A stretch of 64,000 nt of DNA from contig NZ_NFJR01000004.1 in NCBI RefSeq assembly GCF_002159975.1, positions 186,001 through 250,000 of the forward strand, given 5' to 3'. The DNA comes from Barnesiella sp. An22 (GTDB lineage: Bacteria > Bacteroidota > Bacteroidia > Bacteroidales > Barnesiellaceae). The notes below the pieces were generated by a model, which searched no databases, was not told where the DNA came from, and worked only from the letters and a program-made list of their open reading frames with translations. A program made the translations under genes and the position numbers. Below are positions 1 through 64,000 of this stretch, in pieces (positions within the stretch are counted from its first letter, which is position 1; the number at the start of each line of letters is the position of its first letter).

Positions 1-1002
1 ATTATCATAGTTCTGGCGCTGTTGTTCGACTTTATCAACGGCTTTCACGATGCCGCCAACTCGATAGCGACCATCGTATCGACCAAGGTGCTCACCCCCT
101 TTCAGGCGGTGTTGTGGGCGGCCTTCTTCAACTTTGTTGCCTTCTTCATAGCCAAGTACATCATCGGCGGATTCGGTATTGCCAACACCGTGTCCAAGAC
201 GGTAGTCGAGGAGTTTATCACCCTGCCTATCATTCTGTCGGGTGTCATTGCCGCCATCATCTGGAACCTCTTCACCTGGTGGAAAGGCATCCCCTCCTCG
301 TCGTCGCATACCCTTATCGGCGGCTTTGCCGGGGCGGCCATCATGGCCAGCGGCTTCGGGGCCATACAGCTCAACATCATTCTCAAGATAGCTGCCTTCA
401 TCTTTCTGGCTCCCTTTATCGGTATGGTGGTAGCTTTCGGCTTCACGATACTGGTGTTGCATATTTGCCGCCGGGCCAATCCGCACAAGGCCGAGGTGTG
501 GTTCAAGCGGTTGCAGCTGGTCTCGTCGGCCATGTTCAGCATAGGCCACGGCCTGAACGACTCGCAGAAGGTGATGGGTATTATCGCCGCCGCCCTCATT
601 GCGGCTCACTCGCTGGGGCTGGGTGCGGGTATCGACAGCATAGCCGACCTGCCCAACTGGGTAGCCTTCTCGTGCTTCACGGCCATCTCGCTGGGTACCA
701 TGTCGGGCGGTTGGAAGATTGTCAAGACCATGGGTACCAAGATTACCAAGGTGACCCCGCTCGAAGGGGTGGTAGCCGAAACGGCCGGAGCCTTTACCCT
801 CTACCTGACCGAGTTCCTGAAGATTCCGGTGAGCACGACCCATACCATCACGGGTGCCATCATCGGCGTGGGTGCCACCAAGCGGCTCTCGGCCGTGCGT
901 TGGGGTGTGACCAAGGACCTGTGGGTGGCCTGGATTCTCACCATCCCGGTGAGCGCCCTGCTGGCCGCCGGCATCTATTGGGTGGTCTCTCTCTTTGTGT
1001 AG
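1..1002 (+). CDS. Inorganic phosphate transporter, PiT family (5' end outside window)
   Basis: Integral membrane phosphate permease of the PiT family, which imports phosphate by ion symport. The frame is open from the first base, so the true start lies upstream. The two family signatures are both visible: GFHDAANSIA near the beginning and GLNDSQKVMG in the middle, with PVSTTHTITGAIIG near the end. Long hydrophobic segments separate them, as expected for a multi-spanning permease. No strong terminator is seen between its stop and the his promoter. The family call is secure; whether phosphate is the only substrate is inferred from family knowledge. Confidence 0.93.
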   Translation: MIIVLALLFDFINGFHDAANSIATIVSTKVLTPFQAVLWAAFFNFVAFFIAKYIIGGFGIANTVSKTVVEEFITLPIILSGVIAAIIWNLFTWWKGIPSSSSHTLIGGFAGAAIMASGFGAIQLNIILKIAAFIFLAPFIGMVVAFGFTILVLHICRRANPHKAEVWFKRLQLVSSAMFSIGHGLNDSQKVMGIIAAALIAAHSLGLGAGIDSIADLPNWVAFSCFTAISLGTMSGGWKIVKTMGTKITKVTPLEGVVAETAGAFTLYLTEFLKIPVSTTHTITGAIIGVGATKRLSAVRWGVTKDLWVAWILTIPVSALLAAGIYWVVSLFV

Positions 1003-1063
1003 TGGCAAATATTGCAGATATTCGAATATAAATTTACAATTTGAATAAAAAGTTGGAAAATAA

Positions 1064-1094
1064 TTTGCATTTTGTTTTTAAAGCGCTATATTTG
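1064..1094 (+). promoter_or_regulatory. Promoter of the his operon leader
   Basis: A Bacteroidota -7 box TATATTTG at 1087-1094 with TTTG at 1064-1067, 19 bp upstream. Transcription would begin about 1100, placing the leader peptide at 1117 close to the 5' end. Confidence 0.75.
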
Positions 1095-1116
1095 TCGTGA
1101 ATTATAATTGAGCATT

Positions 1117-1179
1117 ATGTTGTTTCTATCGTTGCATCATCACCATCATTTGCATATTCCTCGCAGAGGGGTACGGTGA
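1117..1179 (+). CDS. his operon leader peptide (20 aa, 6 His)
   Basis: ATG at 1117 opens a 20-codon frame ending with TGA at 1177-1179. Residues 7-11 are five consecutive His and residue 13 is also His (codons 1135-1149 and 1153-1155). It lies between a Bacteroidota promoter and a terminator-like hairpin just before hisG, the arrangement of histidine operon attenuators. The product itself is presumably unimportant; ribosome position during its translation is the signal. It is too short for standard gene callers. Six His in 20 codons directly upstream of his genes is unlikely by chance, so confidence is high although no experiment is available. Confidence 0.88.
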   Translation: MLFLSLHHHHHLHIPRRGVR

Positions 1180-1250
1180 GTCGTGCATGTAGAAATGGCA
1201 TGGAGAATATTTATATAGGCTTACCGTAGTTGCGGTAAGCCTTTTTTCTT
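1172..1250 (+). terminator. his attenuator: terminator hairpin with competing antiterminator
   Basis: The terminator stem is GGCTTACCG (1218-1226) with CGGTAAGCC (1233-1241), a six-base loop and a T-rich tail from 1242. The upstream strand TACGGTGAGTC (1172-1182) can pair over 11 positions, including two G-U pairs, with 1218-1228, which would destroy the terminator. The leader stop codon (1177-1179) lies inside this upstream strand, so a ribosome that finishes the leader covers it and allows termination. A ribosome stalled on the His codons at 1135-1155 leaves it free. The pairing is read from sequence; the mechanism is inferred. Confidence 0.83.
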
Positions 1251-1268
1251 TTAAAAAAGAGTTGAAGC

Positions 1269-2120
1269 ATGTTGCGAATTGCCATTCAGTCGAAGGGGCG
1301 CCTCTATGAAGAGTCGATGGCCCTGTTGGAAGAGGCCGGCATCAAGTTGCCGGGCGGAAAGCGAACCCTGTTGGTCTCGGCGCGGAACTTCCCGGTCGAG
1401 GTGTTGTTTTTGCGAGACGACGATATACCCGAGTCGGTCGCCTCGGGGGTAGCCGATGTAGGTATCGTGGGTTTGAACGAGGTGTTGGAGAAACGCTGTC
1501 CCGTAGGGGTGCTCAAGAAGTTGGGCTTTGGACGATGCCGCCTTTCGCTGGCTATCCCGCAGGACGTGGACTACCCGGGCCTCGGTTGGTTTTCGGGGCG
1601 CAAGATAGCCACCTCGTATCCCGGTATCCTCTCCGATTTTCTGCACCGCAACGGCATCGAGGCCGATATTCACGTGATAGCCGGGTCGGTCGAGATTGCC
1701 CCCGGCATTCGCCTGGCCGATGCTATTTTCGATATAGTGAGCTCGGGCAGTACGCTGGTGAGCAACCGGCTGAAGGAGGTAGAGCAGGTGGTCGAGTCGG
1801 AGGCGGTGCTTATCGGTACCGATTCGCTGTCGGACGAAAAACAGGAGATTCTCGACGAGCTCCTCTTCCGTTTCGAGTCGGTGCAGGCGGCCGATGGCAA
1901 GAAGTATATCCTGATGAATGTGCCGCAAACGCGGCTGGCCGACGTGCTTGCCGTGTTGCCGGGCATCAAGAGCCCCACGGTCATGCCTTTGGCCGATCCG
2001 GCTTGGTGCTCGGTGCATACGGTACTCGACGAGAAGCGCTTTTGGGAGATAATCAACCGTTTGAAGGGCGCCGGTGCCGAAGGTATCGTGGTGCTCGATA
2101 TTGAAAAGATGATTTTGTAG
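1269..2120 (+). CDS. hisG: ATP phosphoribosyltransferase, long form
   Basis: First enzyme of histidine synthesis: condenses ATP with PRPP to give phosphoribosyl-ATP. The N-terminus MLRIAIQSKGRL and the segment VADVGIVGLNEV are typical of HisG, and ISSGSTL-like residues appear as DIVSSGSTLVSN in the phosphoribosyl-binding region. At 283 residues it is the long form, with a C-terminal regulatory domain (about 210-283), so feedback inhibition by histidine is expected and no separate HisZ is needed. ATG at 1269 follows the attenuator directly. hisD begins one base after its stop, indicating a single operon. Confidence 0.95.
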   Translation: MLRIAIQSKGRLYEESMALLEEAGIKLPGGKRTLLVSARNFPVEVLFLRDDDIPESVASGVADVGIVGLNEVLEKRCPVGVLKKLGFGRCRLSLAIPQDVDYPGLGWFSGRKIATSYPGILSDFLHRNGIEADIHVIAGSVEIAPGIRLADAIFDIVSSGSTLVSNRLKEVEQVVESEAVLIGTDSLSDEKQEILDELLFRFESVQAADGKKYILMNVPQTRLADVLAVLPGIKSPTVMPLADPAWCSVHTVLDEKRFWEIINRLKGAGAEGIVVLDIEKMIL

Positions 2121-2121
2121 T

Positions 2122-3438
2122 ATGGCAGTAAAGATATATGACAACCCGCCCCGCGAGCAGTGGGCGGAGATTGTGGCCCGGCCGAAGATTGACCTGGCCG
2201 ACTTGTCGCGTACCGTGGCCGAGGTGTTGGAGGCGGTGCGGGTCGAAGGCGACGAAGCGTTGCGGCGTTACGAGCGCCGGTTCGACGGGGTGGAGTTAGC
2301 CGGTTTTCAGGTAACTCCCGATGAAATCGAGGCGGCGTCGGCCGCCGTGTCGCCCGAGTTGAAAGCGGCCATCGGGCAGGCTATCGACAACATTACGAAG
2401 TTTCACGCCTCGCAGGCCGTGGCCGTGCACAAGGTCGAGACTACACCCGGGGTATGGTGCTGGCAGAAGGCCGAAGGCATCGAACGGGTGGGCATCTATG
2501 TGCCGGGGGGTACGGCGCCCCTCTTCTCGACGGTGCTGATGCTGGCCATTCCCGCCCGGTTGGCCGGTTGCCGCGAGGTGGTGATGTGTACGCCGCCGGG
2601 ACGCGATGGACGCGTTGCCCCGGCTATCCTCTATGCCGCTCGTGCTACGGGGGTAGACCGCATTTTCAAACTGGGGGGTGTGCAGGCCATCGGGGCCCTG
2701 GCTTTCGGTACGGCCAGCGTGCCTGCGGTGAGCAAGATTTTCGGGCCGGGCAACCGCTATGTGATGGCGGCCAAGCAACAGGTGCAGATGCAAGGCGTGG
2801 CTATCGACATGCCGGCCGGACCGTCGGAGGTGATGGTGGTGGCCGATGCCGGGGCCGACCTCCGTTTCGTGGCGGCCGATTTTCTGTCGCAGGCCGAGCA
2901 CGGGGCCGACAGCCAGTCGGTACTGGTGACGTCGTGTCGCGACCTGGCCGACCGTTTGCCGGACGAAATCGAGCGCCAGGCTTCCCGGCTTCCCCGGTAC
3001 GAATGGATAGCCAAGTCGCTTGCCCACAGCTCGATTGTGTTGCTCGACGACGACCGGGAGCAGCTCGACCTGGTCAATGCCTATGCCCCCGAGCACCTGA
3101 TTGTGCACCGGGCCGATGCCGAGGCGTGGGCCGCGGGTGTGGTCAATACCGGCTCGGTATTTCTGGGCTATTACTCTCCCGAGAGTGCGGGCGATTACGC
3201 CTCGGGTACCAACCACACGCTGCCCACGAGCGGATATGCCCGGGCTTACAGCGGGGTCAATCTCGACAGCTTCACCCGCAAGATAACCTTTCAACACATC
3301 TCGCCCGAGGGGCTGAAGAATCTCGGCCCCGTCATCGAGACCATGGCTGCCGCCGAAGAGCTGGAGGCTCACCGTCGGGCGGTGACCATACGTTTGCAAA
3401 ACCTGAATAAAGCGAATGACCATGACAACCTCGAGTAA
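2122..3438 (+). CDS. hisD: Histidinol dehydrogenase
   Basis: Carries out the last two steps of the pathway, oxidising L-histidinol to L-histidine with two NAD. The 438-residue length is normal. The zinc and catalytic regions are visible as QAEHGADSQ (about residues 257-265) and PEHLIVH (about 322-328), with the family signature region GVQAIGALAFGT and KIFGPGNRYV in the middle. It starts one base after the hisG stop and its 3' end overlaps hisC by 23 bases, so translation of the three genes is likely linked. No unusual features. Confidence 0.96.
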   Translation: MAVKIYDNPPREQWAEIVARPKIDLADLSRTVAEVLEAVRVEGDEALRRYERRFDGVELAGFQVTPDEIEAASAAVSPELKAAIGQAIDNITKFHASQAVAVHKVETTPGVWCWQKAEGIERVGIYVPGGTAPLFSTVLMLAIPARLAGCREVVMCTPPGRDGRVAPAILYAARATGVDRIFKLGGVQAIGALAFGTASVPAVSKIFGPGNRYVMAAKQQVQMQGVAIDMPAGPSEVMVVADAGADLRFVAADFLSQAEHGADSQSVLVTSCRDLADRLPDEIERQASRLPRYEWIAKSLAHSSIVLLDDDREQLDLVNAYAPEHLIVHRADAEAWAAGVVNTGSVFLGYYSPESAGDYASGTNHTLPTSGYARAYSGVNLDSFTRKITFQHISPEGLKNLGPVIETMAAAEELEAHRRAVTIRLQNLNKANDHDNLE

Positions 3439-4483
3439 ATCCATAGAGCAGTGGGTGCGCCCCAACATCCGTCGGTTGCAGCCCTACTCGTCGGCCCGAA
3501 ACGAATTTTCGGGCGAGGCTTCGGTGTGGCTCGATGCCAACGAAAGCCCTTTCAACACTCCCTACAACCGCTATCCCGACCCCTTGCAGTGGGCCGTGAA
3601 GCAGCGCCTGGCCCGGCAACGCGGCGTAACGCCTCAGCAGATTTTCCTCGGGGTGGGGAGCGACGAGGCCATCGACCTGCTCTACCGCATCTTCTGCACG
3701 CCGGGCAGGCACAATGCCTTGTCGATAGCTCCCACCTACGGCATGTATCGGGTGTGTGCCGACATTAACGACGTGGCCTATCGCGAAGTGCCCTTGAATG
3801 CCGATTTTTCGCTCCCGGTCGAGGCCCTTCTGGCTGCGGCCGATGCCGACAGCCGGCTGCTCTTCGTCTGTTCGCCCAACAACCCCACGGGCAATGCCTT
3901 CCCCGAAGAGGAGATTGAAAGGCTCCTGACCGGTTTCGAGGGTATCGTGGTGGTCGACGAGGCGTATATCGACTTCTCGTCGCGCCCTTCGTGGCTCGGC
4001 CGGTTGGCCGAGTTTCCCAATCTGGTGGTGCTGCAAACCCTCTCGAAGGCGTGGGGCAGTGCCGGGGTGCGGTTGGGCATGGCCTTTGCCGCGCCGGCGA
4101 TTATCGACTATTTCAACCGGGTGAAGTATCCCTACAACATCAGCGCGCCGGTGCAGCGCTATGCCCTCGACATGCTCGACCGGGCCGACGAGGTGAGCCG
4201 CTGGGTGGCCGATACGCTGGCGGTGCGCGACCGCTTTGTCGGGCGGTTGGCCGAGTTGCCTCTGGTGCAGCGGGTCTATCCCAGCGATGCCAACTTTGTG
4301 CTGGTGCGGGTCGACGAGGCCACGGCCGTGTACCGTTGGCTGCTCGACGAGGGCATCGTGGTGCGCAACCGCTCGTCGGTGCGATTGTGCGACGATTGTC
4401 TGCGCATCACCATCGGCACGGCCGACGAGATGAATTTGTTGTTTCAGGCACTAAGCCGTTATCCTAAAAGAATGAGTCTATGA
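3416..4483 (+). CDS. hisC: Histidinol-phosphate aminotransferase
   Basis: PLP-dependent class I/II aminotransferase that converts imidazole-acetol phosphate to histidinol phosphate. The PLP lysine lies in [14 protein letters not shown] near residue 210; SPNNPTGN (about 152-159) and VVDEAYIDF (about 180-188) are the other fold landmarks. The 355-residue length fits HisC. The start overlaps the end of hisD; a second ATG two codons in (3422) is equally possible. Its stop overlaps the hisB start as ATGA at 4480-4483, indicating translational coupling. Confidence 0.95.
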
Positions 4484-5607
4484 AACGAGTGCTTTTTATC
4501 GATCGCGACGGCACGCTGGTAGTCGAGCCGCCTGTCGACTTTCAAATCGATTCGCTGGAGAAGCTGGAGTTCTGTCCCCGGGTGTTCCAGAGCCTGGCCT
4601 ATGTGGCGGCCCGTCTTGATTTCGAGTGGGTGATGGTGACCAATCAGGACGGTATGGGTACCCCTTCGTTCCCGGCCGAGACCTTCTGGCCGGCGCAGCA
4701 GAAAATCGTGCAGGCCCTGGCCAACGAGGGTATCCGTTTCGACCGGATCTGTATCGACACCTCGCTGCCCGAGGAGAACCGCCCCACCCGCAAACCGGGC
4801 ACGGCCATGCTCACCCGCTATACCACGGGCGAATATGACCTGGCCCACTCCTACGTCATTGGCGACCGTCTGACCGATGTGCAACTGGCGGCCAACCTGG
4901 GTTGCCGGGCCATCTATTACGCTCCGTCCGAACGGGGCGTGGCCGAGGTCGAGGCAGCCGGTCTGGCCGGGGTGTGCGAGGCGGTGACCGACGACTGGTG
5001 GCAGGTGGCTCAAGTGGTGTGTGCCGCTACCCGACGGGTGTCGCTCGAACGCCGTACGGCCGAGACCGAGGTGCGGGTCGAGCTCAACCTCGACGGGACG
5101 GGCCGCACCGATATTCACACCGGCCTCGGATTCTTCGACCACATGCTCGACCAGTTGGGTCGCCATGCCGGGGTCGACCTCACGGTACACACCCGGGGCG
5201 ATTTGCAGGTCGACGAGCACCACACCATCGAAGATACGGCCATCGTGCTGGGCGACGCCTTTGCCCGGGCGTTGGGCGACAAGCGGGGGATTGCCCGCTA
5301 TGGTTTTTCGCTGCCCATGGACGACGCCTTGTGCCGCGTGGCCCTCGACCTGGGCGGGCGTCCGTGGCTGGTGTGGAAGGCCGATTTCCATCGCGAGAAG
5401 ATAGGCGACATGCCCACCGAGATGTTCCTCCACTTTTTCAAATCGTTCAGCGATGCCGCCCGCATGAATCTGCACATCGAGGCCGAGGGGGTGAACGAGC
5501 ATCACAAGATCGAAGGCATCTTCAAGGCCTTTGCCCGGGCATTGAAGATGGCCATCCGGCGAGACCCCACCGACGACCGGCTGCCCTCGACCAAGGGCAT
5601 GCTGTGA
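4480..5607 (+). CDS. hisB: Bifunctional histidinol-phosphatase / imidazoleglycerol-phosphate dehydratase
   Basis: Fusion of two histidine pathway activities. Residues about 1-165 are a HAD phosphatase with the nucleophile motif FIDRDGTLV and a later KPGTAM and [10 protein letters not shown]. Residues about 180-375 are the dehydratase, with the metal-binding motifs [24 protein letters not shown] and [13 protein letters not shown]. The fused form is known in enteric bacteria and is common in Bacteroidota. It is the last his gene here; hisH, hisA, hisF and hisIE are not in the window and must lie elsewhere. Confidence 0.96.
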
Positions 5608-5692
5608 TGGAGCCTTTGCGTTGCCGGGCGGAAGTGAGGGAAAATATCTTTTTTAACAGGTAAGATTGAGACAGTCAATGTGGTTTATTTGT

Positions 5693-5700
5693 TACTTTTG
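5693..5700 (+). promoter_or_regulatory. Promoter -7 box for the SPOR lipoprotein gene
   Basis: TACTTTTG matches TAnnTTTG about 70 bp before the start codon at 5770. No well-spaced TTG was found upstream. Confidence 0.55.
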
Positions 5701-5769
5701 CATTATCTTCGCAGCGTGAAGTAAAATCGAAAAAATAGAACAAATCTTTAAAACAACTTATAAAGTCCT

Positions 5770-6255
5770 ATGAGAAAGAATTGGATTTGGGCTTTGTCCC
5801 TTTTGTTGATTGGCGGTATGGCTTCGTGTAAGTCGAGCCAAAGCGCCTATCGGGCTGCCTATGAAAAGGCCCAGGAGAAGAAAATCGAAGAGGCTGCACC
5901 CGCACCGGCCGAGACCGTGGTAACGACTCCCTCGACAACCACTACGACTACTCCCTCTTATTCCGCACCCGTGCGCGAGCAGAGCGAGCGCATCAGCGCC
6001 GTCGACGGCAACGATGCTCTGCTCAAAGAGTACAATGTAATCGTGGGCAGTTTCCGTCAACGTCTCAATGCACAGAGCCTTTGCGAGCGTCTGCGCGCAG
6101 ATGGTTATCCCGCTGTGTTGGCACAGAATGCCGCCGGTTGGTATCGTGTGGTAGCTTGCTCGTTCGACAATCGTCCGGCAGCCGTTCAGGCTCGTGAGGC
6201 TTTGCAGGCTCGCTATCCGCAGTTTACCGATGCCTGGTTCCTGATTAACAAGTAA
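5770..6255 (+). CDS. SPOR domain lipoprotein
   Basis: Small envelope protein expected to bind denuded peptidoglycan glycan strands at the division site. The N-terminus is a lipoprotein signal with lipobox GGMASC (Cys about residue 20). A low-complexity linker rich in Ala, Pro and Thr (about 40-70) leads to the C-terminal SPOR domain (about 90-161: YNVIVGSFRQRLNAQ, then GWYRVVACSF). The 161-residue length fits a simple lipid-anchored SPOR protein. It is a single gene with its own promoter, followed by the repeat block. The exact physiological role is not visible from sequence. Confidence 0.9.
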   Translation: MRKNWIWALSLLLIGGMASCKSSQSAYRAAYEKAQEKKIEEAAPAPAETVVTTPSTTTTTTPSYSAPVREQSERISAVDGNDALLKEYNVIVGSFRQRLNAQSLCERLRADGYPAVLAQNAAGWYRVVACSFDNRPAAVQAREALQARYPQFTDAWFLINK

Positions 6256-6337
6256 AAAACGTATTGAATCGACTGTTGCAGGGGTGCTGCCCGTTGGGGC
6301 GGCTCCCCTGTTTTGTTTTCGGGTCACTCTGCCGTTC

Positions 6338-6823
6338 TGTCACCCCACACAACGATGCGGGGTCCAGTGAGGGGAAGGCGTTGTAAACTGTTGCGGGTGC
6401 TCCTGCCCGGGTATTCCTGGATACCGCGTCGTAGCGCGGTATGACGTACGTGTCACCCCGCACAACGATGCGGGGTCCAGTGAAGGGGAAGGCGTTGTAA
6501 ACTGTTGCGGGTACTCCTGCCCGGGTATTTCTGGATACCGCGTCGTGGCGCGGTATGACGTGAGCGTGTCACCCCGCACACCGATGCGGGGTCCAGTGAG
6601 GGGGAAAAAGCGTTGTAAACTGTTGCGGGTACTCCTGCCCGGGTCTTTCTGGATACCGCGTCGTAGCGCGGTATGACGTACATGTCACCCCGCACAACGA
6701 TGCGGGGTCCAGTGAGGGGAAGGCGTTGTAAACTGTTGCGGGTACTCCTGCTCGGGTATTTTCTGGATACCGCGTCGTAGCGCGGTATGATTGCCTCTTC
6801 GTGTCGTGGCGCGGAATGACGTG
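6338..6823. repeat. Tandem palindromic repeat block, four units of about 115 bp
   Basis: Units begin at 6339, 6452, 6568 and 6684 (periods 113, 116, 116). Each holds module A, CACCCCGCA / TGCGGGGT, a spacer with GTTGTAAACTGTTGCGGG, and module B, GGATACCGCG / CGCGGTATGACG. A partial fifth module B ends about 6822. The block fills the space between the convergent SPOR gene and gtrA. Open frames read leftward through it are by-products of the repeats. Related copies are at 19101, 21081 and 28421. Confidence 0.92.
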
Positions 6824-6825
6824 TG

Positions 6826-7251
6826 TTACCGAAATACCAGATATTTGCGGGCGAAGAAGTTCCACAGGTAGACCATGGCGGCGGCTACGATTTTGGAGAA
6901 CATGTAGTGGGTGCCGATGCAGTCGGTAAAGAGCCAGATGAGGGTGTCGTTGAGAGCCAGCCCCACCACGCCGATGGCGGCGAAGAAGAGAAACTCGACC
7001 AGCCGGTTCTTGAATTTCGAGCCGTTGAATACCCACAGGCAACTGATGATGTAGTTGACCAGCAGACCCGCAATGAACGAGAGGGTGGCCGAGAGCAGGT
7101 AGTGCAGCCCGGCATACTCGGTGAGGATATAGAGCAGCCCGAAGTCGACGACAAAGGCAAACCCGCCGACAAAGAAGTAGCGCACGAACTGAACGAGCAG
7201 CTTGTCGGTAGAGCCGTAGAAGAGCTTGTGGAACAGGTCGGTTACTTTCAT
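6826..7251 (-). CDS. GtrA-like membrane protein
   Basis: Small four-helix membrane protein of the GtrA family, members of which are implicated in moving polyprenyl-phosphate-linked sugars across the inner membrane. Of about 141 residues, four hydrophobic segments are visible, with family features such as [11 protein letters not shown] and [12 protein letters not shown], and a basic C-terminus [11 protein letters not shown]. The start at 7251 is chosen because ATGA at 7251-7248 overlaps the stop of the upstream oxidoreductase gene. Downstream lies only the repeat block. The context with a GT39-like transferase supports a surface glycan role. Confidence 0.87.
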
Positions 7252-8825
7252 TTGCTTTCGTGATATTCTTCTTCGGTGTTGACCGACCACACGGCACTCT
7301 TGTCGGGGTTACCGGCGGCAATGTGGTCGACGGCTACCATGGCGGTCATCATCGAGTGGTCCATGTTGTTGTAGCGGTGCTGTCCGTTACGGCCGATGCA
7401 CCACAGGTTTTCGATGCCGTCGAGGAACGCCTTCACCCGGTCCAGTTCGTAGTAGCTGCCGAAGTAGGAGGGGTAGGCCTTTTTCACCTTGATACGTACC
7501 GAGTCGAGCACGTCGGCCGGGTCGATGATGCCAATTTTGGCCAGTTCGCCCACCGCCATGTCGATAAACTCCTTGTCGCTCATCTGCCAGAAGGCATCGC
7601 CTTCGGTACAGAAGTATTCGAGCCCTATCCACACGGTGTTCTCGTAGTCCTTGACCAGGTAGGGCGACCAGTTGTTGAAGACCTGCAGGCGGCCAATGCG
7701 CACGTCGCGCTCCTGTATGTAGATCCAGGTATCGGGTATGCGGTTGGCAAAGGTCTTGATTTTGGTCTGGTTGTCGATGGCGAGTTTTTTCATCAGCAGC
7801 CCCACGGTGATGAAGTCGCGGTAGGGCAGCCCCTCGGCGATACGTTTCACCTCGTCGGGCACCTCGATGCCGCGAATCGACCGGACGAGGTCTTTGAGGG
7901 GAAGCGATGAGAGCAGGTAGTCGCAGGGCACGTCGCGACGGCCCCGGGCATCCTCGACGGTCACGTGGGTCACGCGGTTGTCGGCGATATGAATCTCTTT
8001 CACCGGGGTTTCGGTAATCACCTCACCCCCGTGCCGGCGCACCTCGTCGGCCACCGTCTCCCACAGTTGGCCCGGTCCCAGTTTGGGGTAGACAAACTGC
8101 TCGATGAGCGAGGTCTCCACCTCTTTGATATTCTCTTTCTTGGAGAAACTCTTCTTGAGCATGTCCTTGAGAATGGCAAATACCGACAGCCCCTTTACCC
8201 GCTGGGCACCCCAGTCGGCCCCAAGTTTCGAGGGGTGAACGCCCCACACCTTTTCGGTGTAGTCTTCGAAAAACATGCGGTAGAGCGGTTTGCCGAAACG
8301 GTTGATATAGAAATTCTCGAGCGAGGTCTCGGGCTTTTTGAAGAATACCGACCACAGGTATCCGCAGCCCGCTTCGATGGTACGCACCAGCCCCATGTTG
8401 GTGAAGGTTTGCAGCTTGAGCGAGATGGGATAGTCGAAAAACTTGTGCAGGTAGAAGATGCGCGAGATGCGGTTGCGCACCAGCATCACGCGGTCGGTCG
8501 TCTCGGGGTCGGGACCGCCGGGGGCGAAAGGTTTGTCGGTGGTGTGCAGCAGCCGGTCGTCGAGCGAGGGCGAGCCCTGCAGGGGCATAATCTCGTTCCA
8601 CCAGTCGGTCACCCGCTGGCTCTTGGAGAAGAAGCGATGCCCCCCGATGTCCATGCGGTTGCCGTGGTAGCGCACGGTGCGCGAGATACCCCCGATTTCG
8701 TTCGACTCCTCGAATACGACGGGGTGAATATCGGTATGTTTCAGCAGTTCGTATGCGCCGGTAAGTCCCGCAGGACCGGCTCCGGCAATGACTGCCTGTT
8801 TGGATTTCTTGTCGGTTGCACTCAT
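7248..8825 (-). CDS. FAD-dependent oxidoreductase, UDP-galactopyranose mutase/amine oxidase-like
   Basis: 525-residue flavoprotein. The N-terminal dinucleotide fold is plain: [16 protein letters not shown] (about residues 12-27) followed by an acidic strand end VVFEES and GGISRTV. The next motif GGHRFFSK is typical of the NAD(P)-binding amine-oxidase-like group that includes UDP-galactopyranose mutases and protoporphyrinogen oxidases. The substrate cannot be assigned. It sits between a GT39-like transferase (3 bp upstream) and gtrA (ATGA overlap), so a role in making or modifying a lipid-linked sugar is inferred from neighbours. Confidence 0.8.
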
Positions 8826-8828
8826 GAT

Positions 8829-10388
8829 TTAGGGGTTGGTTTGTGACAGTTTCTTACGGGCCGCCTCTCGGTCGAACTTCAACAGATAGGTGTCGGGGTT
8901 GGGTATGTGAGAGGCGACGAAAAAGAGGTCGTCGTTCTTCTGAATAGCCGGGTAGAGGTAACGGTAGGTCGAGCTGTATCCCAGTTGGTCGAGGATGACA
9001 TACTCCACCCCGTCGTCGAGCATCTTTTGTATCACGGCCCGGTCGTCCTGCGAGAAGGCGTAGCCGGTAACCCGTGTTCCCGAGAACATGTAGAGCAGTT
9101 CGCCCTTGCGCGAGGCTACCACCGTCTCGGGCGATACATGCTCCTTCAGTACGGCTCCCATTCTGAAAAAGTTCTGATAGGCCGGCGGGAAAGGCATCCG
9201 GTTCATGGCATGTAGCTCCTTGATGTTGCCCACGCTCGTGAGCAGCAGCAGGGCGAGAATCCACGGCGAGAAGGCCAGTTTCGAGCCCATGCGGCGCAGA
9301 GCCCAGACGACAACCTCGTAGAGCCCCACGAGCAGACCCATGTTCAGGAAGGGGATAATGGAGGTGAGGTAACGGTTTTCGCTGGGGGTGCTGAAGATGG
9401 AGATGAGGCCGAAGGTGAAGACCGTATAGCCGATGAGCACCCAGCGGTATTTACCGAACGACCAGAAGCCGCGCACGATGAGGGCCACGAGCACGATGGC
9501 GGCAACCCACAGCAGGAATCCGGCCGAGACCTCGGGCGTGTAGTCGACCTTGAAGTAGGGAATCACCGAGTTGGGCAATGCCTTGGATACCAGCATGGCC
9601 AGCGTGTCGAAGAAGCGGCCGACGATACCTCCCAGGTCGAGCGAACCGTCTTCGGGTCGCCACGGGTTCACCTGAGCAATGGACTCGAAATAGCGGCTCT
9701 GTCCCAGGCCCAGCGCCTTGTTGCGCAACACCCACGGCAGGCAGCCCACAACGAATCCCGCCACCGTACCCGCTGCCTCCTTCCACTTTTTGGAGCAGAG
9801 GAAGAAGAGCACCACGGCGGCAAACAGGGCAACTCCCTGGGTACGTATGTGGTAGCAGAGCAGCACCATCACCAGCATGCCGTAGAAGGCCCAATCTTTA
9901 TAAAAAGGTTTCTCCTCCTTCATCAGCGTCAGCAGATAGATGGCCGCCGCCGAGACAAAGAAGCACGACATCTCGCTCATCATCATGGTCGAGAAGTGGA
10001 GCACCCGGTCGCTCAGGATAGCGGCACAGGCCCCCACCAGGGCCAGACTGTCGGGCAACTTGCGTTTGATCATCAGGAAGAAGAGCAGCAGCGCACCCCC
10101 CAGCAGGAACAACCCGTTGAGCACCTTTTGGGCCACTACACTGTCGGTGAAGAAGCGCAGCGGCATCATCAGCAGCGGGTATCCCGGCGGAAATGCGTTG
10201 GTGGGGTGGGGCGTAGGAGCCGAGATGTCGGTATACCCTTGACCCGTGGCCAGAGCCGTCGCATAGGTGTAGTAGCGGCAGTTGTCGCCGTTGACGTCGA
10301 TTTTGGCATTGAAGATGTAGAAGTAGGCAAAGGCCCACACCAAAGCCACCACTCCTATATATATGGCGCGATTTTTAGGCATTTTCAT
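8829..10388 (-). CDS. GT39/ArnT-like membrane glycosyltransferase
   Basis: Polytopic membrane protein of about 519 residues with roughly ten or more hydrophobic segments and a C-terminal soluble part. The first periplasmic loop contains paired acidic residues (IDVNGDNCRYYTYA) followed by GQGYTD and PPGYPLLMMP, the arrangement of dolichyl/polyprenyl-phosphate sugar transferases of the GT-C fold. Such enzymes move a sugar from a lipid carrier to a periplasmic acceptor. The ATG at 10388 (or 10382) is preferred over an upstream in-frame ATG at 10415, which overlaps the -7 box. First gene of a three-gene leftward operon. Confidence 0.78.
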   Translation of the reverse strand: MKMPKNRAIYIGVVALVWAFAYFYIFNAKIDVNGDNCRYYTYATALATGQGYTDISAPTPHPTNAFPPGYPLLMMPLRFFTDSVVAQKVLNGLFLLGGALLLFFLMIKRKLPDSLALVGACAAILSDRVLHFSTMMMSEMSCFFVSAAAIYLLTLMKEEKPFYKDWAFYGMLVMVLLCYHIRTQGVALFAAVVLFFLCSKKWKEAAGTVAGFVVGCLPWVLRNKALGLGQSRYFESIAQVNPWRPEDGSLDLGGIVGRFFDTLAMLVSKALPNSVIPYFKVDYTPEVSAGFLLWVAAIVLVALIVRGFWSFGKYRWVLIGYTVFTFGLISIFSTPSENRYLTSIIPFLNMGLLVGLYEVVVWALRRMGSKLAFSPWILALLLLTSVGNIKELHAMNRMPFPPAYQNFFRMGAVLKEHVSPETVVASRKGELLYMFSGTRVTGYAFSQDDRAVIQKMLDDGVEYVILDQLGYSSTYRYLYPAIQKNDDLFFVASHIPNPDTYLLKFDREAARKKLSQTNP

Positions 10389-10412
10389 AATTGTCGTAAA
10401 TAATATTAAAAA

Positions 10413-10420
10413 CAAAAATA
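10413..10420 (-). promoter_or_regulatory. Promoter -7 box of the GT39-FAD-gtrA operon
   Basis: Reads TATTTTTG on the minus strand, about 25 bp before the chosen start at 10388. Its position argues against starting the protein at 10415. Confidence 0.6.
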
Positions 10421-10599
10421 AGCTATTTTTCTTACTGTATGAAATTTTTCGATGGAATTATGGGAATGCCTGTTGTAATAGATTGATAAATAGGAGTTTA
10501 AATTGTTTTAAATCAATTGTTGTCGTCGTTGTCATTCGGGATAACCGAATCCTTCGGGTCGTTTGTATTCTCTTTGTTCATCCAGATACGGATGGCCGA

Positions 10600-11268
10600 C
10601 ATGCGCGGCAACAGACGTTTTCCCGGCAGACGGTAGTGCTTGAAGCCAACGTGCGGCAGTTGCAGACCGAGCGGCAACAGGCGGAACGGCAGCTTGACGA
10701 AGTACGGAAGGAAATCAAGTCAGAGAAGCTGGAAGCCGCCAAGACCGAGGCAAAAGCGGCACTTGTGGCAAAGGTCGGTTCTCTTTTGGGCAGCAATAAG
10801 TTGAAAGCGGAAAGGGAAGAATTGCAGCAACGCATATCCGCACTTGAAAGGCAGAACGAAATGTTGGTACAGCATATTGAAACAATGGAACAGGAACATA
10901 AGGAAGAACGCACCAAGTTCAACGAGTATATAGACAAGATACAGCGGTATTTCCCTTATGTGGAAAAGCTGTTACCACTGATTGACTTCTGCCGAAATAC
11001 CTTGAAGTTCTCTGAAAGAGTAGTACAAGAGTTGTGCAAGTTGAAGAAAGTTAGGCTGAAAGGTGATTTCTATTCTCCCGAGTTCAACCGAAAGTTCCAT
11101 GACGAGAGTGCGGCTTTCTCATTTGAGGAGGACAAGAACAGGAAAGGACATTATCACATATGCGTAAATGACATTCCGCTTGTGCAATGGTTCAGACAGA
11201 AAGCGAATGAATGGAGAGATGGGTTAGGGATTGCTTCTGCAAGGCAGGACAAAGGGCTGAAAATATAG
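10600..11268 (+). pseudogene. 3' fragment of a mobilization (Mob/Pre-type relaxase) gene
   Basis: The frame from about 10600 to the stop at 11268 encodes a long coiled-coil rich in Gln, Glu and Lys (NVRQLQTERQQAERQLDEV, EAKAALVAKVGSLLGSNKLK) followed by a C-terminal globular part. This resembles the C-terminal half of mobilization proteins carried by Bacteroides mobilizable elements. The relaxase domain expected at the N-terminus is missing: upstream the frame runs into sequence with no protein character that overlaps the promoter of the leftward GT39 gene. It is therefore a truncated remnant. The family call rests on composition and remembered family sequences. Confidence 0.72.
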
Positions 11269-11340
11269 AACGTACTCTAAAATCCACTCCAAAAGCAAAT
11301 AAAAACATTAGAAGATAGGGGATTATCACAAAAAAAAAAC

Positions 11341-11348
11341 TATCTTTG
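11341..11348 (+). promoter_or_regulatory. Promoter -7 box at the start of the long structured leader
   Basis: TATCTTTG matches TAnnTTTG. Transcription from here would give a leader of about 260 nt before the start codon at 11619, including a very short frame (ATG at 11404, four codons) and the long hairpin at 11419-11532. Confidence 0.6.
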
Positions 11349-11418
11349 TAATCGGATTGAGGCAACTCTTTCCACGGCATACGAGAAAAAAAGAAGAAGC
11401 GGTATGCTTATCTTGTAA

Positions 11419-11532
11419 GTTGGAAACGTAGGAAATTTCGGACTTAGTACAAGAGATGGCATAGTGGTTCTCACGCCATAGCGTGGGCTGCTATTATCAT
11501 ATCTGTACTAAAGGTTTCCTACGACCTCCAAC
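11419..11532 (+). other. Long imperfect hairpin (114 nt) in the leader of the cargo genes
   Basis: The outer arms pair as GTTGGA (11419-11424) with TCCAAC (11527-11532), CGTAGGAAA (11427-11435) with TTTCCTACG (11515-11523), and TTAGTAC (11444-11450) with GTACTAA (11505-11511). Inside, AGAT/ATCT, ATAG/CTAT and CACGC (11472-11476) with GCGTG (11481-11485) continue the rod to a CATA loop. Two smaller hairpins follow (GTGG/CCAC near 11539-11558; GCCTGT/ACAGGC near 11580-11601). It could be a structured RNA leader, a DNA hairpin used by the former element, or both. The 350 bp between the mob fragment and 11619 hold no credible gene. Confidence 0.7.
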
Positions 11533-11618
11533 TTAGACGTGGTAGCATTGCAGTTCCACGCTTTCGCATTTTATAACCGCCTGTAAAGGGACTGACAGGC
11601 ATTGAATAGAAAACATAT

Positions 11619-12299
11619 ATGGAACAACAGTTTTGCCAAAGTTGCGGTATGCCCTTGACAGATGAGAACAGAGGGACAAATGCCGATGGAAGCCGTCGTG
11701 AAGATTATTGCGTCTATTGCTACAAAAATGGTGAGTTTACTCAAGAGTTTACAATGACTCAAATGATAGAGTTCTGCCTGCAATTCTTTGACCAATGGAA
11801 TGTGCAGGCTGAATGTAAGCTGACTCCCATACAAGCAAAAGAACAAATGCTCCAATACTTTCCACACCTGAAACGGTGGAAGGAAAAGGATGAACGGACA
11901 CTGGCGGAAAAAGCAACGCATTTGCTTTCCCAATGCGAGAACGTTACCGTAGTTTCCATTGACGCCAACGGTTATCCTCGTCCTGTGCAGATGTCTAAGA
12001 TAGGAGCAAGAGGGTTCCATGAGGTTTGGATGGCAACCTGTGCAGATTCCGTGAAAGTGAATGATTTTAAGGCGAACAACAAGGCAGGGCTTTGCTACGA
12101 TTACTATGGGGATGGCGTTGCCATGCGTGGCACGGTAGAAGTGGTTACTGATGATGCTATCCGCAAGGAAATGTGGAAAGACTGGTTCATTCATCATTTC
12201 CCCGGTGGAGCGAGCGACCCCAATTATGTGCTTTTGCATTTCACCGGTACAGAAGCTACCTTTTGGATTAACGGCGAATATTCTCACTCTAACATCTAA
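11619..12299 (+). CDS. Zinc-ribbon plus pyridoxamine 5'-phosphate oxidase-like protein
   Basis: 226-residue protein in two parts. Residues 1-35 form a small zinc ribbon (CQSCGMPL then DYCVYCYKNG, two CxxC pairs). Residues about 35-90 are a helical linker. Residues about 90-226 look like the split-barrel flavin-binding fold of the PNPOx family (VTVVSIDANGYPRPVQMSKIG, VRGTVEVV-like MRGTVEVVTDD). The substrate is unknown; such proteins may bind FMN or F420. First of four tightly packed genes (3, 9 and -4 bp junctions) carried on the element remnant, so probably accessory cargo. Confidence 0.78.
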   Translation: MEQQFCQSCGMPLTDENRGTNADGSRREDYCVYCYKNGEFTQEFTMTQMIEFCLQFFDQWNVQAECKLTPIQAKEQMLQYFPHLKRWKEKDERTLAEKATHLLSQCENVTVVSIDANGYPRPVQMSKIGARGFHEVWMATCADSVKVNDFKANNKAGLCYDYYGDGVAMRGTVEVVTDDAIRKEMWKDWFIHHFPGGASDPNYVLLHFTGTEATFWINGEYSHSNI

Positions 12300-12301
12300 C
12301 A

Positions 12302-12850
12302 ATGATTAAAGAAATAAATACAGAACGGCTTATACTGCGACCTTGGCAAGAATCCGATGCCGAGGCTTTATATAAATACGCTCAAGACCCTGCAATCGGG
12401 CCTATTGCTGGATGGCCACCGCATACTTCCGTGGAAGACAGTTTGAACATCATCCGTACCGTTTTTGCTGCTCCGGAAATCTACGCTGTTGAGTTAAAAC
12501 AAACCGGTGAACCGGTCGGGAGCATAGGTATTATGTTCGGGGATGGTCTGCATAGTGCCGAAATGCAAGAGAATGAGGCGGAGATAGGTTATTGGATAGG
12601 CAAGCCGTATTGGGGACAAGGATTGATACCGGAAGCCGTGCGCCGTCTGATGCAACGATGTTTCGAGGATTTGGGAATAAATGCCATTTGGTGTGGCTAC
12701 TATGACGGTAACACGAAATCCCGCCGGGTGATGGAGAAGTGTGGTTTCCGTTTCCATCATACGGAAGAGGGCAAGACTTCTCCGCTTGGGGATATTCGCA
12801 CAGAACATTTTATGAAGATGACAAAAGAAGAATGGGAAGAGCTTAAATAA
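12302..12850 (+). CDS. GNAT acetyltransferase, RimJ/RimL type
   Basis: 182-residue acetyl-CoA-dependent N-acetyltransferase. The start INTERLILRPWQESDAEAL is the common opening of RimJ/RimL-type GNATs, and the acetyl-CoA loop region is seen as GYWIGKPYWGQGLIPEAVRRL (about 99-119), followed by NTKSRRVMEKCGF. The acceptor is unknown; relatives include ribosomal-protein and antibiotic acetyltransferases, so resistance is possible but unsupported. It begins 3 bp after the PNPOx-like gene and belongs to the same cargo operon. Confidence 0.88.
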   Translation: MIKEINTERLILRPWQESDAEALYKYAQDPAIGPIAGWPPHTSVEDSLNIIRTVFAAPEIYAVELKQTGEPVGSIGIMFGDGLHSAEMQENEAEIGYWIGKPYWGQGLIPEAVRRLMQRCFEDLGINAIWCGYYDGNTKSRRVMEKCGFRFHHTEEGKTSPLGDIRTEHFMKMTKEEWEELK

Positions 12851-12858
12851 GGAAAAAC

Positions 12859-13461
12859 ATGAATATCACTGTCCGATTAGCACGAGAAGATGAACGAAGT
12901 GAAATAGCCTTGTGTATCGCAGAAGGCTTTGAACGTGATTTTTCTTTTTTCCGTAAGGATATGAATATTGTAGCAAAGGCGCTTGAATCAGGTATCCGTT
13001 CGGAAAGATTTTATGTTGCATTATATAACGACAATATAGTCGGTGTTGCAGGTATTTCGGATTGCACAGGCAGAGCTGTTTATACAGATTGGTTATCATA
13101 TAGGAAATGTTTTGGTTTGATTATGGGAACTATTGCCAAACTTGTCCTGAAGAAAGAATTTGAGATGCCTCTGCCCTATCCTATGACGACCGGATTTATT
13201 GAATTTGTTGCAACACGCAAATCTATCAGACGGAGTGGAGTTGCATCTAATTTACTGAAAGAAAGTATGCGGCAAGCAGGATATAAAGAATATATTCTGG
13301 ATGTAATAGAAGAAAATCGTCCCGCCGTAAACTGTTATACAAAATTAGGCTTCACCGGTTTTAAGAAGACAAAGAAAAAGAATGGATATACGAAATTATT
13401 TATGAAACTCACTATGCAAGCACCTTCTGTCAATAGAACATATAGTGGAAAGATAGTATGA
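12859..13461 (+). CDS. GNAT acetyltransferase
   Basis: 200-residue GNAT-fold protein, unlike its neighbour in sequence. The core is visible as FVATRKSIRRSGVASNLLKESM (about 115-136), the acetyl-CoA binding loop, and the terminal strand as DVIEENRPAVNCYTKLGFTGFKK (about 151-173), normal for the family. The substrate is unknown. It is AT-rich relative to the host genes, consistent with acquisition. Its last bases overlap the next start (ATGA at 13458-13461), indicating coupled translation with the small membrane protein. Confidence 0.86.
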   Translation: MNITVRLAREDERSEIALCIAEGFERDFSFFRKDMNIVAKALESGIRSERFYVALYNDNIVGVAGISDCTGRAVYTDWLSYRKCFGLIMGTIAKLVLKKEFEMPLPYPMTTGFIEFVATRKSIRRSGVASNLLKESMRQAGYKEYILDVIEENRPAVNCYTKLGFTGFKKTKKKNGYTKLFMKLTMQAPSVNRTYSGKIV

Positions 13462-13841
13462 ACATTCTGAAATCGCTCATAGTTTGGCTATGCTTTATTC
13501 CTGTAGCAATTCTCAATGGAGGATTGAGGGAATATGTATTGACGAAGATTCTCGGAGAGAAATGGGCATTACCTGTTAGCGGGATTATATTAAGCGTATG
13601 TATTTTTCTGATAACATGGTTGCTGTTGCCTCGGATTATAAAAGCCCTTACTTTCAAAGATTGCTGGCTGATAGGAATATGCTGGGGCGTTCTAACTATC
13701 GCTTTTGAATTTGGAGTAGGACTGGCGGGAGGCAATACTGCTTCGGAACTTTTAGCAGCATATAATCCATTGACCGGCAATCTGTGGCTGCTGATTTTGG
13801 CAACAACATTATTGTCTCCAGTTTTGATAAAAACAATGTAA
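13458..13841 (+). CDS. Small hydrophobic membrane protein of unknown function
   Basis: 127 residues with about four hydrophobic segments (SLIVWLCFIPVAIL, VSGIILSVCIFLITWLLL, WLIGICWGVLTIAF, LWLLILATTLLSPVLI). The segment NGGLREYVL after the first helix is a recognisable but unassigned feature. No enzyme motif is seen. Fourth gene of the cargo operon, overlapping the GNAT gene by 4 bp and followed at once by a terminator. Function unknown. Confidence 0.72.
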   Translation: MNILKSLIVWLCFIPVAILNGGLREYVLTKILGEKWALPVSGIILSVCIFLITWLLLPRIIKALTFKDCWLIGICWGVLTIAFEFGVGLAGGNTASELLAAYNPLTGNLWLLILATTLLSPVLIKTM

Positions 13842-13879
13842 GCAGGCAAAAAGGAAATGGCTTTATTTTTTTGCCTGCT
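13841..13879 (+). terminator. Terminator of the cargo operon
   Basis: AGCAGGCAAAAA (13841-13852) pairs with TTTTTGCCTGCT (13868-13879), a 12 bp stem with a T-rich 3' arm, starting within the stop codon. Confidence 0.7.
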
Positions 13880-14102
13880 ATATTTCACTATATTTGCATC
13901 CGTAAGAGTTACCCGAACAAGCAAAGCGATGCAGACCACAGTAAATTGAACGGTTGCCAACCCATTACCCAAAAACGAAGTAAATTCTCTAACCATCTTA
14001 ATTTCAAGCAGGTATATTCCTTTTGCAGAATTACGGAATAATTTTGTATCCTCTGAATATTTTCGGGAGGCCGACATAAGAGAAGGGGGAGGGGTAGATA
14101 CG
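13880..14102. other. Non-coding tail of the element remnant
   Basis: AT-rich, with no credible gene. It contains a + strand -7 box (TATATTTG, 13889-13896) with nothing obvious to transcribe, so it may be the leftover promoter of a deleted gene. Confidence 0.45.
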
Positions 14103-14126
14103 AAAAAAGGGTCGCTGTTGCGACCC
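14103..14126 (-). terminator. Terminator of tRNA-fMet
   Basis: GGGTCGC (14109-14115), loop TGTT, GCGACCC (14120-14126), followed on the minus strand by a run of six T (14103-14108). Confidence 0.85.
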
Positions 14127-14133
14127 TTTGTCT

Positions 14134-14208
<75 letters not shown>

Positions 14209-14221
14209 GTGTTTGTGAGTG

Positions 14222-14229
14222 CAAAGGTA
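14222..14229 (-). promoter_or_regulatory. Promoter -7 box of tRNA-fMet
   Basis: Reads TACCTTTG on the minus strand, 13 bp upstream of the tRNA 5' end. Confidence 0.7.
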
Positions 14230-14398
14230 CGGAGAATAATTGAAAAAGCAAATGTTTGGATATATTTTTTTTGTCTGATTCGATGATTTTGAATTAAAAT
14301 ATTGTGTGTCAGATTGTTATTGTTATGTTAAAGTTTTTAGCACTTCGTGCGGTTTGAAAAACGAAGTGCATACTTTGGTTTTTAATAATAAAAATATG

Positions 14399-14430
14399 TA
14401 ATTTCGCACACGTTTTGCACGATTGTGCAA
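14399..14430 (+). promoter_or_regulatory. TetR gene promoter with palindromic operator candidate
   Basis: TAATTTCG (14399-14406) is one base from TAnnTTTG. Immediately downstream lies the perfect inverted repeat TTGCAC-GATT-GTGCAA (14415-14430), positioned where a bound repressor would block transcription of the TetR gene at 14451. Autoregulation is inferred. Confidence 0.6.
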
Positions 14431-14450
14431 CTGAAAAAAGAGACAGGTTT

Positions 14451-15029
14451 ATGGTTCGTACGCGTGAATTGCTTATCGATGTGGCTCGCCAGTTGTTTGC
14501 CCGCAAAGGGGTGGCAGCTACGACGATGAACGATATAGCCGAAGCGTCGGGGAAAGGGCGTCGCACGATCTATACCTATTTCAAAAACAAGAACGAAATC
14601 TATTGGGCCGTGGTCGAGGCCGAGTCGGAGCACCTGTATGCTCGGCTCGAGGGGCTTGCCAACCGCGACTTGCCGCCCGAGGAGAAGTTGCTCCACTACA
14701 TCAACACCCGGCTGGAGGCGGTCAAGGAGGCGGTGGTGCGCAACGGTACGCTGCGGGCCGAGTTCTTCCGCGACATCTGGAAGGTGGAGAAGGCCCGGCG
14801 CAGCATCGACATCCGCGAGGAGGCGCTCTTGCGGAGCATCCTCACCGAAGGGGTAGAGCAGGGGGTGTTTCATATCCCCAATGTGACGGCTACCGCCTCG
14901 GTGCTGCACTATGCGTTGCGGGGGCTCGATGTGCCCTACATTCGCGACAACTTTGCCGAGTCGGGCATCGAGCGGTCGCGGCTGAAGGATTACATCCTGG
15001 ATTTCATCTTGTACGGGATAAAACGATAA
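14451..15029 (+). CDS. TetR family transcriptional regulator
   Basis: 192-residue repressor-type regulator. The N-terminal helix-turn-helix is clear: VARQLFARKGVAATTMNDIAEASG, then RRTIYTYFKNKNEIYWAVVE (residues about 8-55). The C-terminal part (about 60-192) is helical and would bind a ligand and dimerise. ATG at 14451 is preferred to an in-frame TTG at 14415, which lies inside the operator palindrome. fabG starts 57 bp downstream without a visible promoter, so the regulator may control fatty acid synthesis, but its target is not established. Confidence 0.92.
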   Translation: MVRTRELLIDVARQLFARKGVAATTMNDIAEASGKGRRTIYTYFKNKNEIYWAVVEAESEHLYARLEGLANRDLPPEEKLLHYINTRLEAVKEAVVRNGTLRAEFFRDIWKVEKARRSIDIREEALLRSILTEGVEQGVFHIPNVTATASVLHYALRGLDVPYIRDNFAESGIERSRLKDYILDFILYGIKR

Positions 15030-15086
15030 TTTTATTAACCGAGGGCGGCGAGGCGACTTGCGGCCCTGCATATAAACAAGAAAATT

Positions 15087-15833
15087 ATGAAATTACTGGA
15101 AGGAAAAGTTGCTGTCATTACTGGTGCAGCACGGGGTATAGGAAAAGCTATCGCCCTGAAATTCGCTTCGGAAGGAGCTGATATTGCATTTACCGACCTC
15201 GCCATCGACGAGAACGGAAAAGCTACCGAGCAAGAGATTGCCGCTCTGGGTGTACGTGCCAAAGGGTATGCTTCGAATGCCGCCAACTTCGAGGAGGCTC
15301 ACAGCGTGGTTGCCGAAATCGTGAAGGACTTCGGCCGTATCGACATCCTGGTAAACAATGCCGGTATCACTCGCGACGGTCTGATGATGCGTATGACCGA
15401 GCAACAATGGGATATGGTTATCAACGTAAACCTCAAGTCGGCTTTCAACTTCATCCACGCCGTTACGCCCATCATGATGAAACAGAAGGGCGGAAGCATC
15501 ATCAACATGGCTTCGGTGGTAGGTGTATCGGGTAACGCCGGACAGTGCAACTACTCGGCATCGAAGGCCGGTATGATTGGTTTGGCCAAGTCGATTGCCA
15601 AAGAGCTGGGCTCGCGTGGTGTACGTGCCAACGCTATCGCTCCGGGCTTCATCATCACCGACATGACGGCCGCTCTCTCCGACGAGGTGAAAGCCGAATG
15701 GGCCAAACAGATTCCTCTGCGTCGTGGCGGAACGCCCGAAGATGTGGCCAACGTGGCTACGTTCCTCGCATCTGACCTGTCGTCGTATGTAACGGGTCAG
15801 GTTATCCACTGCTGCGGTGGTATGAACATGTAA
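15087..15833 (+). CDS. fabG: 3-oxoacyl-ACP reductase
   Basis: NADPH-dependent short-chain dehydrogenase that reduces 3-oxoacyl-ACP in fatty acid elongation. The cofactor motif TGAARGIGKAIA is at about residues 9-20, NNAGITRDGLMMRM at about 88-101, a catalytic serine in NMASVVGVSGN, and YSASKAG (Tyr about 156, Lys about 160). Length 248 is typical of FabG, and GITRDGLMMRM is a strong FabG feature. It follows the TetR gene and ends at a strong terminator. Codon use is like the core genome. Confidence 0.93.
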   Translation: MKLLEGKVAVITGAARGIGKAIALKFASEGADIAFTDLAIDENGKATEQEIAALGVRAKGYASNAANFEEAHSVVAEIVKDFGRIDILVNNAGITRDGLMMRMTEQQWDMVINVNLKSAFNFIHAVTPIMMKQKGGSIINMASVVGVSGNAGQCNYSASKAGMIGLAKSIAKELGSRGVRANAIAPGFIITDMTAALSDEVKAEWAKQIPLRRGGTPEDVANVATFLASDLSSYVTGQVIHCCGGMNM

Positions 15834-15853
15834 TTCAGAAACCTGCATAAAGA

Positions 15854-15890
15854 ACGGGGCTGTATCGCGCAAACGATACGGCCCCGTTTT
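15854..15890 (+). terminator. Terminator of TetR-fabG
   Basis: ACGGGGCTGTATCG (15854-15867) pairs with CGATACGGCCCCGT (15874-15887) with one T-G pair and a CGCAAA loop, followed by TTTGTTT. Confidence 0.9.
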
Positions 15891-15961
15891 GTTTCTGTTG
15901 GATGCCAGGCCGGGAACCTGTTGGCCGCGGGGGGGGGAGGGGCCGGCCCGACGGACAGGGG

Positions 15962-18151
15962 TTATTTGCCGGCGGCATTGACACCACCGCCGCCTATCGC
16001 GTTGTTGATGCGCTGCTCGCCAGCCTCGTATCGGCGGCCCCAGTTGAGGTTCCAGCTCACGCTGACGACAACCATCTGTTTGACCATGTTCGAGGTCATT
16101 GTCTGTTGGTATCCGGCATATCGGTTCCAGTTTTCGTTTTTCACTTTGTAGTCGTTGACGAAGGGGTCGAATACCATCACCCCGAAATTCCAGTCCTTGT
16201 AGTTGTAGGTGAGCTTGAGGGTGTGCACGTTCTCTCCGCCATTGAGCGTCTCTCCCCAGAACCGGTTGAAGTTGGTCTGGAGCATACCCTCGAGCGAAAA
16301 TCCCCAGTGCGACAGTTCGAAGGTGGCGTAGCAATAGAAGTTGTTGTAGACGTGGGTGTAGTTGTTGCCCCGCATCCAGTAGCGGTGCCAGGCGGGCCCG
16401 ACACTGAGGGTGAGCCAGTTGGGGATGGCCGTTACCCGGGTATCGAGGTAGAAACGCAGCTCTTTGGCATTTCGCTGGTTGTTGTAGCGGGTGAGAATTT
16501 TGTCGCCCACCCACACTTTTTCGGGCATGATGGCTCCCGGGGCATGGGTATAGAAGGCTCCCAGTTTGCCATAGAAGATGCTGCGGTTGTACTGGTATTG
16601 CAGGTCGTACTTGTAGGTGGCGTAGGGCTTGACGTCGGGGTTGCCGGTCGATTGCTGTATGCCGTCGACATCCTGCACCACGGGGCTGAGCATATCGAGG
16701 CTGATGACGCTGCCCATACGCACAAAGTTGAACCGCAGCGACGAGTGGTCGTCGATGGTGTATCGGGCCGAGATGCGGGGCCGCCAGATGGAGTAGAGGT
16801 GCGACTCCCGGTCGCGTGGTACATAGGAGTAGAGGCTGTAACCGACGCCGGCCGAGAAGTCGAAATGTTTTCCCAGCCGCATCCAGTATTCACCGAAGAT
16901 GTAGCTGTTGCCCTGGTTCATGTGGTCGTCGACGCCCTGCGCCACGTAGTCGTTGGTAATCCACGACTGCGTGTGGCGGATACCGGCCGTCACGCGGCTG
17001 TTTTTCCACCTCTTTTCATAGTCGACTTCGCCCAGTATCGAGTAGGTGCGGCTCTTGATGAGGTTGTCGATGTCGACCAGCGACGAGCCGGTGGTAAAGC
17101 CGTTGTCGGTATAGATGAGTTCATCCTCGGTATAGATGCGGTGGCTGTTGGGTCGCTCGTAGCTGGCCACGACGTTGGCCATGAGCAGCTGGTCTTTGTC
17201 GAAGTTGTATTGATAGTAGAGGTTAAGCGAGGGCCTGATACGATGCGTTTTCGAGTCGTCGAGCATGAGGCTGGTCGTGCCGCCGGGCGAATGGTCGGTG
17301 AGGATCCCTCGGTAAAGGTTCTCTTGGTGACCATAATAGAAGTTGAGCGAGGCGTTGAACATCTGCTTTTGAGGGTCGAGGTAGTTGTAGTTGAGCGAAT
17401 GGCCGTTGGTCCACTGTTCGAATTTGTTCCCGTCGAGACTCTCCTCGGTGCGGGTATAGCGGGTGCCGTCGGGCAGTTCGTAGTGTTCGGTATTGTCGCG
17501 CAGCATCTCTATATTCCAACGGGGCGAGCACCAACCCGAGTAGGAGAACTCAGACTTGCCGCTGTTCACCTTGGCTGCGAGCCAGTATTCGCCGAATCCC
17601 CGGTTGACGCTTTGGCTGATGTCGCCCATGAAGCTGCCGCCCGAGGTGGGGTTCTTGACGATGAAATCGATTACGGCACCCACCTCGCCGTAGCGCACGC
17701 CGGGATTGTCGATGTACTCGACGCGTACAATCTGCTCGGGCGAGAGGGCCTGAATCTCCTTGTTGTCGGCGGGGCGGCCGTTGATGCGCAGGCTCACCTC
17801 ACTCTTGTCGGCCAGGGCAATGCTTTGGTCCGAAGGGTTTATGATGACGCCGGGAATCTGCAACTTCTGGAGCAACTGCAAGCCGTTGCGCGATTGCTTT
17901 ATCTGCTGGGCGTTGGGAAATAACAGGTTGCGGTCGGCCTTCTGCACCCACGACGAAGCCTCGACAGTCACCTCGTCGAGGTCGACCTGCTTGAGCGAAC
18001 TTTCGATAGAGTCGACATTCAGGCCGGTGGTATCGGCATAGACTACGGCGATGGAATCGTCTGCATGGGTCGAAGTTTCGGGGGTGGCACCATGTGCGCA
18101 CAAGGTAGAGAGAGCCACCGCAAGCAGGGTGGCCGGGATCGTCTGTTTCAT
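15962..18151 (-). CDS. Outer-membrane beta-barrel protein, TonB-dependent receptor-like
   Basis: 729 residues with a Sec signal peptide (MKQTIPATLLAVALSTLCAHGA). Residues about 50-170 resemble a plug domain (QVDLDEVTVEA, SLRINGRPADNKEIQALSPEQIVRVEYIDNPG in part), and the rest is rich in alternating aromatic strands as in a large outer-membrane barrel. It lacks the usual N-terminal carboxypeptidase-regulatory-like domain and does not end in an aromatic residue. No SusD partner is adjacent, so glycan import is not indicated. The ligand is unknown. It stands alone, convergent with fabG. Confidence 0.82.
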   Translation of the reverse strand: MKQTIPATLLAVALSTLCAHGATPETSTHADDSIAVVYADTTGLNVDSIESSLKQVDLDEVTVEASSWVQKADRNLLFPNAQQIKQSRNGLQLLQKLQIPGVIINPSDQSIALADKSEVSLRINGRPADNKEIQALSPEQIVRVEYIDNPGVRYGEVGAVIDFIVKNPTSGGSFMGDISQSVNRGFGEYWLAAKVNSGKSEFSYSGWCSPRWNIEMLRDNTEHYELPDGTRYTRTEESLDGNKFEQWTNGHSLNYNYLDPQKQMFNASLNFYYGHQENLYRGILTDHSPGGTTSLMLDDSKTHRIRPSLNLYYQYNFDKDQLLMANVVASYERPNSHRIYTEDELIYTDNGFTTGSSLVDIDNLIKSRTYSILGEVDYEKRWKNSRVTAGIRHTQSWITNDYVAQGVDDHMNQGNSYIFGEYWMRLGKHFDFSAGVGYSLYSYVPRDRESHLYSIWRPRISARYTIDDHSSLRFNFVRMGSVISLDMLSPVVQDVDGIQQSTGNPDVKPYATYKYDLQYQYNRSIFYGKLGAFYTHAPGAIMPEKVWVGDKILTRYNNQRNAKELRFYLDTRVTAIPNWLTLSVGPAWHRYWMRGNNYTHVYNNFYCYATFELSHWGFSLEGMLQTNFNRFWGETLNGGENVHTLKLTYNYKDWNFGVMVFDPFVNDYKVKNENWNRYAGYQQTMTSNMVKQMVVVSVSWNLNWGRRYEAGEQRINNAIGGGGVNAAGK

Positions 18152-18317
18152 TCGGTATCGTCTTTTCTCATATAGACGTAAAAACTTCGAGTTTCGTTAC
18201 AAAAAACGGCTTGGAAACGAAACTTTTTTTAGGAGGAATATGGCAACGTGTTGTAAATCTTTATGTTGTAATAGCTTTGTTTCGTTCTCTCCGGGCGGGC
18301 TTCTCGGAAGCAATTTC

Positions 18318-18348
18318 TTGCCGGTCCGCCCGGTTTGCACTATCTTTG
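18318..18348 (+). promoter_or_regulatory. Promoter of the RluA-type gene
   Basis: TATCTTTG at 18341-18348 with TTG at 18318-18320, 20 bp upstream; the start codon follows at 18373. Confidence 0.8.
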
Positions 18349-18372
18349 TGCCGAAAACAAATCGGGATAACT

Positions 18373-19059
18373 ATGGAGGTACTCTACGAAGACAATCATG
18401 TGATTATCGTCAACAAGACCTGCTCCGAAATCGTGCAGGGCGACAAGACGGGTGACACGCCGTTGAGCGAGATGCTGAAGGCTTGGCTCAAGGAGAAGTA
18501 CAACAAGCCGGGTAATGTCTTCGTGGGGGTAACCCATCGCCTCGACCGCCCCGTGAGCGGTGTGGTGGTTTTTGCTAAAACGAGCAAGGCACTGGCCCGG
18601 TTGAACGAGATGTTCCGCAACGGCGAGGTGAAAAAGCAGTATTGGGCCATCGTGAAGCAGGCCCCCGAGCAGGAGAGCGGCGAACTGGTGCACTACCTGG
18701 TGCGCAACGAGAAGAGCAACAAGTCGGTGGCCTATGACCGGGAGCGGCCGGGGGCCAAACGGGCGGTGCTCGACTATCGTGTGTTGGCTCACAGCGACCG
18801 CTATACGTTGCTCGAGGTGAATTTAAAAACGGGGCGTCACCACCAGATACGCTGCCAGCTGGCCAAGATGGGGTCGCCTATCAAGGGCGATTTGAAGTAT
18901 GGGGCCGAACGCTCCAATCCCGACGGCGGCATCTCGCTCCATGCCCGCCATGTCGAGTTTGTCCATCCCGTGTCGAAACAGCTCATCAGCGTGACGGCTC
19001 CCGTACCCGACGACAAGTTGTGGAAGGCTTTCGAGCAGATGGTCGAGGCCGGTAAATAA
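18373..19059 (+). CDS. RluA family RNA pseudouridine synthase
   Basis: 228-residue enzyme that isomerises uridine to pseudouridine in RNA. The catalytic motif is HRLDRPVSGVVVFAKTSKA (about residues 56-74), with the active Asp in RLDRP. Later motifs KTGRHHQIRCQLA and GDLKYG are standard. There is no S4 domain, unlike the RluD-type gene at 56498. ATG at 18373 is chosen because it starts the conserved region MEVLYEDNHVI and lies just downstream of the promoter; the frame is open further upstream but that part crosses the promoter. The target position is unknown. Confidence 0.9.
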   Translation: MEVLYEDNHVIIVNKTCSEIVQGDKTGDTPLSEMLKAWLKEKYNKPGNVFVGVTHRLDRPVSGVVVFAKTSKALARLNEMFRNGEVKKQYWAIVKQAPEQESGELVHYLVRNEKSNKSVAYDRERPGAKRAVLDYRVLAHSDRYTLLEVNLKTGRHHQIRCQLAKMGSPIKGDLKYGAERSNPDGGISLHARHVEFVHPVSKQLISVTAPVPDDKLWKAFEQMVEAGK

Positions 19060-19100
19060 AGGGGAAATACCTGCAAGACTTATTGCTGAAGATTGTCTCT

Positions 19101-19262
19101 GGACCCCGCATCGGGGTGCGGGGTGACACGCACGTCATACCGCGCTGCGACGCGGTATTCAGGAATACGTGCAAAGGAGAATACCCTCAAGAGGCACTTT
19201 GCCGGACCCCGCATCGGAGTGCGGGGTGACACGCACGTCATACCGCGCTGCGACGCGGAATC
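19101..19262 (-). repeat. Dispersed palindromic repeat, two units, inverted
   Basis: Two copies of module A (GGACCCCGCAT...GTGCGGGGTGAC) alternating with module B (CGTCATACCGCG...), in opposite orientation to the block at 6338, plus a decayed module near 19323-19345. In the second unit one arm of module B carries the GGAAT variant and the other the ATACC variant, so that pair is mismatched. It lies between the convergent RluA-type gene and the helicase gene. Confidence 0.85.
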
Positions 19263-19365
19263 CAAGAATACTGGCTGGGGTAAATATCTGCAAAATACAT
19301 TCCCTTTTGCTTGTACTCGACTGGACTCCTTATCGGGGAGTGGGGGCAGAGAGGCTCGGAGCCAA

Positions 19366-20700
19366 TCAGTAGCTGAACGAAATCTTTACCTTTTTGCCTT
19401 TTATCTTTTCGTCGCGAAGGCGGCGCAGCGTTTCGTGTGCCTTGTTGCGCGCCACGGCGGCGTAGCTGTAATGGTCTTTTACCTCGATGAGTCCTATCTC
19501 GTCGGCCGTCAGTCCGCCCTTCTGGGTAAGGAATCCCACGATGTCGCCCTTGCTAATCTTCTCCTTTTTACCGGCGGCAAAGTGCAGGGTGGCCATCGGC
19601 GGCGTTTGCAGCCAGTTGGCCTTGGGGTCCAGCCTGAAGTCGGTCGCTTGATTGGCATACTCGGGCAGTTGCTCGGTGGGGCCCACAATCAGGAAGGCCT
19701 CGCCCTCGGCGTGCATGCGGGCGGTGCGGCCGTTGCGGTGGGTGAAGCTCTCGAGGTCGACAGGCAGGTGATAATGGATGATATATTTCACCTCGGGGAT
19801 GTCGAGGCCGCGGGCGGCCAGGTCGGTCGAGATGCAGATGTAGCTGCTGTGGTTGCGGAATTTACAGAGGGCCCGTTCGCGGTCGGCCTGCTCCATGCCG
19901 CCGTGAAACGATTCGGCAATGATACCCCGGTCGGTGAGGAATTGCTGCACCCGCTCCACGCTCTCGCGCTGGTTGCAGAAGACGAGCGTAAGCCCCGGCT
20001 TCAGGTTGCGTAGCAGGAGCAGCAGGGTGTCGAGTTTGTCCTTCACGGGCGAGTCGATGCGGTAGAGTGTCAGCCGCTCGTTCGTGCTCTCCTCGCTCCG
20101 TTTCGAGCCCAGAAAGTCGAGCTTCACCGGGCGGCGCAGGGCGGTGAATGCCGGTAGCGATTCGCTGTCGGTAGCCGAGGTGAGAATCTTTTTCTTCACT
20201 CCCTCGAGCGGAGCGATAATCTCTTTCATCTCGTCGTGGAAACCCAGGGCGAGGCATTTGTCAAACTCGTCGAGTACCAGCGTATCGAGGGTGTCGAGCG
20301 ACAGGCGTCCGCGGCGCAGGTGGTCGGCAATGCGGCCCGGAGTCCCCACCACGAGGGCCGGAGCCACCTCGAGCGACTTGCTCTCCTCGCGCACCGAGTG
20401 ACCGCCGTAGCAACATACGATTTTGATACCTGCGGCAATTTTGCGCAGCACGCTCTCGATTTGTAGCGCCAGTTCGCGCGACGGTACCAGCACCAGCGCC
20501 TGCACACCGGCAGCCCGTGGGTCGATGCGCAGCAGCACCGGCAGCAGGAAGGCCAGCGTCTTTCCCGACCCGGTGGGCGATAGCAGGATGATGTCGTTGG
20601 GGCGTTGCGCCGTCTCGAGCATTTGTTTCTGCATGCCGTTCAGCGAATCGATGTTCAGGTTGCGGCACGCCTTTTCGATGAGTGACTGTGATTCTTTCAT
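19366..20700 (-). CDS. DEAD-box RNA helicase, DbpA-like
   Basis: 444-residue ATP-dependent RNA helicase. Motifs in order: Q-motif region, Walker A SPTGSGKT (about residues 41-48), VPSRELALQ, GTPGR, the Walker B box as DEFD instead of DEAD (LVLDEFDKC), SAT, and HRNGRTAR. The C-terminal 70 residues (ISKGDIVGFLTQKGG, IGLIEVKDHYSYAAV, KGKKVKISF) match the DbpA RNA-binding domain, which in DbpA directs the helicase to 23S rRNA. ATG at 20700 is preferred: the -7 box ends six bases upstream, so the mRNA is nearly leaderless. Confidence 0.92.
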   Translation of the reverse strand: MKESQSLIEKACRNLNIDSLNGMQKQMLETAQRPNDIILLSPTGSGKTLAFLLPVLLRIDPRAAGVQALVLVPSRELALQIESVLRKIAAGIKIVCCYGGHSVREESKSLEVAPALVVGTPGRIADHLRRGRLSLDTLDTLVLDEFDKCLALGFHDEMKEIIAPLEGVKKKILTSATDSESLPAFTALRRPVKLDFLGSKRSEESTNERLTLYRIDSPVKDKLDTLLLLLRNLKPGLTLVFCNQRESVERVQQFLTDRGIIAESFHGGMEQADRERALCKFRNHSSYICISTDLAARGLDIPEVKYIIHYHLPVDLESFTHRNGRTARMHAEGEAFLIVGPTEQLPEYANQATDFRLDPKANWLQTPPMATLHFAAGKKEKISKGDIVGFLTQKGGLTADEIGLIEVKDHYSYAAVARNKAHETLRRLRDEKIKGKKVKISFSY

Positions 20701-20705
20701 GGCTG

Positions 20706-20713
20706 CAAAGATA
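20706..20713 (-). promoter_or_regulatory. Promoter -7 box of the helicase gene
   Basis: Reads TATCTTTG on the minus strand. Only five bases separate it from the start codon (20700-20698), leaving almost no 5' untranslated region. Confidence 0.7.
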
Positions 20714-20882
20714 CGACATATCGTCACACCGTGCAAACCGCCTGACGTTTGCCTCTTACTGCAAGGAGTAAAAATGGTTTGCCGCATCGTTGGTTGGTTT
20801 GTCGATACTTAAATAATATTAAATCGGTATGAAATATGCTTGAAAATTATGTTGTATAACAGAAAGTGCCTATATTTGCACT

Positions 20883-20957
20883 GTGTTTTTCATAGTATTA
20901 GATTAAGATTAAGGTTAACAAAGATTGGTTGTCGTGAGACAATCAATTTTTTTTTTG
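20883..20957 (+). ncRNA. Candidate small RNA with own promoter and terminator
   Basis: A + strand -7 box TATATTTG (20871-20878) is followed about 50 bases later by a strong terminator: GATTGGTTGTC (20923-20933), loop GTGA, GACAATCAAT (20938-20947) and ten T ending at 20956. There is no reading frame of note between them, and the downstream gene runs the other way, so the product would be an RNA of about 70-75 nt. The 500 bp between helicase and ATP-grasp genes otherwise holds only a repeat copy. Not matched to a known RNA family. Confidence 0.6.
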
Positions 20958-21080
20958 TACCTGTTCGAACCCTTTCCTCGATATGTAATCAGTTTATATA
21001 CAATTATTTACTCCTCTGACTTGCGTAGCTGGGTCTCGTGATGTGTAGCCCGGTAGATTGTCTATCGTCGGTAGTTTTGT

Positions 21081-21153
21081 GGGTATTCCTGGATACCGCG
21101 TCGTGGCGCGGTATGACGAGGGTGTCACCCCGCACTGTGATGCGGGGTCCAGA
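21081..21153 (+). repeat. Dispersed palindromic repeat, single unit
   Basis: Module B (GGATACCGCG...CGCGGTATGACG, about 21090-21118) followed by module A (CACCCCGCA...TGCGGGGTCCAG, about 21125-21153). Flanked by two copies of a short GTAGYYSGGTA-like sequence near 21045 and 21160. Confidence 0.8.
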
Positions 21154-21203
21154 GATGTGTAGCTGGGTAAAATCCTTTTTGCCGGTAGTTTTGCGGGTAT
21201 TAT

Positions 21204-22388
21204 TCATCGGGCATCAAATTCGATGCAGGCGCGGTATTGGCTGTCGGGTAGAACCGGGGTAAGGGCAAAGTATCCGCCGGCGAAGCGGCCGTCGACAATC
21301 CGGGCGGGGTGTTGGTGGAGGCGCTCCAGGTGGTCGCGATAGAGGGTGCCGGGCCGGGGGAAATAGTCGATGCGGTAGTGCCCCTCGCAGCCCGGAGCCA
21401 CGAAGCGGTCGGCGATGCGGCGGGCCACCACGCCCATGTTCATGCGCAGGTTTATTTCGACGAAGGGGTGCAGTCGGGTTGTGCCGTCGGGGGCGAGGTA
21501 GGTCATCATGTCGACCCCGAGGTAGCCGGTATAGACCGGGGCAATGCGTTCGGTGAAGAAGCTGGCAAGGGCCTCGCGCACGGCCGTGACGACGTGGGTG
21601 CCGACGGCCGCACTGAGCTCCTTGTGCAGGCGGTGATCGGTGGTGAGCCGGTTCTCCTTATAAGCTCCGTGGTTGTCGGTAAGGAACGACGAGTATCCGG
21701 CAAAGGTCACGCGGGTGCCGTCGCTGTAAAACTCCATGGCCCAGTCACGCTCTTTCTCGTAAAAGGGTTCGCCCATCAGTACTCCCTGCTTTTGCAACAC
21801 GCCGTTGCTCCATTGTGCCAGCGAGGTATCGTAGCCGTAGAGGTTCCAGTAGAGGCCGCGTCCGCTGCCCGACCAGGGCGCCTTGAGTACCTTGCGGTCG
21901 CTCTGCTCGGTAAAGGCCTGCACCTCGTCGGGTGTATGCAGCTCGACCGGCAGCGGGGGCATGGGGTAGTCGATGTGCGAGGCGAGGTATCGGCCCGCCT
22001 CGGTAGCCAGGCGGCGATGGGCCAGGCGGCGCAAGTGGTTGCACTGTTCGGGCGAGGGGAGCAGCCGATTGTCCACGCCGGCCTGATGCAGGCGGTGAGC
22101 CAGGGCGAGGTTCCACCCCCACACCTCGATGCGGTCGAAGGGCAGTTCGCCGATTTGCTTGAACGCGACGGTCGAGACCGCGAGCCCCAGCGGCTCGAGG
22201 CTGCGGCGGAAGTCGTCGGGCGCCGGCTCGGCAGAGCATATCGTCGTCTCCTCCCCCTCGCGGGCATACCACAGCGGCAGCAGGGCCAGCTCGCGCGCGA
22301 TGCGTTGGGCGGCAGGGGGCGGCGTGTAGTTGATGCCGCCGAAGGCCAGGGCCAGGTCGTTCTCGGGGTTGAAGATATAGAGGTTCAC
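21204..22388 (-). CDS. Conserved hypothetical protein with ATP-grasp-like features
   Basis: 394 residues, start GTG at 22388 (MNLYIFNPENDLALAFG). The C-terminal half carries what look like ATP-grasp elements: a lysine in RKVLKAPWSGSGRGLYWN (about 180-197) and an acidic metal-binding strand in HPFVEINLRMNMG (about 330-342), preceded by GYLGVDMM. The N-terminal half is unassigned. ATP-grasp enzymes ligate carboxylates to amines or thiols, but nothing here identifies a substrate. A minus-strand -7 box TACCTTTG lies at about 22408-22415. Proteins beginning NPENDLALA are, from memory, common uncharacterised Bacteroidota proteins. Confidence 0.7.
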   Translation of the reverse strand: MNLYIFNPENDLALAFGGINYTPPPAAQRIARELALLPLWYAREGEETTICSAEPAPDDFRRSLEPLGLAVSTVAFKQIGELPFDRIEVWGWNLALAHRLHQAGVDNRLLPSPEQCNHLRRLAHRRLATEAGRYLASHIDYPMPPLPVELHTPDEVQAFTEQSDRKVLKAPWSGSGRGLYWNLYGYDTSLAQWSNGVLQKQGVLMGEPFYEKERDWAMEFYSDGTRVTFAGYSSFLTDNHGAYKENRLTTDHRLHKELSAAVGTHVVTAVREALASFFTERIAPVYTGYLGVDMMTYLAPDGTTRLHPFVEINLRMNMGVVARRIADRFVAPGCEGHYRIDYFPRPGTLYRDHLERLHQHPARIVDGRFAGGYFALTPVLPDSQYRACIEFDAR

Positions 22389-22606
22389 AGTGGGCGATAT
22401 TTTCGAGCGACAAAGGTAGTAAATGTATGCACCCGGTGCAAGCGGGTAGAGTATGGAGTGCAGGAGCTTATGGAGCGAGTTGCAGGGCAGAGAACAAATT
22501 GCCAGAATAAGATGTAAAATCTATTATATTTTTTAGAGTGTAATCCTATTTTATTTTCTAATTAAAAAATTATTGTCAATAATATTTTCAAATTGTAAAT
22601 TTTTAC

Positions 22607-22614
22607 TACCTTTG
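22607..22614 (+). promoter_or_regulatory. Promoter -7 box upstream of the secreted PKD protein
   Basis: TACCTTTG, about 150 bp before the main start at 22764. The intervening leader contains a 28-codon frame (22657-22743). Confidence 0.55.
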
Positions 22615-22656
22615 AGTTTTGTAGTCCTGCCGATATTAGAAATATATAGAATAGCT

Positions 22657-22743
22657 ATGAAAAAACTTCATCTACATATTATGCCATACGGCCTGCTGGA
22701 TAGCGGGTGGGAGATTTTGCAACGAATCAAATTCATCCAATAA
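22657..22743 (+). CDS. Possible short upstream frame (28 aa)
   Basis: ATG at 22657 opens MKKLHLHIMPYGLLDSGW and stops at 22743, 20 bp before the large secreted protein gene. It lies in the untranslated leader downstream of the -7 box. It may be a real leader peptide or chance; there is no amino-acid run of the kind seen in the his leader and no terminator between it and the next gene. Confidence 0.25.
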   Translation: MKKLHLHIMPYGLLDSGWEILQRIKFIQ

Positions 22744-22763
22744 TTTTTTAATCGTGTAAGTGT

Positions 22764-25112
22764 ATGAAAAGCGTTATTGTAAACCTGATCTTGACTACTG
22801 CGCTCTGGGCCGTTTGCCCGGTGGGAGCGCAGCAATGGGCCAACGAACGGGTGCACGATCGGGTAGCCCCGACCGAAGAGGCACCGCACATTTCGTTTGC
22901 CGGGAAACAATCGATGAAGAAACAGCTGTTCCGTTCGACCTCGGCCAGTGTGACGGCCGACTTCAGTTGCCAGAGTACAGGTAGCGCCGTGACCGTGTGG
23001 GAAGAAGACTTTGACGACGGAGCAGAGGGCTGGACTCTGACCGATGCCGAAGACATTGTCTGGGAGTTGAAAAGCACGACCGGCGACAAGGCCTTCTCGG
23101 CCATCGACCCCGACGACACGCAGTCGCTCTTTATCAAGGGCCCGGATCAAATATTTAAACGAGGCATTGCCACGGCTACCAGTCCGCAACTCGATGTGCC
23201 GGCCAACGCCATGCTGAAGGGTTATGTGGGCTTCAGCCAGAATATGGATAACTATTGCCGCTTGCATATCTCGGTATCGACCGATGCCTTTGCCACCTCG
23301 GAACTGCTGTGGAACAGTGGCGACGAGAACGGCGAGAAACCCTGGCGCTGGCACGAGTTTGCCGTATCGCTCGAGAAGTATGCCGGCCAACAGGTGCAGA
23401 TACGCTTCACCTACACCGCAGGCTCTGACGACGATATGAACGTGGGCGGCTATGTGGGCGATTTCACCATCGACGGGTTGCAGATAACGGGTGTAGAAGC
23501 CGTTGACCAGGTAGAGGTGGCTACCGGCGAGGAGATTGCCTTTGCCGACATGTCGACCGGCGACCCCACGGCCTGGCAGTGGTCGTTCCCCGGTGGCACG
23601 CCGGAGACCTCGACCGAGCAGAATCCCCGGGTATACTATACCCGCGACGGCGTGTATGACGTGACCTTGACGGTGAGCAATGCCGACGGCAGCGATACCA
23701 AGACCCGCACCGCCTTTGTCAAGGTGACTGGTGTGGCTCCTGTAGCTCACATTCTGCCGCCTGCCACCTTCCGGTACAGCGAGACGCGTCTGCCCATGGT
23801 GGCCCCGCTGGTGGGTGTGCAGTATCACGACAACTCGACGGGGTATCCCACTTCGTGGCAGTGGACCTTCGGCGGTGTGAGCCCCGAGTCGTATGCCCAG
23901 GTAACCTCGAACGAAGAGAATCCCGTGGTGGCCTATAACTTCCTGCACCAGCAATCGGTGAATCTGCAGGTGGCCAACGAGCACGGTGAGTCGGAAGATG
24001 CCACCGATGTATCGGTCGAGTACAGCGGACTCATTACCAACTTCGAGCCGGGCGACCAGCCGACCACCTTCGACATGGAAGACTGGGGTACCTTCCCCGG
24101 TACCAACACCATAGGCATTACGGCCTACGCCGAGAAGTTCTCCAAACCCTCGCGTCCCATTTTGGTATTTGGGGCCTATGTCTATTTTGTTACCGCTTCG
24201 GCTACGAGCCTCACCGACCAGATTGCCGACGTGGGCGTGCACCTCTATACCAGCGAAAACGGTCTGCCGGGCAAGAAACTCGACTCCACCTGGTGGCGTG
24301 TGTTCGAGCTCGATACCCCTTCGGGCAGTACGATGGTAGGCACTGCCTTTGAGTTCAACCCCAAGGTCATCGACGACGAGTTCTTTATCGTGGTCGATGG
24401 TATCCCCGAGAAGAACGACAGTGTAGACGTGTCGTTTGCCATGGCCGATTTCCGCGACCACGGCAACACGGCCTATATGTATAAAGATGACCAGTGGGTC
24501 GATGTGAGCACCTATTTCCCCGCCGGGGCCAACCACACCTCTTATCTGATTATGCCCTCGATCGTGCACTCGGTGATGTCGCCCATCCCGACCGACCGCG
24601 GTCCGCTGGTGGTAGGCAAAGAGGCCGGTACGAGTAAGTACCCCTTCTTCTCGATTTACGGCTATGAGACCCCTATCGAGAGCAGTGCCGACTGGTGCCG
24701 CGTGGTAGGTCAGCCCAACGGGCTTACCCTCGACACGCTGCTTGTCTCGTACGACCGTCTGCCCGACGGCATCGACGAGCGGGTGGCTACCCTTACCATC
24801 AACGACAGCATATCGACCTACGACATCAAGGTGACGCAAAGCGTGAATGGCGTGAGCGCCGTCGAGGCTGTAGCTCAAGCTCCGGCCACGCTCTGTCCCT
24901 CGGTTTTCGACCAGGAGGTAACGGTGCAGTTGCCCGAAGATTCCCGCCGGTTGATGGTAGTCGACGAGAAGGGTCGCGAATGGTATAGCCGCGAGTTGAG
25001 CGACGTAGAGCGGCAAGTGACAGTCGACGCTTCGGGCTGGGCCCCGGGAACTTACTTCTTCCGGGTGTTGGGCAATCGCGAGGTGATTGTCGTCAAAGGT
25101 GTGAAACGATAA
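22764..25112 (+). CDS. Secreted PKD-domain protein with type IX secretion C-terminal signal
   Basis: 782-residue extracellular protein. Residues 1-22 are a signal peptide ending at GAQ. Residues about 75-245 resemble a jelly-roll MAM/cleaved-adhesin type module (WEEDFDDGAEGWTLTD, VGDFTIDGLQI). PKD-like repeats follow (ADMSTGDPTAWQWSFPGGTPE, then YHDNSTGYPTSWQWTFGGVSPE). The last 75 residues look like a T9SS type A sorting domain: LCPSVFDQEVTVQL, MVVDEKGREWYSREL, and ASGWAPGTYFFRVL followed by a basic end. It is therefore expected to cross the outer membrane by the type IX system and be surface attached or released. No protease motif is seen; adhesion is a guess. Confidence 0.83.
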   Translation: MKSVIVNLILTTALWAVCPVGAQQWANERVHDRVAPTEEAPHISFAGKQSMKKQLFRSTSASVTADFSCQSTGSAVTVWEEDFDDGAEGWTLTDAEDIVWELKSTTGDKAFSAIDPDDTQSLFIKGPDQIFKRGIATATSPQLDVPANAMLKGYVGFSQNMDNYCRLHISVSTDAFATSELLWNSGDENGEKPWRWHEFAVSLEKYAGQQVQIRFTYTAGSDDDMNVGGYVGDFTIDGLQITGVEAVDQVEVATGEEIAFADMSTGDPTAWQWSFPGGTPETSTEQNPRVYYTRDGVYDVTLTVSNADGSDTKTRTAFVKVTGVAPVAHILPPATFRYSETRLPMVAPLVGVQYHDNSTGYPTSWQWTFGGVSPESYAQVTSNEENPVVAYNFLHQQSVNLQVANEHGESEDATDVSVEYSGLITNFEPGDQPTTFDMEDWGTFPGTNTIGITAYAEKFSKPSRPILVFGAYVYFVTASATSLTDQIADVGVHLYTSENGLPGKKLDSTWWRVFELDTPSGSTMVGTAFEFNPKVIDDEFFIVVDGIPEKNDSVDVSFAMADFRDHGNTAYMYKDDQWVDVSTYFPAGANHTSYLIMPSIVHSVMSPIPTDRGPLVVGKEAGTSKYPFFSIYGYETPIESSADWCRVVGQPNGLTLDTLLVSYDRLPDGIDERVATLTINDSISTYDIKVTQSVNGVSAVEAVAQAPATLCPSVFDQEVTVQLPEDSRRLMVVDEKGREWYSRELSDVERQVTVDASGWAPGTYFFRVLGNREVIVVKGVKR

Positions 25113-25168
25113 CGACCGGGCAGTTGTTTGAGAACAGGAACAAGGTGTATCATCTAATCTATTAAGCT

Positions 25169-25291
25169 ATGTCTTGGGAATTTATCATATTGTATATCGT
25201 CATTCCGGCTCTGCTGGGAGGCATCTTTGCCCCCAAGTTGGCCGAGGTGTGCCGAAATCTCTACGCCAGGTGGCGTAACCGGAATAGATAG
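25169..25291 (+). CDS. Small membrane protein, 40 aa
   Basis: ATG at 25169 to TAG at 25291 encodes MSWEFIILYIVIPALLGGIF, one hydrophobic helix, then a basic tail with CRNLYARWRNRNR. It lies 56 bp after the secreted protein gene and just before a strong terminator, so it would be the last cistron of that transcript. Its composition (one membrane helix, positively charged cytoplasmic end) is like many real small membrane proteins. Function unknown. Confidence 0.5.
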   Translation: MSWEFIILYIVIPALLGGIFAPKLAEVCRNLYARWRNRNR

Positions 25292-25314
25292 ATTGTGTAC
25301 ATAAGTGGATATCT

Positions 25315-25359
25315 GCATCGTTCGGGGTAGCGGAGGCTGTCCCGAGCGATGCTTTTTTT
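25315..25359 (+). terminator. Terminator after the secreted protein operon
   Basis: GCATCGTTCGGG (25315-25326) pairs with CCCGAGCGATGC (25341-25352), followed by seven T. Confidence 0.88.
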
Positions 25360-25390
25360 GAGAGAGGCAAATATAAATTGAGAATTATAG

Positions 25391-25420
25391 TTGTATTTTT
25401 ATAAAGTATTTGTATTTTTG
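25391..25420 (+). promoter_or_regulatory. Promoter of the AT-rich lipoprotein gene
   Basis: TATTTTTG at 25413-25420 with TTG at 25391-25393, 19 bp upstream; start codon at 25460. Confidence 0.75.
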
Positions 25421-25459
25421 GAAAAAGTAAGAGGTGGAATCTGCATAAAGCTCTTGTAT

Positions 25460-25909
25460 ATGAAGACTCTCAAATTTTTAGTGTTGCTTGCTATTGCGAT
25501 TGTAATGCAAGCTTGTTCGACAAGTAAAGCTGTAATCTCTCATGGTGTTGATATGTCGAAATATACATATGTTGTATTTGGAACAGAATCGACAGGTGAT
25601 AGAGAACTTGATGATATCATCATGGCCGTTGAAAATGAAATAGCAACAACCAACCTAACGGTTATTTCTAACCATGAAGCTTGGTTAAAAATCTCCCAAG
25701 GAATGTCTGTGCTTACCCCCAATATTCATGTTTTAACAGAAAAATGGGACGGTGGACATACATATATAACGATTACTTTTTACGATTTTGAGACAAATCA
25801 GAGTATAGCTGTTTTGAAAAGTAGTGGTATAGGATTATCTATATCTCAAGATCAAGATATTGCTATTGAGGCTATTGGAGAAAAATTGAAAGATGTGTTC
25901 GGGGAGTAG
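25460..25909 (+). CDS. Small lipoprotein of unknown function
   Basis: 149 residues with a lipoprotein signal: MKTLKFLVLLAIAIVMQACS, lipobox MQAC (Cys about 19). The mature part has alternating strands and helices (YTYVVFGTESTGDRELDD, TYITITFYDFETNQS) and ends with a helix containing IEAIGEKLKDVF; no known family is recognised. Markedly AT-rich compared with the flanking genes and paired with the CoiA-like gene 5 bp downstream, so probably a two-gene acquired unit. ATG at 25460 is chosen because the signal peptide starts there. Confidence 0.75.
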   Translation: MKTLKFLVLLAIAIVMQACSTSKAVISHGVDMSKYTYVVFGTESTGDRELDDIIMAVENEIATTNLTVISNHEAWLKISQGMSVLTPNIHVLTEKWDGGHTYITITFYDFETNQSIAVLKSSGIGLSISQDQDIAIEAIGEKLKDVFGE

Positions 25910-25914
25910 GAGAT

Positions 25915-27015
25915 ATGGATAATAAAAGTTTATTCCAAAATTCACCGGACAATCGTCTTACGTATGCTATTGATAGTGAGGGGAAAATCGTTAGTGTTGA
26001 TGATGTGCTTCCTGGAAATGAATGTGGATGCTTTTGTCCTGCCTGTAAAGCTCCTTTAATAGCAAAAAATCAAGGATTAAAGCGGGTACATCATTTTGCT
26101 CATTACAAAGGAACGGAATGTAAGCATGCATTTGAGTCTATGCTTCATATTCTTGCCAAGGAAAAAGTGCGAGAAGCCTTTCTTTCTAAGTCTGAATTTT
26201 GGATAAAATTCAAATATAGGTCATTTTGCCCAGATAGTGATACATGTAAATTCCTTAAAGACAGAAATTGTTATAGTGATCAAGAACGTGAGTTTGATAT
26301 AAAGCAGTATTATGACTCTTGTGAGCAAGAAATAGCATATGATGGTATAAATAGGCGTTCAGATTTGAAAATTTTTTCTTCGAAAAATCCTCAAACGCCT
26401 CCGATTTATTTGGAATTTTGTGTAACCCATGAAAGCGATTCTGAAAAATTGCATAGTGGTAATAAGATTATTGAGATAAAACTAACATCAGAACGTGATG
26501 TTTTGCAGTTGGCTGATTATGGAATTATAGAGTCGGGTTGTTACAATAGTGGCAAAAATATACTGGATATATCTTTTTATGGATTTAAAAATCAAGATTA
26601 TAGCAATAACCTCATAAGTAATAACATAGAGTTTGTTAGATTTATTTTGTATGAGTCTGGAAAAATGAGATGTTTTCAAGATTCTTGTGATTGTAGGTGT
26701 TTAGTGAAATCTGCAAACTCATTATTTGAGGTATGTATTCATACCAGTGTGTCATTTGGAATATATGACAAAGCTAAGTATATAGCCTTTCAAAAGTTTG
26801 GGATACCCAATTGTACCTTATGTAAGAATTTGGTAAATCTATATAATAGAGAAAATAAGATATGTCGATTATATAAAATCTTACAAATACCTAAAAATGA
26901 AAGTCTTGATACATCGAGGGCAAAGAAGTGCTCTTATTTTAAGATAGACAAAGAGGAACAGAATTTAATATTGGGAGAGGGATTGAATGTAGAATATACG
27001 ACATTGACACCATAG
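25915..27015 (+). CDS. CoiA-like putative nuclease with zinc-ribbon
   Basis: 366 residues, AT-rich. Near the N-terminus CFCPACKAPLIAKNQG, then HHFAHYKGTECKH, resemble the zinc-ribbon and the HFAH motif of CoiA-like competence proteins. Further on RRSDLKIF and PIYLEFCVTHES fit the spacing of a PD-(D/E)xK nuclease core (Asp about 146, E-x-C about 161-163). The C-terminal half is cysteine-rich (DSCDCRCL, NCTLCKNL), which may bind another zinc. CoiA relatives act on incoming DNA; a defence or DNA-processing role is possible but unproven. Second gene of the AT-rich pair. Confidence 0.6.
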   Translation: MDNKSLFQNSPDNRLTYAIDSEGKIVSVDDVLPGNECGCFCPACKAPLIAKNQGLKRVHHFAHYKGTECKHAFESMLHILAKEKVREAFLSKSEFWIKFKYRSFCPDSDTCKFLKDRNCYSDQEREFDIKQYYDSCEQEIAYDGINRRSDLKIFSSKNPQTPPIYLEFCVTHESDSEKLHSGNKIIEIKLTSERDVLQLADYGIIESGCYNSGKNILDISFYGFKNQDYSNNLISNNIEFVRFILYESGKMRCFQDSCDCRCLVKSANSLFEVCIHTSVSFGIYDKAKYIAFQKFGIPNCTLCKNLVNLYNRENKICRLYKILQIPKNESLDTSRAKKCSYFKIDKEEQNLILGEGLNVEYTTLTP

Positions 27016-27049
27016 GAACCTTTTTTATTTTTAATTGTAACAAATTCGA

Positions 27050-27057
27050 TATATTTG
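27050..27057 (+). promoter_or_regulatory. Promoter -7 box of the transglutaminase-like gene
   Basis: TATATTTG, 34 bp before the start codon at 27092. Confidence 0.65.
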
Positions 27058-27091
27058 CGTCTCATTATATACGAACAAAACATACGAGACT

Positions 27092-28288
27092 ATGAAACGA
27101 TTTTTGTGGCTGTTGCTTTTGCCCCTCTGTTTCGGGAGTTGGGCTGCCGAGAGAGAATGGAATGCCGATAGCGTGCAGGTGTATTACGAGAGCCAGGTGC
27201 AGCCGGTGATACAGAAAAGTTGGAAGAACTACAATCTGATCGAGAAGACCTACCGGCAGTTTTTCGACCGTTGCAAGTCGTTGCCCGACTCGGTGGTCGA
27301 TCAGTGTTCGTGGTGTTTCTCCGACTCCTATTACAACCTGGCCTGCTGCTATTCGCTTAAAGGTCGCAAGCGGGCGGCGGTCGATGCCTTCGAGCAGGCT
27401 ATCCGGCATGGTTACTACGACTATGCCCATGCCCAGCAGGATACCGACCTGGACAATATCCGGGGCGACAAGCGTTTTCAGCGGCTCCTGGCCCAGTTGC
27501 GCGAGGTGGGCGATTTCAACTACATACTCCGCAAGTCGCCCGGCTATGACAACACCGCCTCTACCGACTCGCTGCCGGCCTTTACCTATATGGCGCCCAA
27601 CGACAGCAACCTGGTGCGGGTGCGCCGCTACTTCAACCTCGACAGCATTGCGGGTGCGGGCGACGAAATCTCGAAAATCAAGAACTTGCTGTTGTGGGTA
27701 CACAACACCATCCGTCACGACGGGTCGTCATACAATCCCAAGGTGAAGAATGCCATTGCCATCTACGAAATCTGCAAGCGCGAAGACCGGGGTGTCAACT
27801 GCCGCATGATGGCGCAGATGCTCAATGAGTGCTATCTGGCCATGGGCTTCAAGTCGCGCTATGTCACCTGCCTGCCCAAGAGCTATATCAACGACTGCCA
27901 CGTCATCAACGCCGTCTACTCCTGCACCCTCGACAAGTGGGTGTGGGTAGACCCCACCTGGGGCGCCTATGTGATGGACGAGGAGGGCAATCTGCTCGGC
28001 CTCTCGGAGGTGCGCGACCGGTTGAAAACGGGCCAGTTTGTCACGGTGAACGACGATGCCAACTGGAATCATCAAGTGGACTGCACGACCGATTACTACC
28101 TGAACTACTACATGAGCAAGAACCTCTATTATCTGCAATGTTCCGATATTAGCGGTTTCGACAACGAGACCCGTATCGAGGGAAAAGTGATGCCGCGCTA
28201 CGTCACCCTCGCGCCCGAGGGCGAACCCTATGACAACTCGTTCAGCACCTCGAACGAGGCTTGGTTCTGGGCATCGCCTTATAAATGA
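27092..28288 (+). CDS. Secreted protein with TPR and transglutaminase-like domain
   Basis: 398 residues with a signal peptide (MKRFLWLLLLPLCFGSWAA). Residues about 70-140 contain a TPR-like helical pair (YYNLACCYSLKGRKRAAVDAFEQAI in part). Residues about 210-300 are a transglutaminase-like papain-fold domain with catalytic Cys in GVNCRMMAQML, His in NDCHVINAVY and Asp in WVWVDPTWGAY. All three residues are present, so it may be an active cysteine peptidase or amidase acting outside the inner membrane. The substrate is unknown. Own promoter and a very strong terminator: a monocistronic gene. Confidence 0.85.
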   Translation: MKRFLWLLLLPLCFGSWAAEREWNADSVQVYYESQVQPVIQKSWKNYNLIEKTYRQFFDRCKSLPDSVVDQCSWCFSDSYYNLACCYSLKGRKRAAVDAFEQAIRHGYYDYAHAQQDTDLDNIRGDKRFQRLLAQLREVGDFNYILRKSPGYDNTASTDSLPAFTYMAPNDSNLVRVRRYFNLDSIAGAGDEISKIKNLLLWVHNTIRHDGSSYNPKVKNAIAIYEICKREDRGVNCRMMAQMLNECYLAMGFKSRYVTCLPKSYINDCHVINAVYSCTLDKWVWVDPTWGAYVMDEEGNLLGLSEVRDRLKTGQFVTVNDDANWNHQVDCTTDYYLNYYMSKNLYYLQCSDISGFDNETRIEGKVMPRYVTLAPEGEPYDNSFSTSNEAWFWASPYK

Positions 28289-28338
28289 TGCGGCTAGTTG
28301 CCCCACATCGAAATACGGGGGCCAGCTTTTGGAATATG

Positions 28339-28372
28339 GAGAGGGCGCACGACTTGTGCGCCCTCTCTTTTT
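28339..28372 (+). terminator. Terminator of the transglutaminase-like gene
   Basis: Perfect 12 bp stem GAGAGGGCGCAC (28339-28350) with GTGCGCCCTCTC (28356-28367), loop GACTT, then T5. Confidence 0.95.
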
Positions 28373-28420
28373 GGGATGAGGTGAGTATCTCTTGCCGGTA
28401 TTCCTGCCCGGGTATTTTTT

Positions 28421-28696
28421 GGATTCTGCATCGGGGCGCGGAATGACGTGTGTGTCACCCCGCACCGTGATGCGGGGTCCAGGGAGGTGAAGTCGAGGGA
28501 ATAGGCTTTTGCCGGTAATTTTCGGTTATTCCTGAATACCGCGTCGTAGCGCGGTATGACGTGCGTGTCCCCCGCACCACGATGTGGGGTCCAGAAGGTG
28601 AAGTCGAGGGTATAGCCTTTTGCGGGTATTTTCTGGATTCCGCGTCGGGGCGCGGAATGACGTGTGTGTCACCCCGCACCTCGATGCGGGGTCCAG
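28421..28696 (+). repeat. Dispersed palindromic repeat, three units
   Basis: Three module B copies (about 28421, 28533, 28633) alternate with three module A copies (about 28454, 28567, 28668), separated by a spacer with GAGGTGAAGTCGAGGG. The first and third B modules carry GGATT/GGAAT, the second carries GAATA/GGTAT, so the paired bases have changed together. It lies between the convergent transglutaminase-like gene and maf. Confidence 0.9.
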
Positions 28697-28733
28697 TCGA
28701 GAGCCGTTTGTAGGTATTTCTGTGGAATAACTC

Positions 28734-29315
28734 TTAGAATCTCTTCAACTCGGTGTAGAGCCGCTGGATAGGCAGCCCCATTACGTTGTAGTAGCTGCCG
28801 TGCAACCCGGTCACACCGATGTAGCCAATCCACTCCTGCACGCCGTAGGCGCCAGCCTTGTCGAGCGGGCGGTAGCGGTCTACGTAGTAGTCTATTTCGT
28901 CGTCGGTGAGGGGGGCGAAGTCGACCTCGGTCGATACGGCAAAGGAGATTTGCTTCTGCATCGAGGTGAGCGTAACCCCGGTGATGACGGTGTGCGTCTT
29001 ACCCGAGAGGGCCCGCAGCATGGCTTTGGCATCGGCCAGGTCGTGCGGCTTGCCATAGACCCGGCCGTCGAGCCAGACGATGGTATCGGCCGTGATGAGC
29101 AGCGTGTTTTCTTTCATCTGGCTGCGATAGGCGGCTGCCTTCTCCTGCGAGATGTAGAGCGGAATCTCTTCGCCCGAGAGGGTAGCGGGGTACGACTCGT
29201 CCACCTCGGGCAGAGCCGTTACGCGGTATTCGATGTCGAGCCCGGCCAGGAGCTCGCGGCGACGTGGCGAGTTGCTCGCCAGCAGTATTTCGTATTTCTG
29301 GAGATTCGATAACAT
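28734..29315 (-). CDS. maf: Maf-like nucleotide pyrophosphatase
   Basis: 193-residue protein of the Maf/Ham1-like fold, which hydrolyses non-canonical nucleoside triphosphates such as dTTP, UTP or modified forms. The signature ILLASNSPRRRELL is at residues about 9-22, followed by DESYPA, ITADTIVWLDG and GKPHDLADA, then a C-terminal YGVQEWIGYIGVTGLHGSYYNVMGLP. ATG at 29315 is chosen because it starts the conserved region and lies 22 bp after the kdsC stop. Last gene of a four-gene leftward operon. Confidence 0.93.
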   Translation of the reverse strand: MLSNLQKYEILLASNSPRRRELLAGLDIEYRVTALPEVDESYPATLSGEEIPLYISQEKAAAYRSQMKENTLLITADTIVWLDGRVYGKPHDLADAKAMLRALSGKTHTVITGVTLTSMQKQISFAVSTEVDFAPLTDDEIDYYVDRYRPLDKAGAYGVQEWIGYIGVTGLHGSYYNVMGLPIQRLYTELKRF

Positions 29316-29337
29316 AGTCAATCGTTTTTTCTGAGGT

Positions 29338-29862
29338 TTACCAGCCGAACGCCTTTTCGTCGGCCATCCATTTGCCTTGGGCGCGCAGCACCTGTTCGAT
29401 GATGTCGCGGCCACAACCCATCCCGCCGCAGAAGGGCGAAACGTAGCGGGCAATCTGTTTGATTTCGGGTGCCGCATCGGCCGGGCAGGCGGGCAGACCG
29501 GCCACACGCATCACCTCGTAGTCGGGAATATCGTCGCCCATGTACATCACTTCACTCGCTTGCAGGCCGCACTCGGCGAGCCACTGTTCGAATATCTTGA
29601 TTTTCACGGCCACGCCCATGTAGACGTGCGAGAGGCCCAGCCCCTCGAAGCGTTTGCGCACCGCCTCGGTGCGTCCGCCGGTGATGATGGCCACGGGGTA
29701 TCCCAGTTTGGCCGCCAGTTGCAAGGCATATCCGTCTTTGATGTTGATGACCCGCATGGGTTCGCCCGAGGGGTGCAGGGGTATGGAGTCGGACGACAGC
29801 ACGCCGTCCACGTCGAAGGCAAAGGCTTTTATTTTCGTCAGGTCGAAATCGGTTCGGCTCAT
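29338..29862 (-). CDS. kdsC: KDO-8-phosphate phosphatase, KdsC type
   Basis: 174-residue HAD phosphatase without a cap domain that removes phosphate from 3-deoxy-D-manno-octulosonate 8-phosphate in lipopolysaccharide core synthesis. Nucleophile motif [12 protein letters not shown] (about 14-25), [11 protein letters not shown] (about 54-64), and [10 protein letters not shown] (about 109-118), with the C-terminal [13 protein letters not shown] typical of KdsC. Its start overlaps the upstream DUF2520 stop as ATGA at 29862-29859. Other KDO genes are not adjacent. Confidence 0.9.
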
Positions 29863-30659
29863 GGTTGTTGGGTTTTATCGGGGTTATGTATTTCGTGAAT
29901 GCTGCGGCTCATCAGACTGTAAATCTCGCGCATCGTGGGGTCGGAGAGCAGCGCCTCCTGTTTGGCGATGATGTTGCGGTCGTATCGGATGGCTGGGCCC
30001 GTCTGGGCATCGAAGGGCGACATGTCGGCCACCTTGTCGGCCGTTTCTCGGATAAGGGGCAGCATCGCCTCGAAAGGCAGTCCGTGTTCCTGCAGGATGC
30101 GGTCGCATAGCACATAGAGGTGGTTGGTGAAGTTGCAGGCAAAGACGGCAGCCAGGTGCAGATACTTGCGTTGCTCCGAGTCGGCCCGGTAGACGCGGCC
30201 CGAGAGCCGGGCGGCCAGGTGGTACAGCAGGTCGGCATCGGCTTCGCTGTTGGCCTCGATGAAGAGGGGAATGTTGTCGAATGCCACCTCGCGCTCCTTG
30301 CTGAAGGTCTGCATGGGGTAGAAGACTCCGTAGCGGGTCGAGTAGGGGCGGAATATTTCGCAGTCTACACTGCCGGCCGTGTGTACCCACAGCCCGTTGT
30401 TGGCCGGCATACGGGCAAGCAGGTCGGGCAGAACCGAGTCCTTCACGGCGAAAATATAGAGGTCGCCGTCGGCAGGCAGACTGTTGAGGTCGGTCGTGTA
30501 GCGGCAGCGGGGCAACTGTTCGCCCAACCGCCGGGCCGACTCTTCGGTGCGGCTATATACCCACGCCGGGGCGAGACCCTTCTCCCGCAACACCAGTGCC
30601 AGCCTCGTAGCCAGGTTGCCGGCACCGATCAGGACTATCTTCATCGTTGCGTCGTTCAT
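29859..30659 (-). CDS. Rossmann-like and DUF2520 domain protein
   Basis: 266 residues. The N-terminus has a dinucleotide-binding fold ([19 protein letters not shown], about residues 6-24) and the region to about 130 resembles the NADP-binding part of oxidoreductases. The C-terminal part ([26 protein letters not shown], about 165-190) matches the DUF2520 helical domain. The activity is unknown. ATG at 30659 is chosen because it overlaps the nitroreductase stop as ATGA; an internal ATG at 30644 is the alternative. Usual length for the family. Confidence 0.87.
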
Positions 30660-31186
30660 TCCCATTTGCCTATATGCACCTTTTCCCACATCATCTTCTC
30701 TTCGTCGAAGGGCTTGCGCTCCTCGTCCTTGTGGCCGATGGAGAGGATGCAGAGCACGCCCATCGTTTCGGGTATGCCCAGTATGCTGCGTACGATGTCT
30801 TCGGCCGGTTCGTCGTCGGCCCCGAATCGGTTGCGCACCTGAATCCAGCAGCTGCCCAGCCCCAGGTCGGCCGCTTGCAGTTGCATGAGTATGGCGGCAA
30901 TCGAGGCATCCTCGACCCAGGTATCGGTAAGGGTCATGTCGGCCGTCACGACGATAGCCAGGGCAGCCCCTTCGACAGGCTTGGCTCCGGCCGTCTTGCA
31001 GGCAGCCAGGCGGGCCAGCACCTCTTTATCTTCGACGGCGATAAACTCCCAAGGGGTACAGCGTTTCGACGAGGGGGCGAGCAGCCCGGCCTCGAGAATC
31101 AGCTTCACCGAGTCGGGCGACAGCGGTTGGTCGGTATACTTGCGGATGCTGCGGCGGTGCATCAACAGATCGTGCAGATTATTCAT
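30656..31186 (-). CDS. Nitroreductase family protein
   Basis: 176-residue FMN-dependent NAD(P)H oxidoreductase of the nitroreductase family. The opening LLMHRRSIRKYTDQPL holds the FMN-phosphate-binding arginines, LAPSSKRCTPWEFIAVED is the second conserved block, and AADLGLGSCWI the third. The length suits the small subgroup. The substrate is unknown. First gene of the operon with DUF2520, kdsC and maf, with a -7 box about 110 bp upstream. Confidence 0.9.
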   Translation of the reverse strand: MNNLHDLLMHRRSIRKYTDQPLSPDSVKLILEAGLLAPSSKRCTPWEFIAVEDKEVLARLAACKTAGAKPVEGAALAIVVTADMTLTDTWVEDASIAAILMQLQAADLGLGSCWIQVRNRFGADDEPAEDIVRSILGIPETMGVLCILSIGHKDEERKPFDEEKMMWEKVHIGKWE

Positions 31187-31297
31187 AAGGGTAATGTTTT
31201 TACGGTTTGTATTTCATGAATTGGAGGAGGTGACGTTCGGCCCCGGCTGTGTGGCGTACAGACGAGCGGGGACACGAGCCTGCATCTCTTCCAGTAG

Positions 31298-31305
31298 CAA
31301 AGATA
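31298..31305 (-). promoter_or_regulatory. Promoter -7 box of the nitroreductase-maf operon
   Basis: Reads TATCTTTG on the minus strand; gives a 5' leader of about 105 nt before 31186 with no gene in it. Confidence 0.6.
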
Positions 31306-31442
31306 CAAAACCTAATGCTTACGCGGGGAATCTGCGAAAACTTTTTTCGCTACTTTTCGGCGGGCCGCATACTGAACGACGCTTTTTTGCGTTTATTAAA
31401 TGTGCCTCTCGACAAACGGGGCACGTTGTGTATAGAATCCCG

Positions 31443-33857
31443 ATGAAATACAAGATATTACTCCTTTTTGTCGCGATAGGTGCGGTGCTCGAGCTGGCGG
31501 CGCAAGGGCGTGTGAAACTCACGGGCCGGGTCTACGACAGCGACAACCAGCCTATCGAACTGGCTACGGTGCGTGTGGCGGGGACGACCATGGGCACGAT
31601 GACCGACCTCAAGGGCGAGTATCAGCTCTCCATACCGGCGGGCGACTCGATTGTGGTCATCTATTCCTGCTTGGGTTACCGCGAGGAGCAGCGGCAGCTG
31701 CTCAACCTTACGAAAGATGTCTCGCTGTCGGTGCGGCTGAACAAAAACTCGAAGATGCTGAGCGAGGTGGTGGTGGCGACTCACCGCCGGCAGACCAGCA
31801 CGTTGCAGACCATCGACACGAAGGACCTCAAGCTGATGCCCGATGCTTCGGGCGGCAGTATCGAGGCGATGCTCACCACCTTTGCCGGGGTCAACTCGAG
31901 CAACGAGTTGAGTTCGCAATACTCGGTGCGGGGCGGTAACTTCGACGAGAATATCGTCTACATCAACGGTATCGAGGTGTATCGTCCGCTCACGGTGCGG
32001 TCGGGACAGCAGGAGGGGTTGAGTATCATCAACCCCGATATGGTGGGGGCCGTAGGCTTTTCGTCGGGCGGTTTCTCGGCCGAGTATGGCGACAAGATGT
32101 CGTCGGTGCTCGACATCATCTACAAGCATCCCGAGGCTTTCGAGGGGTCGGTGTCGGCCAGCTTTCTGGGAGCCACCGCCTCGATTGGGCAGAGTACCAA
32201 GAAGTTCTCGCAACTGCACGGCATCCGCTACAAGACCAACTCCACCCTGTTGAGCTCGCTCGATACCAAGGGCGAGTATGAACCGTCGTTCTTCGATTAT
32301 CAAACCTATCTCACCTATAAGTTCGCCCCCAAGTGGGAGGCTTCGTTTCTGGGCAACATTGCCATCAACGACTACAAGTTCACCCCCCACGAGCGCAACA
32401 CCTCGTTTGGTACGGCCACGAATGCCAAGCAGTTCAAGGTCTATTTCGACGGCGGGGAGCGCGACAAGTTCGAGACCTATTTCGGGGCTCTGTCGCTGAA
32501 CTTCTTCCCCGACAAATATACCCAGTGGGCCTTGATGACCTCGGCCTTTGTCACCAACGAACTGGTGACCTACGACATTTCGGGTCAATACTGGCTCGAC
32601 GAGCTGGCCGATACGGGCGACGGCGAGGGCAGCGAGAATACCGGCGCGCTGGGCGTGGGCACCTATCACGAGCATGCCCGCAACCGCCTCAAGGCCTCGG
32701 TGATTGCCACCTCGATCAAGGGGGCTACCAAGTTGGGACAGAACGAGCTGAAGTGGGGATTCACCCACCAGTACGAACAGATTTACGACCGCGTGCGCGA
32801 GTGGGAGATGCGCGACTCGGCCGGCTATTCGCTGCCGCATACCGGGCAGTCGGTCGAGATGATTTACAACCTCTTTTCGAAGCAGGACATGGAGAGCCAC
32901 CGCCTCTCGGCCTATCTGCAGGATACCTATCGGATGCGCACCTTGTGGGGGCGGCTCATCTTCACCGGTGGTGTGCGGGCCTCGTACTGGGGCTTCAACA
33001 AGGAGACGCTGGTGAGTCCGCGGGCCTCGATTACCTTCATCCCGGCCGCCAACGAGCAGATTACGGCCCGCCTGGCCGGCGGTCTCTATTACCAGGCCCC
33101 CTTCTACAAGGAGTTGCGCGACACGGTGTGCGATGCCTCCAACAATTACGTGGTGCAGTTGAACCGCAACATCAAGTCGCAACGCTCGATACACGTGGTG
33201 CTCGGCGGCGACTATTCGTTCCGGGCGTTGGACCGTCCGTTCAAATTCACGGCCGAACTCTACTACAAGAAACTCGATAACCTCATTCCCTACGAAATCG
33301 ACAACCTGCGGGTGTGGTACAGCGGGCAGAACGAGGCCAAGGGCTACGCCGCCGGTATCGACCTGAAGCTCTTCGGGCAGTTTGTGCCCGGGGTCGACTC
33401 GTGGCTCACCTTCTCGCTGATGAAGACGCAGGAGGAAATCGGCGGCATCAAACTGCCCCGACCTACCGACCAGCGGTACAGCGTGGGGCTCTACTTCCAG
33501 GACTATGTGCCCCGCTTCCCCAAATACAAATTCAGCCTGCGGGCTATCCTGGCCGACGGTCTGCCGGTGGGTTCGCCCCGCAAGGGACGTCAGGCGGGCT
33601 ACTTCAGGGCCCCGGCCTACAAGCGTATCGACATCGGAGCTTCGCGTCTGCTGGTGGGGGGCGAAGACAAACTCCTGCAACGGGGTATCTTCCGCAACCT
33701 GAAAAGCGTGTGGATTGGTATCGACGTGTTCAACCTCTTCGACATCAGCAACGTGAACTCCTACTATTGGGTCACCGACATCACCAATGCCCAGTATGCC
33801 GTGCCCAACTACCTTACCCGCAGGCAGATAAACCTGCGTCTCTCCATCGACTTTTAA
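31443..33857 (+). CDS. TonB-dependent receptor
   Basis: 804-residue outer-membrane receptor. Signal peptide at 1-20 (KILLLFVAIGAVLELAAQ), a carboxypeptidase-regulatory-like domain at about 24-110 (VKLTGRVYDSDNQPIELATVRVAGTT in part), a plug at about 115-225 (SVRGGNFDENIVYINGIEV), then a 22-strand-type barrel ending in the aromatic residue F (RLSIDF), the normal end for outer-membrane assembly. There is no SusD-like neighbour, so a metal chelate or other small ligand is as likely as a glycan. ATG at 31443 is chosen because the signal peptide starts there; an open frame upstream is on the opposite strand to the nitroreductase gene. Confidence 0.93.
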   Translation: MKYKILLLFVAIGAVLELAAQGRVKLTGRVYDSDNQPIELATVRVAGTTMGTMTDLKGEYQLSIPAGDSIVVIYSCLGYREEQRQLLNLTKDVSLSVRLNKNSKMLSEVVVATHRRQTSTLQTIDTKDLKLMPDASGGSIEAMLTTFAGVNSSNELSSQYSVRGGNFDENIVYINGIEVYRPLTVRSGQQEGLSIINPDMVGAVGFSSGGFSAEYGDKMSSVLDIIYKHPEAFEGSVSASFLGATASIGQSTKKFSQLHGIRYKTNSTLLSSLDTKGEYEPSFFDYQTYLTYKFAPKWEASFLGNIAINDYKFTPHERNTSFGTATNAKQFKVYFDGGERDKFETYFGALSLNFFPDKYTQWALMTSAFVTNELVTYDISGQYWLDELADTGDGEGSENTGALGVGTYHEHARNRLKASVIATSIKGATKLGQNELKWGFTHQYEQIYDRVREWEMRDSAGYSLPHTGQSVEMIYNLFSKQDMESHRLSAYLQDTYRMRTLWGRLIFTGGVRASYWGFNKETLVSPRASITFIPAANEQITARLAGGLYYQAPFYKELRDTVCDASNNYVVQLNRNIKSQRSIHVVLGGDYSFRALDRPFKFTAELYYKKLDNLIPYEIDNLRVWYSGQNEAKGYAAGIDLKLFGQFVPGVDSWLTFSLMKTQEEIGGIKLPRPTDQRYSVGLYFQDYVPRFPKYKFSLRAILADGLPVGSPRKGRQAGYFRAPAYKRIDIGASRLLVGGEDKLLQRGIFRNLKSVWIGIDVFNLFDISNVNSYYWVTDITNAQYAVPNYLTRRQINLRLSIDF

Positions 33858-33870
33858 TCGACCGGCCCGA

Positions 33871-34386
33871 TTACCGCAGGCGAATGTAGTACATCAGGTC
33901 GGTGATGCCGTAGAGCAGTGTGGCCGCACCGAAGGTGGCGACAATGATGCGCTCGGTCGCCGAGAAGGGATTGACCAGAATCTCGATGCCGATAAGCAGA
34001 ACAATCACCGGCAGCAGATAGGAGAGCCACCCCGCCTTGCGCTTGATGGTCTTCTTCAGTGTGAGCAGATAGAGCAACTGGTAAACTCCGATTAAGATGA
34101 GTGCACCCCCCAGCACGTAGATGGTCACCCCGATGTACCAACTGGGCACCAGGATGAGCGAACACCCGAACAGCAGCAGGATGGCCGACATCACGGGGAA
34201 CGGCAGATCCTTCTTGTGGTTGCCGCTCAGCAGATAGGAGAGGATGGTGTAGAGACTGGGTATCCCCACCAGGATACCGATAATGAAGAGTATGGTGGGC
34301 AGGGCGGCGTTGGGATAGAATATCAACAGCAACCCCACGGCGATAGAGGCGATGATACGGACCAGCGGATTTTGAAAAGCATTCAT
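33871..34386 (-). CDS. DUF308 / HdeD-like membrane protein
   Basis: 171 residues with six hydrophobic segments arranged as three helical pairs, the layout of the DUF308 (HdeD) family; in enteric bacteria HdeD is linked to acid resistance. Segments include IIASIAVGLLLIFYP, TILFIIGILVGIPSLYTIL and YLLPVIVLLIGIEILVNP. The role here is unknown. ATG at 34386 is chosen over an upstream ATG at 34443, which lies upstream of the -7 box (TACCTTTG, 34432-34439 on the minus strand). It is a single gene, 13 bp from the convergent TonB receptor. Confidence 0.83.
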   Translation of the reverse strand: MNAFQNPLVRIIASIAVGLLLIFYPNAALPTILFIIGILVGIPSLYTILSYLLSGNHKKDLPFPVMSAILLLFGCSLILVPSWYIGVTIYVLGGALILIGVYQLLYLLTLKKTIKRKAGWLSYLLPVIVLLIGIEILVNPFSATERIIVATFGAATLLYGITDLMYYIRLR

Positions 34387-34431
34387 AAAACAGTATTCGA
34401 GATTAGTTGTTTGTATGTGATGTAACAACAG

Positions 34432-34439
34432 CAAAGGTA
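34432..34439 (-). promoter_or_regulatory. Promoter -7 box of the DUF308 gene
   Basis: TACCTTTG on the minus strand, about 45 bp before the start at 34386. Confidence 0.6.
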
Positions 34440-34535
34440 GCAAGATGTTTGTGAATAGCCTCGATAGTGAAACGCTATTTAACAGCCTTGCCTGCAGAAG
34501 CCGCGGCCGGAGTGTGTGAATTTGGGAATATTTAT

Positions 34536-34543
34536 TACCTTTG
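34536..34543 (+). promoter_or_regulatory. Promoter -7 box of the lipid kinase gene
   Basis: TACCTTTG. The leader to 34660 is about 110 nt, GC-rich, and holds a small hairpin AGAGG/CCTCT (34623-34636). Confidence 0.6.
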
Positions 34544-34659
34544 TCCCCGCTGCGGTAAATCGCGGTCGAGCCGGGTCGCTTGGATGCGGCTGTGTCGACA
34601 TCGATGCAAGAGGCTCCACACGAGAGGTTTACCTCTATTTTCGAAACAAAAAAGATGCT

Positions 34660-35628
34660 ATGCCTGCACCGAAAAAAATCTTAGCCATCATAAATCCCAT
34701 TTCGGGAACCAAAGATAAAGAGGAACTGCCTGCCTTGATCGACGAGGTGATAGACCCGTCGAAATACAGCGTGGAGTGCCGCTTCACCCAATATGCCGGC
34801 CATGCGGCCGAGATGACCCGCCAGGCTGTTGCCGACGGGGTAGATGTGGTGCTCTCGGTCGGGGGCGACGGTACCTGCAACGAGATTGCCCGCGAATTGA
34901 TAAACACCTCCACGGCGCTGGCCATCGTGCCGGTGGGCTCGGGCAACGGGTTGGCCCGCCACCTGGGTATCTCGATGGATGCCCGCAAGGCGCTCGAGAT
35001 TGTCAACGATGGGGTAATCGCCGACCTCGACTACTGCACGGCCAACGGCCGCCCCTTCTTCTGTACTTGCGGGGTGGGGTTCGACGCGCTGGTGAGCCTC
35101 AAGTTTGCGCAGGGAAAACGTCGCGGCAAGCTGGCCTATGTGGCCAAGGCGCTCACCGAGTACCTCAAGTACAAGTCGGAGACCTATCAGATTGAGATGC
35201 CCGACGGTACTGTCACCGAGAAGGCCTTCCTCATTGCCTGCGGCAACGCCTCGCAATATGGCAACAACGCCTATATCGCCCCCCATGCCAGCATGCAGGA
35301 CGGCAAAATAGACGTCACGGTGCTCATGCCCTTTACCCCCTTCGACACGGCGGGGTTGGCCCTGTTGCTCTTCACCAAGCATATCGATCAGGATGCCAAC
35401 ATCAAGAGCTTTACCACCGAGTCGCTCGTCATCAAGCGCGAGAAACCGGGGGCCATGCACCTCGATGGTGAGCCTGTCGAGATGGGTACCCGCATCGACA
35501 TCCGCTGCTTCAAAGGCGGCCTGCGCGCCCTCATTCCGGCCGAGGATCCCAAGCGCTCCATCATCGAGCCCTTCGCCTCGGTATTCTGGGAGTTTATCGA
35601 GACCGTGCGTCAGGAGTTGAATATCTGA
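34660..35628 (+). CDS. Diacylglycerol/lipid kinase, YegS/DgkB type
   Basis: 322-residue lipid kinase of the diacylglycerol kinase catalytic family. The nucleotide-binding motif is VVLSVGGDGTCNEIA (about residues 63-77) with VPVGSGNGLARHLG (about 90-103) after it; FICTCGVGFDA-like FFCTCGVGFDALVS and the C-terminal HLDGEPVEMG complete the pattern. It would phosphorylate diacylglycerol or a related lipid at the membrane. ATG at 34660 begins the conserved MPAPKKILAIINPISG; the frame upstream of it overlaps the promoter. Confidence 0.92.
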   Translation: MPAPKKILAIINPISGTKDKEELPALIDEVIDPSKYSVECRFTQYAGHAAEMTRQAVADGVDVVLSVGGDGTCNEIARELINTSTALAIVPVGSGNGLARHLGISMDARKALEIVNDGVIADLDYCTANGRPFFCTCGVGFDALVSLKFAQGKRRGKLAYVAKALTEYLKYKSETYQIEMPDGTVTEKAFLIACGNASQYGNNAYIAPHASMQDGKIDVTVLMPFTPFDTAGLALLLFTKHIDQDANIKSFTTESLVIKREKPGAMHLDGEPVEMGTRIDIRCFKGGLRALIPAEDPKRSIIEPFASVFWEFIETVRQELNI

Positions 35629-35680
35629 TAGTTAGTTGTTATTCCATGAAGATGTGATTGTCGAGCGGCCGCAGACCGTG

Positions 35681-36187
35681 TTAGCCACCCTGCCTACGGT
35701 CGGCCAGTTCGATGACTTCGAGGTCTTTGATTTCGGCCCCGTCGATGACGAAGCGCACGAGGGTGCGTTTCTTGTGGAATCCGTACAGACCGGCGGCTCC
35801 GGGGTTGATGTGGAGGCATTTCAAGGTTTTGTCGTAGAGTACCTTCAGGATGTGCGAGTGGCCCGAGATGAAGAGTTTGGGCGGATGAATGTAAATCTGG
35901 GGTATCACCTCGCGGGCATATTTGCCGGGGTATCCGCCGATGTGGGTCATCCACACGTCCACCCCCTCGATGGTAAACCGCTGGTGTTGCGGGTAGCGCA
36001 GGCGCAATTCGTGACCGTCGATGTTGCCATAGACGGCCCGGAAGGGCTTCAGCGCCTCGAAGCGGTCGGCCAGCTCGACCGAGCCGATGTCGCCCGCGTG
36101 CCAAATCTCGTCGCACTCGGCAAAATATTTCGCGTAACGGTCGTCCCACCAGGCGTGGGTATCGGATAACAGACCAATCTTTACCAT
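35681..36187 (-). CDS. Metallophosphoesterase, YfcE/MJ0936 type
   Basis: 168-residue phosphodiesterase of the calcineurin-like fold. Metal-binding motifs in order: LLSDTHAW (Asp, His), WHAGDIGS (Asp), VYGNIDGHEL (Asn replacing the usual GNHD arrangement with GNID, as in this subfamily), MTHIGG and ISGHSHI. The length matches the YfcE group, which cleaves small phosphodiesters. ATG at 36187; a TTG further upstream is less likely. Convergent with the lipid kinase gene. Confidence 0.9.
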   Translation of the reverse strand: MVKIGLLSDTHAWWDDRYAKYFAECDEIWHAGDIGSVELADRFEALKPFRAVYGNIDGHELRLRYPQHQRFTIEGVDVWMTHIGGYPGKYAREVIPQIYIHPPKLFISGHSHILKVLYDKTLKCLHINPGAAGLYGFHKKRTLVRFVIDGAEIKDLEVIELADRRQGG

Positions 36188-36251
36188 GACTTCTTTTCTC
36201 AATTTAAGGGTAAAAGTACGGCAATAATTTGTAAAGTCGAAAAAAAACAGC

Positions 36252-36259
36252 TACATTTG
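36252..36259 (+). promoter_or_regulatory. Promoter -7 box of tRNA-Gly
   Basis: TACATTTG, 17 bp upstream of the tRNA 5' end. Confidence 0.75.
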
Positions 36260-36276
36260 TCCCCACAGAAACAGAT

Positions 36277-36349
36277 GCGGTAGTAGCTCAGTTGGTAGAG
36301 CATCAGCTTCCCAAGCTGAGGGTCGCGAGTTCGAGCCTCGTTTGCCGCT
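36277..36349 (+). tRNA. tRNA-Gly (CCC)
   Basis: 73 nt. The acceptor stem GCGGTAG pairs with TTGCCGC (two G-U type pairs), D arm AGCTCAGTTGGTAGAGC, anticodon arm TCAGC-TTCCCAA-GCTGA with anticodon CCC, T arm GCGAG-TTCGAGC-CTCGT, discriminator T. CCA is not encoded, unlike the initiator tRNA. It has its own promoter and terminator. Confidence 0.95.
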
Positions 36350-36356
36350 CTTTGAG

Positions 36357-36390
36357 AAGCCGGTTTGCATGCAGCAAGCCGGCTTTTTTT
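36357..36390 (+). terminator. Terminator of tRNA-Gly
   Basis: AAGCCGGTTTGC (36357-36368) pairs with GCAAGCCGGCTT (36374-36385), loop ATGCA, followed by T5. Confidence 0.9.
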
Positions 36391-36408
36391 ATATATTCAT
36401 TCCGCCTG

Positions 36409-36472
36409 TCAATTCATAATTTTATGAATTGAGACGAGATATTGCCAATCTGGGAATTCATTTTTATATTTG
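36409..36472 (+). promoter_or_regulatory. Promoter of a tiny gene with a palindrome upstream
   Basis: TATATTTG at 36465-36472 with TTG at 36442-36444, 20 bp upstream, is a full Bacteroidota promoter. Just before it lies the perfect inverted repeat TCAATTCATAA / TTATGAATTGA (36409-36419, 36422-36432), a possible regulator-binding site. Confidence 0.65.
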
Positions 36473-36528
36473 TTGTGATTTTTCTTACGTTTAGTTAATA
36501 TAATTAACAGTATAGTCACAATCTAAAT

Positions 36529-36636
36529 ATGACGTTGAACGGAGTTTCGCAGACTTCTGTCCTCAATTATATGATACGGGACAATAAGTTGTATCTCTCG
36601 CAAGGCGACGAGACTGTCGTGTATGTAAGGCGATAA
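36529..36636 (+). CDS. Small protein of 35 aa, possibly the end of a decayed gene
   Basis: ATG at 36529 to TAA at 36636 encodes MTLNGVSQTSVLNYMIRDNK and then LYLSQGDETVVYVRR. The ending (strand, turn, strand, R-R) resembles the last strands of META or lipocalin-like domains, which are much longer, so this may be a truncated gene. Against that, it has a complete promoter with correct spacing and is followed by a 13 bp hairpin, so it still looks like a transcription unit. Function unknown. Confidence 0.45.
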   Translation: MTLNGVSQTSVLNYMIRDNKLYLSQGDETVVYVRR

Positions 36637-36657
36637 ACTTTGATCCGGAATATAGCA

Positions 36658-36689
36658 GCAGGGGATAGAATCGACGTTCTATCCCCTGC
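36658..36689. terminator. Hairpin between the tiny gene and the nitrilase fusion gene
   Basis: Perfect 13 bp stem GCAGGGGATAGAA (36658-36670) with TTCTATCCCCTGC (36677-36689), loop TCGACG. No long T run on either side; probably serves both convergent genes. Confidence 0.7.
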
Positions 36690-36713
36690 GTGCATATATT
36701 GGAAACACCGTGG

Positions 36714-38258
36714 TTATTCCTGACTTACCTTTTTCATCTTCACCTCGTAGAGGTCGCTGCGGCGGTCCTTGAGGTTGCGCACGCTGCCGTAGGTGTGGAG
36801 CTCGTTGAGCAGGTCGAGGTCGACGTCGGAGATGAGAATCATCTCGGTGTTGGGGGTAGCCTCGGCGCGGCGTCCATCGGTGGGGAAGGCGAAGTCGCAG
36901 GGGGTGAAGACTCCCGACTGGGCATACTGGATGTCCATGTTGTGCACCTTGGGCAAGTTGCCTACACTACCGGCAATGACCACGAAGCACTCGTTTTCGA
37001 TGGCCCGGGCCTGAGCGCAGACGCGCACGCGCGAGTAGGCATTCTGCGTGTCGGTGAGGAAGGGGACGAAGAGTATCTGCATGCCCTCGCCGGCCATGAT
37101 GCGCGACAGTTCGGGGAACTCGACATCGTAGCAGATGAGCACGCCTATCTTGGCGCAGTCGGTCTCGAAGGTGCGGATGGCTTTGCCGCCGTTCAAGCCC
37201 CAGCACTTCATCTCGTCGGGGGTGACGTGCAGTTTCTCGTACATCTCGTAGGTACCGTCGCGACGACACAGGTAGCCGATGTTGTAGAGCAGTCCGTCCT
37301 CTTTGATGAGGGGCATGCTGCCGGTGATGATGTTGATGTTGTAGCGGATGGCCAGGTTGATGAACCGCTCGCGTATCTCATCGGTGTATTGGGCCAGACC
37401 ACGGATGGCTTCCGATTCGCTCTCGTCGTTGAAGCGGGCCATGAGGGGGGCGTTGAAGTACTCGGGGAAGAGAACGAAGTCGCTTTGGTAGCTGCTCACC
37501 GAATCGACGAAGAACTCGACCTGTTCGAAGAGGTCGTCGAGCGTCTTGTAGCTGCGCATCTGCCACTGCACGAGTCCCACCCGCACGGTCGTCTTGGGCG
37601 AGATATACTCTTCGGTAGGCTCCTGGTAGTAGATGTTGTCCCACTGGAGCAGGCAGGCGAAATGTTTCGACTCCTCGTCGTTGGGCAGGTAGTTGCGCAT
37701 CACCTTGCGCACGTGGAAGTCGTTGGAGAGCTGGAAGAGCAGTACCGGGTCGAATATTTCGCGCTTGCGCACCTTGTCGATATACTCTTTGGGGCGCATG
37801 TGGTCGGCATACTTGTGGTAGTTGGGCAGCCGGCCGCCGAACATGATGGCCTTGAGGTTGAGTTTCTCGCACAGCTCCTTGCGGTATTCATACATACGGC
37901 GGGCGAGCCGCAGGCCGCGGTAGTCGGGGTGCACGAATACCTCGATGCCGTAGAGGATGTTACCCTTGCGGGTGTGGGTGTTGAAGGTCTCGTTGCCGGT
38001 CACCTGAGCATAGGTGTGGTCGTTTTTCACATCGTTGTAGTTGACGATGATCGAGAGGGCGCATCCCACGATTTTGCCATCGACCACGGTCACGATCTGC
38101 CCTTCGGGGAAGATGCGGATGAGTTTGTCTATCTGTTCGGGGGTCCAGAACACGTCGCTGCCGTCGGCATAGACCCGGGTGAACGAGCTGGCCAACTGGT
38201 CGTAGTCTTCGCGTTGCAGATTACGAATCTCTACTTTATTGATCTCTTTGGGTTTCAT
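36714..38258 (-). CDS. GNAT-nitrilase fusion protein (carbon-nitrogen hydrolase)
   Basis: 514-residue two-domain protein. Residues about 10-190 are a GNAT acetyltransferase-like domain (VEIRNLQREDYDQLASSF, EVFVHPDYRGLRLARRMYEYRKEL in part). Residues about 225-505 are a nitrilase-superfamily amidase with the catalytic triad Glu in LFPEYFNAP, Lys in YEKLHVTPDE and Cys in LICYDVEFPELSR. It may hydrolyse an amide and acetylate the product or the reverse; substrates are unknown. ATG at 38258 is supported by a -7 box at 38283-38290. It is a single gene, convergent with the tiny gene. Confidence 0.9.
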   Translation of the reverse strand: MKPKEINKVEIRNLQREDYDQLASSFTRVYADGSDVFWTPEQIDKLIRIFPEGQIVTVVDGKIVGCALSIIVNYNDVKNDHTYAQVTGNETFNTHTRKGNILYGIEVFVHPDYRGLRLARRMYEYRKELCEKLNLKAIMFGGRLPNYHKYADHMRPKEYIDKVRKREIFDPVLLFQLSNDFHVRKVMRNYLPNDEESKHFACLLQWDNIYYQEPTEEYISPKTTVRVGLVQWQMRSYKTLDDLFEQVEFFVDSVSSYQSDFVLFPEYFNAPLMARFNDESESEAIRGLAQYTDEIRERFINLAIRYNINIITGSMPLIKEDGLLYNIGYLCRRDGTYEMYEKLHVTPDEMKCWGLNGGKAIRTFETDCAKIGVLICYDVEFPELSRIMAGEGMQILFVPFLTDTQNAYSRVRVCAQARAIENECFVVIAGSVGNLPKVHNMDIQYAQSGVFTPCDFAFPTDGRRAEATPNTEMILISDVDLDLLNELHTYGSVRNLKDRRSDLYEVKMKKVSQE

Positions 38259-38282
38259 AGCTTCGTTATTTGTTTCGCGGTG

Positions 38283-38290
38283 CAAAATTA
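38283..38290 (-). promoter_or_regulatory. Promoter -7 box of the GNAT-nitrilase gene
   Basis: Reads TAATTTTG on the minus strand, 24 bp before the start at 38258. Confidence 0.65.
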
Positions 38291-38512
38291 CCGCTTTTTT
38301 GCGGGCATTGGTTGCTTGTGGCCCTATTTTCTTGGATTATGAGTAAATTTGTTGTGCCTCGGGCGGGGGGGCTGATGCCCTGTCGAGAAATTTTTTTGAA
38401 AAAAATCGGGGGTGTCTGCAACCTGCCGGGGGGTGACTTGCGTCTAATGGTTGAATTTCCGGAAAGAGAGATGAACAAAAAAATGATACATAAATTAAAA
38501 ACAGATAGCAAG

Positions 38513-39181
38513 ATGAAACGATTTGTAATGACAGCGCTCCTTTCACTCGTGTTGTGGACGGGCGCAACTGTAATGGCACAGACCGGGAATGTGAACCCGA
38601 CTTCAAAACCGACAGCAGCCGTGGCTGCGGCGACGACCGAAAGCGATACTCTTGGCGACATGAACGAGACCGAAGCCTACAAGGTGCGTATGGCCGAGAT
38701 TGAGCTGGAAAAACAACGGTCTTTGATGCATTATGAGGCCGATGCCGAGGATATTCTCGATGCGATTGTCCCAGTGTTGGGCATAACCGTTCCCTTCCTG
38801 TTTGCCTTCCTGGTTATCTTCTTCTTTATCTACTACCGCAACAAGAAGCAGAAGGCCCACTATCAGGTTATCGAGAAGGCCATCGAGGCCGGGCGTGAGT
38901 TGCCCGACGGATTTTTCGAGTCGCCCCGGTCGCGACAGGCTCGCCCCGACAAGCTGGTGACCCTCAACCAGGGCTTGGTATTCCTGGGTATCGGTTTGGG
39001 CTTTGCCATCTGGAGCATTGTGTTGTGGAGTATCAACGGTACCGAAGAGTTTGGCGATGGCGTGGGAATCTTCCTGTTGGGTCTGGCCGCTATCTTTATT
39101 CTGGTGGGTGCGGGCAAACTGATACTCTATCGGGTATCGTCGCGCCCCGATAACGATCACACCGATAATCAACCCGAATAA
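38513..39181 (+). CDS. DUF6249-like membrane protein
   Basis: 222 residues. A signal peptide (MKRFVMTALLSLVLWTGATVMAQ) is followed by a Thr/Ala-rich stretch, an amphipathic helix, a transmembrane segment (VPFLFAFLVIFFFIYYRNKKQKAHYQVIEKAIEAG region, about 95-125) and two more hydrophobic segments (LGIGLGFAIWSIVLW, IFLLGLAAIFILVGAG). The pattern RNKKQKAHYQVIEKAIEAGRELP resembles the DUF6249 family of unknown function. The start could also be at 38471 or 38486, but the signal peptide begins at 38513. First gene of a cassette with the sigma factor 14 bp downstream, so possibly a signal-sensing partner. Confidence 0.75.
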   Translation: MKRFVMTALLSLVLWTGATVMAQTGNVNPTSKPTAAVAAATTESDTLGDMNETEAYKVRMAEIELEKQRSLMHYEADAEDILDAIVPVLGITVPFLFAFLVIFFFIYYRNKKQKAHYQVIEKAIEAGRELPDGFFESPRSRQARPDKLVTLNQGLVFLGIGLGFAIWSIVLWSINGTEEFGDGVGIFLLGLAAIFILVGAGKLILYRVSSRPDNDHTDNQPE

Positions 39182-39195
39182 CCGGCCTCGACACG

Positions 39196-39741
39196 ATGGA
39201 GAAGACCGAGGATATGATGTGGGTGGCACGTTGCGCCCTGCTGGACGACCGCAAGGCTTTTGCCTCGCTGGTCGATAAATACCAGGGGCGGGTGAAGCGC
39301 TTCTTTCTGAGCCTCACCGGTGGCGACGAATCGCTCAGCGATGACCTGGCGCAGGAGACCTTCATTAAGGTCTACTACCACCTGCGCAGCTACAAGGGTC
39401 TCTCCTCGTTCTCGACCTGGCTCTTCAGGGTGGCCTACAACCTCTACTACGACGAGTTGCGCAAGCGGGGCGACCGCTACTTCGAGCCTTTGGACGAGGC
39501 GGCGACGATACCCCAGTCGCCCGAGCCGGTAGACCGCCGGCTCGACATGACCCAGGCTCTGTCGATACTGCGTCCCGAGGAACGTACGGTCGTTACCCTC
39601 TACTTCGTCGAGGATATGGCCATCGCCCGTATTGCCGCGGTGACGGGTATGCCCGAGGGGACCGTCAAGTCGTACCTCTCGCGCGCCAAACAAAAATTAG
39701 GAGAATATTTAAAGAAAAACGGATATGAAAGAGTGGAATGA
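39196..39741 (+). CDS. ECF-type RNA polymerase sigma factor
   Basis: 181-residue extracytoplasmic-function sigma factor. Region 2 is at about 20-85 (DLAQETFIKVYYHLRSYKG, FSTWLFRVAYNLYYDELRK), region 4 at about 115-170 (LSILRPEERTVVTLYFVEDMAIARIAAVTGMPEGTVKSYLSRAKQKLGEYL overall), with a normal helix-turn-helix. The next gene overlaps it by 17 bp and encodes a small membrane protein where an anti-sigma factor is usually found. Target promoters are unknown. Confidence 0.93.
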   Translation: MEKTEDMMWVARCALLDDRKAFASLVDKYQGRVKRFFLSLTGGDESLSDDLAQETFIKVYYHLRSYKGLSSFSTWLFRVAYNLYYDELRKRGDRYFEPLDEAATIPQSPEPVDRRLDMTQALSILRPEERTVVTLYFVEDMAIARIAAVTGMPEGTVKSYLSRAKQKLGEYLKKNGYERVE

Positions 39742-40051
39742 CGACCAGTGGCGGGAGCTTTTCGACCGACACACTCCCCAACCCCGGCGCGACCGGTGGT
39801 TTACCCGCCGGGTGATGAACCGACTGCCGCGCAAGCGGTGGAGCCTCGAGACGAAAATTTCGCTGGTGGTTCTGGTACTGATATTGCTCATCTGCACGGC
39901 CTTGTGTGTAGCTTTTGCCCGCGAGCTGACAGCGAACCCCTGCTGGAACTGTGCCGGTACCTGGGTGATGTATGGAGCCTTGACCGTGGCCTGTATCCTG
40001 TTGGGCGCACAGGCGAACTCTTTCTTCCGGTCGATTTACGACGCTTCCTGA
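39725..40051 (+). CDS. Small membrane protein, candidate anti-sigma partner
   Basis: 108 residues. The N-terminal 40 residues are charged and cytoplasm-like (MKEWNDDQWRELFDRHTP, WFTRRVMNRLPRKRW), followed by two hydrophobic helices (ISLVVLVLILLICTALCVAFA, WVMYGALTVACILLGA). The size, the order after an ECF sigma gene and the 17 bp overlap fit a membrane anti-sigma factor, but no zinc-finger HxxxCxxC motif is present. Function is inferred from context. Confidence 0.65.
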   Translation: MKEWNDDQWRELFDRHTPQPRRDRWFTRRVMNRLPRKRWSLETKISLVVLVLILLICTALCVAFARELTANPCWNCAGTWVMYGALTVACILLGAQANSFFRSIYDAS

Positions 40052-40078
40052 AACTGAAATAAATTTAAGTAAACATGC

Positions 40079-40118
40079 CAAGGAGCAGACGTCCCGTTGC
40101 TGGGGTGCCTGCTCCTTG
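40079..40118. terminator. Hairpin between convergent operons
   Basis: CAAGGAGCAG (40079-40088) pairs with CTGCTCCTTG (40109-40118) around a 20-base loop. T-poor tail, so terminator status is moderate. Confidence 0.6.
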
Positions 40119-40140
40119 TGTGGTTTATGGCGAGCATCGT

Positions 40141-40893
40141 TCAACCCTGCGGCTTGCCGGCGATGGGCGAGTGGCGGGCGATGAACTCGGCAAACGACTC
40201 CTTGTAGGTGTCGGAGATGGGGATATACTCCTTGCCGAAGACGATGCGGTTGCGGTCGATCATCTTGATTTTACACCCCTGCACGATGAACGAGCGGTGC
40301 ACCCGGATGAACTGCCCCTCGGGCAGCATCTCTTCGAGCGACTTGAGGCTCAGCAGCGAGAGGATGGGGTGCGGCTCGCCCTCGAGATAAATCTTTACAT
40401 AGTCCTTCAGGCCCTCGATGTATAGAATCTTGTCGAGGGGTATCTGCTTGAGCTTGTAGTCGCTCTTGACAAAGATATAGGGGCTTTGTGCCGGTGTGGG
40501 TGCAGGGGTGCCGGCGGTACTGTTCCCCTCGGACAACTCGAACCATTGCAGTGTCTTTTGTGCCGCCTTGAGGAAATCGGCATAGGCGATGGGCTTGAGC
40601 AGGTAGTCGATGGCGTTGACCTTGTAGCTGTCTACGGCATACTGTCCGAAGGCGGTGGTAAAGACAATGCGGCTGCGCCCCTCGATCATGCGCGAGAACT
40701 CCATGCCGTCGAGCTCGGGCATCTGTATGTCGAGGAAGATGAGGTCGATGTCGCCCCGCGAAACCCGTTCGACCGCCTGCACGGCCGAGTTGAACGAAGC
40801 TTCCAGTTGCAGGAAGGGGGTACGCTTGACATAACTCTCCAGCAGTTCGATGGCCAGGGGTTCGTCGTCGATAATGCAGCATTTCAGGATCAT
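40141..40893 (-). CDS. LytTR family response regulator
   Basis: 250-residue response regulator. Receiver domain at about 1-120 with acidic pair IIDDEP, phosphoacceptor Asp in IFLDIQMPELDG and a conserved Lys in LLKPIAY. A Ser/Thr/Pro-rich linker leads to a LytTR DNA-binding domain at about 145-245 (IFVKSDYKLKQIPLDKILYIEG in part, FIRVHRSFIV). It is co-encoded with the histidine kinase upstream (18 bp gap) and follows the efflux genes. ATG at 40893 is preferred over an in-frame GTG at 40902. Confidence 0.92.
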   Translation of the reverse strand: MILKCCIIDDEPLAIELLESYVKRTPFLQLEASFNSAVQAVERVSRGDIDLIFLDIQMPELDGMEFSRMIEGRSRIVFTTAFGQYAVDSYKVNAIDYLLKPIAYADFLKAAQKTLQWFELSEGNSTAGTPAPTPAQSPYIFVKSDYKLKQIPLDKILYIEGLKDYVKIYLEGEPHPILSLLSLKSLEEMLPEGQFIRVHRSFIVQGCKIKMIDRNRIVFGKEYIPISDTYKESFAEFIARHSPIAGKPQG

Positions 40894-40911
40894 AGTCTCC
40901 ACGTATTTGGG

Positions 40912-41979
40912 TTAGTTCAAGTCGATGGTGAGCGACGAGCGGTAGACCCGTGCATCGCTCTCGGCATGCAGCGTGTACTTGCCGGGATAGAGCAGTTCGA
41001 GCTGTCGCGAGAGGTTTTTGAGCCCGATGCCCGAGCCGCTTTTGTCGTTCTCGTCTTTGGGGAAGCAGCTGTTCTCGATGCGGCACTCGATGACACCGGG
41101 CGAGGGTTCGCTCATGACGATGGTCACAAACGAGGGTTCGGTGGCGCTGGTGCCGTGCTTGAAGGCATTCTCGATGAGGGTGATGAAGAGCAGCGGAGCA
41201 ATCTGGTATCCCCGGCACAACCCTTGGGGCATATCGACCTCGACCTTCACGTGGCGGGCGAGCCGAAGCCGCATCAGTTCGATGTAGTTGTGGTTAAACT
41301 CCAGCTCTTTCTCCATGGGAACATAGGCCTGAGCATTTTCATAGAGTACATAGCGCAGCATCTTGCTCAACTCGAGCACGGCACTCTGCGCCCGGTCGGG
41401 GCTGATGGCGATGAGCGAGTAGATGTTGTTGAGGGTATTGAAGAGGAAGTGCGGGTTGAGCTGGTTCTTCAGGTTCTTCAACTCGGCCTCGGTGCGCTCC
41501 TGCTCCAGTTGCTTGCGCTCCTTCTCGGTGACAATCCACTTCTGCGTTATCTTGATGGCTACGCTCAATCCCACCATCAGAGCCAGGGTGATGGAATCCT
41601 GCCACTGCATGAGCCCCGGCCGTGGAGGACGAGGACCGCCCGGCCGCCTGAACAGGAACTCGTCGGGGATAATCATGCGGTGTACCAGATAGATGGCCAC
41701 ATTGGCTACCACGATGAGCAGCACGTTGTAGAGGATAAACTGTACCGGCTTTTTACGGAACAGCACCCGGTCGATGAGCCACAGATAGTTGATGTAGAAG
41801 ATGACCGCGATGCAGATGGGCTGGATATAGAACTTCATGAGGCTGAAGTTGCGTATGCGCCCCATACTCTCGAACCGCTCGATGAAGAGGAGCGGGAAGA
41901 GAAAGACAATCGTCCATGCAATGGCATGGATGAAGAGGGGATTCCATCGGAGGCGTATATGTTGCCGGTTGGGTGTCAT
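40912..41979 (-). CDS. LytS-type sensor histidine kinase
   Basis: 355-residue membrane histidine kinase of the His_kinase (LytS/YehU-like) family. Four hydrophobic segments lie in the first 150 residues, then a coiled-coil, the phosphoacceptor block QLNPHFLFNTLNNIYSL, and a HATPase with VPPLLFITLIENAFKHG-like PLLFITLIENAFKHGTS and GSGIGLKNLSRQLELLYPG. There is no large extracellular sensor domain. The start at 41979 lies five bases after its own -7 box (41984-41991). It may sense envelope stress relevant to the adjacent MacAB-type pump. Confidence 0.92.
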   Translation of the reverse strand: MTPNRQHIRLRWNPLFIHAIAWTIVFLFPLLFIERFESMGRIRNFSLMKFYIQPICIAVIFYINYLWLIDRVLFRKKPVQFILYNVLLIVVANVAIYLVHRMIIPDEFLFRRPGGPRPPRPGLMQWQDSITLALMVGLSVAIKITQKWIVTEKERKQLEQERTEAELKNLKNQLNPHFLFNTLNNIYSLIAISPDRAQSAVLELSKMLRYVLYENAQAYVPMEKELEFNHNYIELMRLRLARHVKVEVDMPQGLCRGYQIAPLLFITLIENAFKHGTSATEPSFVTIVMSEPSPGVIECRIENSCFPKDENDKSGSGIGLKNLSRQLELLYPGKYTLHAESDARVYRSSLTIDLN

Positions 41980-41983
41980 GGTA

Positions 41984-41991
41984 CAAAGATA
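41984..41991 (-). promoter_or_regulatory. Promoter -7 box of the histidine kinase gene
   Basis: Reads TATCTTTG on the minus strand four bases before the start codon; the transcript would be practically leaderless. The two-component pair can thus be made apart from the efflux genes upstream. Confidence 0.6.
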
Positions 41992-42016
41992 AAGATTTTG
42001 AGTATAAGAATGTCGA

Positions 42017-43237
42017 TTATTCATAACGAATAGCTTCAATGGGGTCGAGGTTGGCGGCTTTGCGGGCCGGGTACCAGCCGAAGAATATGCCGGTAATCGT
42101 GCAGACGAAGAACGAGAGTATCACCGAATAGGCCTGTATGTAAACCGGCCAGTTGAATACGAGGTTGACCACCATCGATGCTCCCACACCCAGCAGCACC
42201 CCGATGATACCACCCGTTACGCTGATGAGCACCGCCTCGATGAGAAACTGGGCCAGAATGTCGATACCTCGGGCTCCGATCGACATGCGCAGCCCGATTT
42301 CGCGGGTGCGCTCCGTTACCGATACATACATGATGTTCATGATGCCGATACCGCCCACCAGCAGCGAGATACCGGCGATACAGGCGAGCAGGATGGTCAT
42401 CATGTCGGTAGTCGAGCTCATCATCGAACTCATCTCCTCTTGCGACCGTATTTCGAAGTCGTCGTCTTCGCCCTCCTTGATTTTGTGATTCTTGCGCAGA
42501 ATCTGGGTAATCTCGTTGATAGCCTGCGGGGTGAGTTCCTCGGTCAGGGCCGAGCAGAAGATGCCTTGCAGGTAGGTGATGGCCAGTACCCGCTTCTGCA
42601 CCGTGGTGTAGGGGGCCAGCACCATGTCGTCCTGGTCCATGCCCATGCTGTTGTAGCCCTTGGGGGTGAGTGTGCCCACAATCTTGAGCGGTATCTTGTT
42701 GAATCGTATCACCTTGCCGATAGGGTTCTCGCCGTTGGGGAAGAGGTTGTCGATGATGGTTTGTCCCACCAGGCAGACTTTGGCCGAGGTGAGCACGTCT
42801 TGCGGGGTGAACATGCTGCCCTCGTCGATGGAGAATTTGCGTATCTCGAGGTAGTCTTCGGTCACGCCGTAGATGGTGCTGGGGTAGTTGTTGGCCCCGT
42901 AGATGAACTGCCCGCTGCTGCTGACCGAGGGCGAGCAGGCCGACACATATTCGGTGCCGTCGAGAATGTCCTGGTAGTCGTTGAGCTTGAGGGTCTGCAT
43001 CGACGAGGCATCCTGCCGCACGCCGCCCCGCTCCATGTTGCCGGGGTGAATCATAATCATGTTCGACCCCATTTCGGCAATCTGGGCCCGGATGCTCCGC
43101 TTCGAACCTTGCCCGATAGCCAGCATGGTAATCACCGACGCTACGCCGATGATGATGCCCAGCATCGTGAGGAAGCACCGCATCTTGTTATTGTTGAGCG
43201 CCTTGAGCGCTATCTTGGTGAGATTGGTCAGATTCAT
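42017..43237 (-). CDS. ABC transporter permease, MacB/FtsX type
   Basis: 406 residues. An N-terminal membrane helix (residues about 20-42), a large periplasmic MacB_PCD domain (about 43-270) and three C-terminal helices carrying the FtsX signature (ISLLVGGIGIMNIMYVSVTERTREIGLRMSIGAR overall, about 285-325). The ATPase is encoded separately 13 bp upstream. With MacA-like and TolC-like genes in the same operon it forms a tripartite pump for exporting macrolide-like compounds, peptides or lipids. The substrate is not identifiable. Confidence 0.92.
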   Translation of the reverse strand: MNLTNLTKIALKALNNNKMRCFLTMLGIIIGVASVITMLAIGQGSKRSIRAQIAEMGSNMIMIHPGNMERGGVRQDASSMQTLKLNDYQDILDGTEYVSACSPSVSSSGQFIYGANNYPSTIYGVTEDYLEIRKFSIDEGSMFTPQDVLTSAKVCLVGQTIIDNLFPNGENPIGKVIRFNKIPLKIVGTLTPKGYNSMGMDQDDMVLAPYTTVQKRVLAITYLQGIFCSALTEELTPQAINEITQILRKNHKIKEGEDDDFEIRSQEEMSSMMSSTTDMMTILLACIAGISLLVGGIGIMNIMYVSVTERTREIGLRMSIGARGIDILAQFLIEAVLISVTGGIIGVLLGVGASMVVNLVFNWPVYIQAYSVILSFFVCTITGIFFGWYPARKAANLDPIEAIRYE

Positions 43238-43250
43238 AATCGTTTGTTCC

Positions 43251-43997
43251 TTAATCGCTTTCTACCGGTAGTTTTTTCAGCATCTCCAGGGCCGAGGCCG
43301 GATGGTCGTTGGGGGTGTCGCTGATGATTTTCCCGTCGCGCAGCACGATGTTGCGGCTGCTGTAGGCCGAGAGTTCGGGGTTGTGCGTGACGAAAATGAT
43401 GGTGCGTCCCCGGTCGTGCAGCTCCTGGAAGAGTACCAGTATCTCGAACGAGGTGCGGGTGTCGAGGTTACCGGTAGCCTCGTCGGCCAGAATGATGACC
43501 GGGTCGTTGACCAGCGCCCGGGCAATGGCCACACGTTGCTGCTGTCCGCCCGACATCTGGTTCGACTTGTGGTTTTTCCGTTCGGCCAGTCCCACGGCAT
43601 CGAGTGCCCGCGAGGCCAGTTCGTGCCGCTCGCGGGCCGAGATGGCCGAGTTGTACATGAGGGGCAGCTCCACGTTTTCGAGGGCGGTCGTCTTGGGCAG
43701 CAGGTTGTAAGACTGGAATACGAAACCAATCTTGCGGTTGCGCAGTACCGACCGCTCGTTTTTGCCCATGCTCCGTACCGGGATGCCGTCGAGGTAGTAT
43801 TCGCCCGAGGTGGGGGTGTCGAGGCAGCCCAGAATGTTGAGCAGGGTCGACTTGCCCGAGCCGCTGGTGCCCATGATGGTCACGAACTCGCCGGCGTTGA
43901 TGGTGAAACTCACCCCCCGCAGGGCGTGTACCGTCTCGTTACCCACGATAAAGTTGCGCCGTATGTTCTCCAGACGTATGATCTCTTTTGTTGCCAT
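43251..43997 (-). CDS. ABC transporter ATP-binding protein, MacB/LolD type
   Basis: 248-residue ATPase of the MacB/LolD group. Walker [10 protein letters not shown] (about 43-51), Q-loop in [10 protein letters not shown], signature [15 protein letters not shown] (about 148-162) and Walker [14 protein letters not shown] (about 168-180), followed by a switch His in VTHNPE. It powers the FtsX-type permease encoded 13 bp downstream. All motifs are intact. Confidence 0.95.
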
Positions 43998-44015
43998 GCT
44001 GTCGGTTTCCTTTCT

Positions 44016-45215
44016 TTATTTCTTCTTTCCCGGCGGTTTGGGCATGAAGGGGCTCTCCTCCTTGTTTCCCGAGAGCTGAGCGGCCGGCAGGCCGCCGTTG
44101 CTCTTGCGGTCGATGGCTACGGTTTCGCCTTCGTTCAGCCCCTCGCAAATCTCTACATTCACGCCGTTGTTCATACCCACTTTTACCTGCCGGGGAGTCC
44201 AGGTATTGTTCTCTTGTACCCAAATAGTCTTGAGGCTGTCGTTGCCCGGCTTCTGGGGCTGCGGTTGCGACTCGGCTGCCGGAGCTTGTCCCGAAGGCAT
44301 ATCGGGGACGAAGCGGAGTGCCTTGAGTGGAATGTTGATGACGTTGCGCCGCTCGGCGATGTAGATGGTGACGTTGGCCGTGAGGCCCGGTTTCAGTTTC
44401 AAATCGGGGTTGTGGGCCGAGATGACCACCTCGTAGGTAACCACGTTGCTCTCTTCGGTAGCCTCGAGACGCACCTGTGTCACGGTGCCCTCGAAGGTGT
44501 CGTTGGGGTAGGCGTCGACGCTAAATTCGACCCGTTGTCCCTCTTTCACACCGCCTATATCGGCCTCGTCGACATCGGCAATCACCTGCATCTGGGTGAG
44601 GTCGGCGGCAATGGTGAAGAGGGTAGGCGTTTCGAATCCGGCGGCAACGGTCTGTCCCTCCTCGACGGCGCGGCTGATGACTACCCCGTCGATGGGCGAG
44701 GTAATGGTAGCGTAGGCCAGGTTACGCTTGGCCTTGGCCAGATTGGCCTCGCTGCTCTCGTAGGCACTCTTGGCCTTGGCATAGTTGTAGGTCGACTCCT
44801 CGAACTCGGTGTCGCTGATGAGCTGTTTCTCGTGCAACGCCTTGTTGCGCAGGTAGTTCTTCTCTTGATACTCGTACTCGGCCTTGGCACCGTCGTAGGT
44901 GGCCTGTTGCGAGGTGAGTTCGCTTTGCAGGGTCACCTTATCCATCTCGGCGATGAGCTGTCCCTTGGTGACAATCGAGTTGTAGTCGGCATACAGTTTG
45001 TCGATGATACCCGATACCTGGGTACCCACCTCGACCTTGGTCACCGGCTCGATGGTACCGGTAGCCGTGACGGCCTCCGATACGTCGCTTCGGGTGGCCG
45101 TGGCCGTCTCGACGATGTAGCTTGTGCTGTTCGATTTCCGTCCGAAGATAAACCACAGGATTATAATCACTGCGACTATCGACACGGCGAGAATGATGAT
45201 TTTTTTTCGTTTCAT
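44016..45215 (-). CDS. Periplasmic adaptor protein, MacA/HlyD type
   Basis: 399 residues anchored by an N-terminal helix (KKIIILAVSIVAVIIILWFIFG). A barrel-sandwich segment (VTKVEVGTQVSGIIDKLYADYN in part), a coiled-coil hairpin (about 95-175) and the beta-barrel part (VEFSVDAYPNDTFEGTVTQV in part) follow in the order seen in MacA. It bridges the inner-membrane permease to the TolC-like channel. The C-terminus is Pro/Lys-rich (FMPKPPGKKK). It lies between the TolC-type and ATPase genes with short gaps. Confidence 0.92.
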   Translation of the reverse strand: MKRKKIIILAVSIVAVIIILWFIFGRKSNSTSYIVETATATRSDVSEAVTATGTIEPVTKVEVGTQVSGIIDKLYADYNSIVTKGQLIAEMDKVTLQSELTSQQATYDGAKAEYEYQEKNYLRNKALHEKQLISDTEFEESTYNYAKAKSAYESSEANLAKAKRNLAYATITSPIDGVVISRAVEEGQTVAAGFETPTLFTIAADLTQMQVIADVDEADIGGVKEGQRVEFSVDAYPNDTFEGTVTQVRLEATEESNVVTYEVVISAHNPDLKLKPGLTANVTIYIAERRNVINIPLKALRFVPDMPSGQAPAAESQPQPQKPGNDSLKTIWVQENNTWTPRQVKVGMNNGVNVEICEGLNEGETVAIDRKSNGGLPAAQLSGNKEESPFMPKPPGKKK

Positions 45216-45251
45216 ATCGTGATGATCAGTTTATTATTCGAGATTGTCAAA

Positions 45252-46595
45252 TCAATCGAGCGTAAGCGGCTTGTTTTCGTAGTAGTCGAGCAGCTTGAGG
45301 TTGAGCAGCGCCATGAAGCGCGATTGCAGCTCCTCTTGCTGGGCCGAGAGCCAGTTGTTTTTGGCGGTGAGCATCTCGACGGTATTTTTCATGCCCAAGT
45401 AGAATTGCTCTTCGGTGAGCTCGAACGATGTCTGTGTGGCATTGAGCTGCTCGCGGGCGGCCAGGTATTGCGACTGGGCCGACGAGGCGTCGAGCCAGGC
45501 GCTCTCGATTTGGTTGAGCAGATTTTTCTCCTGATTCTTGAGGTCGAGCTCGCTGATTTTCTGCTGTATACGAGCCCGCTCTACGGCCGACTTGTTGGCC
45601 CGGCGGCTGTAGATGGGTATCGACAGGGTGAGCCCGATCGACTCGTTGAGACTCTGTTTCAGTTGAGTACCTATACCGCCGTTGTTGTCGGTGTTGTGTC
45701 CGGTGCCTATGCCGGCATTGAGCGAGAGGTTGGGGTAGTAGCCGGCCTTGGCGTTGGCTATGTTGAGTTCGGCTACCTCGAGTTCGAGCTTGCCGCTCTG
45801 TATCGAGGGGATAAATCCCAGCGCCGTGGCATAGACCGTGCTCTTGTCGGGCAGCGGCACGAGCACCTTGCTCTCGTCGATGGGCGGCAGAGCCAGGTTC
45901 ATCTCTACGTCGATGTCGAGTTCGAGCAGTTGCTTGAGGTTGAGCCGCAGTTGGTCGCGGTTGGCTTCGGCCGATACCAGTTGGTACTTGTCGTTGCTGT
46001 ATTGGGCCTCGAGTTGGGCCAGGTCGCTCTTCGAGATAGAGCCGGCGGCCAGCAGTTCGCGCGACCGCTCGACTTGCCTCAGCGATACCTCGACAGTCTG
46101 CTTGCAGATATTCACGGCCTCCTCGGCATAGAGAATTTGCAGATAGTCGGTGAGAATCTCGATTTGCAGGTTGTCGAGGCTCTCTTGAAAGGCATATTGC
46201 TGTTGCTGCTCTTGCAGCTGGTTGCTCTTGATGGTATTGCGGCGCTTCCCGTCGAAGAGGGTCCACGAGGCATTGAGTCCGTAGGTGCCGGTGTAGACGT
46301 TTTTGCCGGCCTGGCTGCCGTCGGCCAAGGGGTAGTTGCCGTAGTTGTGCGACGTGGAGAAGTCGAACGAGGGGAAAAGCTGGGCTTTGGCCTCCTTGGT
46401 ATTGACCGAGCTCTCCTCGATCGACAGTCGGTTCTGTTGCAGCGTGATGCTGTGGTCGTGGGCGTAGTCGAAGCAATCCTGTAATGTCCACACTTCGGGC
46501 ATCGACTCTTCCTGGCTCACCTGAAGTTCCTGAGCATGCAGCGGCGAGTAGCAGAGAAGCGTTAAAATGCCGGTGGATATTATTAAATTTTTCAT
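45252..46595 (-). CDS. TolC family outer-membrane efflux protein
   Basis: 447 residues with a signal peptide (ISTGILTLLCYSPLHAQE) and two tandem outer-membrane-efflux repeats of coiled-coil helices (about 35-230 and 250-440), including YPNLSLNAGIGTGHN and SIPIYSRRANKSAVERARIQ. It forms the trimeric channel for the MacAB-type pump. First gene of the leftward operon TolC-MacA-MacB ATPase-MacB permease, with the two-component system following. A second, distinct TolC gene is at 59597. Confidence 0.92.
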   Translation of the reverse strand: MKNLIISTGILTLLCYSPLHAQELQVSQEESMPEVWTLQDCFDYAHDHSITLQQNRLSIEESSVNTKEAKAQLFPSFDFSTSHNYGNYPLADGSQAGKNVYTGTYGLNASWTLFDGKRRNTIKSNQLQEQQQQYAFQESLDNLQIEILTDYLQILYAEEAVNICKQTVEVSLRQVERSRELLAAGSISKSDLAQLEAQYSNDKYQLVSAEANRDQLRLNLKQLLELDIDVEMNLALPPIDESKVLVPLPDKSTVYATALGFIPSIQSGKLELEVAELNIANAKAGYYPNLSLNAGIGTGHNTDNNGGIGTQLKQSLNESIGLTLSIPIYSRRANKSAVERARIQQKISELDLKNQEKNLLNQIESAWLDASSAQSQYLAAREQLNATQTSFELTEEQFYLGMKNTVEMLTAKNNWLSAQQEELQSRFMALLNLKLLDYYENKPLTLD

Positions 46596-46618
46596 AACCG
46601 ATACGTTAAATTCGAACT

Positions 46619-46626
46619 CAAATTTA
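46619..46626 (-). promoter_or_regulatory. Promoter -7 box of the efflux operon
   Basis: Reads TAAATTTG on the minus strand, 23 bp before the TolC start at 46595. Confidence 0.65.
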
Positions 46627-46751
46627 ACACTTGGCGAGCCATTAAGAAAAATGTAATAGAGAGAGTTCCCTTTTTTGTGGATAAAGCGGTCTCTTTTATC
46701 GATAAAACAGGGGTGTATGGTTATGCGTTTTCCCTTATGGAGAGAGGCTGG

Positions 46752-46788
46752 TGAAAAAACGAGGGGAACCCGTGTGGATTCCCCTCGT
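46752..46788 (-). terminator. Terminator of the AspT-type transporter gene
   Basis: ACGAGGGGAA (46759-46768) pairs with TTCCCCTCGT (46779-46788); on the minus strand the stem is followed by a T run. Confidence 0.8.
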
Positions 46789-46816
46789 GAAGATAGTTTC
46801 GAAAAGGTATGCTTCG

Positions 46817-48493
46817 TTAATAGAAGAGCAGGATGAGCAACTGCGCCGACAGAACTCGCAGGAACATGGTGAGCGGGTAGACGGTCGAGTAGGCTACCGA
46901 CGGTGCATCGTTACCCGAAACCTTGTTGGCATAAGCCAAGGCGGGGGGATCGGTGCAGGCTCCCGAGAGCAGACCCATGATTGAGCAGTAGTTGATTTTG
47001 TAGTGAGCCCGGGCGATAACGGCAATGACGAGCAGGGGAATGACGGTGATGAGGAATCCCCACCATACCCACACGAGGCCGCCCGACATGATGGTATTGA
47101 CAAACTCGCCGCCGGCCGAGATGCCCACACTGGCCAGGAAGAGGCAGATGCCTACCTCGCGCAGCATGAGGCTGGCGCCTGTCGAGGTGTAGGTAACCAG
47201 GTGTACCTTGTGACCGAAGCGGCCCAGCAGAATGGCAACGACCAGAGGACCACCGGCCAGACCCAGTTTCATCGGCACGCTCATGCCCGGTATGGCGATA
47301 GGAATACTACCCAGAATGATACCGAGGAAGATACCCACGAAGAGGGTTACCATGTTGGGCTCGTGCAGACGTTTGGTCGAGTTGCCCAACTTTTCGGCCA
47401 GACGGTTGATGTCTTCGATACGGCCTACTACGGTGAGGCGGTCGCCGATTTGCAGCTCCAGATTGGGGTTGGCCAACAGGTCTAAACCGGCACGGTTCAC
47501 GCGGGTAGCGTTCAGGCGGTATCCCATGCGCAGCCGCAAGCTACCGATTTTGCGCCCGTTGATTTCGGGGCGGGTAACCAGAATACGGCGCGAAACCACC
47601 GGTGCCTGAATGGCTTCCCAGTTCATCTCGACGGGGCGTCCGATGAAGGCTTCGAGGGCGCTTTCGTCCTGCAGCGAGAGAACCACCAGCAACAGGTCGC
47701 CCTCTTGCAGCAGCGTGTCGGAGTTGGGAATCATCACCTCGTCGTTGTGCTTGATACGCGACACCACGAAGTTGCGGTCGATGAGCTTGGCGAGGTCGTC
47801 GAGCGTTTTACCTACGATGAGTTTGTTTTCTACCTGGTAGGTAACCACGTGGGGCACGAGTTGGCTCGACTGGTTTTCCTCCTCGATTTGCTTATTTTCC
47901 TTGTCGAGCTTCACTTTGAAGATGGCCCGAATCACCAGCATCGAGGCGATGATGCCGATTACACCCAGCGGATAGGCGGCGGCATAGCCCAGGGCAATCT
48001 CGGGGACTTCGGTGATAGAACCGTCGAACCGCAGCTGCGACAGGGTTTGTTGTGCGGCACCCAGTCCCGGGGTGTTGGTAACGGCACCCGAGAGAATACC
48101 CACCATCATGGGCATGCTCACCTGGTCTTCGTTGAGGAAGTAGATGCCGAGCGCCACAGCAATGTTGAGAACTACAATACCCACGGCCAGCATATTGAGG
48201 GTGAGCCCGCCTCGCTTGAACGAGGAGAAGAAACTGGGTCCCACTTGCAGACCGATGGAGTAAATAAAGAGAATTAAACCGAACTCCTGTACGAAGTGGA
48301 GTATGTTTTTCTCGGCCGAGAAGCCGAAGTGCCCGGCTATCAGCCCGACGAAGAGAACAAACGTAACTCCCAAAGATACTCCGAAGAACTTCAGTTTGCC
48401 CAATGCTACTCCCACCGCAATGACAAAGGCGTATAGGATTACGGTATGGGCTACCGATGCGTCATTAAATAGCAGACTTTGTATCCAATCCAT
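46817..48493 (-). CDS. AspT/YidE/YbjL-type transporter with TrkA-C domains
   Basis: 558-residue membrane protein. Two homologous membrane halves (about 15-170 and 385-555), each with a reentrant-type motif: [20 protein letters not shown] in the first and [17 protein letters not shown] in the second. Between them are two TrkA-C-like regulatory domains (about 205-290 and 300-370), [11 protein letters not shown] and [20 protein letters not shown]. This is the layout of the AspT antiporter group and of the YidE/YbjL proteins. The substrate (amino acid or dicarboxylate) cannot be deduced. Monocistronic with its own terminator. Confidence 0.9.
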
Positions 48494-48524
48494 TTTAGAT
48501 AAACAATACTTTTTACTTTTTGTG

Positions 48525-48532
48525 CAAAGTTA
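48525..48532 (-). promoter_or_regulatory. Promoter -7 box of the AspT-type gene
   Basis: TAACTTTG on the minus strand, 31 bp before the start at 48493. Confidence 0.6.
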
Positions 48533-48597
48533 GCAATATTCTCTATAAACAACTCTTGTCGGTATAGTTTTTCTTGTTGCCGAAAAAGGATATGGCG

Positions 48598-48632
48598 AAA
48601 AAAAAGGTCCTGGACATCGCGCCCTGGACCTT
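48598..48632 (-). terminator. Terminator of the degenerate HAD gene
   Basis: AAGGTCC (48604-48610) pairs with GGACCTT (48626-48632), extended by GG/CC inside, and on the minus strand the stem runs into eight T. It lies about 150 bp beyond the stop of the HAD gene; the space between (48633-48778) holds no credible gene. Confidence 0.8.
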
Positions 48633-48778
48633 CCATCAAGTCAATACACTTTTTATGCTAAGAGCCTTCCTCGGCTATACTCGCGCACAGCGTTCGGAAT
48701 ATTTAGTTAGATTTGTTTTTCACAACACAGTATTCAATTCAATAGTAAGCAGTTGTTTCCTTTTTTCGTATTCCTACA

Positions 48779-49507
48779 TTATGTATTGCTTTTTGAATAT
48801 AATAGTGCATTAAGGTCTGTTAAGGAGGTTATATGATAGTTCGATACCCGTTTGGCCGGAGGTACCGGGCGCAGATTCAGCCAAGCCGTTTGGCAGCCGA
48901 TGCCTTGTGCGGGCAACAGGTCGTTGTTGAGCGAATTGCTCACGCACAGTGTCTCTTCGGGGGCAATGTGCAGGGCATCGACCGAGAGTTTGAAAATGGC
49001 TTGGTCGGGCTTGTTGAGGTTGACGGCACTCGATTCGATCACGTCGGTAAAGTAGGGGGTGAGCCCGAAGTCTACCAGCATGGCCGGTAGGTTGCCGTAC
49101 GACTGTGCTACGATACCCAGTCGATATTGCTTGACCAGTTGTTCGAGAATCAATTCGTTTTGTCTCACGTGCATGATGGCCCGATTGTAGCAGAGGGTAG
49201 CCAACTGCTGCGGATACTTGCGGGTGCATACGTTGTCGGATAGCAGTCCTTTGTCGATGAGATATTTGATTTGCAGCGAGAGTTTGATGTAGAGCATCTG
49301 ATATAGATTGAACCCGGGCTCGATGAGATTACATTCCGAAATCTGGGCTTCGGCATATTCGTGGGCACACAGGTAGTCGCTCTTCGATACCGGAATACCG
49401 GTCTCCCGATATTTCCGCCAAATGAGGTCGAACCACTCGCATCCCTCGGTGTCGATTGTACCCGAAAAGTTAAACAGAATGCCCTTTATGTCGTGTGTTT
49501 GTTCCAT
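48779..49507 (-). CDS. HAD-fold protein lacking the catalytic aspartates
   Basis: 242 residues with the overall HAD hydrolase pattern, but the nucleophile motif reads FNFSGTIDT where active enzymes have DxDGT: both Asp are replaced (Asn and Ser). Motif II survives weakly (GIVAQSYG), the motif III lysine is kept (NLNKPDQAIFKL), and the motif IV region reads CVSNSLNNDLLPA with Asn replacing the first Asp. The fold is probably intact while phosphatase activity is probably lost. It may be a binding or regulatory protein. A canonical HAD gene is divergently placed at 49778. Confidence 0.78.
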   Translation of the reverse strand: MEQTHDIKGILFNFSGTIDTEGCEWFDLIWRKYRETGIPVSKSDYLCAHEYAEAQISECNLIEPGFNLYQMLYIKLSLQIKYLIDKGLLSDNVCTRKYPQQLATLCYNRAIMHVRQNELILEQLVKQYRLGIVAQSYGNLPAMLVDFGLTPYFTDVIESSAVNLNKPDQAIFKLSVDALHIAPEETLCVSNSLNNDLLPAQGIGCQTAWLNLRPVPPAKRVSNYHITSLTDLNALLYSKSNT

Positions 49508-49749
49508 ATCCTTTTGTTAGAAAACAGTGCAAAGTTACCTTGTGACAGGCCTCTCCACAAGGTCGTTATGTATATATATTTGTTCTAAAAGTCGTATCTG
49601 TGAAAATGTCGGCCGGCCCCGTCTGTTTGCTTGTCGAGGGGCGGCAGTCGGGTATTTGTGCACAAAAAATAGGGCCATGGATTCACGAAGGCTGGGGATG
49701 TTGCGACATAAAAATCAAGCGGGCTTGTTTTTCTGCCTTCGACTTTCAC

Positions 49750-49757
49750 TATCTTTG
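49750..49757 (+). promoter_or_regulatory. Promoter -7 box of the HAD phosphatase gene
   Basis: TATCTTTG, 20 bp before the start at 49778, with a TTG 22 bp upstream (49725-49727). Confidence 0.7.
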
Positions 49758-49777
49758 CACGGATAAAAGGAAAAAAG

Positions 49778-50437
49778 ATGAAACAACTGGTTATTTTTGA
49801 TTTGGATGGGACGTTGTTGAACACGATAGCCGACTTGGCTGCGAGTACCAACTATGCTTTGCGGGGTTGTGGCTACCCCGAACATCGGGTAGAGGAGTAT
49901 CTCTATTTCGTGGGCAACGGCATCACCAAACTGTTCGAACGTGCCTTGCCCGAAGCGGCTCGCACGGCCGAGAATGTGGCTCACATGCGCACTCTCTTTC
50001 TCGAATATTATACCGAACACAATACCGACCACACTCGCCCCTACGACGGTATAGTGCGTCTGCTCGATGAGTTGTCGGGCCAAGGTGTAAAGCTGGCGGT
50101 GGCTTCGAACAAATATCAGGCGGGTACCGAGAAGCTGGTTGCCCACTACTTTCCCCGTGTGCCGTTTGTAGCCGTACTGGGACAGCGCGAAGGGGTGCCG
50201 ACGAAACCGGCTCCCGATATTGTCTACGACATCATGCAGCGTGCCGGGGTGGAGAAGGTCGATACGTTGTATGTAGGCGACTCGGACGTAGACATGTGTA
50301 CCGCCCGTGCAGCCGGGGTAGAGTCGGCCGGGGTAATCTGGGGATTCCGGGGGCGCGACGAGTTGAGCCGGGCCGGTGCTACCCATCTGGTCGATACGCC
50401 CGACGATATTCTGCATCTGTGCGGCATCGGGGTGTGA
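49778..50437 (+). CDS. HAD family phosphatase, phosphoglycolate phosphatase-like
   Basis: 219 residues with all HAD motifs intact: nucleophile FDLDGTLLNT (residues 7-16), motif II LAVASNKYQAG, motif III lysine in TKPAPDIVYDI and motif IV YVGDSDVDMCTARAAG. A helical cap (about 18-85) and GIVRLLDELSGQGVKLAVASNK place it near phosphoglycolate phosphatases (Gph), though the true substrate is not clear. Monocistronic, followed by a hairpin. Confidence 0.9.
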   Translation: MKQLVIFDLDGTLLNTIADLAASTNYALRGCGYPEHRVEEYLYFVGNGITKLFERALPEAARTAENVAHMRTLFLEYYTEHNTDHTRPYDGIVRLLDELSGQGVKLAVASNKYQAGTEKLVAHYFPRVPFVAVLGQREGVPTKPAPDIVYDIMQRAGVEKVDTLYVGDSDVDMCTARAAGVESAGVIWGFRGRDELSRAGATHLVDTPDDILHLCGIGV

Positions 50438-50444
50438 GCCGTAG

Positions 50445-50484
50445 AAAAAAAAGTAGCAACCTCGCTTCTCAGCGAAATTGCTAC
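50445..50484 (-). terminator. Terminator of the folK-nitroreductase operon
   Basis: GTAGCAA (50453-50459) pairs with TTGCTAC (50478-50484), with an inner TCGCT/AGCGA stem. The eight A at 50445-50452 make it a T-tailed terminator for leftward transcripts. The 195 bp up to 50680 hold no gene. Confidence 0.75.
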
Positions 50485-50679
50485 ATAACCAAAATATATA
50501 GAATAGTTAATCGAAAAAAATAGTCTGTAACATTTACATAGGGCGATTAATTAATTGTGATACAAATGTATGTCCGCAGCTGGGCATATCAAAACCATAT
50601 CGACAAAAGGCTGAAAAATATCGCCTAACCGCCCCTTTTTCCGTTGGAACATTACCTTGTCGATAACCGAAAATTGTCT

Positions 50680-51438
50680 CTATTTTTTCGGTACGAAGGG
50701 TAATTTGCATCCTTGTTTGTTGAGGTAACCCTCCATGTCGTAGTCGAGAGCGATGCGGTAGTAGTCGAGTATGTGGCCGCACCAGTCGTTTTCGGTGGTA
50801 GTGCCGCTGCGGTGGCGGTTATACTCCGATATGGTTTGGTCGTATTGCTCGAGGTCGGCGCTCATGTCGTCGGTGCGATAGTGGTTGTGATGTACCACGA
50901 GCGAGAGGGGTTGCTTGGGTTTCAGGTCGGGCGATTCGCGGGGAATACCCAGCGTGAGGGCGCAGATGACAAAGGTGCCCTGAGGCAGTTTCAGAATTTC
51001 GGCAATCTTCTCGGGATTGGCGGTGCGGGCATATCCCACGCAGCAGCTGCCCAGACCGGCGGCCTGTGCGGCCACTACGGCATTCTGCATGGCCAGGGCG
51101 GCGTCGATGATACCCACCATCACCCCGTCGAGCGTGTTTTCGAAGTGGGGGTTGTCTATTCCCTTCTTTTGGGCCAGCACGTCGATTTTGTGGAAATCGG
51201 CGCAGAACATCAGCAGCGTGGCGCAGGTTTTGATCTGCTTTTGGTTGGTGATGGCATAGAGCTCCTCCTTGATGGCCTGGTCGTCGATGGCGATGACCGA
51301 GAATTGCTGACCGTTGTAACTGGTGGGGGTGTTGGCAATGGCCCGGTAGATAAAGTCGAGAGTCTCGGCCGGTATCTTGTCGTATTCGTAACGGCGTACC
51401 GAAGTACGTTTGAGTAAGGTTTCTTCTACTGTTTTCAT
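50680..51438 (-). CDS. Nitroreductase family protein, NfsA-like
   Basis: 252-residue FMN-dependent oxidoreductase. The opening TLLKRTSVRRYEYDKIP carries the FMN-binding arginines, NTPTSYNGQQFSVIAIDD the second block, and AAQAAGLGSCCVGYAR the third; the longer C-terminal extension fits the NfsA/Frp-like subgroup. The second nitroreductase of the window; unlike the 176-residue protein at 30656 it has the long form. It starts 12 bp after the folK stop and ends the operon. Confidence 0.9.
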   Translation of the reverse strand: MKTVEETLLKRTSVRRYEYDKIPAETLDFIYRAIANTPTSYNGQQFSVIAIDDQAIKEELYAITNQKQIKTCATLLMFCADFHKIDVLAQKKGIDNPHFENTLDGVMVGIIDAALAMQNAVVAAQAAGLGSCCVGYARTANPEKIAEILKLPQGTFVICALTLGIPRESPDLKPKQPLSLVVHHNHYRTDDMSADLEQYDQTISEYNRHRSGTTTENDWCGHILDYYRIALDYDMEGYLNKQGCKLPFVPKK

Positions 51439-51450
51439 ATCGAATCGTAT

Positions 51451-51861
51451 TTAATGTGAAACAATCGGGTGGGGTTGTTGGTTCTCAACAGGTTGTATCT
51501 CGTGCAGTCCGGTCTTGAAGTAGTCGCGCTCGTAGTCTTGCGGGCGCAGGGTCTCGCCGTTCCACACGACGATGTCGATGTCGAGCGGAATCTCGCCGCT
51601 CAGTTTCGACTGGGGGGTGCGGCCGTGGGCTCGCTCCATCTCCTTGAGGGTATCGTAGAGCACCGGGTATTCGGCCGCAGTGCGGATGCAGGCCACGGCG
51701 TTGAGGTAGTTGGGGTGTCGGGGATTTCCGTAAGGGGCCGTCTCGTAAATCGACGACGACCGGGCCACGATGCCCATGGCCCGCAACTCGGCAAAGGCCT
51801 GTTCCATCTGTTCCCGTTTATCGGGCGAATTGGAAGCCAAACTGATTAAAGCGGTATTCAT
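51451..51861 (-). CDS. folK: 2-amino-4-hydroxy-6-hydroxymethyldihydropteridine pyrophosphokinase-like
   Basis: 136-residue folate pathway enzyme that transfers pyrophosphate from ATP to hydroxymethyldihydropterin. The signature ISLASNSPDKREQMEQAF at the start, SSSIYETAPYGNPRHPNYLNAV with the pterin-binding residues, and the ATP and metal block IPLDIDIVVWNGE near the middle are seen. It is at the short end for the family (about 160 in E. coli). Its start overlaps the tex stop as ATGA at 51861-51858. Confidence 0.87.
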   Translation of the reverse strand: MNTALISLASNSPDKREQMEQAFAELRAMGIVARSSSIYETAPYGNPRHPNYLNAVACIRTAAEYPVLYDTLKEMERAHGRTPQSKLSGEIPLDIDIVVWNGETLRPQDYERDYFKTGLHEIQPVENQQPHPIVSH

Positions 51862-53987
51862 GATACATCTTTTAATGAGAGTTGTATGCGTTTGCGTTCG
51901 CGGTCTATCCCGATGACCCGTACCCGCACGGGCTGGTGCATCGATACCACCTCGGCGGGGTTGGCGATGTAGCGGTCGGCCATCTGCGAGATGTGTACCA
52001 GGCCGTTCTCCTTGATGCCGATGTCGACAAAGCAGCCGAACTGCGTAATGTTGGTGACGATGCCGTTGAGCACCATGCCCTCTTGCAGGTCATCGATGCT
52101 CTTGACTTTGGCGTCGAACTCCATCATCTCGATATAGCGGCGGGGGTCCCGCCCGGGTTTGTCGAGCTCGGCCATGATGTCGGTGAGGGTGGGCATGCCC
52201 ACGTCGCCCGCGATGTATCGCTTCAGGTCGAGCTGCTTTTTCAGCTCTTTGTTCTCGATGAGTTCGCCTATGGTGCAGCCCAGGTCGGCGGCCATCTGTT
52301 CGACGATGGCGTAGCGCTCGGGGTGAACGGCCGAGTTGTCGAGCGGGTTGGCGGCATGAGGTATGCGCAGGAATCCGGCCGACTGCTCAAAGGCCTTGGC
52401 TCCCATGCGGGGCACCCGGAGCAGGTCGCTGCGGCTCATAAAGTCGCCGTTGGCTTGGCGGTACTCCACGATATTCTGGGCCAGCTGAGGGCCCAGTCCC
52501 GAGATGTAGGTGAGCAGGTGCTTGCTGGCGGTGTTGACGTTGACGCCTACCGAGTTGACGCAATACTCCACCACACGGTCGAGCGACCGCTTCAGCTTCG
52601 TCTGGTCCACGTCGTGCTGGTATTGCCCCACGCCTATCGACTTGGGGTCGATCTTCACCAGTTCGGCCAGGGGGTCGATGAGCCGCCGGCCTATCGACAC
52701 GGCACCTCGCACCGTCACGTCCTGGTCGGGGAACTCCTCGCGGGCCACCTTCGAAGCCGAGTAGATGGAGGCCCCGCTTTCGCTCACGACAAAGACCTGT
52801 ATCTTGCGGTCGTAGCGCAGGTTGGTGACAAACTCTTCGGTCTCGCGTCCGGCGGTACCGTTGCCTATGGCGATGGCTTCAATCTTGTAGCTCTCGACCA
52901 GTTGGGTGAGTTTGCGGGCCGCCCCTGCGCGGTCCTGCCGGGGCGGGTGGGGATAGATGGTTTCGTTGTGCAGCAGGTTGCCCTGGGCATCGAGGCAGAC
53001 CACCTTGCAGCCGGTACGGAATCCGGGGTCGATGGCCAATACCCGTTTCTGCCCCAGCGGAGGGGCCAGCAGCAACTGCTTCACGTTCTCGGCAAAGACG
53101 GCGATGGCCGCATCGTCGGCCTTCTCTTTGGACGAGGCGGCAAATTCGCTCTCAATCGAGGGTCGCAACAGTCGTTTGTAGCTGTCGGTCACCGCCTCCC
53201 CTACGAGGGTAGAGGCTTCGCCTTCGCCCTTGACAAAGAGGCGTTGCAGGCGAGTGAGAGCCTGTTCGTCGTCGGGGGCAATCGATACCCGCAGGATACC
53301 CTCCTTTTCGCCGCGGCGCACGGCCAGAATCTTGTGCGAGGCACATCGCCGCAGCGATTCGCTCCAGGCAAAGTAGTCGCGGTATTTATCGCCCTCTGTC
53401 TCTTTGCCCTTGACCACTTTGGCCGCGATGACACCGCTCTGCTCGAAGCTGCGGCGCACGGTGTTGCGGGCCCGTTCGTTTTCGGCCACCCATTCGGCCA
53501 TGATGTCGCAGGCTCCCTTGATGGCGCTTTCGGCGTCGGTCACCTCGGCCGTAATGAATCGCGAGGCGCTGGCCTCGATGCGGTCGTTGCGTTGCGACAT
53601 GATGATTTTGGCCAGCGGTTCGAGACCGCGTTCGCGGGCAATCTCGGCGCGAGTCCGTCGGCGAGGCTTGTAGGGCAGATATATGTCTTCGAGTTCGGTG
53701 GCGTTCCAGCACGAGTCGATGCGCTGGCGCAGCTCGTCGGTGAGTTTGCCCTGCTCGTCGATGGTCGATAGTATCGATTCTTTGCGTTTGGCCAGTTCGC
53801 ACAGTCGGTCATAATCCTCCTTGATGCGGCCTATCTGCACCTCGTCGAGCGAGCCGGTGGCCTCCTTGCGGTATCGGCTGATGAAGGGGATGGTGGCCCC
53901 GCCCTCGAGCAGTTCGATGGTTTTGGCTACCTGGGGTTCGGCGATACCCAGCGACTGGGCCAGGATTTTTGGGAACGTCGTATTCAT
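51858..53987 (-). CDS. tex: Tex family transcription accessory protein
   Basis: 709-residue RNA-binding protein. The N-terminal Tex helix-turn-helix region (AEPQVAKTIELLEGGATIPFISRYRKE overall) is followed by a YqgF/RNase H-like domain (VLAIDPGFRTGCKVVCLD), helix-hairpin-helix motifs (SVGVNVNTASKHLLTYISGLG overall) and a C-terminal S1 domain (VLNGIVTNITQFGCFVDIGIKENGLVHISQMADRY overall). Tex affects transcription and gene expression broadly. The start at 53987 overlaps the phosphoesterase stop as ATGA; an upstream in-frame start at 54119 is rejected. Confidence 0.94.
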   Translation of the reverse strand: MNTTFPKILAQSLGIAEPQVAKTIELLEGGATIPFISRYRKEATGSLDEVQIGRIKEDYDRLCELAKRKESILSTIDEQGKLTDELRQRIDSCWNATELEDIYLPYKPRRRTRAEIARERGLEPLAKIIMSQRNDRIEASASRFITAEVTDAESAIKGACDIMAEWVAENERARNTVRRSFEQSGVIAAKVVKGKETEGDKYRDYFAWSESLRRCASHKILAVRRGEKEGILRVSIAPDDEQALTRLQRLFVKGEGEASTLVGEAVTDSYKRLLRPSIESEFAASSKEKADDAAIAVFAENVKQLLLAPPLGQKRVLAIDPGFRTGCKVVCLDAQGNLLHNETIYPHPPRQDRAGAARKLTQLVESYKIEAIAIGNGTAGRETEEFVTNLRYDRKIQVFVVSESGASIYSASKVAREEFPDQDVTVRGAVSIGRRLIDPLAELVKIDPKSIGVGQYQHDVDQTKLKRSLDRVVEYCVNSVGVNVNTASKHLLTYISGLGPQLAQNIVEYRQANGDFMSRSDLLRVPRMGAKAFEQSAGFLRIPHAANPLDNSAVHPERYAIVEQMAADLGCTIGELIENKELKKQLDLKRYIAGDVGMPTLTDIMAELDKPGRDPRRYIEMMEFDAKVKSIDDLQEGMVLNGIVTNITQFGCFVDIGIKENGLVHISQMADRYIANPAEVVSMHQPVRVRVIGIDRERKRIQLSLKDVS

Positions 53988-55174
53988 GGTTCTTTCTTTA
54001 GCGTGATGACGGTAATCTCGGGGCGGGCGCCTATGCGCATGGGCAGGAAGACGCACCCCATGCCCTCGTTGACGTAGAGTTTGTGTCGTCCGTCGGGAGC
54101 GGTGTAGAGACCGCTCCATTCGGGGTACATGGGTTCGGCCAGCGAGTATTCAAACCCTTTCCACCCCAACTTCAACTGCATGGCGTGGGTATGGCCCGAG
54201 AGGGTGAGGTCGATGTTGCTCTGCGGAATCACCTCGTGGCGCCAGTGCAGCGGGTTGTGCGAGAGCAGTATCTTGAAGGTCGAGTCGTTCAGCGCGGGGT
54301 AGGCTTCGGCCAGCCGTCCGTATTGGGGGAAGGGGGGCATGCCCCAGTTTTCGACCCCGATGAGGGCGATGCTGTCGTTGCCGCGGTGCAGCCATACCGA
54401 CCGGTTGTTGAGCATGTGCCACCCCATGCGGCCCTCGTCGGCGATGAGCTGTTGCAGGGTTTTCTCCTGTTCGGCAGGCGAGCTCCAGTGATAGTAGTCG
54501 CCATAGTCGTGGTTGCCCAGCACCGAGTAGACTCCGTCGGTAGCCGAGAGCCGCGAGAGCTCAGGCATGTAGCGGGGCAGTTCGCCGCCCTGCCGGTTCA
54601 CCAGGTCGCCGGTGAAGACGATGAGGTCGGGGTGCAGGCTGTCGATGTCGGCCACCCATCGGGGCAGGTATCGCCCGGCCGAGCCGAGGGTCTCGATGTG
54701 GAGGTCGGAGAATTGTACGATGCGGTATCCGTCGAAGGCTTCGGGCAATCGGTCGAACGTAATGGTACGGTAGTTATATACCGGATGCTGGCGGGCATAG
54801 AATGCACCGTAGAGCATGCTGCCCATGACGTAGAACGACAGCGCGAGACCCACGAAGTGGCCCCAGCGTCCCCGCCGTTTGTGCCACAGACGGGGCAGGT
54901 AATCGAACAGCGAACAGATGGAGTAGAACCATTTGGGCATGTAGACGAGGAAAAAACCATAGAATATCCACATGGCCACATTGATGTCGATTGTCCCCCT
55001 GAATTTGAATTGGAAAAGCACGGCCACGAATACGGCTACGAGCACGACGGCCGTGACAGACCACCAGAGTATCTTGACCCATCGCGATCGGTTTCGCAGG
55101 TTCCGCCCGTAGATATAGGCGTCGGTCGTGAGGGCCAGGAGCGGCAGCAGAATGAGAAGAAGAGGTAACCGCAT
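53984..55174 (-). CDS. Membrane-anchored metallophosphoesterase
   Basis: 396 residues. Four hydrophobic helices in the first 140 residues (LLLILLPLLALT, ILWWSVTAVVLVAVFVAVLF, MWIFYGFFLVYMPKWF, VGLALSFYVMGSML), then a calcineurin-like phosphoesterase domain with FSDLHIETLG, IVFTGDLVN, VLGNHDYGDY, LLSHNPLHW and LSGHTHAMQ: all metal ligands present. Similar to membrane phosphoesterases such as YkuE, which act on lipid or UDP-sugar substrates; the substrate is not known. The start at 55174 is chosen over 55234, which overlaps the upstream terminator hairpin. Confidence 0.9.
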   Translation of the reverse strand: MRLPLLLILLPLLALTTDAYIYGRNLRNRSRWVKILWWSVTAVVLVAVFVAVLFQFKFRGTIDINVAMWIFYGFFLVYMPKWFYSICSLFDYLPRLWHKRRGRWGHFVGLALSFYVMGSMLYGAFYARQHPVYNYRTITFDRLPEAFDGYRIVQFSDLHIETLGSAGRYLPRWVADIDSLHPDLIVFTGDLVNRQGGELPRYMPELSRLSATDGVYSVLGNHDYGDYYHWSSPAEQEKTLQQLIADEGRMGWHMLNNRSVWLHRGNDSIALIGVENWGMPPFPQYGRLAEAYPALNDSTFKILLSHNPLHWRHEVIPQSNIDLTLSGHTHAMQLKLGWKGFEYSLAEPMYPEWSGLYTAPDGRHKLYVNEGMGCVFLPMRIGARPEITVITLKKEP

Positions 55175-55194
55175 AGATTTTGTTTTGAGTTTGA

Positions 55195-55240
55195 GAAGAA
55201 AAACGATGAGCCGTTTTGTACGGAAACCACTCATCGTTTT
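55195..55240 (-). terminator. Terminator of the acyltransferase gene
   Basis: AAAACGATGAG (55200-55210) pairs with CTCATCGTTTT (55230-55240); on the minus strand the stem ends in TTTTTCTT. Confidence 0.85.
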
Positions 55241-55257
55241 GTCTTATACGTTTTTTG

Positions 55258-56424
55258 TCAGGCTTCTTGCCCGGTTGCCACCAGTTTGTTTTTCAGCGGG
55301 TTGGCATACATCAGCAGAATGCACCGCTCGAGGAACTCCCGATTCTTTTCGTCGTCCGAGTCGGGTATCTTGGCCAGTTGCGAGTGCAGGTAGTTGGTAA
55401 AGGTGAGCGACTCTTTGCGAGTGTAGCGGTCGGCAAACCGGTTGGTGCCGTTGAGCATGTCGTAGGCGACGTAGTTGCCGGGGTAAATCTTGTAGCCCGA
55501 GTGGATGCCCTTGTCGATGATTTTGAGTATCCGGGCCAGAATTTCCGATTTTTCCTCGAGATGCGAGAGCTTGTCGAGCTCGTCGTTGATGCAGGGCGAT
55601 ATTTCGAAATGAACGCGGCCTTTGTAGCCGAGCAGCCCGATTTCCATGCTGTGCAGGTCGTCCTCTTGCGACTTCTTGAAGTCGGGGTTGTCGCGTTTGA
55701 GCAGGAACTCTTGGGCCTTGAGGTAGTCGCACGGGTCGTATTCGTAAGAGATGGATACGGGCACGAGGTTTATCTCCTTCAGGTTGTCGATGAGGTTGCC
55801 GTTGCCGGCCAATCCCAACATCTTGATGAGCGACTCCTGCGTGCGGTCGTCCGAGTCTTTAGACCGGCCTTCGCGTTGGGCAATCCAGACCGACTCCTTC
55901 TTCTGGGTGATGGCAAAGTGGATATACCCCGAGAGTTGCCGGGCCGCTTCGAGCATCTGTCGTACCCCCACGTCGCGTTTCACGATAAAGCTTTTGTTGA
56001 GCCGCACCAGGTCGGATATCCAGTCGAAGATGAGCAGATTGTTTCCGATGGCGATTTCGCTGGTGTTGAAGCCATGGCGAATGAGCAGCAGGTTGAGCAA
56101 CGAGGCATCGAGAATGATGTCGCGGTGGTTCGACATGTAGGTATAGTTCTTGGTCTTTTCGAGCAGGTCGAAGTTCTTCTCGGAGAGACTTTTGGTCGTC
56201 TTCTTGGTGAGTACTTCGAGAAAGGCGCGCATGACGAGCAGTTGAAAATCTTTCTTGTTGTCGAGCGAGAGCAGTTGCTGGCACAATACGTCGTAGTTGA
56301 CATCGCGCAGCACGTAGCGCACGGCGTGTTCGAATTTTGGTTCTTTGACCAAGACTTTCATCTTGTCGTGGAATTCGCGGTCGTAAAACGGCCTGATATC
56401 GTCAAATTCTTTTGGGCATTCCAT
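55258..56424 (-). CDS. Glycerol-phosphate acyltransferase-like protein
   Basis: 388 residues. The motif TYMSNHRDIILDASLLN (about residues 99-115) is of the NHxxxxxD type used as the active site in glycerol-phosphate acyltransferases, and VWIAQREGRSKDSDD (about 180-194) corresponds to the phosphate-binding motif EGxRS. It probably attaches acyl chains to a glycerol phosphate backbone in phospholipid synthesis; whether it acts on glycerol-3-phosphate or lysophosphatidate is uncertain. ATG at 56424. It follows rluD by 73 bp in a leftward operon. Confidence 0.78.
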   Translation of the reverse strand: MECPKEFDDIRPFYDREFHDKMKVLVKEPKFEHAVRYVLRDVNYDVLCQQLLSLDNKKDFQLLVMRAFLEVLTKKTTKSLSEKNFDLLEKTKNYTYMSNHRDIILDASLLNLLLIRHGFNTSEIAIGNNLLIFDWISDLVRLNKSFIVKRDVGVRQMLEAARQLSGYIHFAITQKKESVWIAQREGRSKDSDDRTQESLIKMLGLAGNGNLIDNLKEINLVPVSISYEYDPCDYLKAQEFLLKRDNPDFKKSQEDDLHSMEIGLLGYKGRVHFEISPCINDELDKLSHLEEKSEILARILKIIDKGIHSGYKIYPGNYVAYDMLNGTNRFADRYTRKESLTFTNYLHSQLAKIPDSDDEKNREFLERCILLMYANPLKNKLVATGQEA

Positions 56425-56497
56425 AACTCTTGTTTTTAAGGTATAGAACCGTCTTTTATTGATTGGTAGTTCTTTTTCTCTGGGTTTATAATATCTC

Positions 56498-57559
56498 CTA
56501 TATATCTCGATTGGCGGTGTAGTTGCGCCATTTGTCAAACAGCTGAGTCATATCCTGAGGAATAGGCGAGTCGAAAAACATCTCTTCTCCTGTGACGGGA
56601 TGTTTGAAGCCGAGTGTCTTGGCGTGCAGTGCCTGTCGGGGGCAGATGTCGAAACAGTTCTGAACAAACTGTTTGTATTTGGAGAAGGTTGTCCCCTTGA
56701 GTATCTGGTCTCCGCCATAGCGCTCGTCGTTGAAAAGCGTGTGGCCTATGTATTTCATGTGTACTCTGATTTGGTGTGTGCGCCCGGTCTCGAGTCGGCA
56801 TTCGACAATCGAGACATACCCCAGACGCTCCAGGGTTCGGTAATGGGTGACGGCGTGTTTGCCCTGATCGCCGTCGGGGAATACGGTCATTTGCAGCCGG
56901 TCCTTGAGGCTGCGGCCTATGTTGCCCTCGATGGTACCCTCGTCTTGTTCCATCAATCCCCACACCAGCGCCACATATTTGCGCTGGGTGGTTTTGTGGA
57001 AGAACTGCAGTCCCAGGTTGGTCTTGGCCTCGGGAGTCTTGGCGATGACCAGCAGACCCGAGGTGTCTTTGTCGATGCGGTGTACCAGTCCCAGCCGGGG
57101 GTCGTTTACGTCGTAGTTGGGGGTGTTGCGGAAGTAGTAGGCCAGGGCATTTACCAGCGTACCGCTGTAATTGCCATGCCCGGGATGCACCACCAGTCCG
57201 GCCGGCTTGTTCACCACCAGCACGGCATCGTCTTCGTAGACGACGTCGAGGGGAATATCCTGAGGTATGATTTCAAATTCGTAGCGGGGGCGGTCCATGA
57301 CGACCGAAACGACGTCGAGCGGCTTCACCCGGTAGTTCGACTTGACGGGCTTGCCGTTGACCAGTATGCAGCCGGCCTCGGCAGCCTGTTGCACCCGGTT
57401 GCGCGACGAGTTTTCGAGGCGGGCCACCAGAAATTTGTCTACCCGCAGCAGGCTCTGTCCCTTGTCGGCAACAAACCGAAAGTGCTCGTAAAGCTCCCGT
57501 TCACCCTCTTCGGCAACGATTTTATCGTCGGCTTCTATGTCTTCGTCGCAAAAGTTCAT
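56498..57559 (-). CDS. RluD-type 23S rRNA pseudouridine synthase
   Basis: 353 residues. An N-terminal S4 RNA-binding domain (about 30-90: LLRVDKFLVARLENSSRNRVQQAAEAGCILVNGKPV overall) followed by a pseudouridine synthase domain with the catalytic Asp in LGLVHRIDKDTSGLLVIAKTPEA, then RKYVALVWG, ETGRTHQIRVHM and GDQILKG. This layout matches RluD, which modifies helix 69 of 23S rRNA. It lies 18 bp after the PASTA gene. Confidence 0.92.
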   Translation of the reverse strand: MNFCDEDIEADDKIVAEEGERELYEHFRFVADKGQSLLRVDKFLVARLENSSRNRVQQAAEAGCILVNGKPVKSNYRVKPLDVVSVVMDRPRYEFEIIPQDIPLDVVYEDDAVLVVNKPAGLVVHPGHGNYSGTLVNALAYYFRNTPNYDVNDPRLGLVHRIDKDTSGLLVIAKTPEAKTNLGLQFFHKTTQRKYVALVWGLMEQDEGTIEGNIGRSLKDRLQMTVFPDGDQGKHAVTHYRTLERLGYVSIVECRLETGRTHQIRVHMKYIGHTLFNDERYGGDQILKGTTFSKYKQFVQNCFDICPRQALHAKTLGFKHPVTGEEMFFDSPIPQDMTQLFDKWRNYTANRDI

Positions 57560-57577
57560 TCTTGTCGCATCGTCTGT

Positions 57578-58216
57578 TTAGTTAAACCAACTTTCATCGG
57601 TCAGCGATTCGGTATCCATGGCTTGTGGAGCCTCTTCGTCGGTGGTCGAGTCGGTGTAGACTTCGGGTACACCGTTACCCACGAGCAGTGTCAATGAGCT
57701 GCCGGCGGGTACTTTGTCGCCGGCTTGCAAGGTTTCGCCTTGATATTGTAGCCCCATGACCAAATCGGGGTACTCCGATGGAACCTCCTGGATGCGTACG
57801 TCGTTCAGGCCCCGGCTCTCCAGCAGCGAAAGCGCCTGGCGCATCGACATGTCGACCACTTTGGGGCAGGTAATCATGCGCGGGGAGTAGGCGTTTATCG
57901 AGATGTAGACGATACGTCCCTCCTTCACTTTGCTGCCGCCGGCCGGAGTCTGCTCTACGACCGTGCCGGGCACGGCTTCGTCGATAAACAGCGAGTCGAT
58001 GATGTCGTATCTGAAGCCTTCCCGGTCGAGTATGCGCAGGGCATCGGGCAAGGCCATGGCCTTTACGTCGGGCACGAGCACGGCTTTCCCGTGTCGTGTA
58101 TATAGTTTCAGCCCGTAGAGGGTGATTCCGATTAACAGAAAAAAGACGATAACCATCTGTACTAATGTTTTGATTATCGGGTGCTTTTTGAAAAATTCGA
58201 TCAATTTTCCCATCAT
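57578..58216 (-). CDS. PASTA domain membrane protein
   Basis: 212 residues with one N-terminal helix (IKTLVQMVIVFFLLIGITLYGL) and two PASTA domains facing the periplasm (about 45-110, ALPDALRILDREGFRYDII; about 118-185, SMRQALSLLESRGLNDVRI), then an acidic tail. PASTA domains bind cell-wall peptides or beta-lactams in kinases and penicillin-binding proteins, but here no kinase or transpeptidase domain is attached. First gene of the operon with rluD and the acyltransferase. Two ATG codons begin the frame; either may be used. Confidence 0.9.
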   Translation of the reverse strand: MMGKLIEFFKKHPIIKTLVQMVIVFFLLIGITLYGLKLYTRHGKAVLVPDVKAMALPDALRILDREGFRYDIIDSLFIDEAVPGTVVEQTPAGGSKVKEGRIVYISINAYSPRMITCPKVVDMSMRQALSLLESRGLNDVRIQEVPSEYPDLVMGLQYQGETLQAGDKVPAGSSLTLLVGNGVPEVYTDSTTDEEAPQAMDTESLTDESWFN

Positions 58217-58247
58217 TGCTTAGGCGTATAACTGTTCTAAGGTTTCA

Positions 58248-58255
58248 CAAAGATA
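58248..58255 (-). promoter_or_regulatory. Promoter -7 box of the PASTA-rluD operon
   Basis: TATCTTTG on the minus strand, 31 bp before the start at 58216. Confidence 0.65.
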
Positions 58256-58426
58256 GGGAAAATCGTTTGCAATAGGTGTTAACTTAATTATTTTTATGAG
58301 AAAAAGATTTTGTGAGCCGGGCTTACTTTCTTTTTGCCGACAGGGTCGCCGCCGTTGCTTATCTACCTGTGGACGCCGCATGAATAGACTATTTTAACAT
58401 TTATAACTTAAATAATCTGTTACACC

Positions 58427-58457
58427 TTGGCTGGTTGGCGAGAATGCGTTACTTTTG
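58427..58457 (+). promoter_or_regulatory. Promoter of the coiled-coil protein gene
   Basis: TACTTTTG at 58450-58457 with TTG at 58427-58429, 20 bp upstream; start codon at 58485. Confidence 0.82.
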
Positions 58458-58484
58458 CAGAAAAATAATAGCTTCTGATAAACT

Positions 58485-59378
58485 ATGAAAAGAAGTAATC
58501 TGGTAGTGATTATTATTGCCGTGTTGGCTGTCGCTCTGATAGGGACAGGTATTTTCATCTATATACAGCACAAACAGATGTCCGACTTCAAGGAGCAGGT
58601 CGAGATTGACAAGCAGCGTAGCGAACTCGAGAAGGAGTATAGCGACCTGGCTGCCCAATACGACCAGTTCGAGGGGCAAAAGATGATGTTCAACAACGAC
58701 TCGCTCATCGAGAAACTCGATGCCGAGAAGGTGAAGGTACAGCGCCTGCTCGAAGAGTTGCGCACGGTGAAGAATACCAGTTCGGCCCGTATCGAGGAGC
58801 TGAAGAAAGAGCTGGCTACCCTGCGCGGTATCATGCGCCACTATGTGATGCAGATCGACTCGCTCAACGTCGCCAACAAGCAGCTGCGCGAAGAGAATGC
58901 CCAGGTGACCCGCCGCTATCGCGAGGTATCGGCTACGGCCGACCAGCTGAAACAGGAGCGTGAGGAACTCACCGAGAAGGTGACGCTGGCCTCGAAGCTC
59001 GATGCCGTGGGCGTGGTGGTTACCCCCATCGACTCGCGGGGCAAGGTGGCCAAGCGCATCAAAAAGACCGACAAGATAAAGATTACCTTCTCCATAGCCA
59101 AGAACGTGACGGCCGAGGTGGGCGAGAAGTATATCTATGCCCGCATCGTGAAACCCGACGGCGACGTGCTGGTCAAGGACCGGGCCGACGTCTTCCCCTT
59201 CGAAGATCGCGAAATCAACTATTCGTGCCGCAAGCTCATCGAGTTTACCGGCGATGAATTGAACGATGTGACCATGTACTGGGCGGTCGAGGAGTTCCTC
59301 TATCCGGGTGAGTATCGGGTCGACATCTTTGCCGACAACTACAAGATAGGCACCCGCTCGTTTACCCTGAAAGAGTGA
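58485..59378 (+). CDS. Membrane-anchored coiled-coil protein
   Basis: 297 residues. One N-terminal helix (VVIIIAVLAVALIGTGIFIYI) anchors a coiled-coil at about 30-165 (EKEYSDLAAQYDQFEGQK, SSARIEELKKELATL). The C-terminal part (about 170-297) is a beta-rich globular domain (FSIAKNVTAEVGEKYIY, YPGEYRVDIFADN) of unknown function. No catalytic motif. Probably a cell-envelope structural protein. Own canonical promoter; followed by the second exporter operon. Confidence 0.8.
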   Translation: MKRSNLVVIIIAVLAVALIGTGIFIYIQHKQMSDFKEQVEIDKQRSELEKEYSDLAAQYDQFEGQKMMFNNDSLIEKLDAEKVKVQRLLEELRTVKNTSSARIEELKKELATLRGIMRHYVMQIDSLNVANKQLREENAQVTRRYREVSATADQLKQEREELTEKVTLASKLDAVGVVVTPIDSRGKVAKRIKKTDKIKITFSIAKNVTAEVGEKYIYARIVKPDGDVLVKDRADVFPFEDREINYSCRKLIEFTGDELNDVTMYWAVEEFLYPGEYRVDIFADNYKIGTRSFTLKE

Positions 59379-59464
59379 GTCGGGCACCTTCGTGGCCTGC
59401 TGTCGACGGGGTGGGGTGAGACTCTTAAAAAAAAGTAAAAATAGAAAACAAACTCATCAAATAT

Positions 59465-59494
59465 TTGTTTAATGCTAAACTCGGCGTATTTTTG
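59465..59494 (+). promoter_or_regulatory. Promoter of the second exporter operon
   Basis: TATTTTTG at 59487-59494 with TTG at 59465-59467, 19 bp upstream; leader of about 95 nt before 59597. Confidence 0.8.
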
Positions 59495-59596
59495 CGGGGT
59501 AATGCCGAGGGCATTATTTTTTTAAGATATAAAATTGTTTAGGCAACTATAAGCATGGCAAGTATTAACCCTGCAACGTGTAAAAGGTAAAAAGAT

Positions 59597-61051
59597 ATGA
59601 GAATCAACCGAACTTTAGGGGCGGGAAGAGTGCTGGTCGCCCTCTTTCTACTCTCTTTCCTGGCCGCTTCGGCGCAACAGCCCGTGTCGCTCGACTCGTG
59701 CCGCCGCATGGCTTTGAAGAACAACAAGCAACTGCGCATTGCCGAGGAGAAGGTCAAGGGTGCAGGCTATACCAAGAAGTCGGCTCGGGGAGCCTATTTC
59801 CCGGGAATCGATTTCAGCGGTACCTATATGTATAACCAGAAATCCATCTCGCTGCTCGAGGAGGATCAGTATCTGCCCACCAAGAGCTTCGACCTGGCTA
59901 CTCAGGAGTATAAATATAATGTGGTGACCAACCCGATGACGGGTGAGCCCATCTTGAACAACGGGCAGCCCATTCCCCAGACCGTAGCGCTCATCCCGAA
60001 AGAGGCTTTCGAGTTCGATGTGCACAATGTCTACGTCGGTCTGGTTACCCTCACGCAGCCCATCTTCATGGGCGGTAAAATCAAGGCGTTGAACGACATC
60101 GCCAGCTATGCCGAAAAACTGGCCGTCACGCAGCGCAACACGGCCGAGAAGGAGATTGTCTATCAAACCGACGAGGCCTACTGGCAGGTGGTATCGCTCG
60201 TGCATAAAAAGCGGTTGGCCGAGAGCTACACCGCCCTGCTCGACACCCTCAACCGCCACGTGCAGGATATGATCGAGGAGGGGGTAGCTACCCAGTCCGA
60301 CGGCCTCACGGTAGCCGTGCGGCTCAATGCCGCGCAGATTACGCTGGCCAAAGTCGACAACGGCCTGGCCCTGTCGCGCATGGCGCTGGCCCAGATTTGC
60401 GGGTTGCCGGTAAACTCGGTATTTACGCTCGAGGACGAGTCGCTCGAGCGGGTAGAGCCGCAGGAGCAACCGCTCGCCTACGATATGGACGAGGTGTTCA
60501 GGAACCGCAACGAGGTTCTCAGTCTCGACTATGCCGCCAAGATTTACGAGAAGAAGAAAAACCTGGCTCTCTCCGACATGTTGCCCAAGCTGGCGCTGGT
60601 CGGCACCTACTCATTCTCCAATCCCAACGCCTTCAATGGCTTCAAGAACGAGTTCAACGGCATGTTCAGCGTGGGGGTTATGCTCAACATTCCCATCTTG
60701 CACTGGGGGCAGAACTACAACAAGATACGGGCGGCCAAGAGCGAGGCTGTCGTAGCCAAGCTGCAACTGGCCGACACGAAAGAGAAAATCGAGTTGCAGG
60801 TCAACCAGGCCGCCTTCAAGGCTTCGGAGGCTTACCGCACCTACCGCATGGCGGTGAAGAACCTCGAGAAAGCCGACGAAAACCTGCGCAATGCCCAGGT
60901 GGGTTTTGAAGAGGGAGTGCTTACCACGACCAACGTGCTCGAGGCCCAGACCGCCTGGCTCGAAGCCCAGTCGGAGAAAATCGATGCCGAAATCGACACC
61001 CGCTTGTGCGAGGTCTACCTGGCCAAGGCTTTGGGAACCATGAGATATTGA
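59597..61051 (+). CDS. TolC family outer-membrane efflux protein
   Basis: 484 residues with a signal peptide (VLVALFLLSFLAASAQQ) and two outer-membrane-efflux repeats (about 30-240 and 275-480; YFPGIDFSGTYMYNQ, LALVGTYSFSNPNAF, QVGFEEGVLTTTNVLEAQT). It forms the outer-membrane channel for the HlyD and ABC-2 permease proteins encoded downstream. Clearly different in sequence from the TolC gene at 45252. First gene of the operon. Confidence 0.93.
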   Translation: MRINRTLGAGRVLVALFLLSFLAASAQQPVSLDSCRRMALKNNKQLRIAEEKVKGAGYTKKSARGAYFPGIDFSGTYMYNQKSISLLEEDQYLPTKSFDLATQEYKYNVVTNPMTGEPILNNGQPIPQTVALIPKEAFEFDVHNVYVGLVTLTQPIFMGGKIKALNDIASYAEKLAVTQRNTAEKEIVYQTDEAYWQVVSLVHKKRLAESYTALLDTLNRHVQDMIEEGVATQSDGLTVAVRLNAAQITLAKVDNGLALSRMALAQICGLPVNSVFTLEDESLERVEPQEQPLAYDMDEVFRNRNEVLSLDYAAKIYEKKKNLALSDMLPKLALVGTYSFSNPNAFNGFKNEFNGMFSVGVMLNIPILHWGQNYNKIRAAKSEAVVAKLQLADTKEKIELQVNQAAFKASEAYRTYRMAVKNLEKADENLRNAQVGFEEGVLTTTNVLEAQTAWLEAQSEKIDAEIDTRLCEVYLAKALGTMRY

Positions 61052-61087
61052 AAAAGAAAATAAAAAAATAGCAAAACAAGATTTACG

Positions 61088-62089
61088 ATGGAAAATCTAA
61101 AAGAAAAGAAAGAACGCAGTTTGGTCGTTGGACTCATTGCTTTGATTGTCATTATCGTTGTTTTGGCCTTGATCGGATTGTTCCTGCTCAAACCCGAACC
61201 CCAGATTATCCAGGGGCAGGCCGAAGCTACCCAGGTGCGGGTATCGGGCAAACTGCCCGGGCGCGTGGTCGAGTTTATGGTCGAGGAGGGACAGCATGTG
61301 AAGGCCGGCGATACGCTGGTGCACATACACTCGTCGCTCGTCGAGGCCAAGCTCTCGCAAGCCGAGGCCATGGAGTCGGTGGCTCAAGCCCAGAACAAGA
61401 AGGTCGACAAGGGTACCCGCATCGAGTTGCTCAACTCGGCCTACGACATGTGGCAGCAGGCTCAAGCCGGTCTTACGATAGCCAAGAAGACCTATGACCG
61501 CATGGAGTCGCTGTATAAAAAAGGTGTAGTTTCGGCTCAGAAACGCGACGAGGCCGAAGCCTCGTACAAGGCGATGGTCGCTACCGAGAGTGCCGCCCGC
61601 TCGCAATACGAGATGGCCAAGGCCGGAGCACAGGTCGAAGACAAGGCTGCTGCCGCTGCCATGGTTGCTGCCGCCCGGGGCAGTGTGGCCGAAGTGGAGT
61701 CGATACTTGACGACTCTTACCTGACGGCTCCCACCGATGGCGAAATCTCCGACATATTCCCCAACGTGGGCGAGCTGGTGAGCCTGGGAGCTCCTATTAT
61801 GAATGTGTTGAAACTCGACGACATGTGGGTTTCGTTCAACGTGCGCGAAGACCTGCTGAAGGACCTCACGATGGGGGCCGAGGTGCGTGCCGTCATTCCC
61901 GCACTCGGCAACAAGGAGGTTACCCTCAAGGTATTCTACATTCGCGACATGGGCTCCTATGCCGTATGGCGGGCCACCAAGGTGACGGGGCAGTACGATG
62001 CCAAGACCTTCGAGGTGAAGGCTCGTCCCGTGGAGCCGGTCGAGAACCTGCGTCCGGGCATGTCGGTACTGTTGAAACGCAATAAGTAA
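61088..62089 (+). CDS. HlyD family membrane fusion protein
   Basis: 333 residues. N-terminal membrane helix (VGLIALIVIIVVLALIGLFLL), then the lipoyl-like half (RVSGKLPGRVVEFMVEEGQHVKAGDTLVHI overall), a coiled-coil hairpin (about 90-200) and the second half with LTAPTDGEISDIFPNVGELV and FNVREDLLKDLTMGAEV. It connects the inner-membrane exporter to the TolC-type channel. It lies 36 bp after the TolC gene and 40 bp before the permease. Confidence 0.93.
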   Translation: MENLKEKKERSLVVGLIALIVIIVVLALIGLFLLKPEPQIIQGQAEATQVRVSGKLPGRVVEFMVEEGQHVKAGDTLVHIHSSLVEAKLSQAEAMESVAQAQNKKVDKGTRIELLNSAYDMWQQAQAGLTIAKKTYDRMESLYKKGVVSAQKRDEAEASYKAMVATESAARSQYEMAKAGAQVEDKAAAAAMVAAARGSVAEVESILDDSYLTAPTDGEISDIFPNVGELVSLGAPIMNVLKLDDMWVSFNVREDLLKDLTMGAEVRAVIPALGNKEVTLKVFYIRDMGSYAVWRATKVTGQYDAKTFEVKARPVEPVENLRPGMSVLLKRNK

Positions 62090-62129
62090 GCCGGATTCCG
62101 GCACACGTTTAACGTCGGGAGATTGTTAT

Positions 62130-63311
62130 ATGACAGAACAAACGGAAAATAGAACAGGCTTGTGGGCAAGCATCGTCAGGGAGATGCGGCAGCTCGTGTC
62201 GCGCCCCATCTATGTGCTGTGCATGGTGGTGGCTCCGCTGTTTTGCTGCCTCTTCATGTTCTCCCTGATGCACGAAGGGCTGCCCCACAAGATACCGGTG
62301 GCCATTGTCGACCAGGACCACTCCAACTCGTCGCAAGACTTCACCCAGCAGTTGGGTGCTCTGGAGTCGGTCGACGTGCTCTACAAGCTCAACAGCTTTA
62401 CCGAGGCCCGCGAGTTGATGCAGTCGGGCGACATCTTCGGCTTCCTCATGATTCCCGAGGGGTTCGAGGCCAAGGCTACGGCCGGACGTCAGCCCGAGAT
62501 TTCGTTCTACACCAACAACGCCTATTACATACCCGCTTCGCTGCTCTACAAGAGTTTCAAGACCATGTCGGTGTTGGCCTCGGGGGCGGTCGTGCGGCAG
62601 GTGCTGCTCGCTACCGGGGTAGAGGAGTCGCAGATTATGGCCAAGTTGCAGCCCATTGCCACCGATATGCACGCACTGGGCAACCCGTGGATCAGCTATT
62701 CGGTCTACCTCAACAACTCGTTCCTTCCCGGTCTGCTGCAGTTGATGATTCTGCTGGTGACGGTCTTCAGCATCGGGTCCGAAATCAAACGCTCCACCGC
62801 TCGCGAGTGGCTGCGCACGGCCGACGACTCGATTATCGTCGCCATTACCGGCAAGCTGGTGCCCCAGACCATCATCTTCTTTGCCATGGGGCTCCTCTAT
62901 CTGGCCCTGCTGTACGGCTACCTGCACTTCCCCATGCAGGGGAATATCTGGCACATGATTGCAGCCATGTTGCTGCTGGTGGTATCGACCCAGAGCTTTG
63001 CCGTCATCATCATGAGCATAGCCCCCTCGTTGCGCATCGGGTTGAGTGCCGCCGGTCTGGTGGGGGTCTTGTCGCTCTCCATTGCCGGCTTCTCGTTCCC
63101 GGTACCGGCCATGTATCTGCCTTTCCAGGCCATGTCGTATGTGTTGCCCGTGCGCCATTACTTCTTGATTTATGTCGACCAGGCACTCAACGGCATACCG
63201 CTCTACTATTCGCGTTGGCACTATGTGGCGCTCATTCTCTTTGCCGTAGCGTCGACCCCGTTGTTGCCCCGGCTCAAAAAGGCCCTCATGCGGCAGGTAT
63301 ATGTACCGTGA
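62130..63311 (+). CDS. ABC-2 type transporter permease
   Basis: 393 residues with the YhhJ/YbhR-like layout: a first helix (VLCMVVAPLFCCLFMFSLM), a large periplasmic domain (about 50-200, VAIVDQDHSNSSQDF) and five C-terminal helices (FLPGLLQLMILLVTVFSIGSEI, IFFAMGLLYLALLYGYL, SAAGLVGVLSLSIAGFSFP). Members export drugs or other small molecules with a separate ATPase, which is not seen here and would lie beyond the window or elsewhere. A second permease gene follows 18 bp downstream. Confidence 0.9.
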   Translation: MTEQTENRTGLWASIVREMRQLVSRPIYVLCMVVAPLFCCLFMFSLMHEGLPHKIPVAIVDQDHSNSSQDFTQQLGALESVDVLYKLNSFTEARELMQSGDIFGFLMIPEGFEAKATAGRQPEISFYTNNAYYIPASLLYKSFKTMSVLASGAVVRQVLLATGVEESQIMAKLQPIATDMHALGNPWISYSVYLNNSFLPGLLQLMILLVTVFSIGSEIKRSTAREWLRTADDSIIVAITGKLVPQTIIFFAMGLLYLALLYGYLHFPMQGNIWHMIAAMLLLVVSTQSFAVIIMSIAPSLRIGLSAAGLVGVLSLSIAGFSFPVPAMYLPFQAMSYVLPVRHYFLIYVDQALNGIPLYYSRWHYVALILFAVASTPLLPRLKKALMRQVYVP

Positions 63312-63329
63312 TGTAAAAAACAGATTGCT

Positions 63330-64000
63330 ATGAAATTTTTCCACTCCATAAGAATAGGATTGGCCGACATCTACTACATCTGGCGGCGGGAGTACCGTGC
63401 CGTCTTCCAGGATTTCGGGGTTATCCTCTTTTTCTTTGCCTTGCCCTTTGTCTATCCCATCGTCTATGCTGCGGTTTATAATCCCGAGGTGGTACGCGAT
63501 GTACCTATGGTGGTGGTCGACAATGCCCGCACCCCGTTGAGTCGGAAGTTGGCTCGCGAGATGGATGCCACGCCGAACGCCCGTATCGTCTCCTACTGTG
63601 CCAACATGGATGAGGCCAAGCGCATGATGCACGAGAAGAACTGCTACGGTATCTTGTTTATCCCGAGCGACTTCAGCCAGAAGATCGAACGGGGCGAGCA
63701 GAGTGTCGTATCGTTCTATTCCGATATGAGTATCCTGCTCAATTACAAAGGATTCCTCATTGCACTCACCGATGTGACCATGAATCTGGGCGGCCGGTTG
63801 CAAACCCAGTCGTTGGGCGGTGCCACGCAAGAGCAGATCAACGTAGCCACTCAGCCCATTCCCTACGTCTCGGTCAACCTCTACAACCCCGAGTCGGGTC
63901 TGGCCTCTTTCCTGCTGCCCGCCATCCTGATACTCATCCTGCAGCAGAGTCTTATTTTGGGTATCGGCATGCTGGCCGGGGGAATCTACGAGCACCATCA
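63330..64000 (+). CDS. ABC-2 type transporter permease (3' end outside window)
   Basis: The frame begins with ATG at 63330 (MKFFHSIRIGLADIYYIWRR) and is open to the last base. Its architecture repeats that of the preceding gene: a first helix (FGVILFFFALPFVYPIVY), a periplasmic domain starting VPMVVVDNARTPLSRKLA, and the first C-terminal helix (LLPAILILILQQSLILGIGML). It is probably the other half of a heterodimeric permease. About 223 codons are inside the window. Confidence 0.88.
   Translation, partial: MKFFHSIRIGLADIYYIWRREYRAVFQDFGVILFFFALPFVYPIVYAAVYNPEVVRDVPMVVVDNARTPLSRKLAREMDATPNARIVSYCANMDEAKRMMHEKNCYGILFIPSDFSQKIERGEQSVVSFYSDMSILLNYKGFLIALTDVTMNLGGRLQTQSLGGATQEQINVATQPIPYVSVNLYNPESGLASFLLPAILILILQQSLILGIGMLAGGIYEHH

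Follow-up and report, generated by a model that had tools for sequence, protein, structure and literature searches.

The control of histidine synthesis in Bacteroidota has barely been described, and the gap upstream of hisG in Barnesiella sp. An22 raises the question of whether it encodes a switch that responds to histidine. The gap lies in a stretch of 64,000 nucleotides (contig NZ_NFJR01000004.1, positions 186,001 to 250,000; the window), downstream of a permease-like gene (22-1002), and contains a promoter, a leader ORF and a terminator. A first-pass annotation had proposed a histidine attenuator operated by direct ribosome cover of the antiterminator strand. We conclude that the locus is very probably a ribosome-mediated (leader-peptide) transcription attenuator of hisGDCB, with a layout like that of E. 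coli trp; the core of the earlier proposal was right, its anatomy was incomplete (a third helix had been missed) and its novelty was overstated. If correct, this reading offers a testable His-responsive switch in common gut bacteria and implies transcription-translation coupling in them.

Leader, terminator and antiterminator upstream of hisG

The features of the locus are collected in Table 1. hisG is presumably the first gene of a hisGDCB operon, and its product is 94% identical to HisG of Candidatus Barnesiella excrementavium. The promoter was called by its fit to TAnnTTTG, which we take to be the Bacteroidota-type consensus. The coordinates given in the first-pass annotation for a 20-codon leader with five consecutive His codons and a sixth check out in the window sequence.

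Table 1. Coordinates of the regulatory features and genes of the his locus in the window.
Feature	Coordinates	Strand	Details
Bacteroidota-type promoter	1064..1094	+	TTTG 1064-1067, 19-nt spacer, TATATTTG 1087-1094 fitting TAnnTTTG
Protector helix 5' strands (region 1)	1115..1144	+	1115-1129, 1133-1137, 1140-1144; predicted folds
Leader ORF	1117..1179	+	ATG at 1117, stop TGA 1177-1179, peptide MLFLSLHHHHHLHIPRRGVR, 20 codons
Regulatory His codons	1135..1155	+	five in a row (1135-1149), one Leu, sixth His 1153-1155
Antiterminator strand (region 2)	1172..1182	+	TACGGTGAGTC, contains the leader stop codon
Protector helix 3' strands	1175..1203	+	1175-1179, 1183-1187, 1189-1203; predicted folds
Terminator 5' arm (region 3)	1217..1228	+	pairs with 1172-1182 or with the 3' arm
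Terminator 3' arm and T run	1232..1247	+	region 4 = 1232-1242
hisG	1269..2120	+	ATG at 1269; NCBIfam TIGR00070 hisG, 187 bits
hisD	2122-3438	+	NCBIfam match over cut-off
hisC	3416-4483	+	NCBIfam match over cut-off
hisB, bifunctional	4480-5607	+	NCBIfam match over cut-off

The terminator hairpin (1217-1242), with a predicted folding energy of -17.7 kcal/mol, is followed by a T run; the stem described earlier (1218-1241) was right to within one base pair. The strand 1172-1182 (TACGGTGAGTC) can pair with 1218-1228 (GGCTTACCGTA) over 11 bp, two G-U pairs included, at -15.2 kcal/mol, and the leader TGA (1177-1179) does fall within this 11-nt strand, as had been claimed. For pairing between the stop region and the terminator arm, p was 0.005, the lowest value that 200 base shuffles allow, and the 205-nt region folds better than its dinucleotide shuffles (z -2.98, equalled by 2 of 200). 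The locus has a leader ORF with codons for the product of the operon and an intrinsic terminator before the first gene, both of which are features of an attenuator.

Conservation across Bacteroidota

Upstream regions of hisG were scored for a leader (at least three His in nine residues) and a terminator (-10 kcal/mol or better). Both were present in 91 of 109 Bacteroidales regions taken from the higher-scoring hisG matches, the remaining 18 lacking the combination, and in 71 of the 78 records from named genomes, whose titles almost all name Bacteroidales, a set that shares some species with the former. Regions from other orders of the class had leader and terminator in 31 of 40 cases (leader in 39), and those from other classes of the phylum in 10 of 20 (leader in 13). 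The same test gave no positives among 545 base-shuffled upstream regions and 421 window slices of 600 nt. All region sets favour higher-scoring hisG matches. A hisG match was present in 144 of 295 Bacteroidales genomes and in none of the other 151; the best-scoring 110 of these 144 regions were used (L001-L110), with two near contig ends skipped and the 32 lowest-scoring left out. One of these 110 loci and two of 80 named loci were too short and were dropped from the count. The phylum search gave a hisG match in 171 of 198 genomes, from which 40 of 44 same-class and 20 same-phylum regions were taken, the latter all among the higher-scoring matches. In assembling a 140-locus set, a hisG start was found in 179 of 190 loci, a leader in 157 (looser rules, with GTG and TTG starts allowed) and a terminator in 155, from which 3 with an unsuitable terminator (strength or distance) and 12 exact duplicates were removed. 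For the statistical tests, 63 representatives with less than 70% identity were drawn from 203 loci with leader and terminator. In 39 of these 63, the 60 nt that precede the leader ATG include a TAnnTTTG motif, versus 2.6 expected from shuffles.

The relatives carry His-rich leaders at the same place upstream of hisG, and their peptides have little in common outside the His run; the leader of Phocaeicola vulgatus ATCC 8482, for example, is MVRTATHHHHFPNE. In many members of the class other than Bacteroidales, the C-terminal leader codons track the terminator: they read CTCARGCGAG (e.g. S-Q-A-R or S-Q-A-M), and the terminators contain CCCGTTTGAG. Two His-leader and terminator modules stand in series before hisG in 10 of the 203 loci (L060, L061, L064, L067, L071, L073, L080, L083, L091 and L110), an arrangement that might steepen the response. 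One congener (L004) has only three His codons, broken up as HRYHLH, with terminator and antiterminator kept; its decayed His run possibly marks a weakened switch.

The antiterminator is specific across loci

Among the 63 representatives, a locus's own antiterminator pairing averaged -9.73 kcal/mol, versus -7.78 kcal/mol with swapped partners (z -7.4, 0 of 5000 permutations), the control placed after the terminator giving z -1.4. Against dinucleotide shuffles, which take base composition out of the comparison, the antiterminator gave a Stouffer value of -10.6 and the control +0.4; locus by locus, p <= 0.05 was reached in only 19 of 63. When a 12-nt window was slid along the leader, the own-minus-swapped difference was -0.40 to -1.06 kcal/mol for starts -15 to 0 from the end of the stop codon, with the minimum of -1.06 kcal/mol at -12 nt, and +0.31 to -0.46 elsewhere. 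As judged from the sequences, antiterminator specificity is thus strongest at the leader stop codon.

Covariation was assessed in a MAFFT alignment of 61 loci, restricted to those with a GGCTTRCC-like terminator arm, a choice that favours the conserved core. The 11 pairs were paired in 84.4% of cells; shifting the helix by 1 to 3 columns lowered this to 28.7-45.1%. The terminator was paired in 99.3%. For the antiterminator, 39 cells were changed on both sides; shuffles gave 21.3, and none of 500 reached the observed count. Double changes occurred at four pairs of this alignment, which is no better than in shuffles (199 of 500), because the core is nearly invariant and the alignment was chosen by the terminator motif. 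The first-pass annotation had named relatives without the His codons or the pairing as evidence that would speak against it; most of the related regions keep His codons and terminator, and the pairing is kept as a set, so that the proposal passed this check.

Near the stop, only 37 of the 63 representatives have an antiterminator duplex that reaches -8 kcal/mol, and it is in these that the mutual exclusion of antiterminator and terminator, a further feature of attenuators, is clear singly. The textbook region II of E. coli trp was missed by the automatic search, which can therefore overlook true cases; this insensitivity may be part of the reason for the 26 representatives without a clear duplex. 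Lineage-specific terminators with matching strands include GGCTTACC with GGTGAGC and CCGGCTTCC with GGAAGC, and further matches of terminator and antiterminator are CCCGTTTGAG with CTCAAGCGAG, CCTACCTG with CAGGTAG and CCCCGGCG with CGCCGG. Bacteroidales with a GGTTTGCAG-type terminator (L058, L059, L065, L070, L071, L076-L078 and L095) retain the His leader, and the search at their stop yielded no clear antiterminator strand; some have a very strong protector helix (L070).

Region 2 and the leader stop codon

The stretch from the last His codon to the terminator offers a duplex of -9 kcal/mol or better in 177 of the 203 loci. The strand of this duplex contains part of the stop codon in 74, precedes it in 44 and follows it in 59. 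The footprint of a ribosome at the stop codon was assumed to extend from 18 nt before the end of that codon to 12 nt past it. The strand overlaps this footprint by at least 4 nt in 167 of the 177 loci, and overlaps it in 36 of the 37 representatives with a clear duplex; both counts are partly forced, the search for the antiterminator having been limited to the vicinity of the last His codon or the sequence downstream of it. The unforced evidence for placement at the stop codon is the sliding-window profile described above. The placement in the window is one instance of a broader rule, namely that region 2 is where the finishing ribosome stands. If our reading is right, the set, with stop codon, region 2 and terminator varying together over about 200 loci (203, some of the same species), is suited to tests of attenuation theory.

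A predicted protector helix competes with the antiterminator

The free leader is predicted to form mainly a long hairpin between its 5' half, start codon included, and the strand at and after the stop, with 1115-1129 pairing with 1189-1203, 1133-1137 with 1183-1187 and 1140-1144 with 1175-1179. The last of these strands overlaps both the antiterminator strand and the stop codon, and five of the 11 antiterminator bases in the window are common to the two structures. We take this predicted helix as the classical 1:2 protector, which cannot coexist with the antiterminator; it completes a 1:2 / 2:3 / 3:4 attenuator like that of E. coli trp. In the comparison of own with swapped strands over the 63 representatives it gave z -10.8 (0 of 5000), and z -4.0 (0 of 5000) when only the part before the His run was used; the corresponding Stouffer values against dinucleotide shuffles were -13.6 and -5.7, with p <= 0.05 locus by locus in 24 of 63. 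Of the 37 representatives with a clear antiterminator, 30 have at least four bases for which it competes with the protector. In all 37, part of the protector 5' strand would be hidden by a ribosome on the His codons, a result nearly forced by the stretch chosen.

Leaders of other amino-acid operons in the same genome

The genome of the window also has a leuA leader, MTISLLNNLIIIIDLLSNSPDEK, and a pheA leader, MKNFDFAYYFYFYFYFRQNKNGVLCN. Both have a terminator, and in both an antiterminator strand lies at the stop. The Leu/Ile-rich leader of leuA (G000:C1, about 304187-304370; L257:888-1071) has its TGA inside a GTGAGAA strand that matches the terminator arm CCTTTCTCAC. This stop-inside-strand layout recurs in six of seven congeners scanned, the strand of the seventh (L287) beginning just after the stop. 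Upstream of pheA (G000:C1, about 502620-502780; L195:1330-1490) the leader is rich in Phe and Tyr; its antiterminator strand is encoded by the last codons (N-G-V-L) here and in two congeners, and in the others lies just after an earlier stop. Fifteen loci of each kind were scanned in relatives, the window's genome included, leaving out further leuA-like matches and one pheA fragment. Leader and terminator were present in 14 pheA and 12 leuA loci, the leuA case L281 being doubtful; one locus of each kind gave no usable reading, and two leuA loci had no leader and terminator.

It is a tentative idea, which we hold to be possible rather than probable, that Bacteroidota have one attenuator design for his, leu and phe, with the stop codon locked onto the antiterminator strand. 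If so, this may be the form of his attenuator that is ancestral in the phylum. The genome has another his cluster (G000:C1), with hisA identified by TIGR00007 and its neighbours taken by eye as hisH and hisF; the 390 nt scanned upstream of it contain no short His-rich ORF. thrA was located in the genome. Searches of the genome gave no match to the N-terminal domain of trpE (PF04715) or to the Bacteroid-trp family RF01692, for which reason tryptophan synthesis is possibly absent, unless the gene falls in an assembly gap.

Proposed mechanism and alternative explanations

At the level of sequence, the comparisons establish the leader and three competing predicted helices, show that these elements are conserved as a set and place region 2 at the stop codon. 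With ample charged His-tRNA, the leading ribosome would reach the TGA and cover region 2, so that region 3 could pair only with region 4 and transcription would end near 1247. With the ribosome released or absent, region 2 would be partly held by the protector, and the terminator would still form. A shortage of His-tRNA would stall the ribosome on the His codons, where it would cover the protector 5' strand and free region 2; the 2:3 antiterminator would form before region 4 is made, and RNA polymerase would continue into hisG. We infer that stalling, transcription-translation coupling and termination take place in this way in cells.

Constrained folds of the window RNA were computed with an assumed start at 1104, an assumed footprint and the RNA upstream of the ribosome kept unpaired. 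For RNA transcribed as far as 1228, with a ribosome placed on the fourth His codon, the minimum was the antiterminator. In the full leader the terminator formed with the ribosome at the stop or with none, and it was still the minimum with the ribosome at any of the six His codons. The switch must therefore be kinetic, with the antiterminator winning by forming first, as it does in other attenuators.

A simpler switch would dispense with the protector helix, only the ribosome at the stop blocking the antiterminator strand. Such a device would account for the overlap of that strand with the stop footprint (36 of 37 representatives, 167 of 177 loci), counts that are both partly forced, but it would not predict a 1:2 helix specific over the 63 representatives (z -10.8, and z -4.0 without the His run) whose 3' strand shares 4 nt or more with the antiterminator strand in 30 of 37; we regard it as unlikely. 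The first-pass proposal is thus supported in part. The strand would indeed be covered by a ribosome at the stop and freed by one stalled on the His codons, yet the idea that cover is the whole switch finds no support: a competing helix is predicted to take up part of the antiterminator strand without any ribosome, and over the representatives it is as specific as the antiterminator.

The wide conservation of the leader ORF might instead reflect a functional small His-rich peptide, for example a metal-binding one, beside an incidental terminator. The peptides share little outside the His run, however, their C-terminal codons track the terminator in many non-Bacteroidales, and the same genome has leuA (Leu/Ile-rich) and pheA (Phe/Tyr-rich) leaders of the same layout, all of which makes this explanation hard to credit. 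Control of hisG by a T-box, a riboswitch or a protein-dependent terminator would likewise fit a sequence that looks to contain a conditional terminator, but an 8-kb scan placed no Rfam family over the leader at E <= 1, and the codon runs match the product of each operon; we consider it most improbable. No Rfam T-box match was obtained in the window scans or in 20 loci (19 hisG regions and the leuA upstream region), and at gathering scores only a tRNA was found in those 20. The best match in a 301-base scan was the His_leader family (RF00514; 24.7 bits, E 0.04), below its gathering score of 49, and this family was not listed at E <= 1 in the 8-kb scan. RF01692 had no match in the window scans.

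Comparison with known attenuators

In E. coli trp, region II begins just after the leader stop. The printed trp sequence fits this position, the duplex search returning another duplex there. In the window, by contrast, region 2 contains the stop, and in the relatives the stop may be within region 2 or on either side of it. In the available text on E. coli trp (trpL), the likeness is a leader with regulatory codons, a I:II protector, a II:III antiterminator and a III:IV terminator, and the ribosome at the stop keeps region II unpaired until its release (PMC1183508). The codons differ, being Trp there and His here. The view that direct ribosome cover is special to Bacteroidota finds no support, cover of region 2 being classical.

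The E. coli and Salmonella his leader (hisL; RF00514) shares with the window a His-codon leader and an intrinsic terminator before hisG. It differs in an extra hairpin between the pause hairpin and the terminator, held to keep basal read-through low according to the accessible part of the same source (PMC1183508). By our duplex search, the strand that pairs with the terminator arm of E. coli his starts about 31 nt past the leader stop. The Bacteroidota layout is that of E. coli trp rather than that of E. coli his.

No his attenuator is described for Bacteroidales in the available portions of the open-access literature. A 2010 study by Lopatovskaya et al., cited in PMC4833913, reportedly treats attenuation across bacteria and may contain an earlier prediction for Bacteroidota. 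Bacteroid-trp (RF01692) is, as listed in Table 1 of its source, a probable cis-regulatory RNA of Bacteroidetes (PMC2864571). In Flavobacterium psychrophilum, a structured hisG 5' element was reported in 2021, present also in other genera of Flavobacteriaceae and without an Rfam hit, together with strong clues for leader-peptide attenuation upstream of amino-acid operons; in contrast to the present analysis, the accessible part of that paper gives no switch anatomy, covariation or presence in Bacteroidales (PMC9723704). Small ORFs of B. thetaiotaomicron are, in the text available, called reminiscent of leader peptides (PMC7366714), and his attenuators are also predicted for some Firmicutes (PMC9413887). 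A 2021 survey of his genes in the superphylum describes, in its available part, attenuation for Salmonella and E. coli and none for Bacteroidota (PMC8305728). The mechanism is not new, ribosome cover of region 2 being classical and the 2021 flavobacterial paper already hinting at it; what is new is its breadth, its anatomy and the parallel leu and phe versions, a textbook principle met here across a phylum where it has hardly been described.

Tandem repeats in the window

Between a gene at 5770-6255 with weak FtsN-like matches and the next gene, positions 6338-6790 of the window hold a unit of about 114 bp in four tandem copies. Matches of these repeats to microRNA families were sub-threshold and look like chance. 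Each copy contains the palindrome-like sequence GATACCGCGTCGTAGCGCGGTATGA or a near copy of it.
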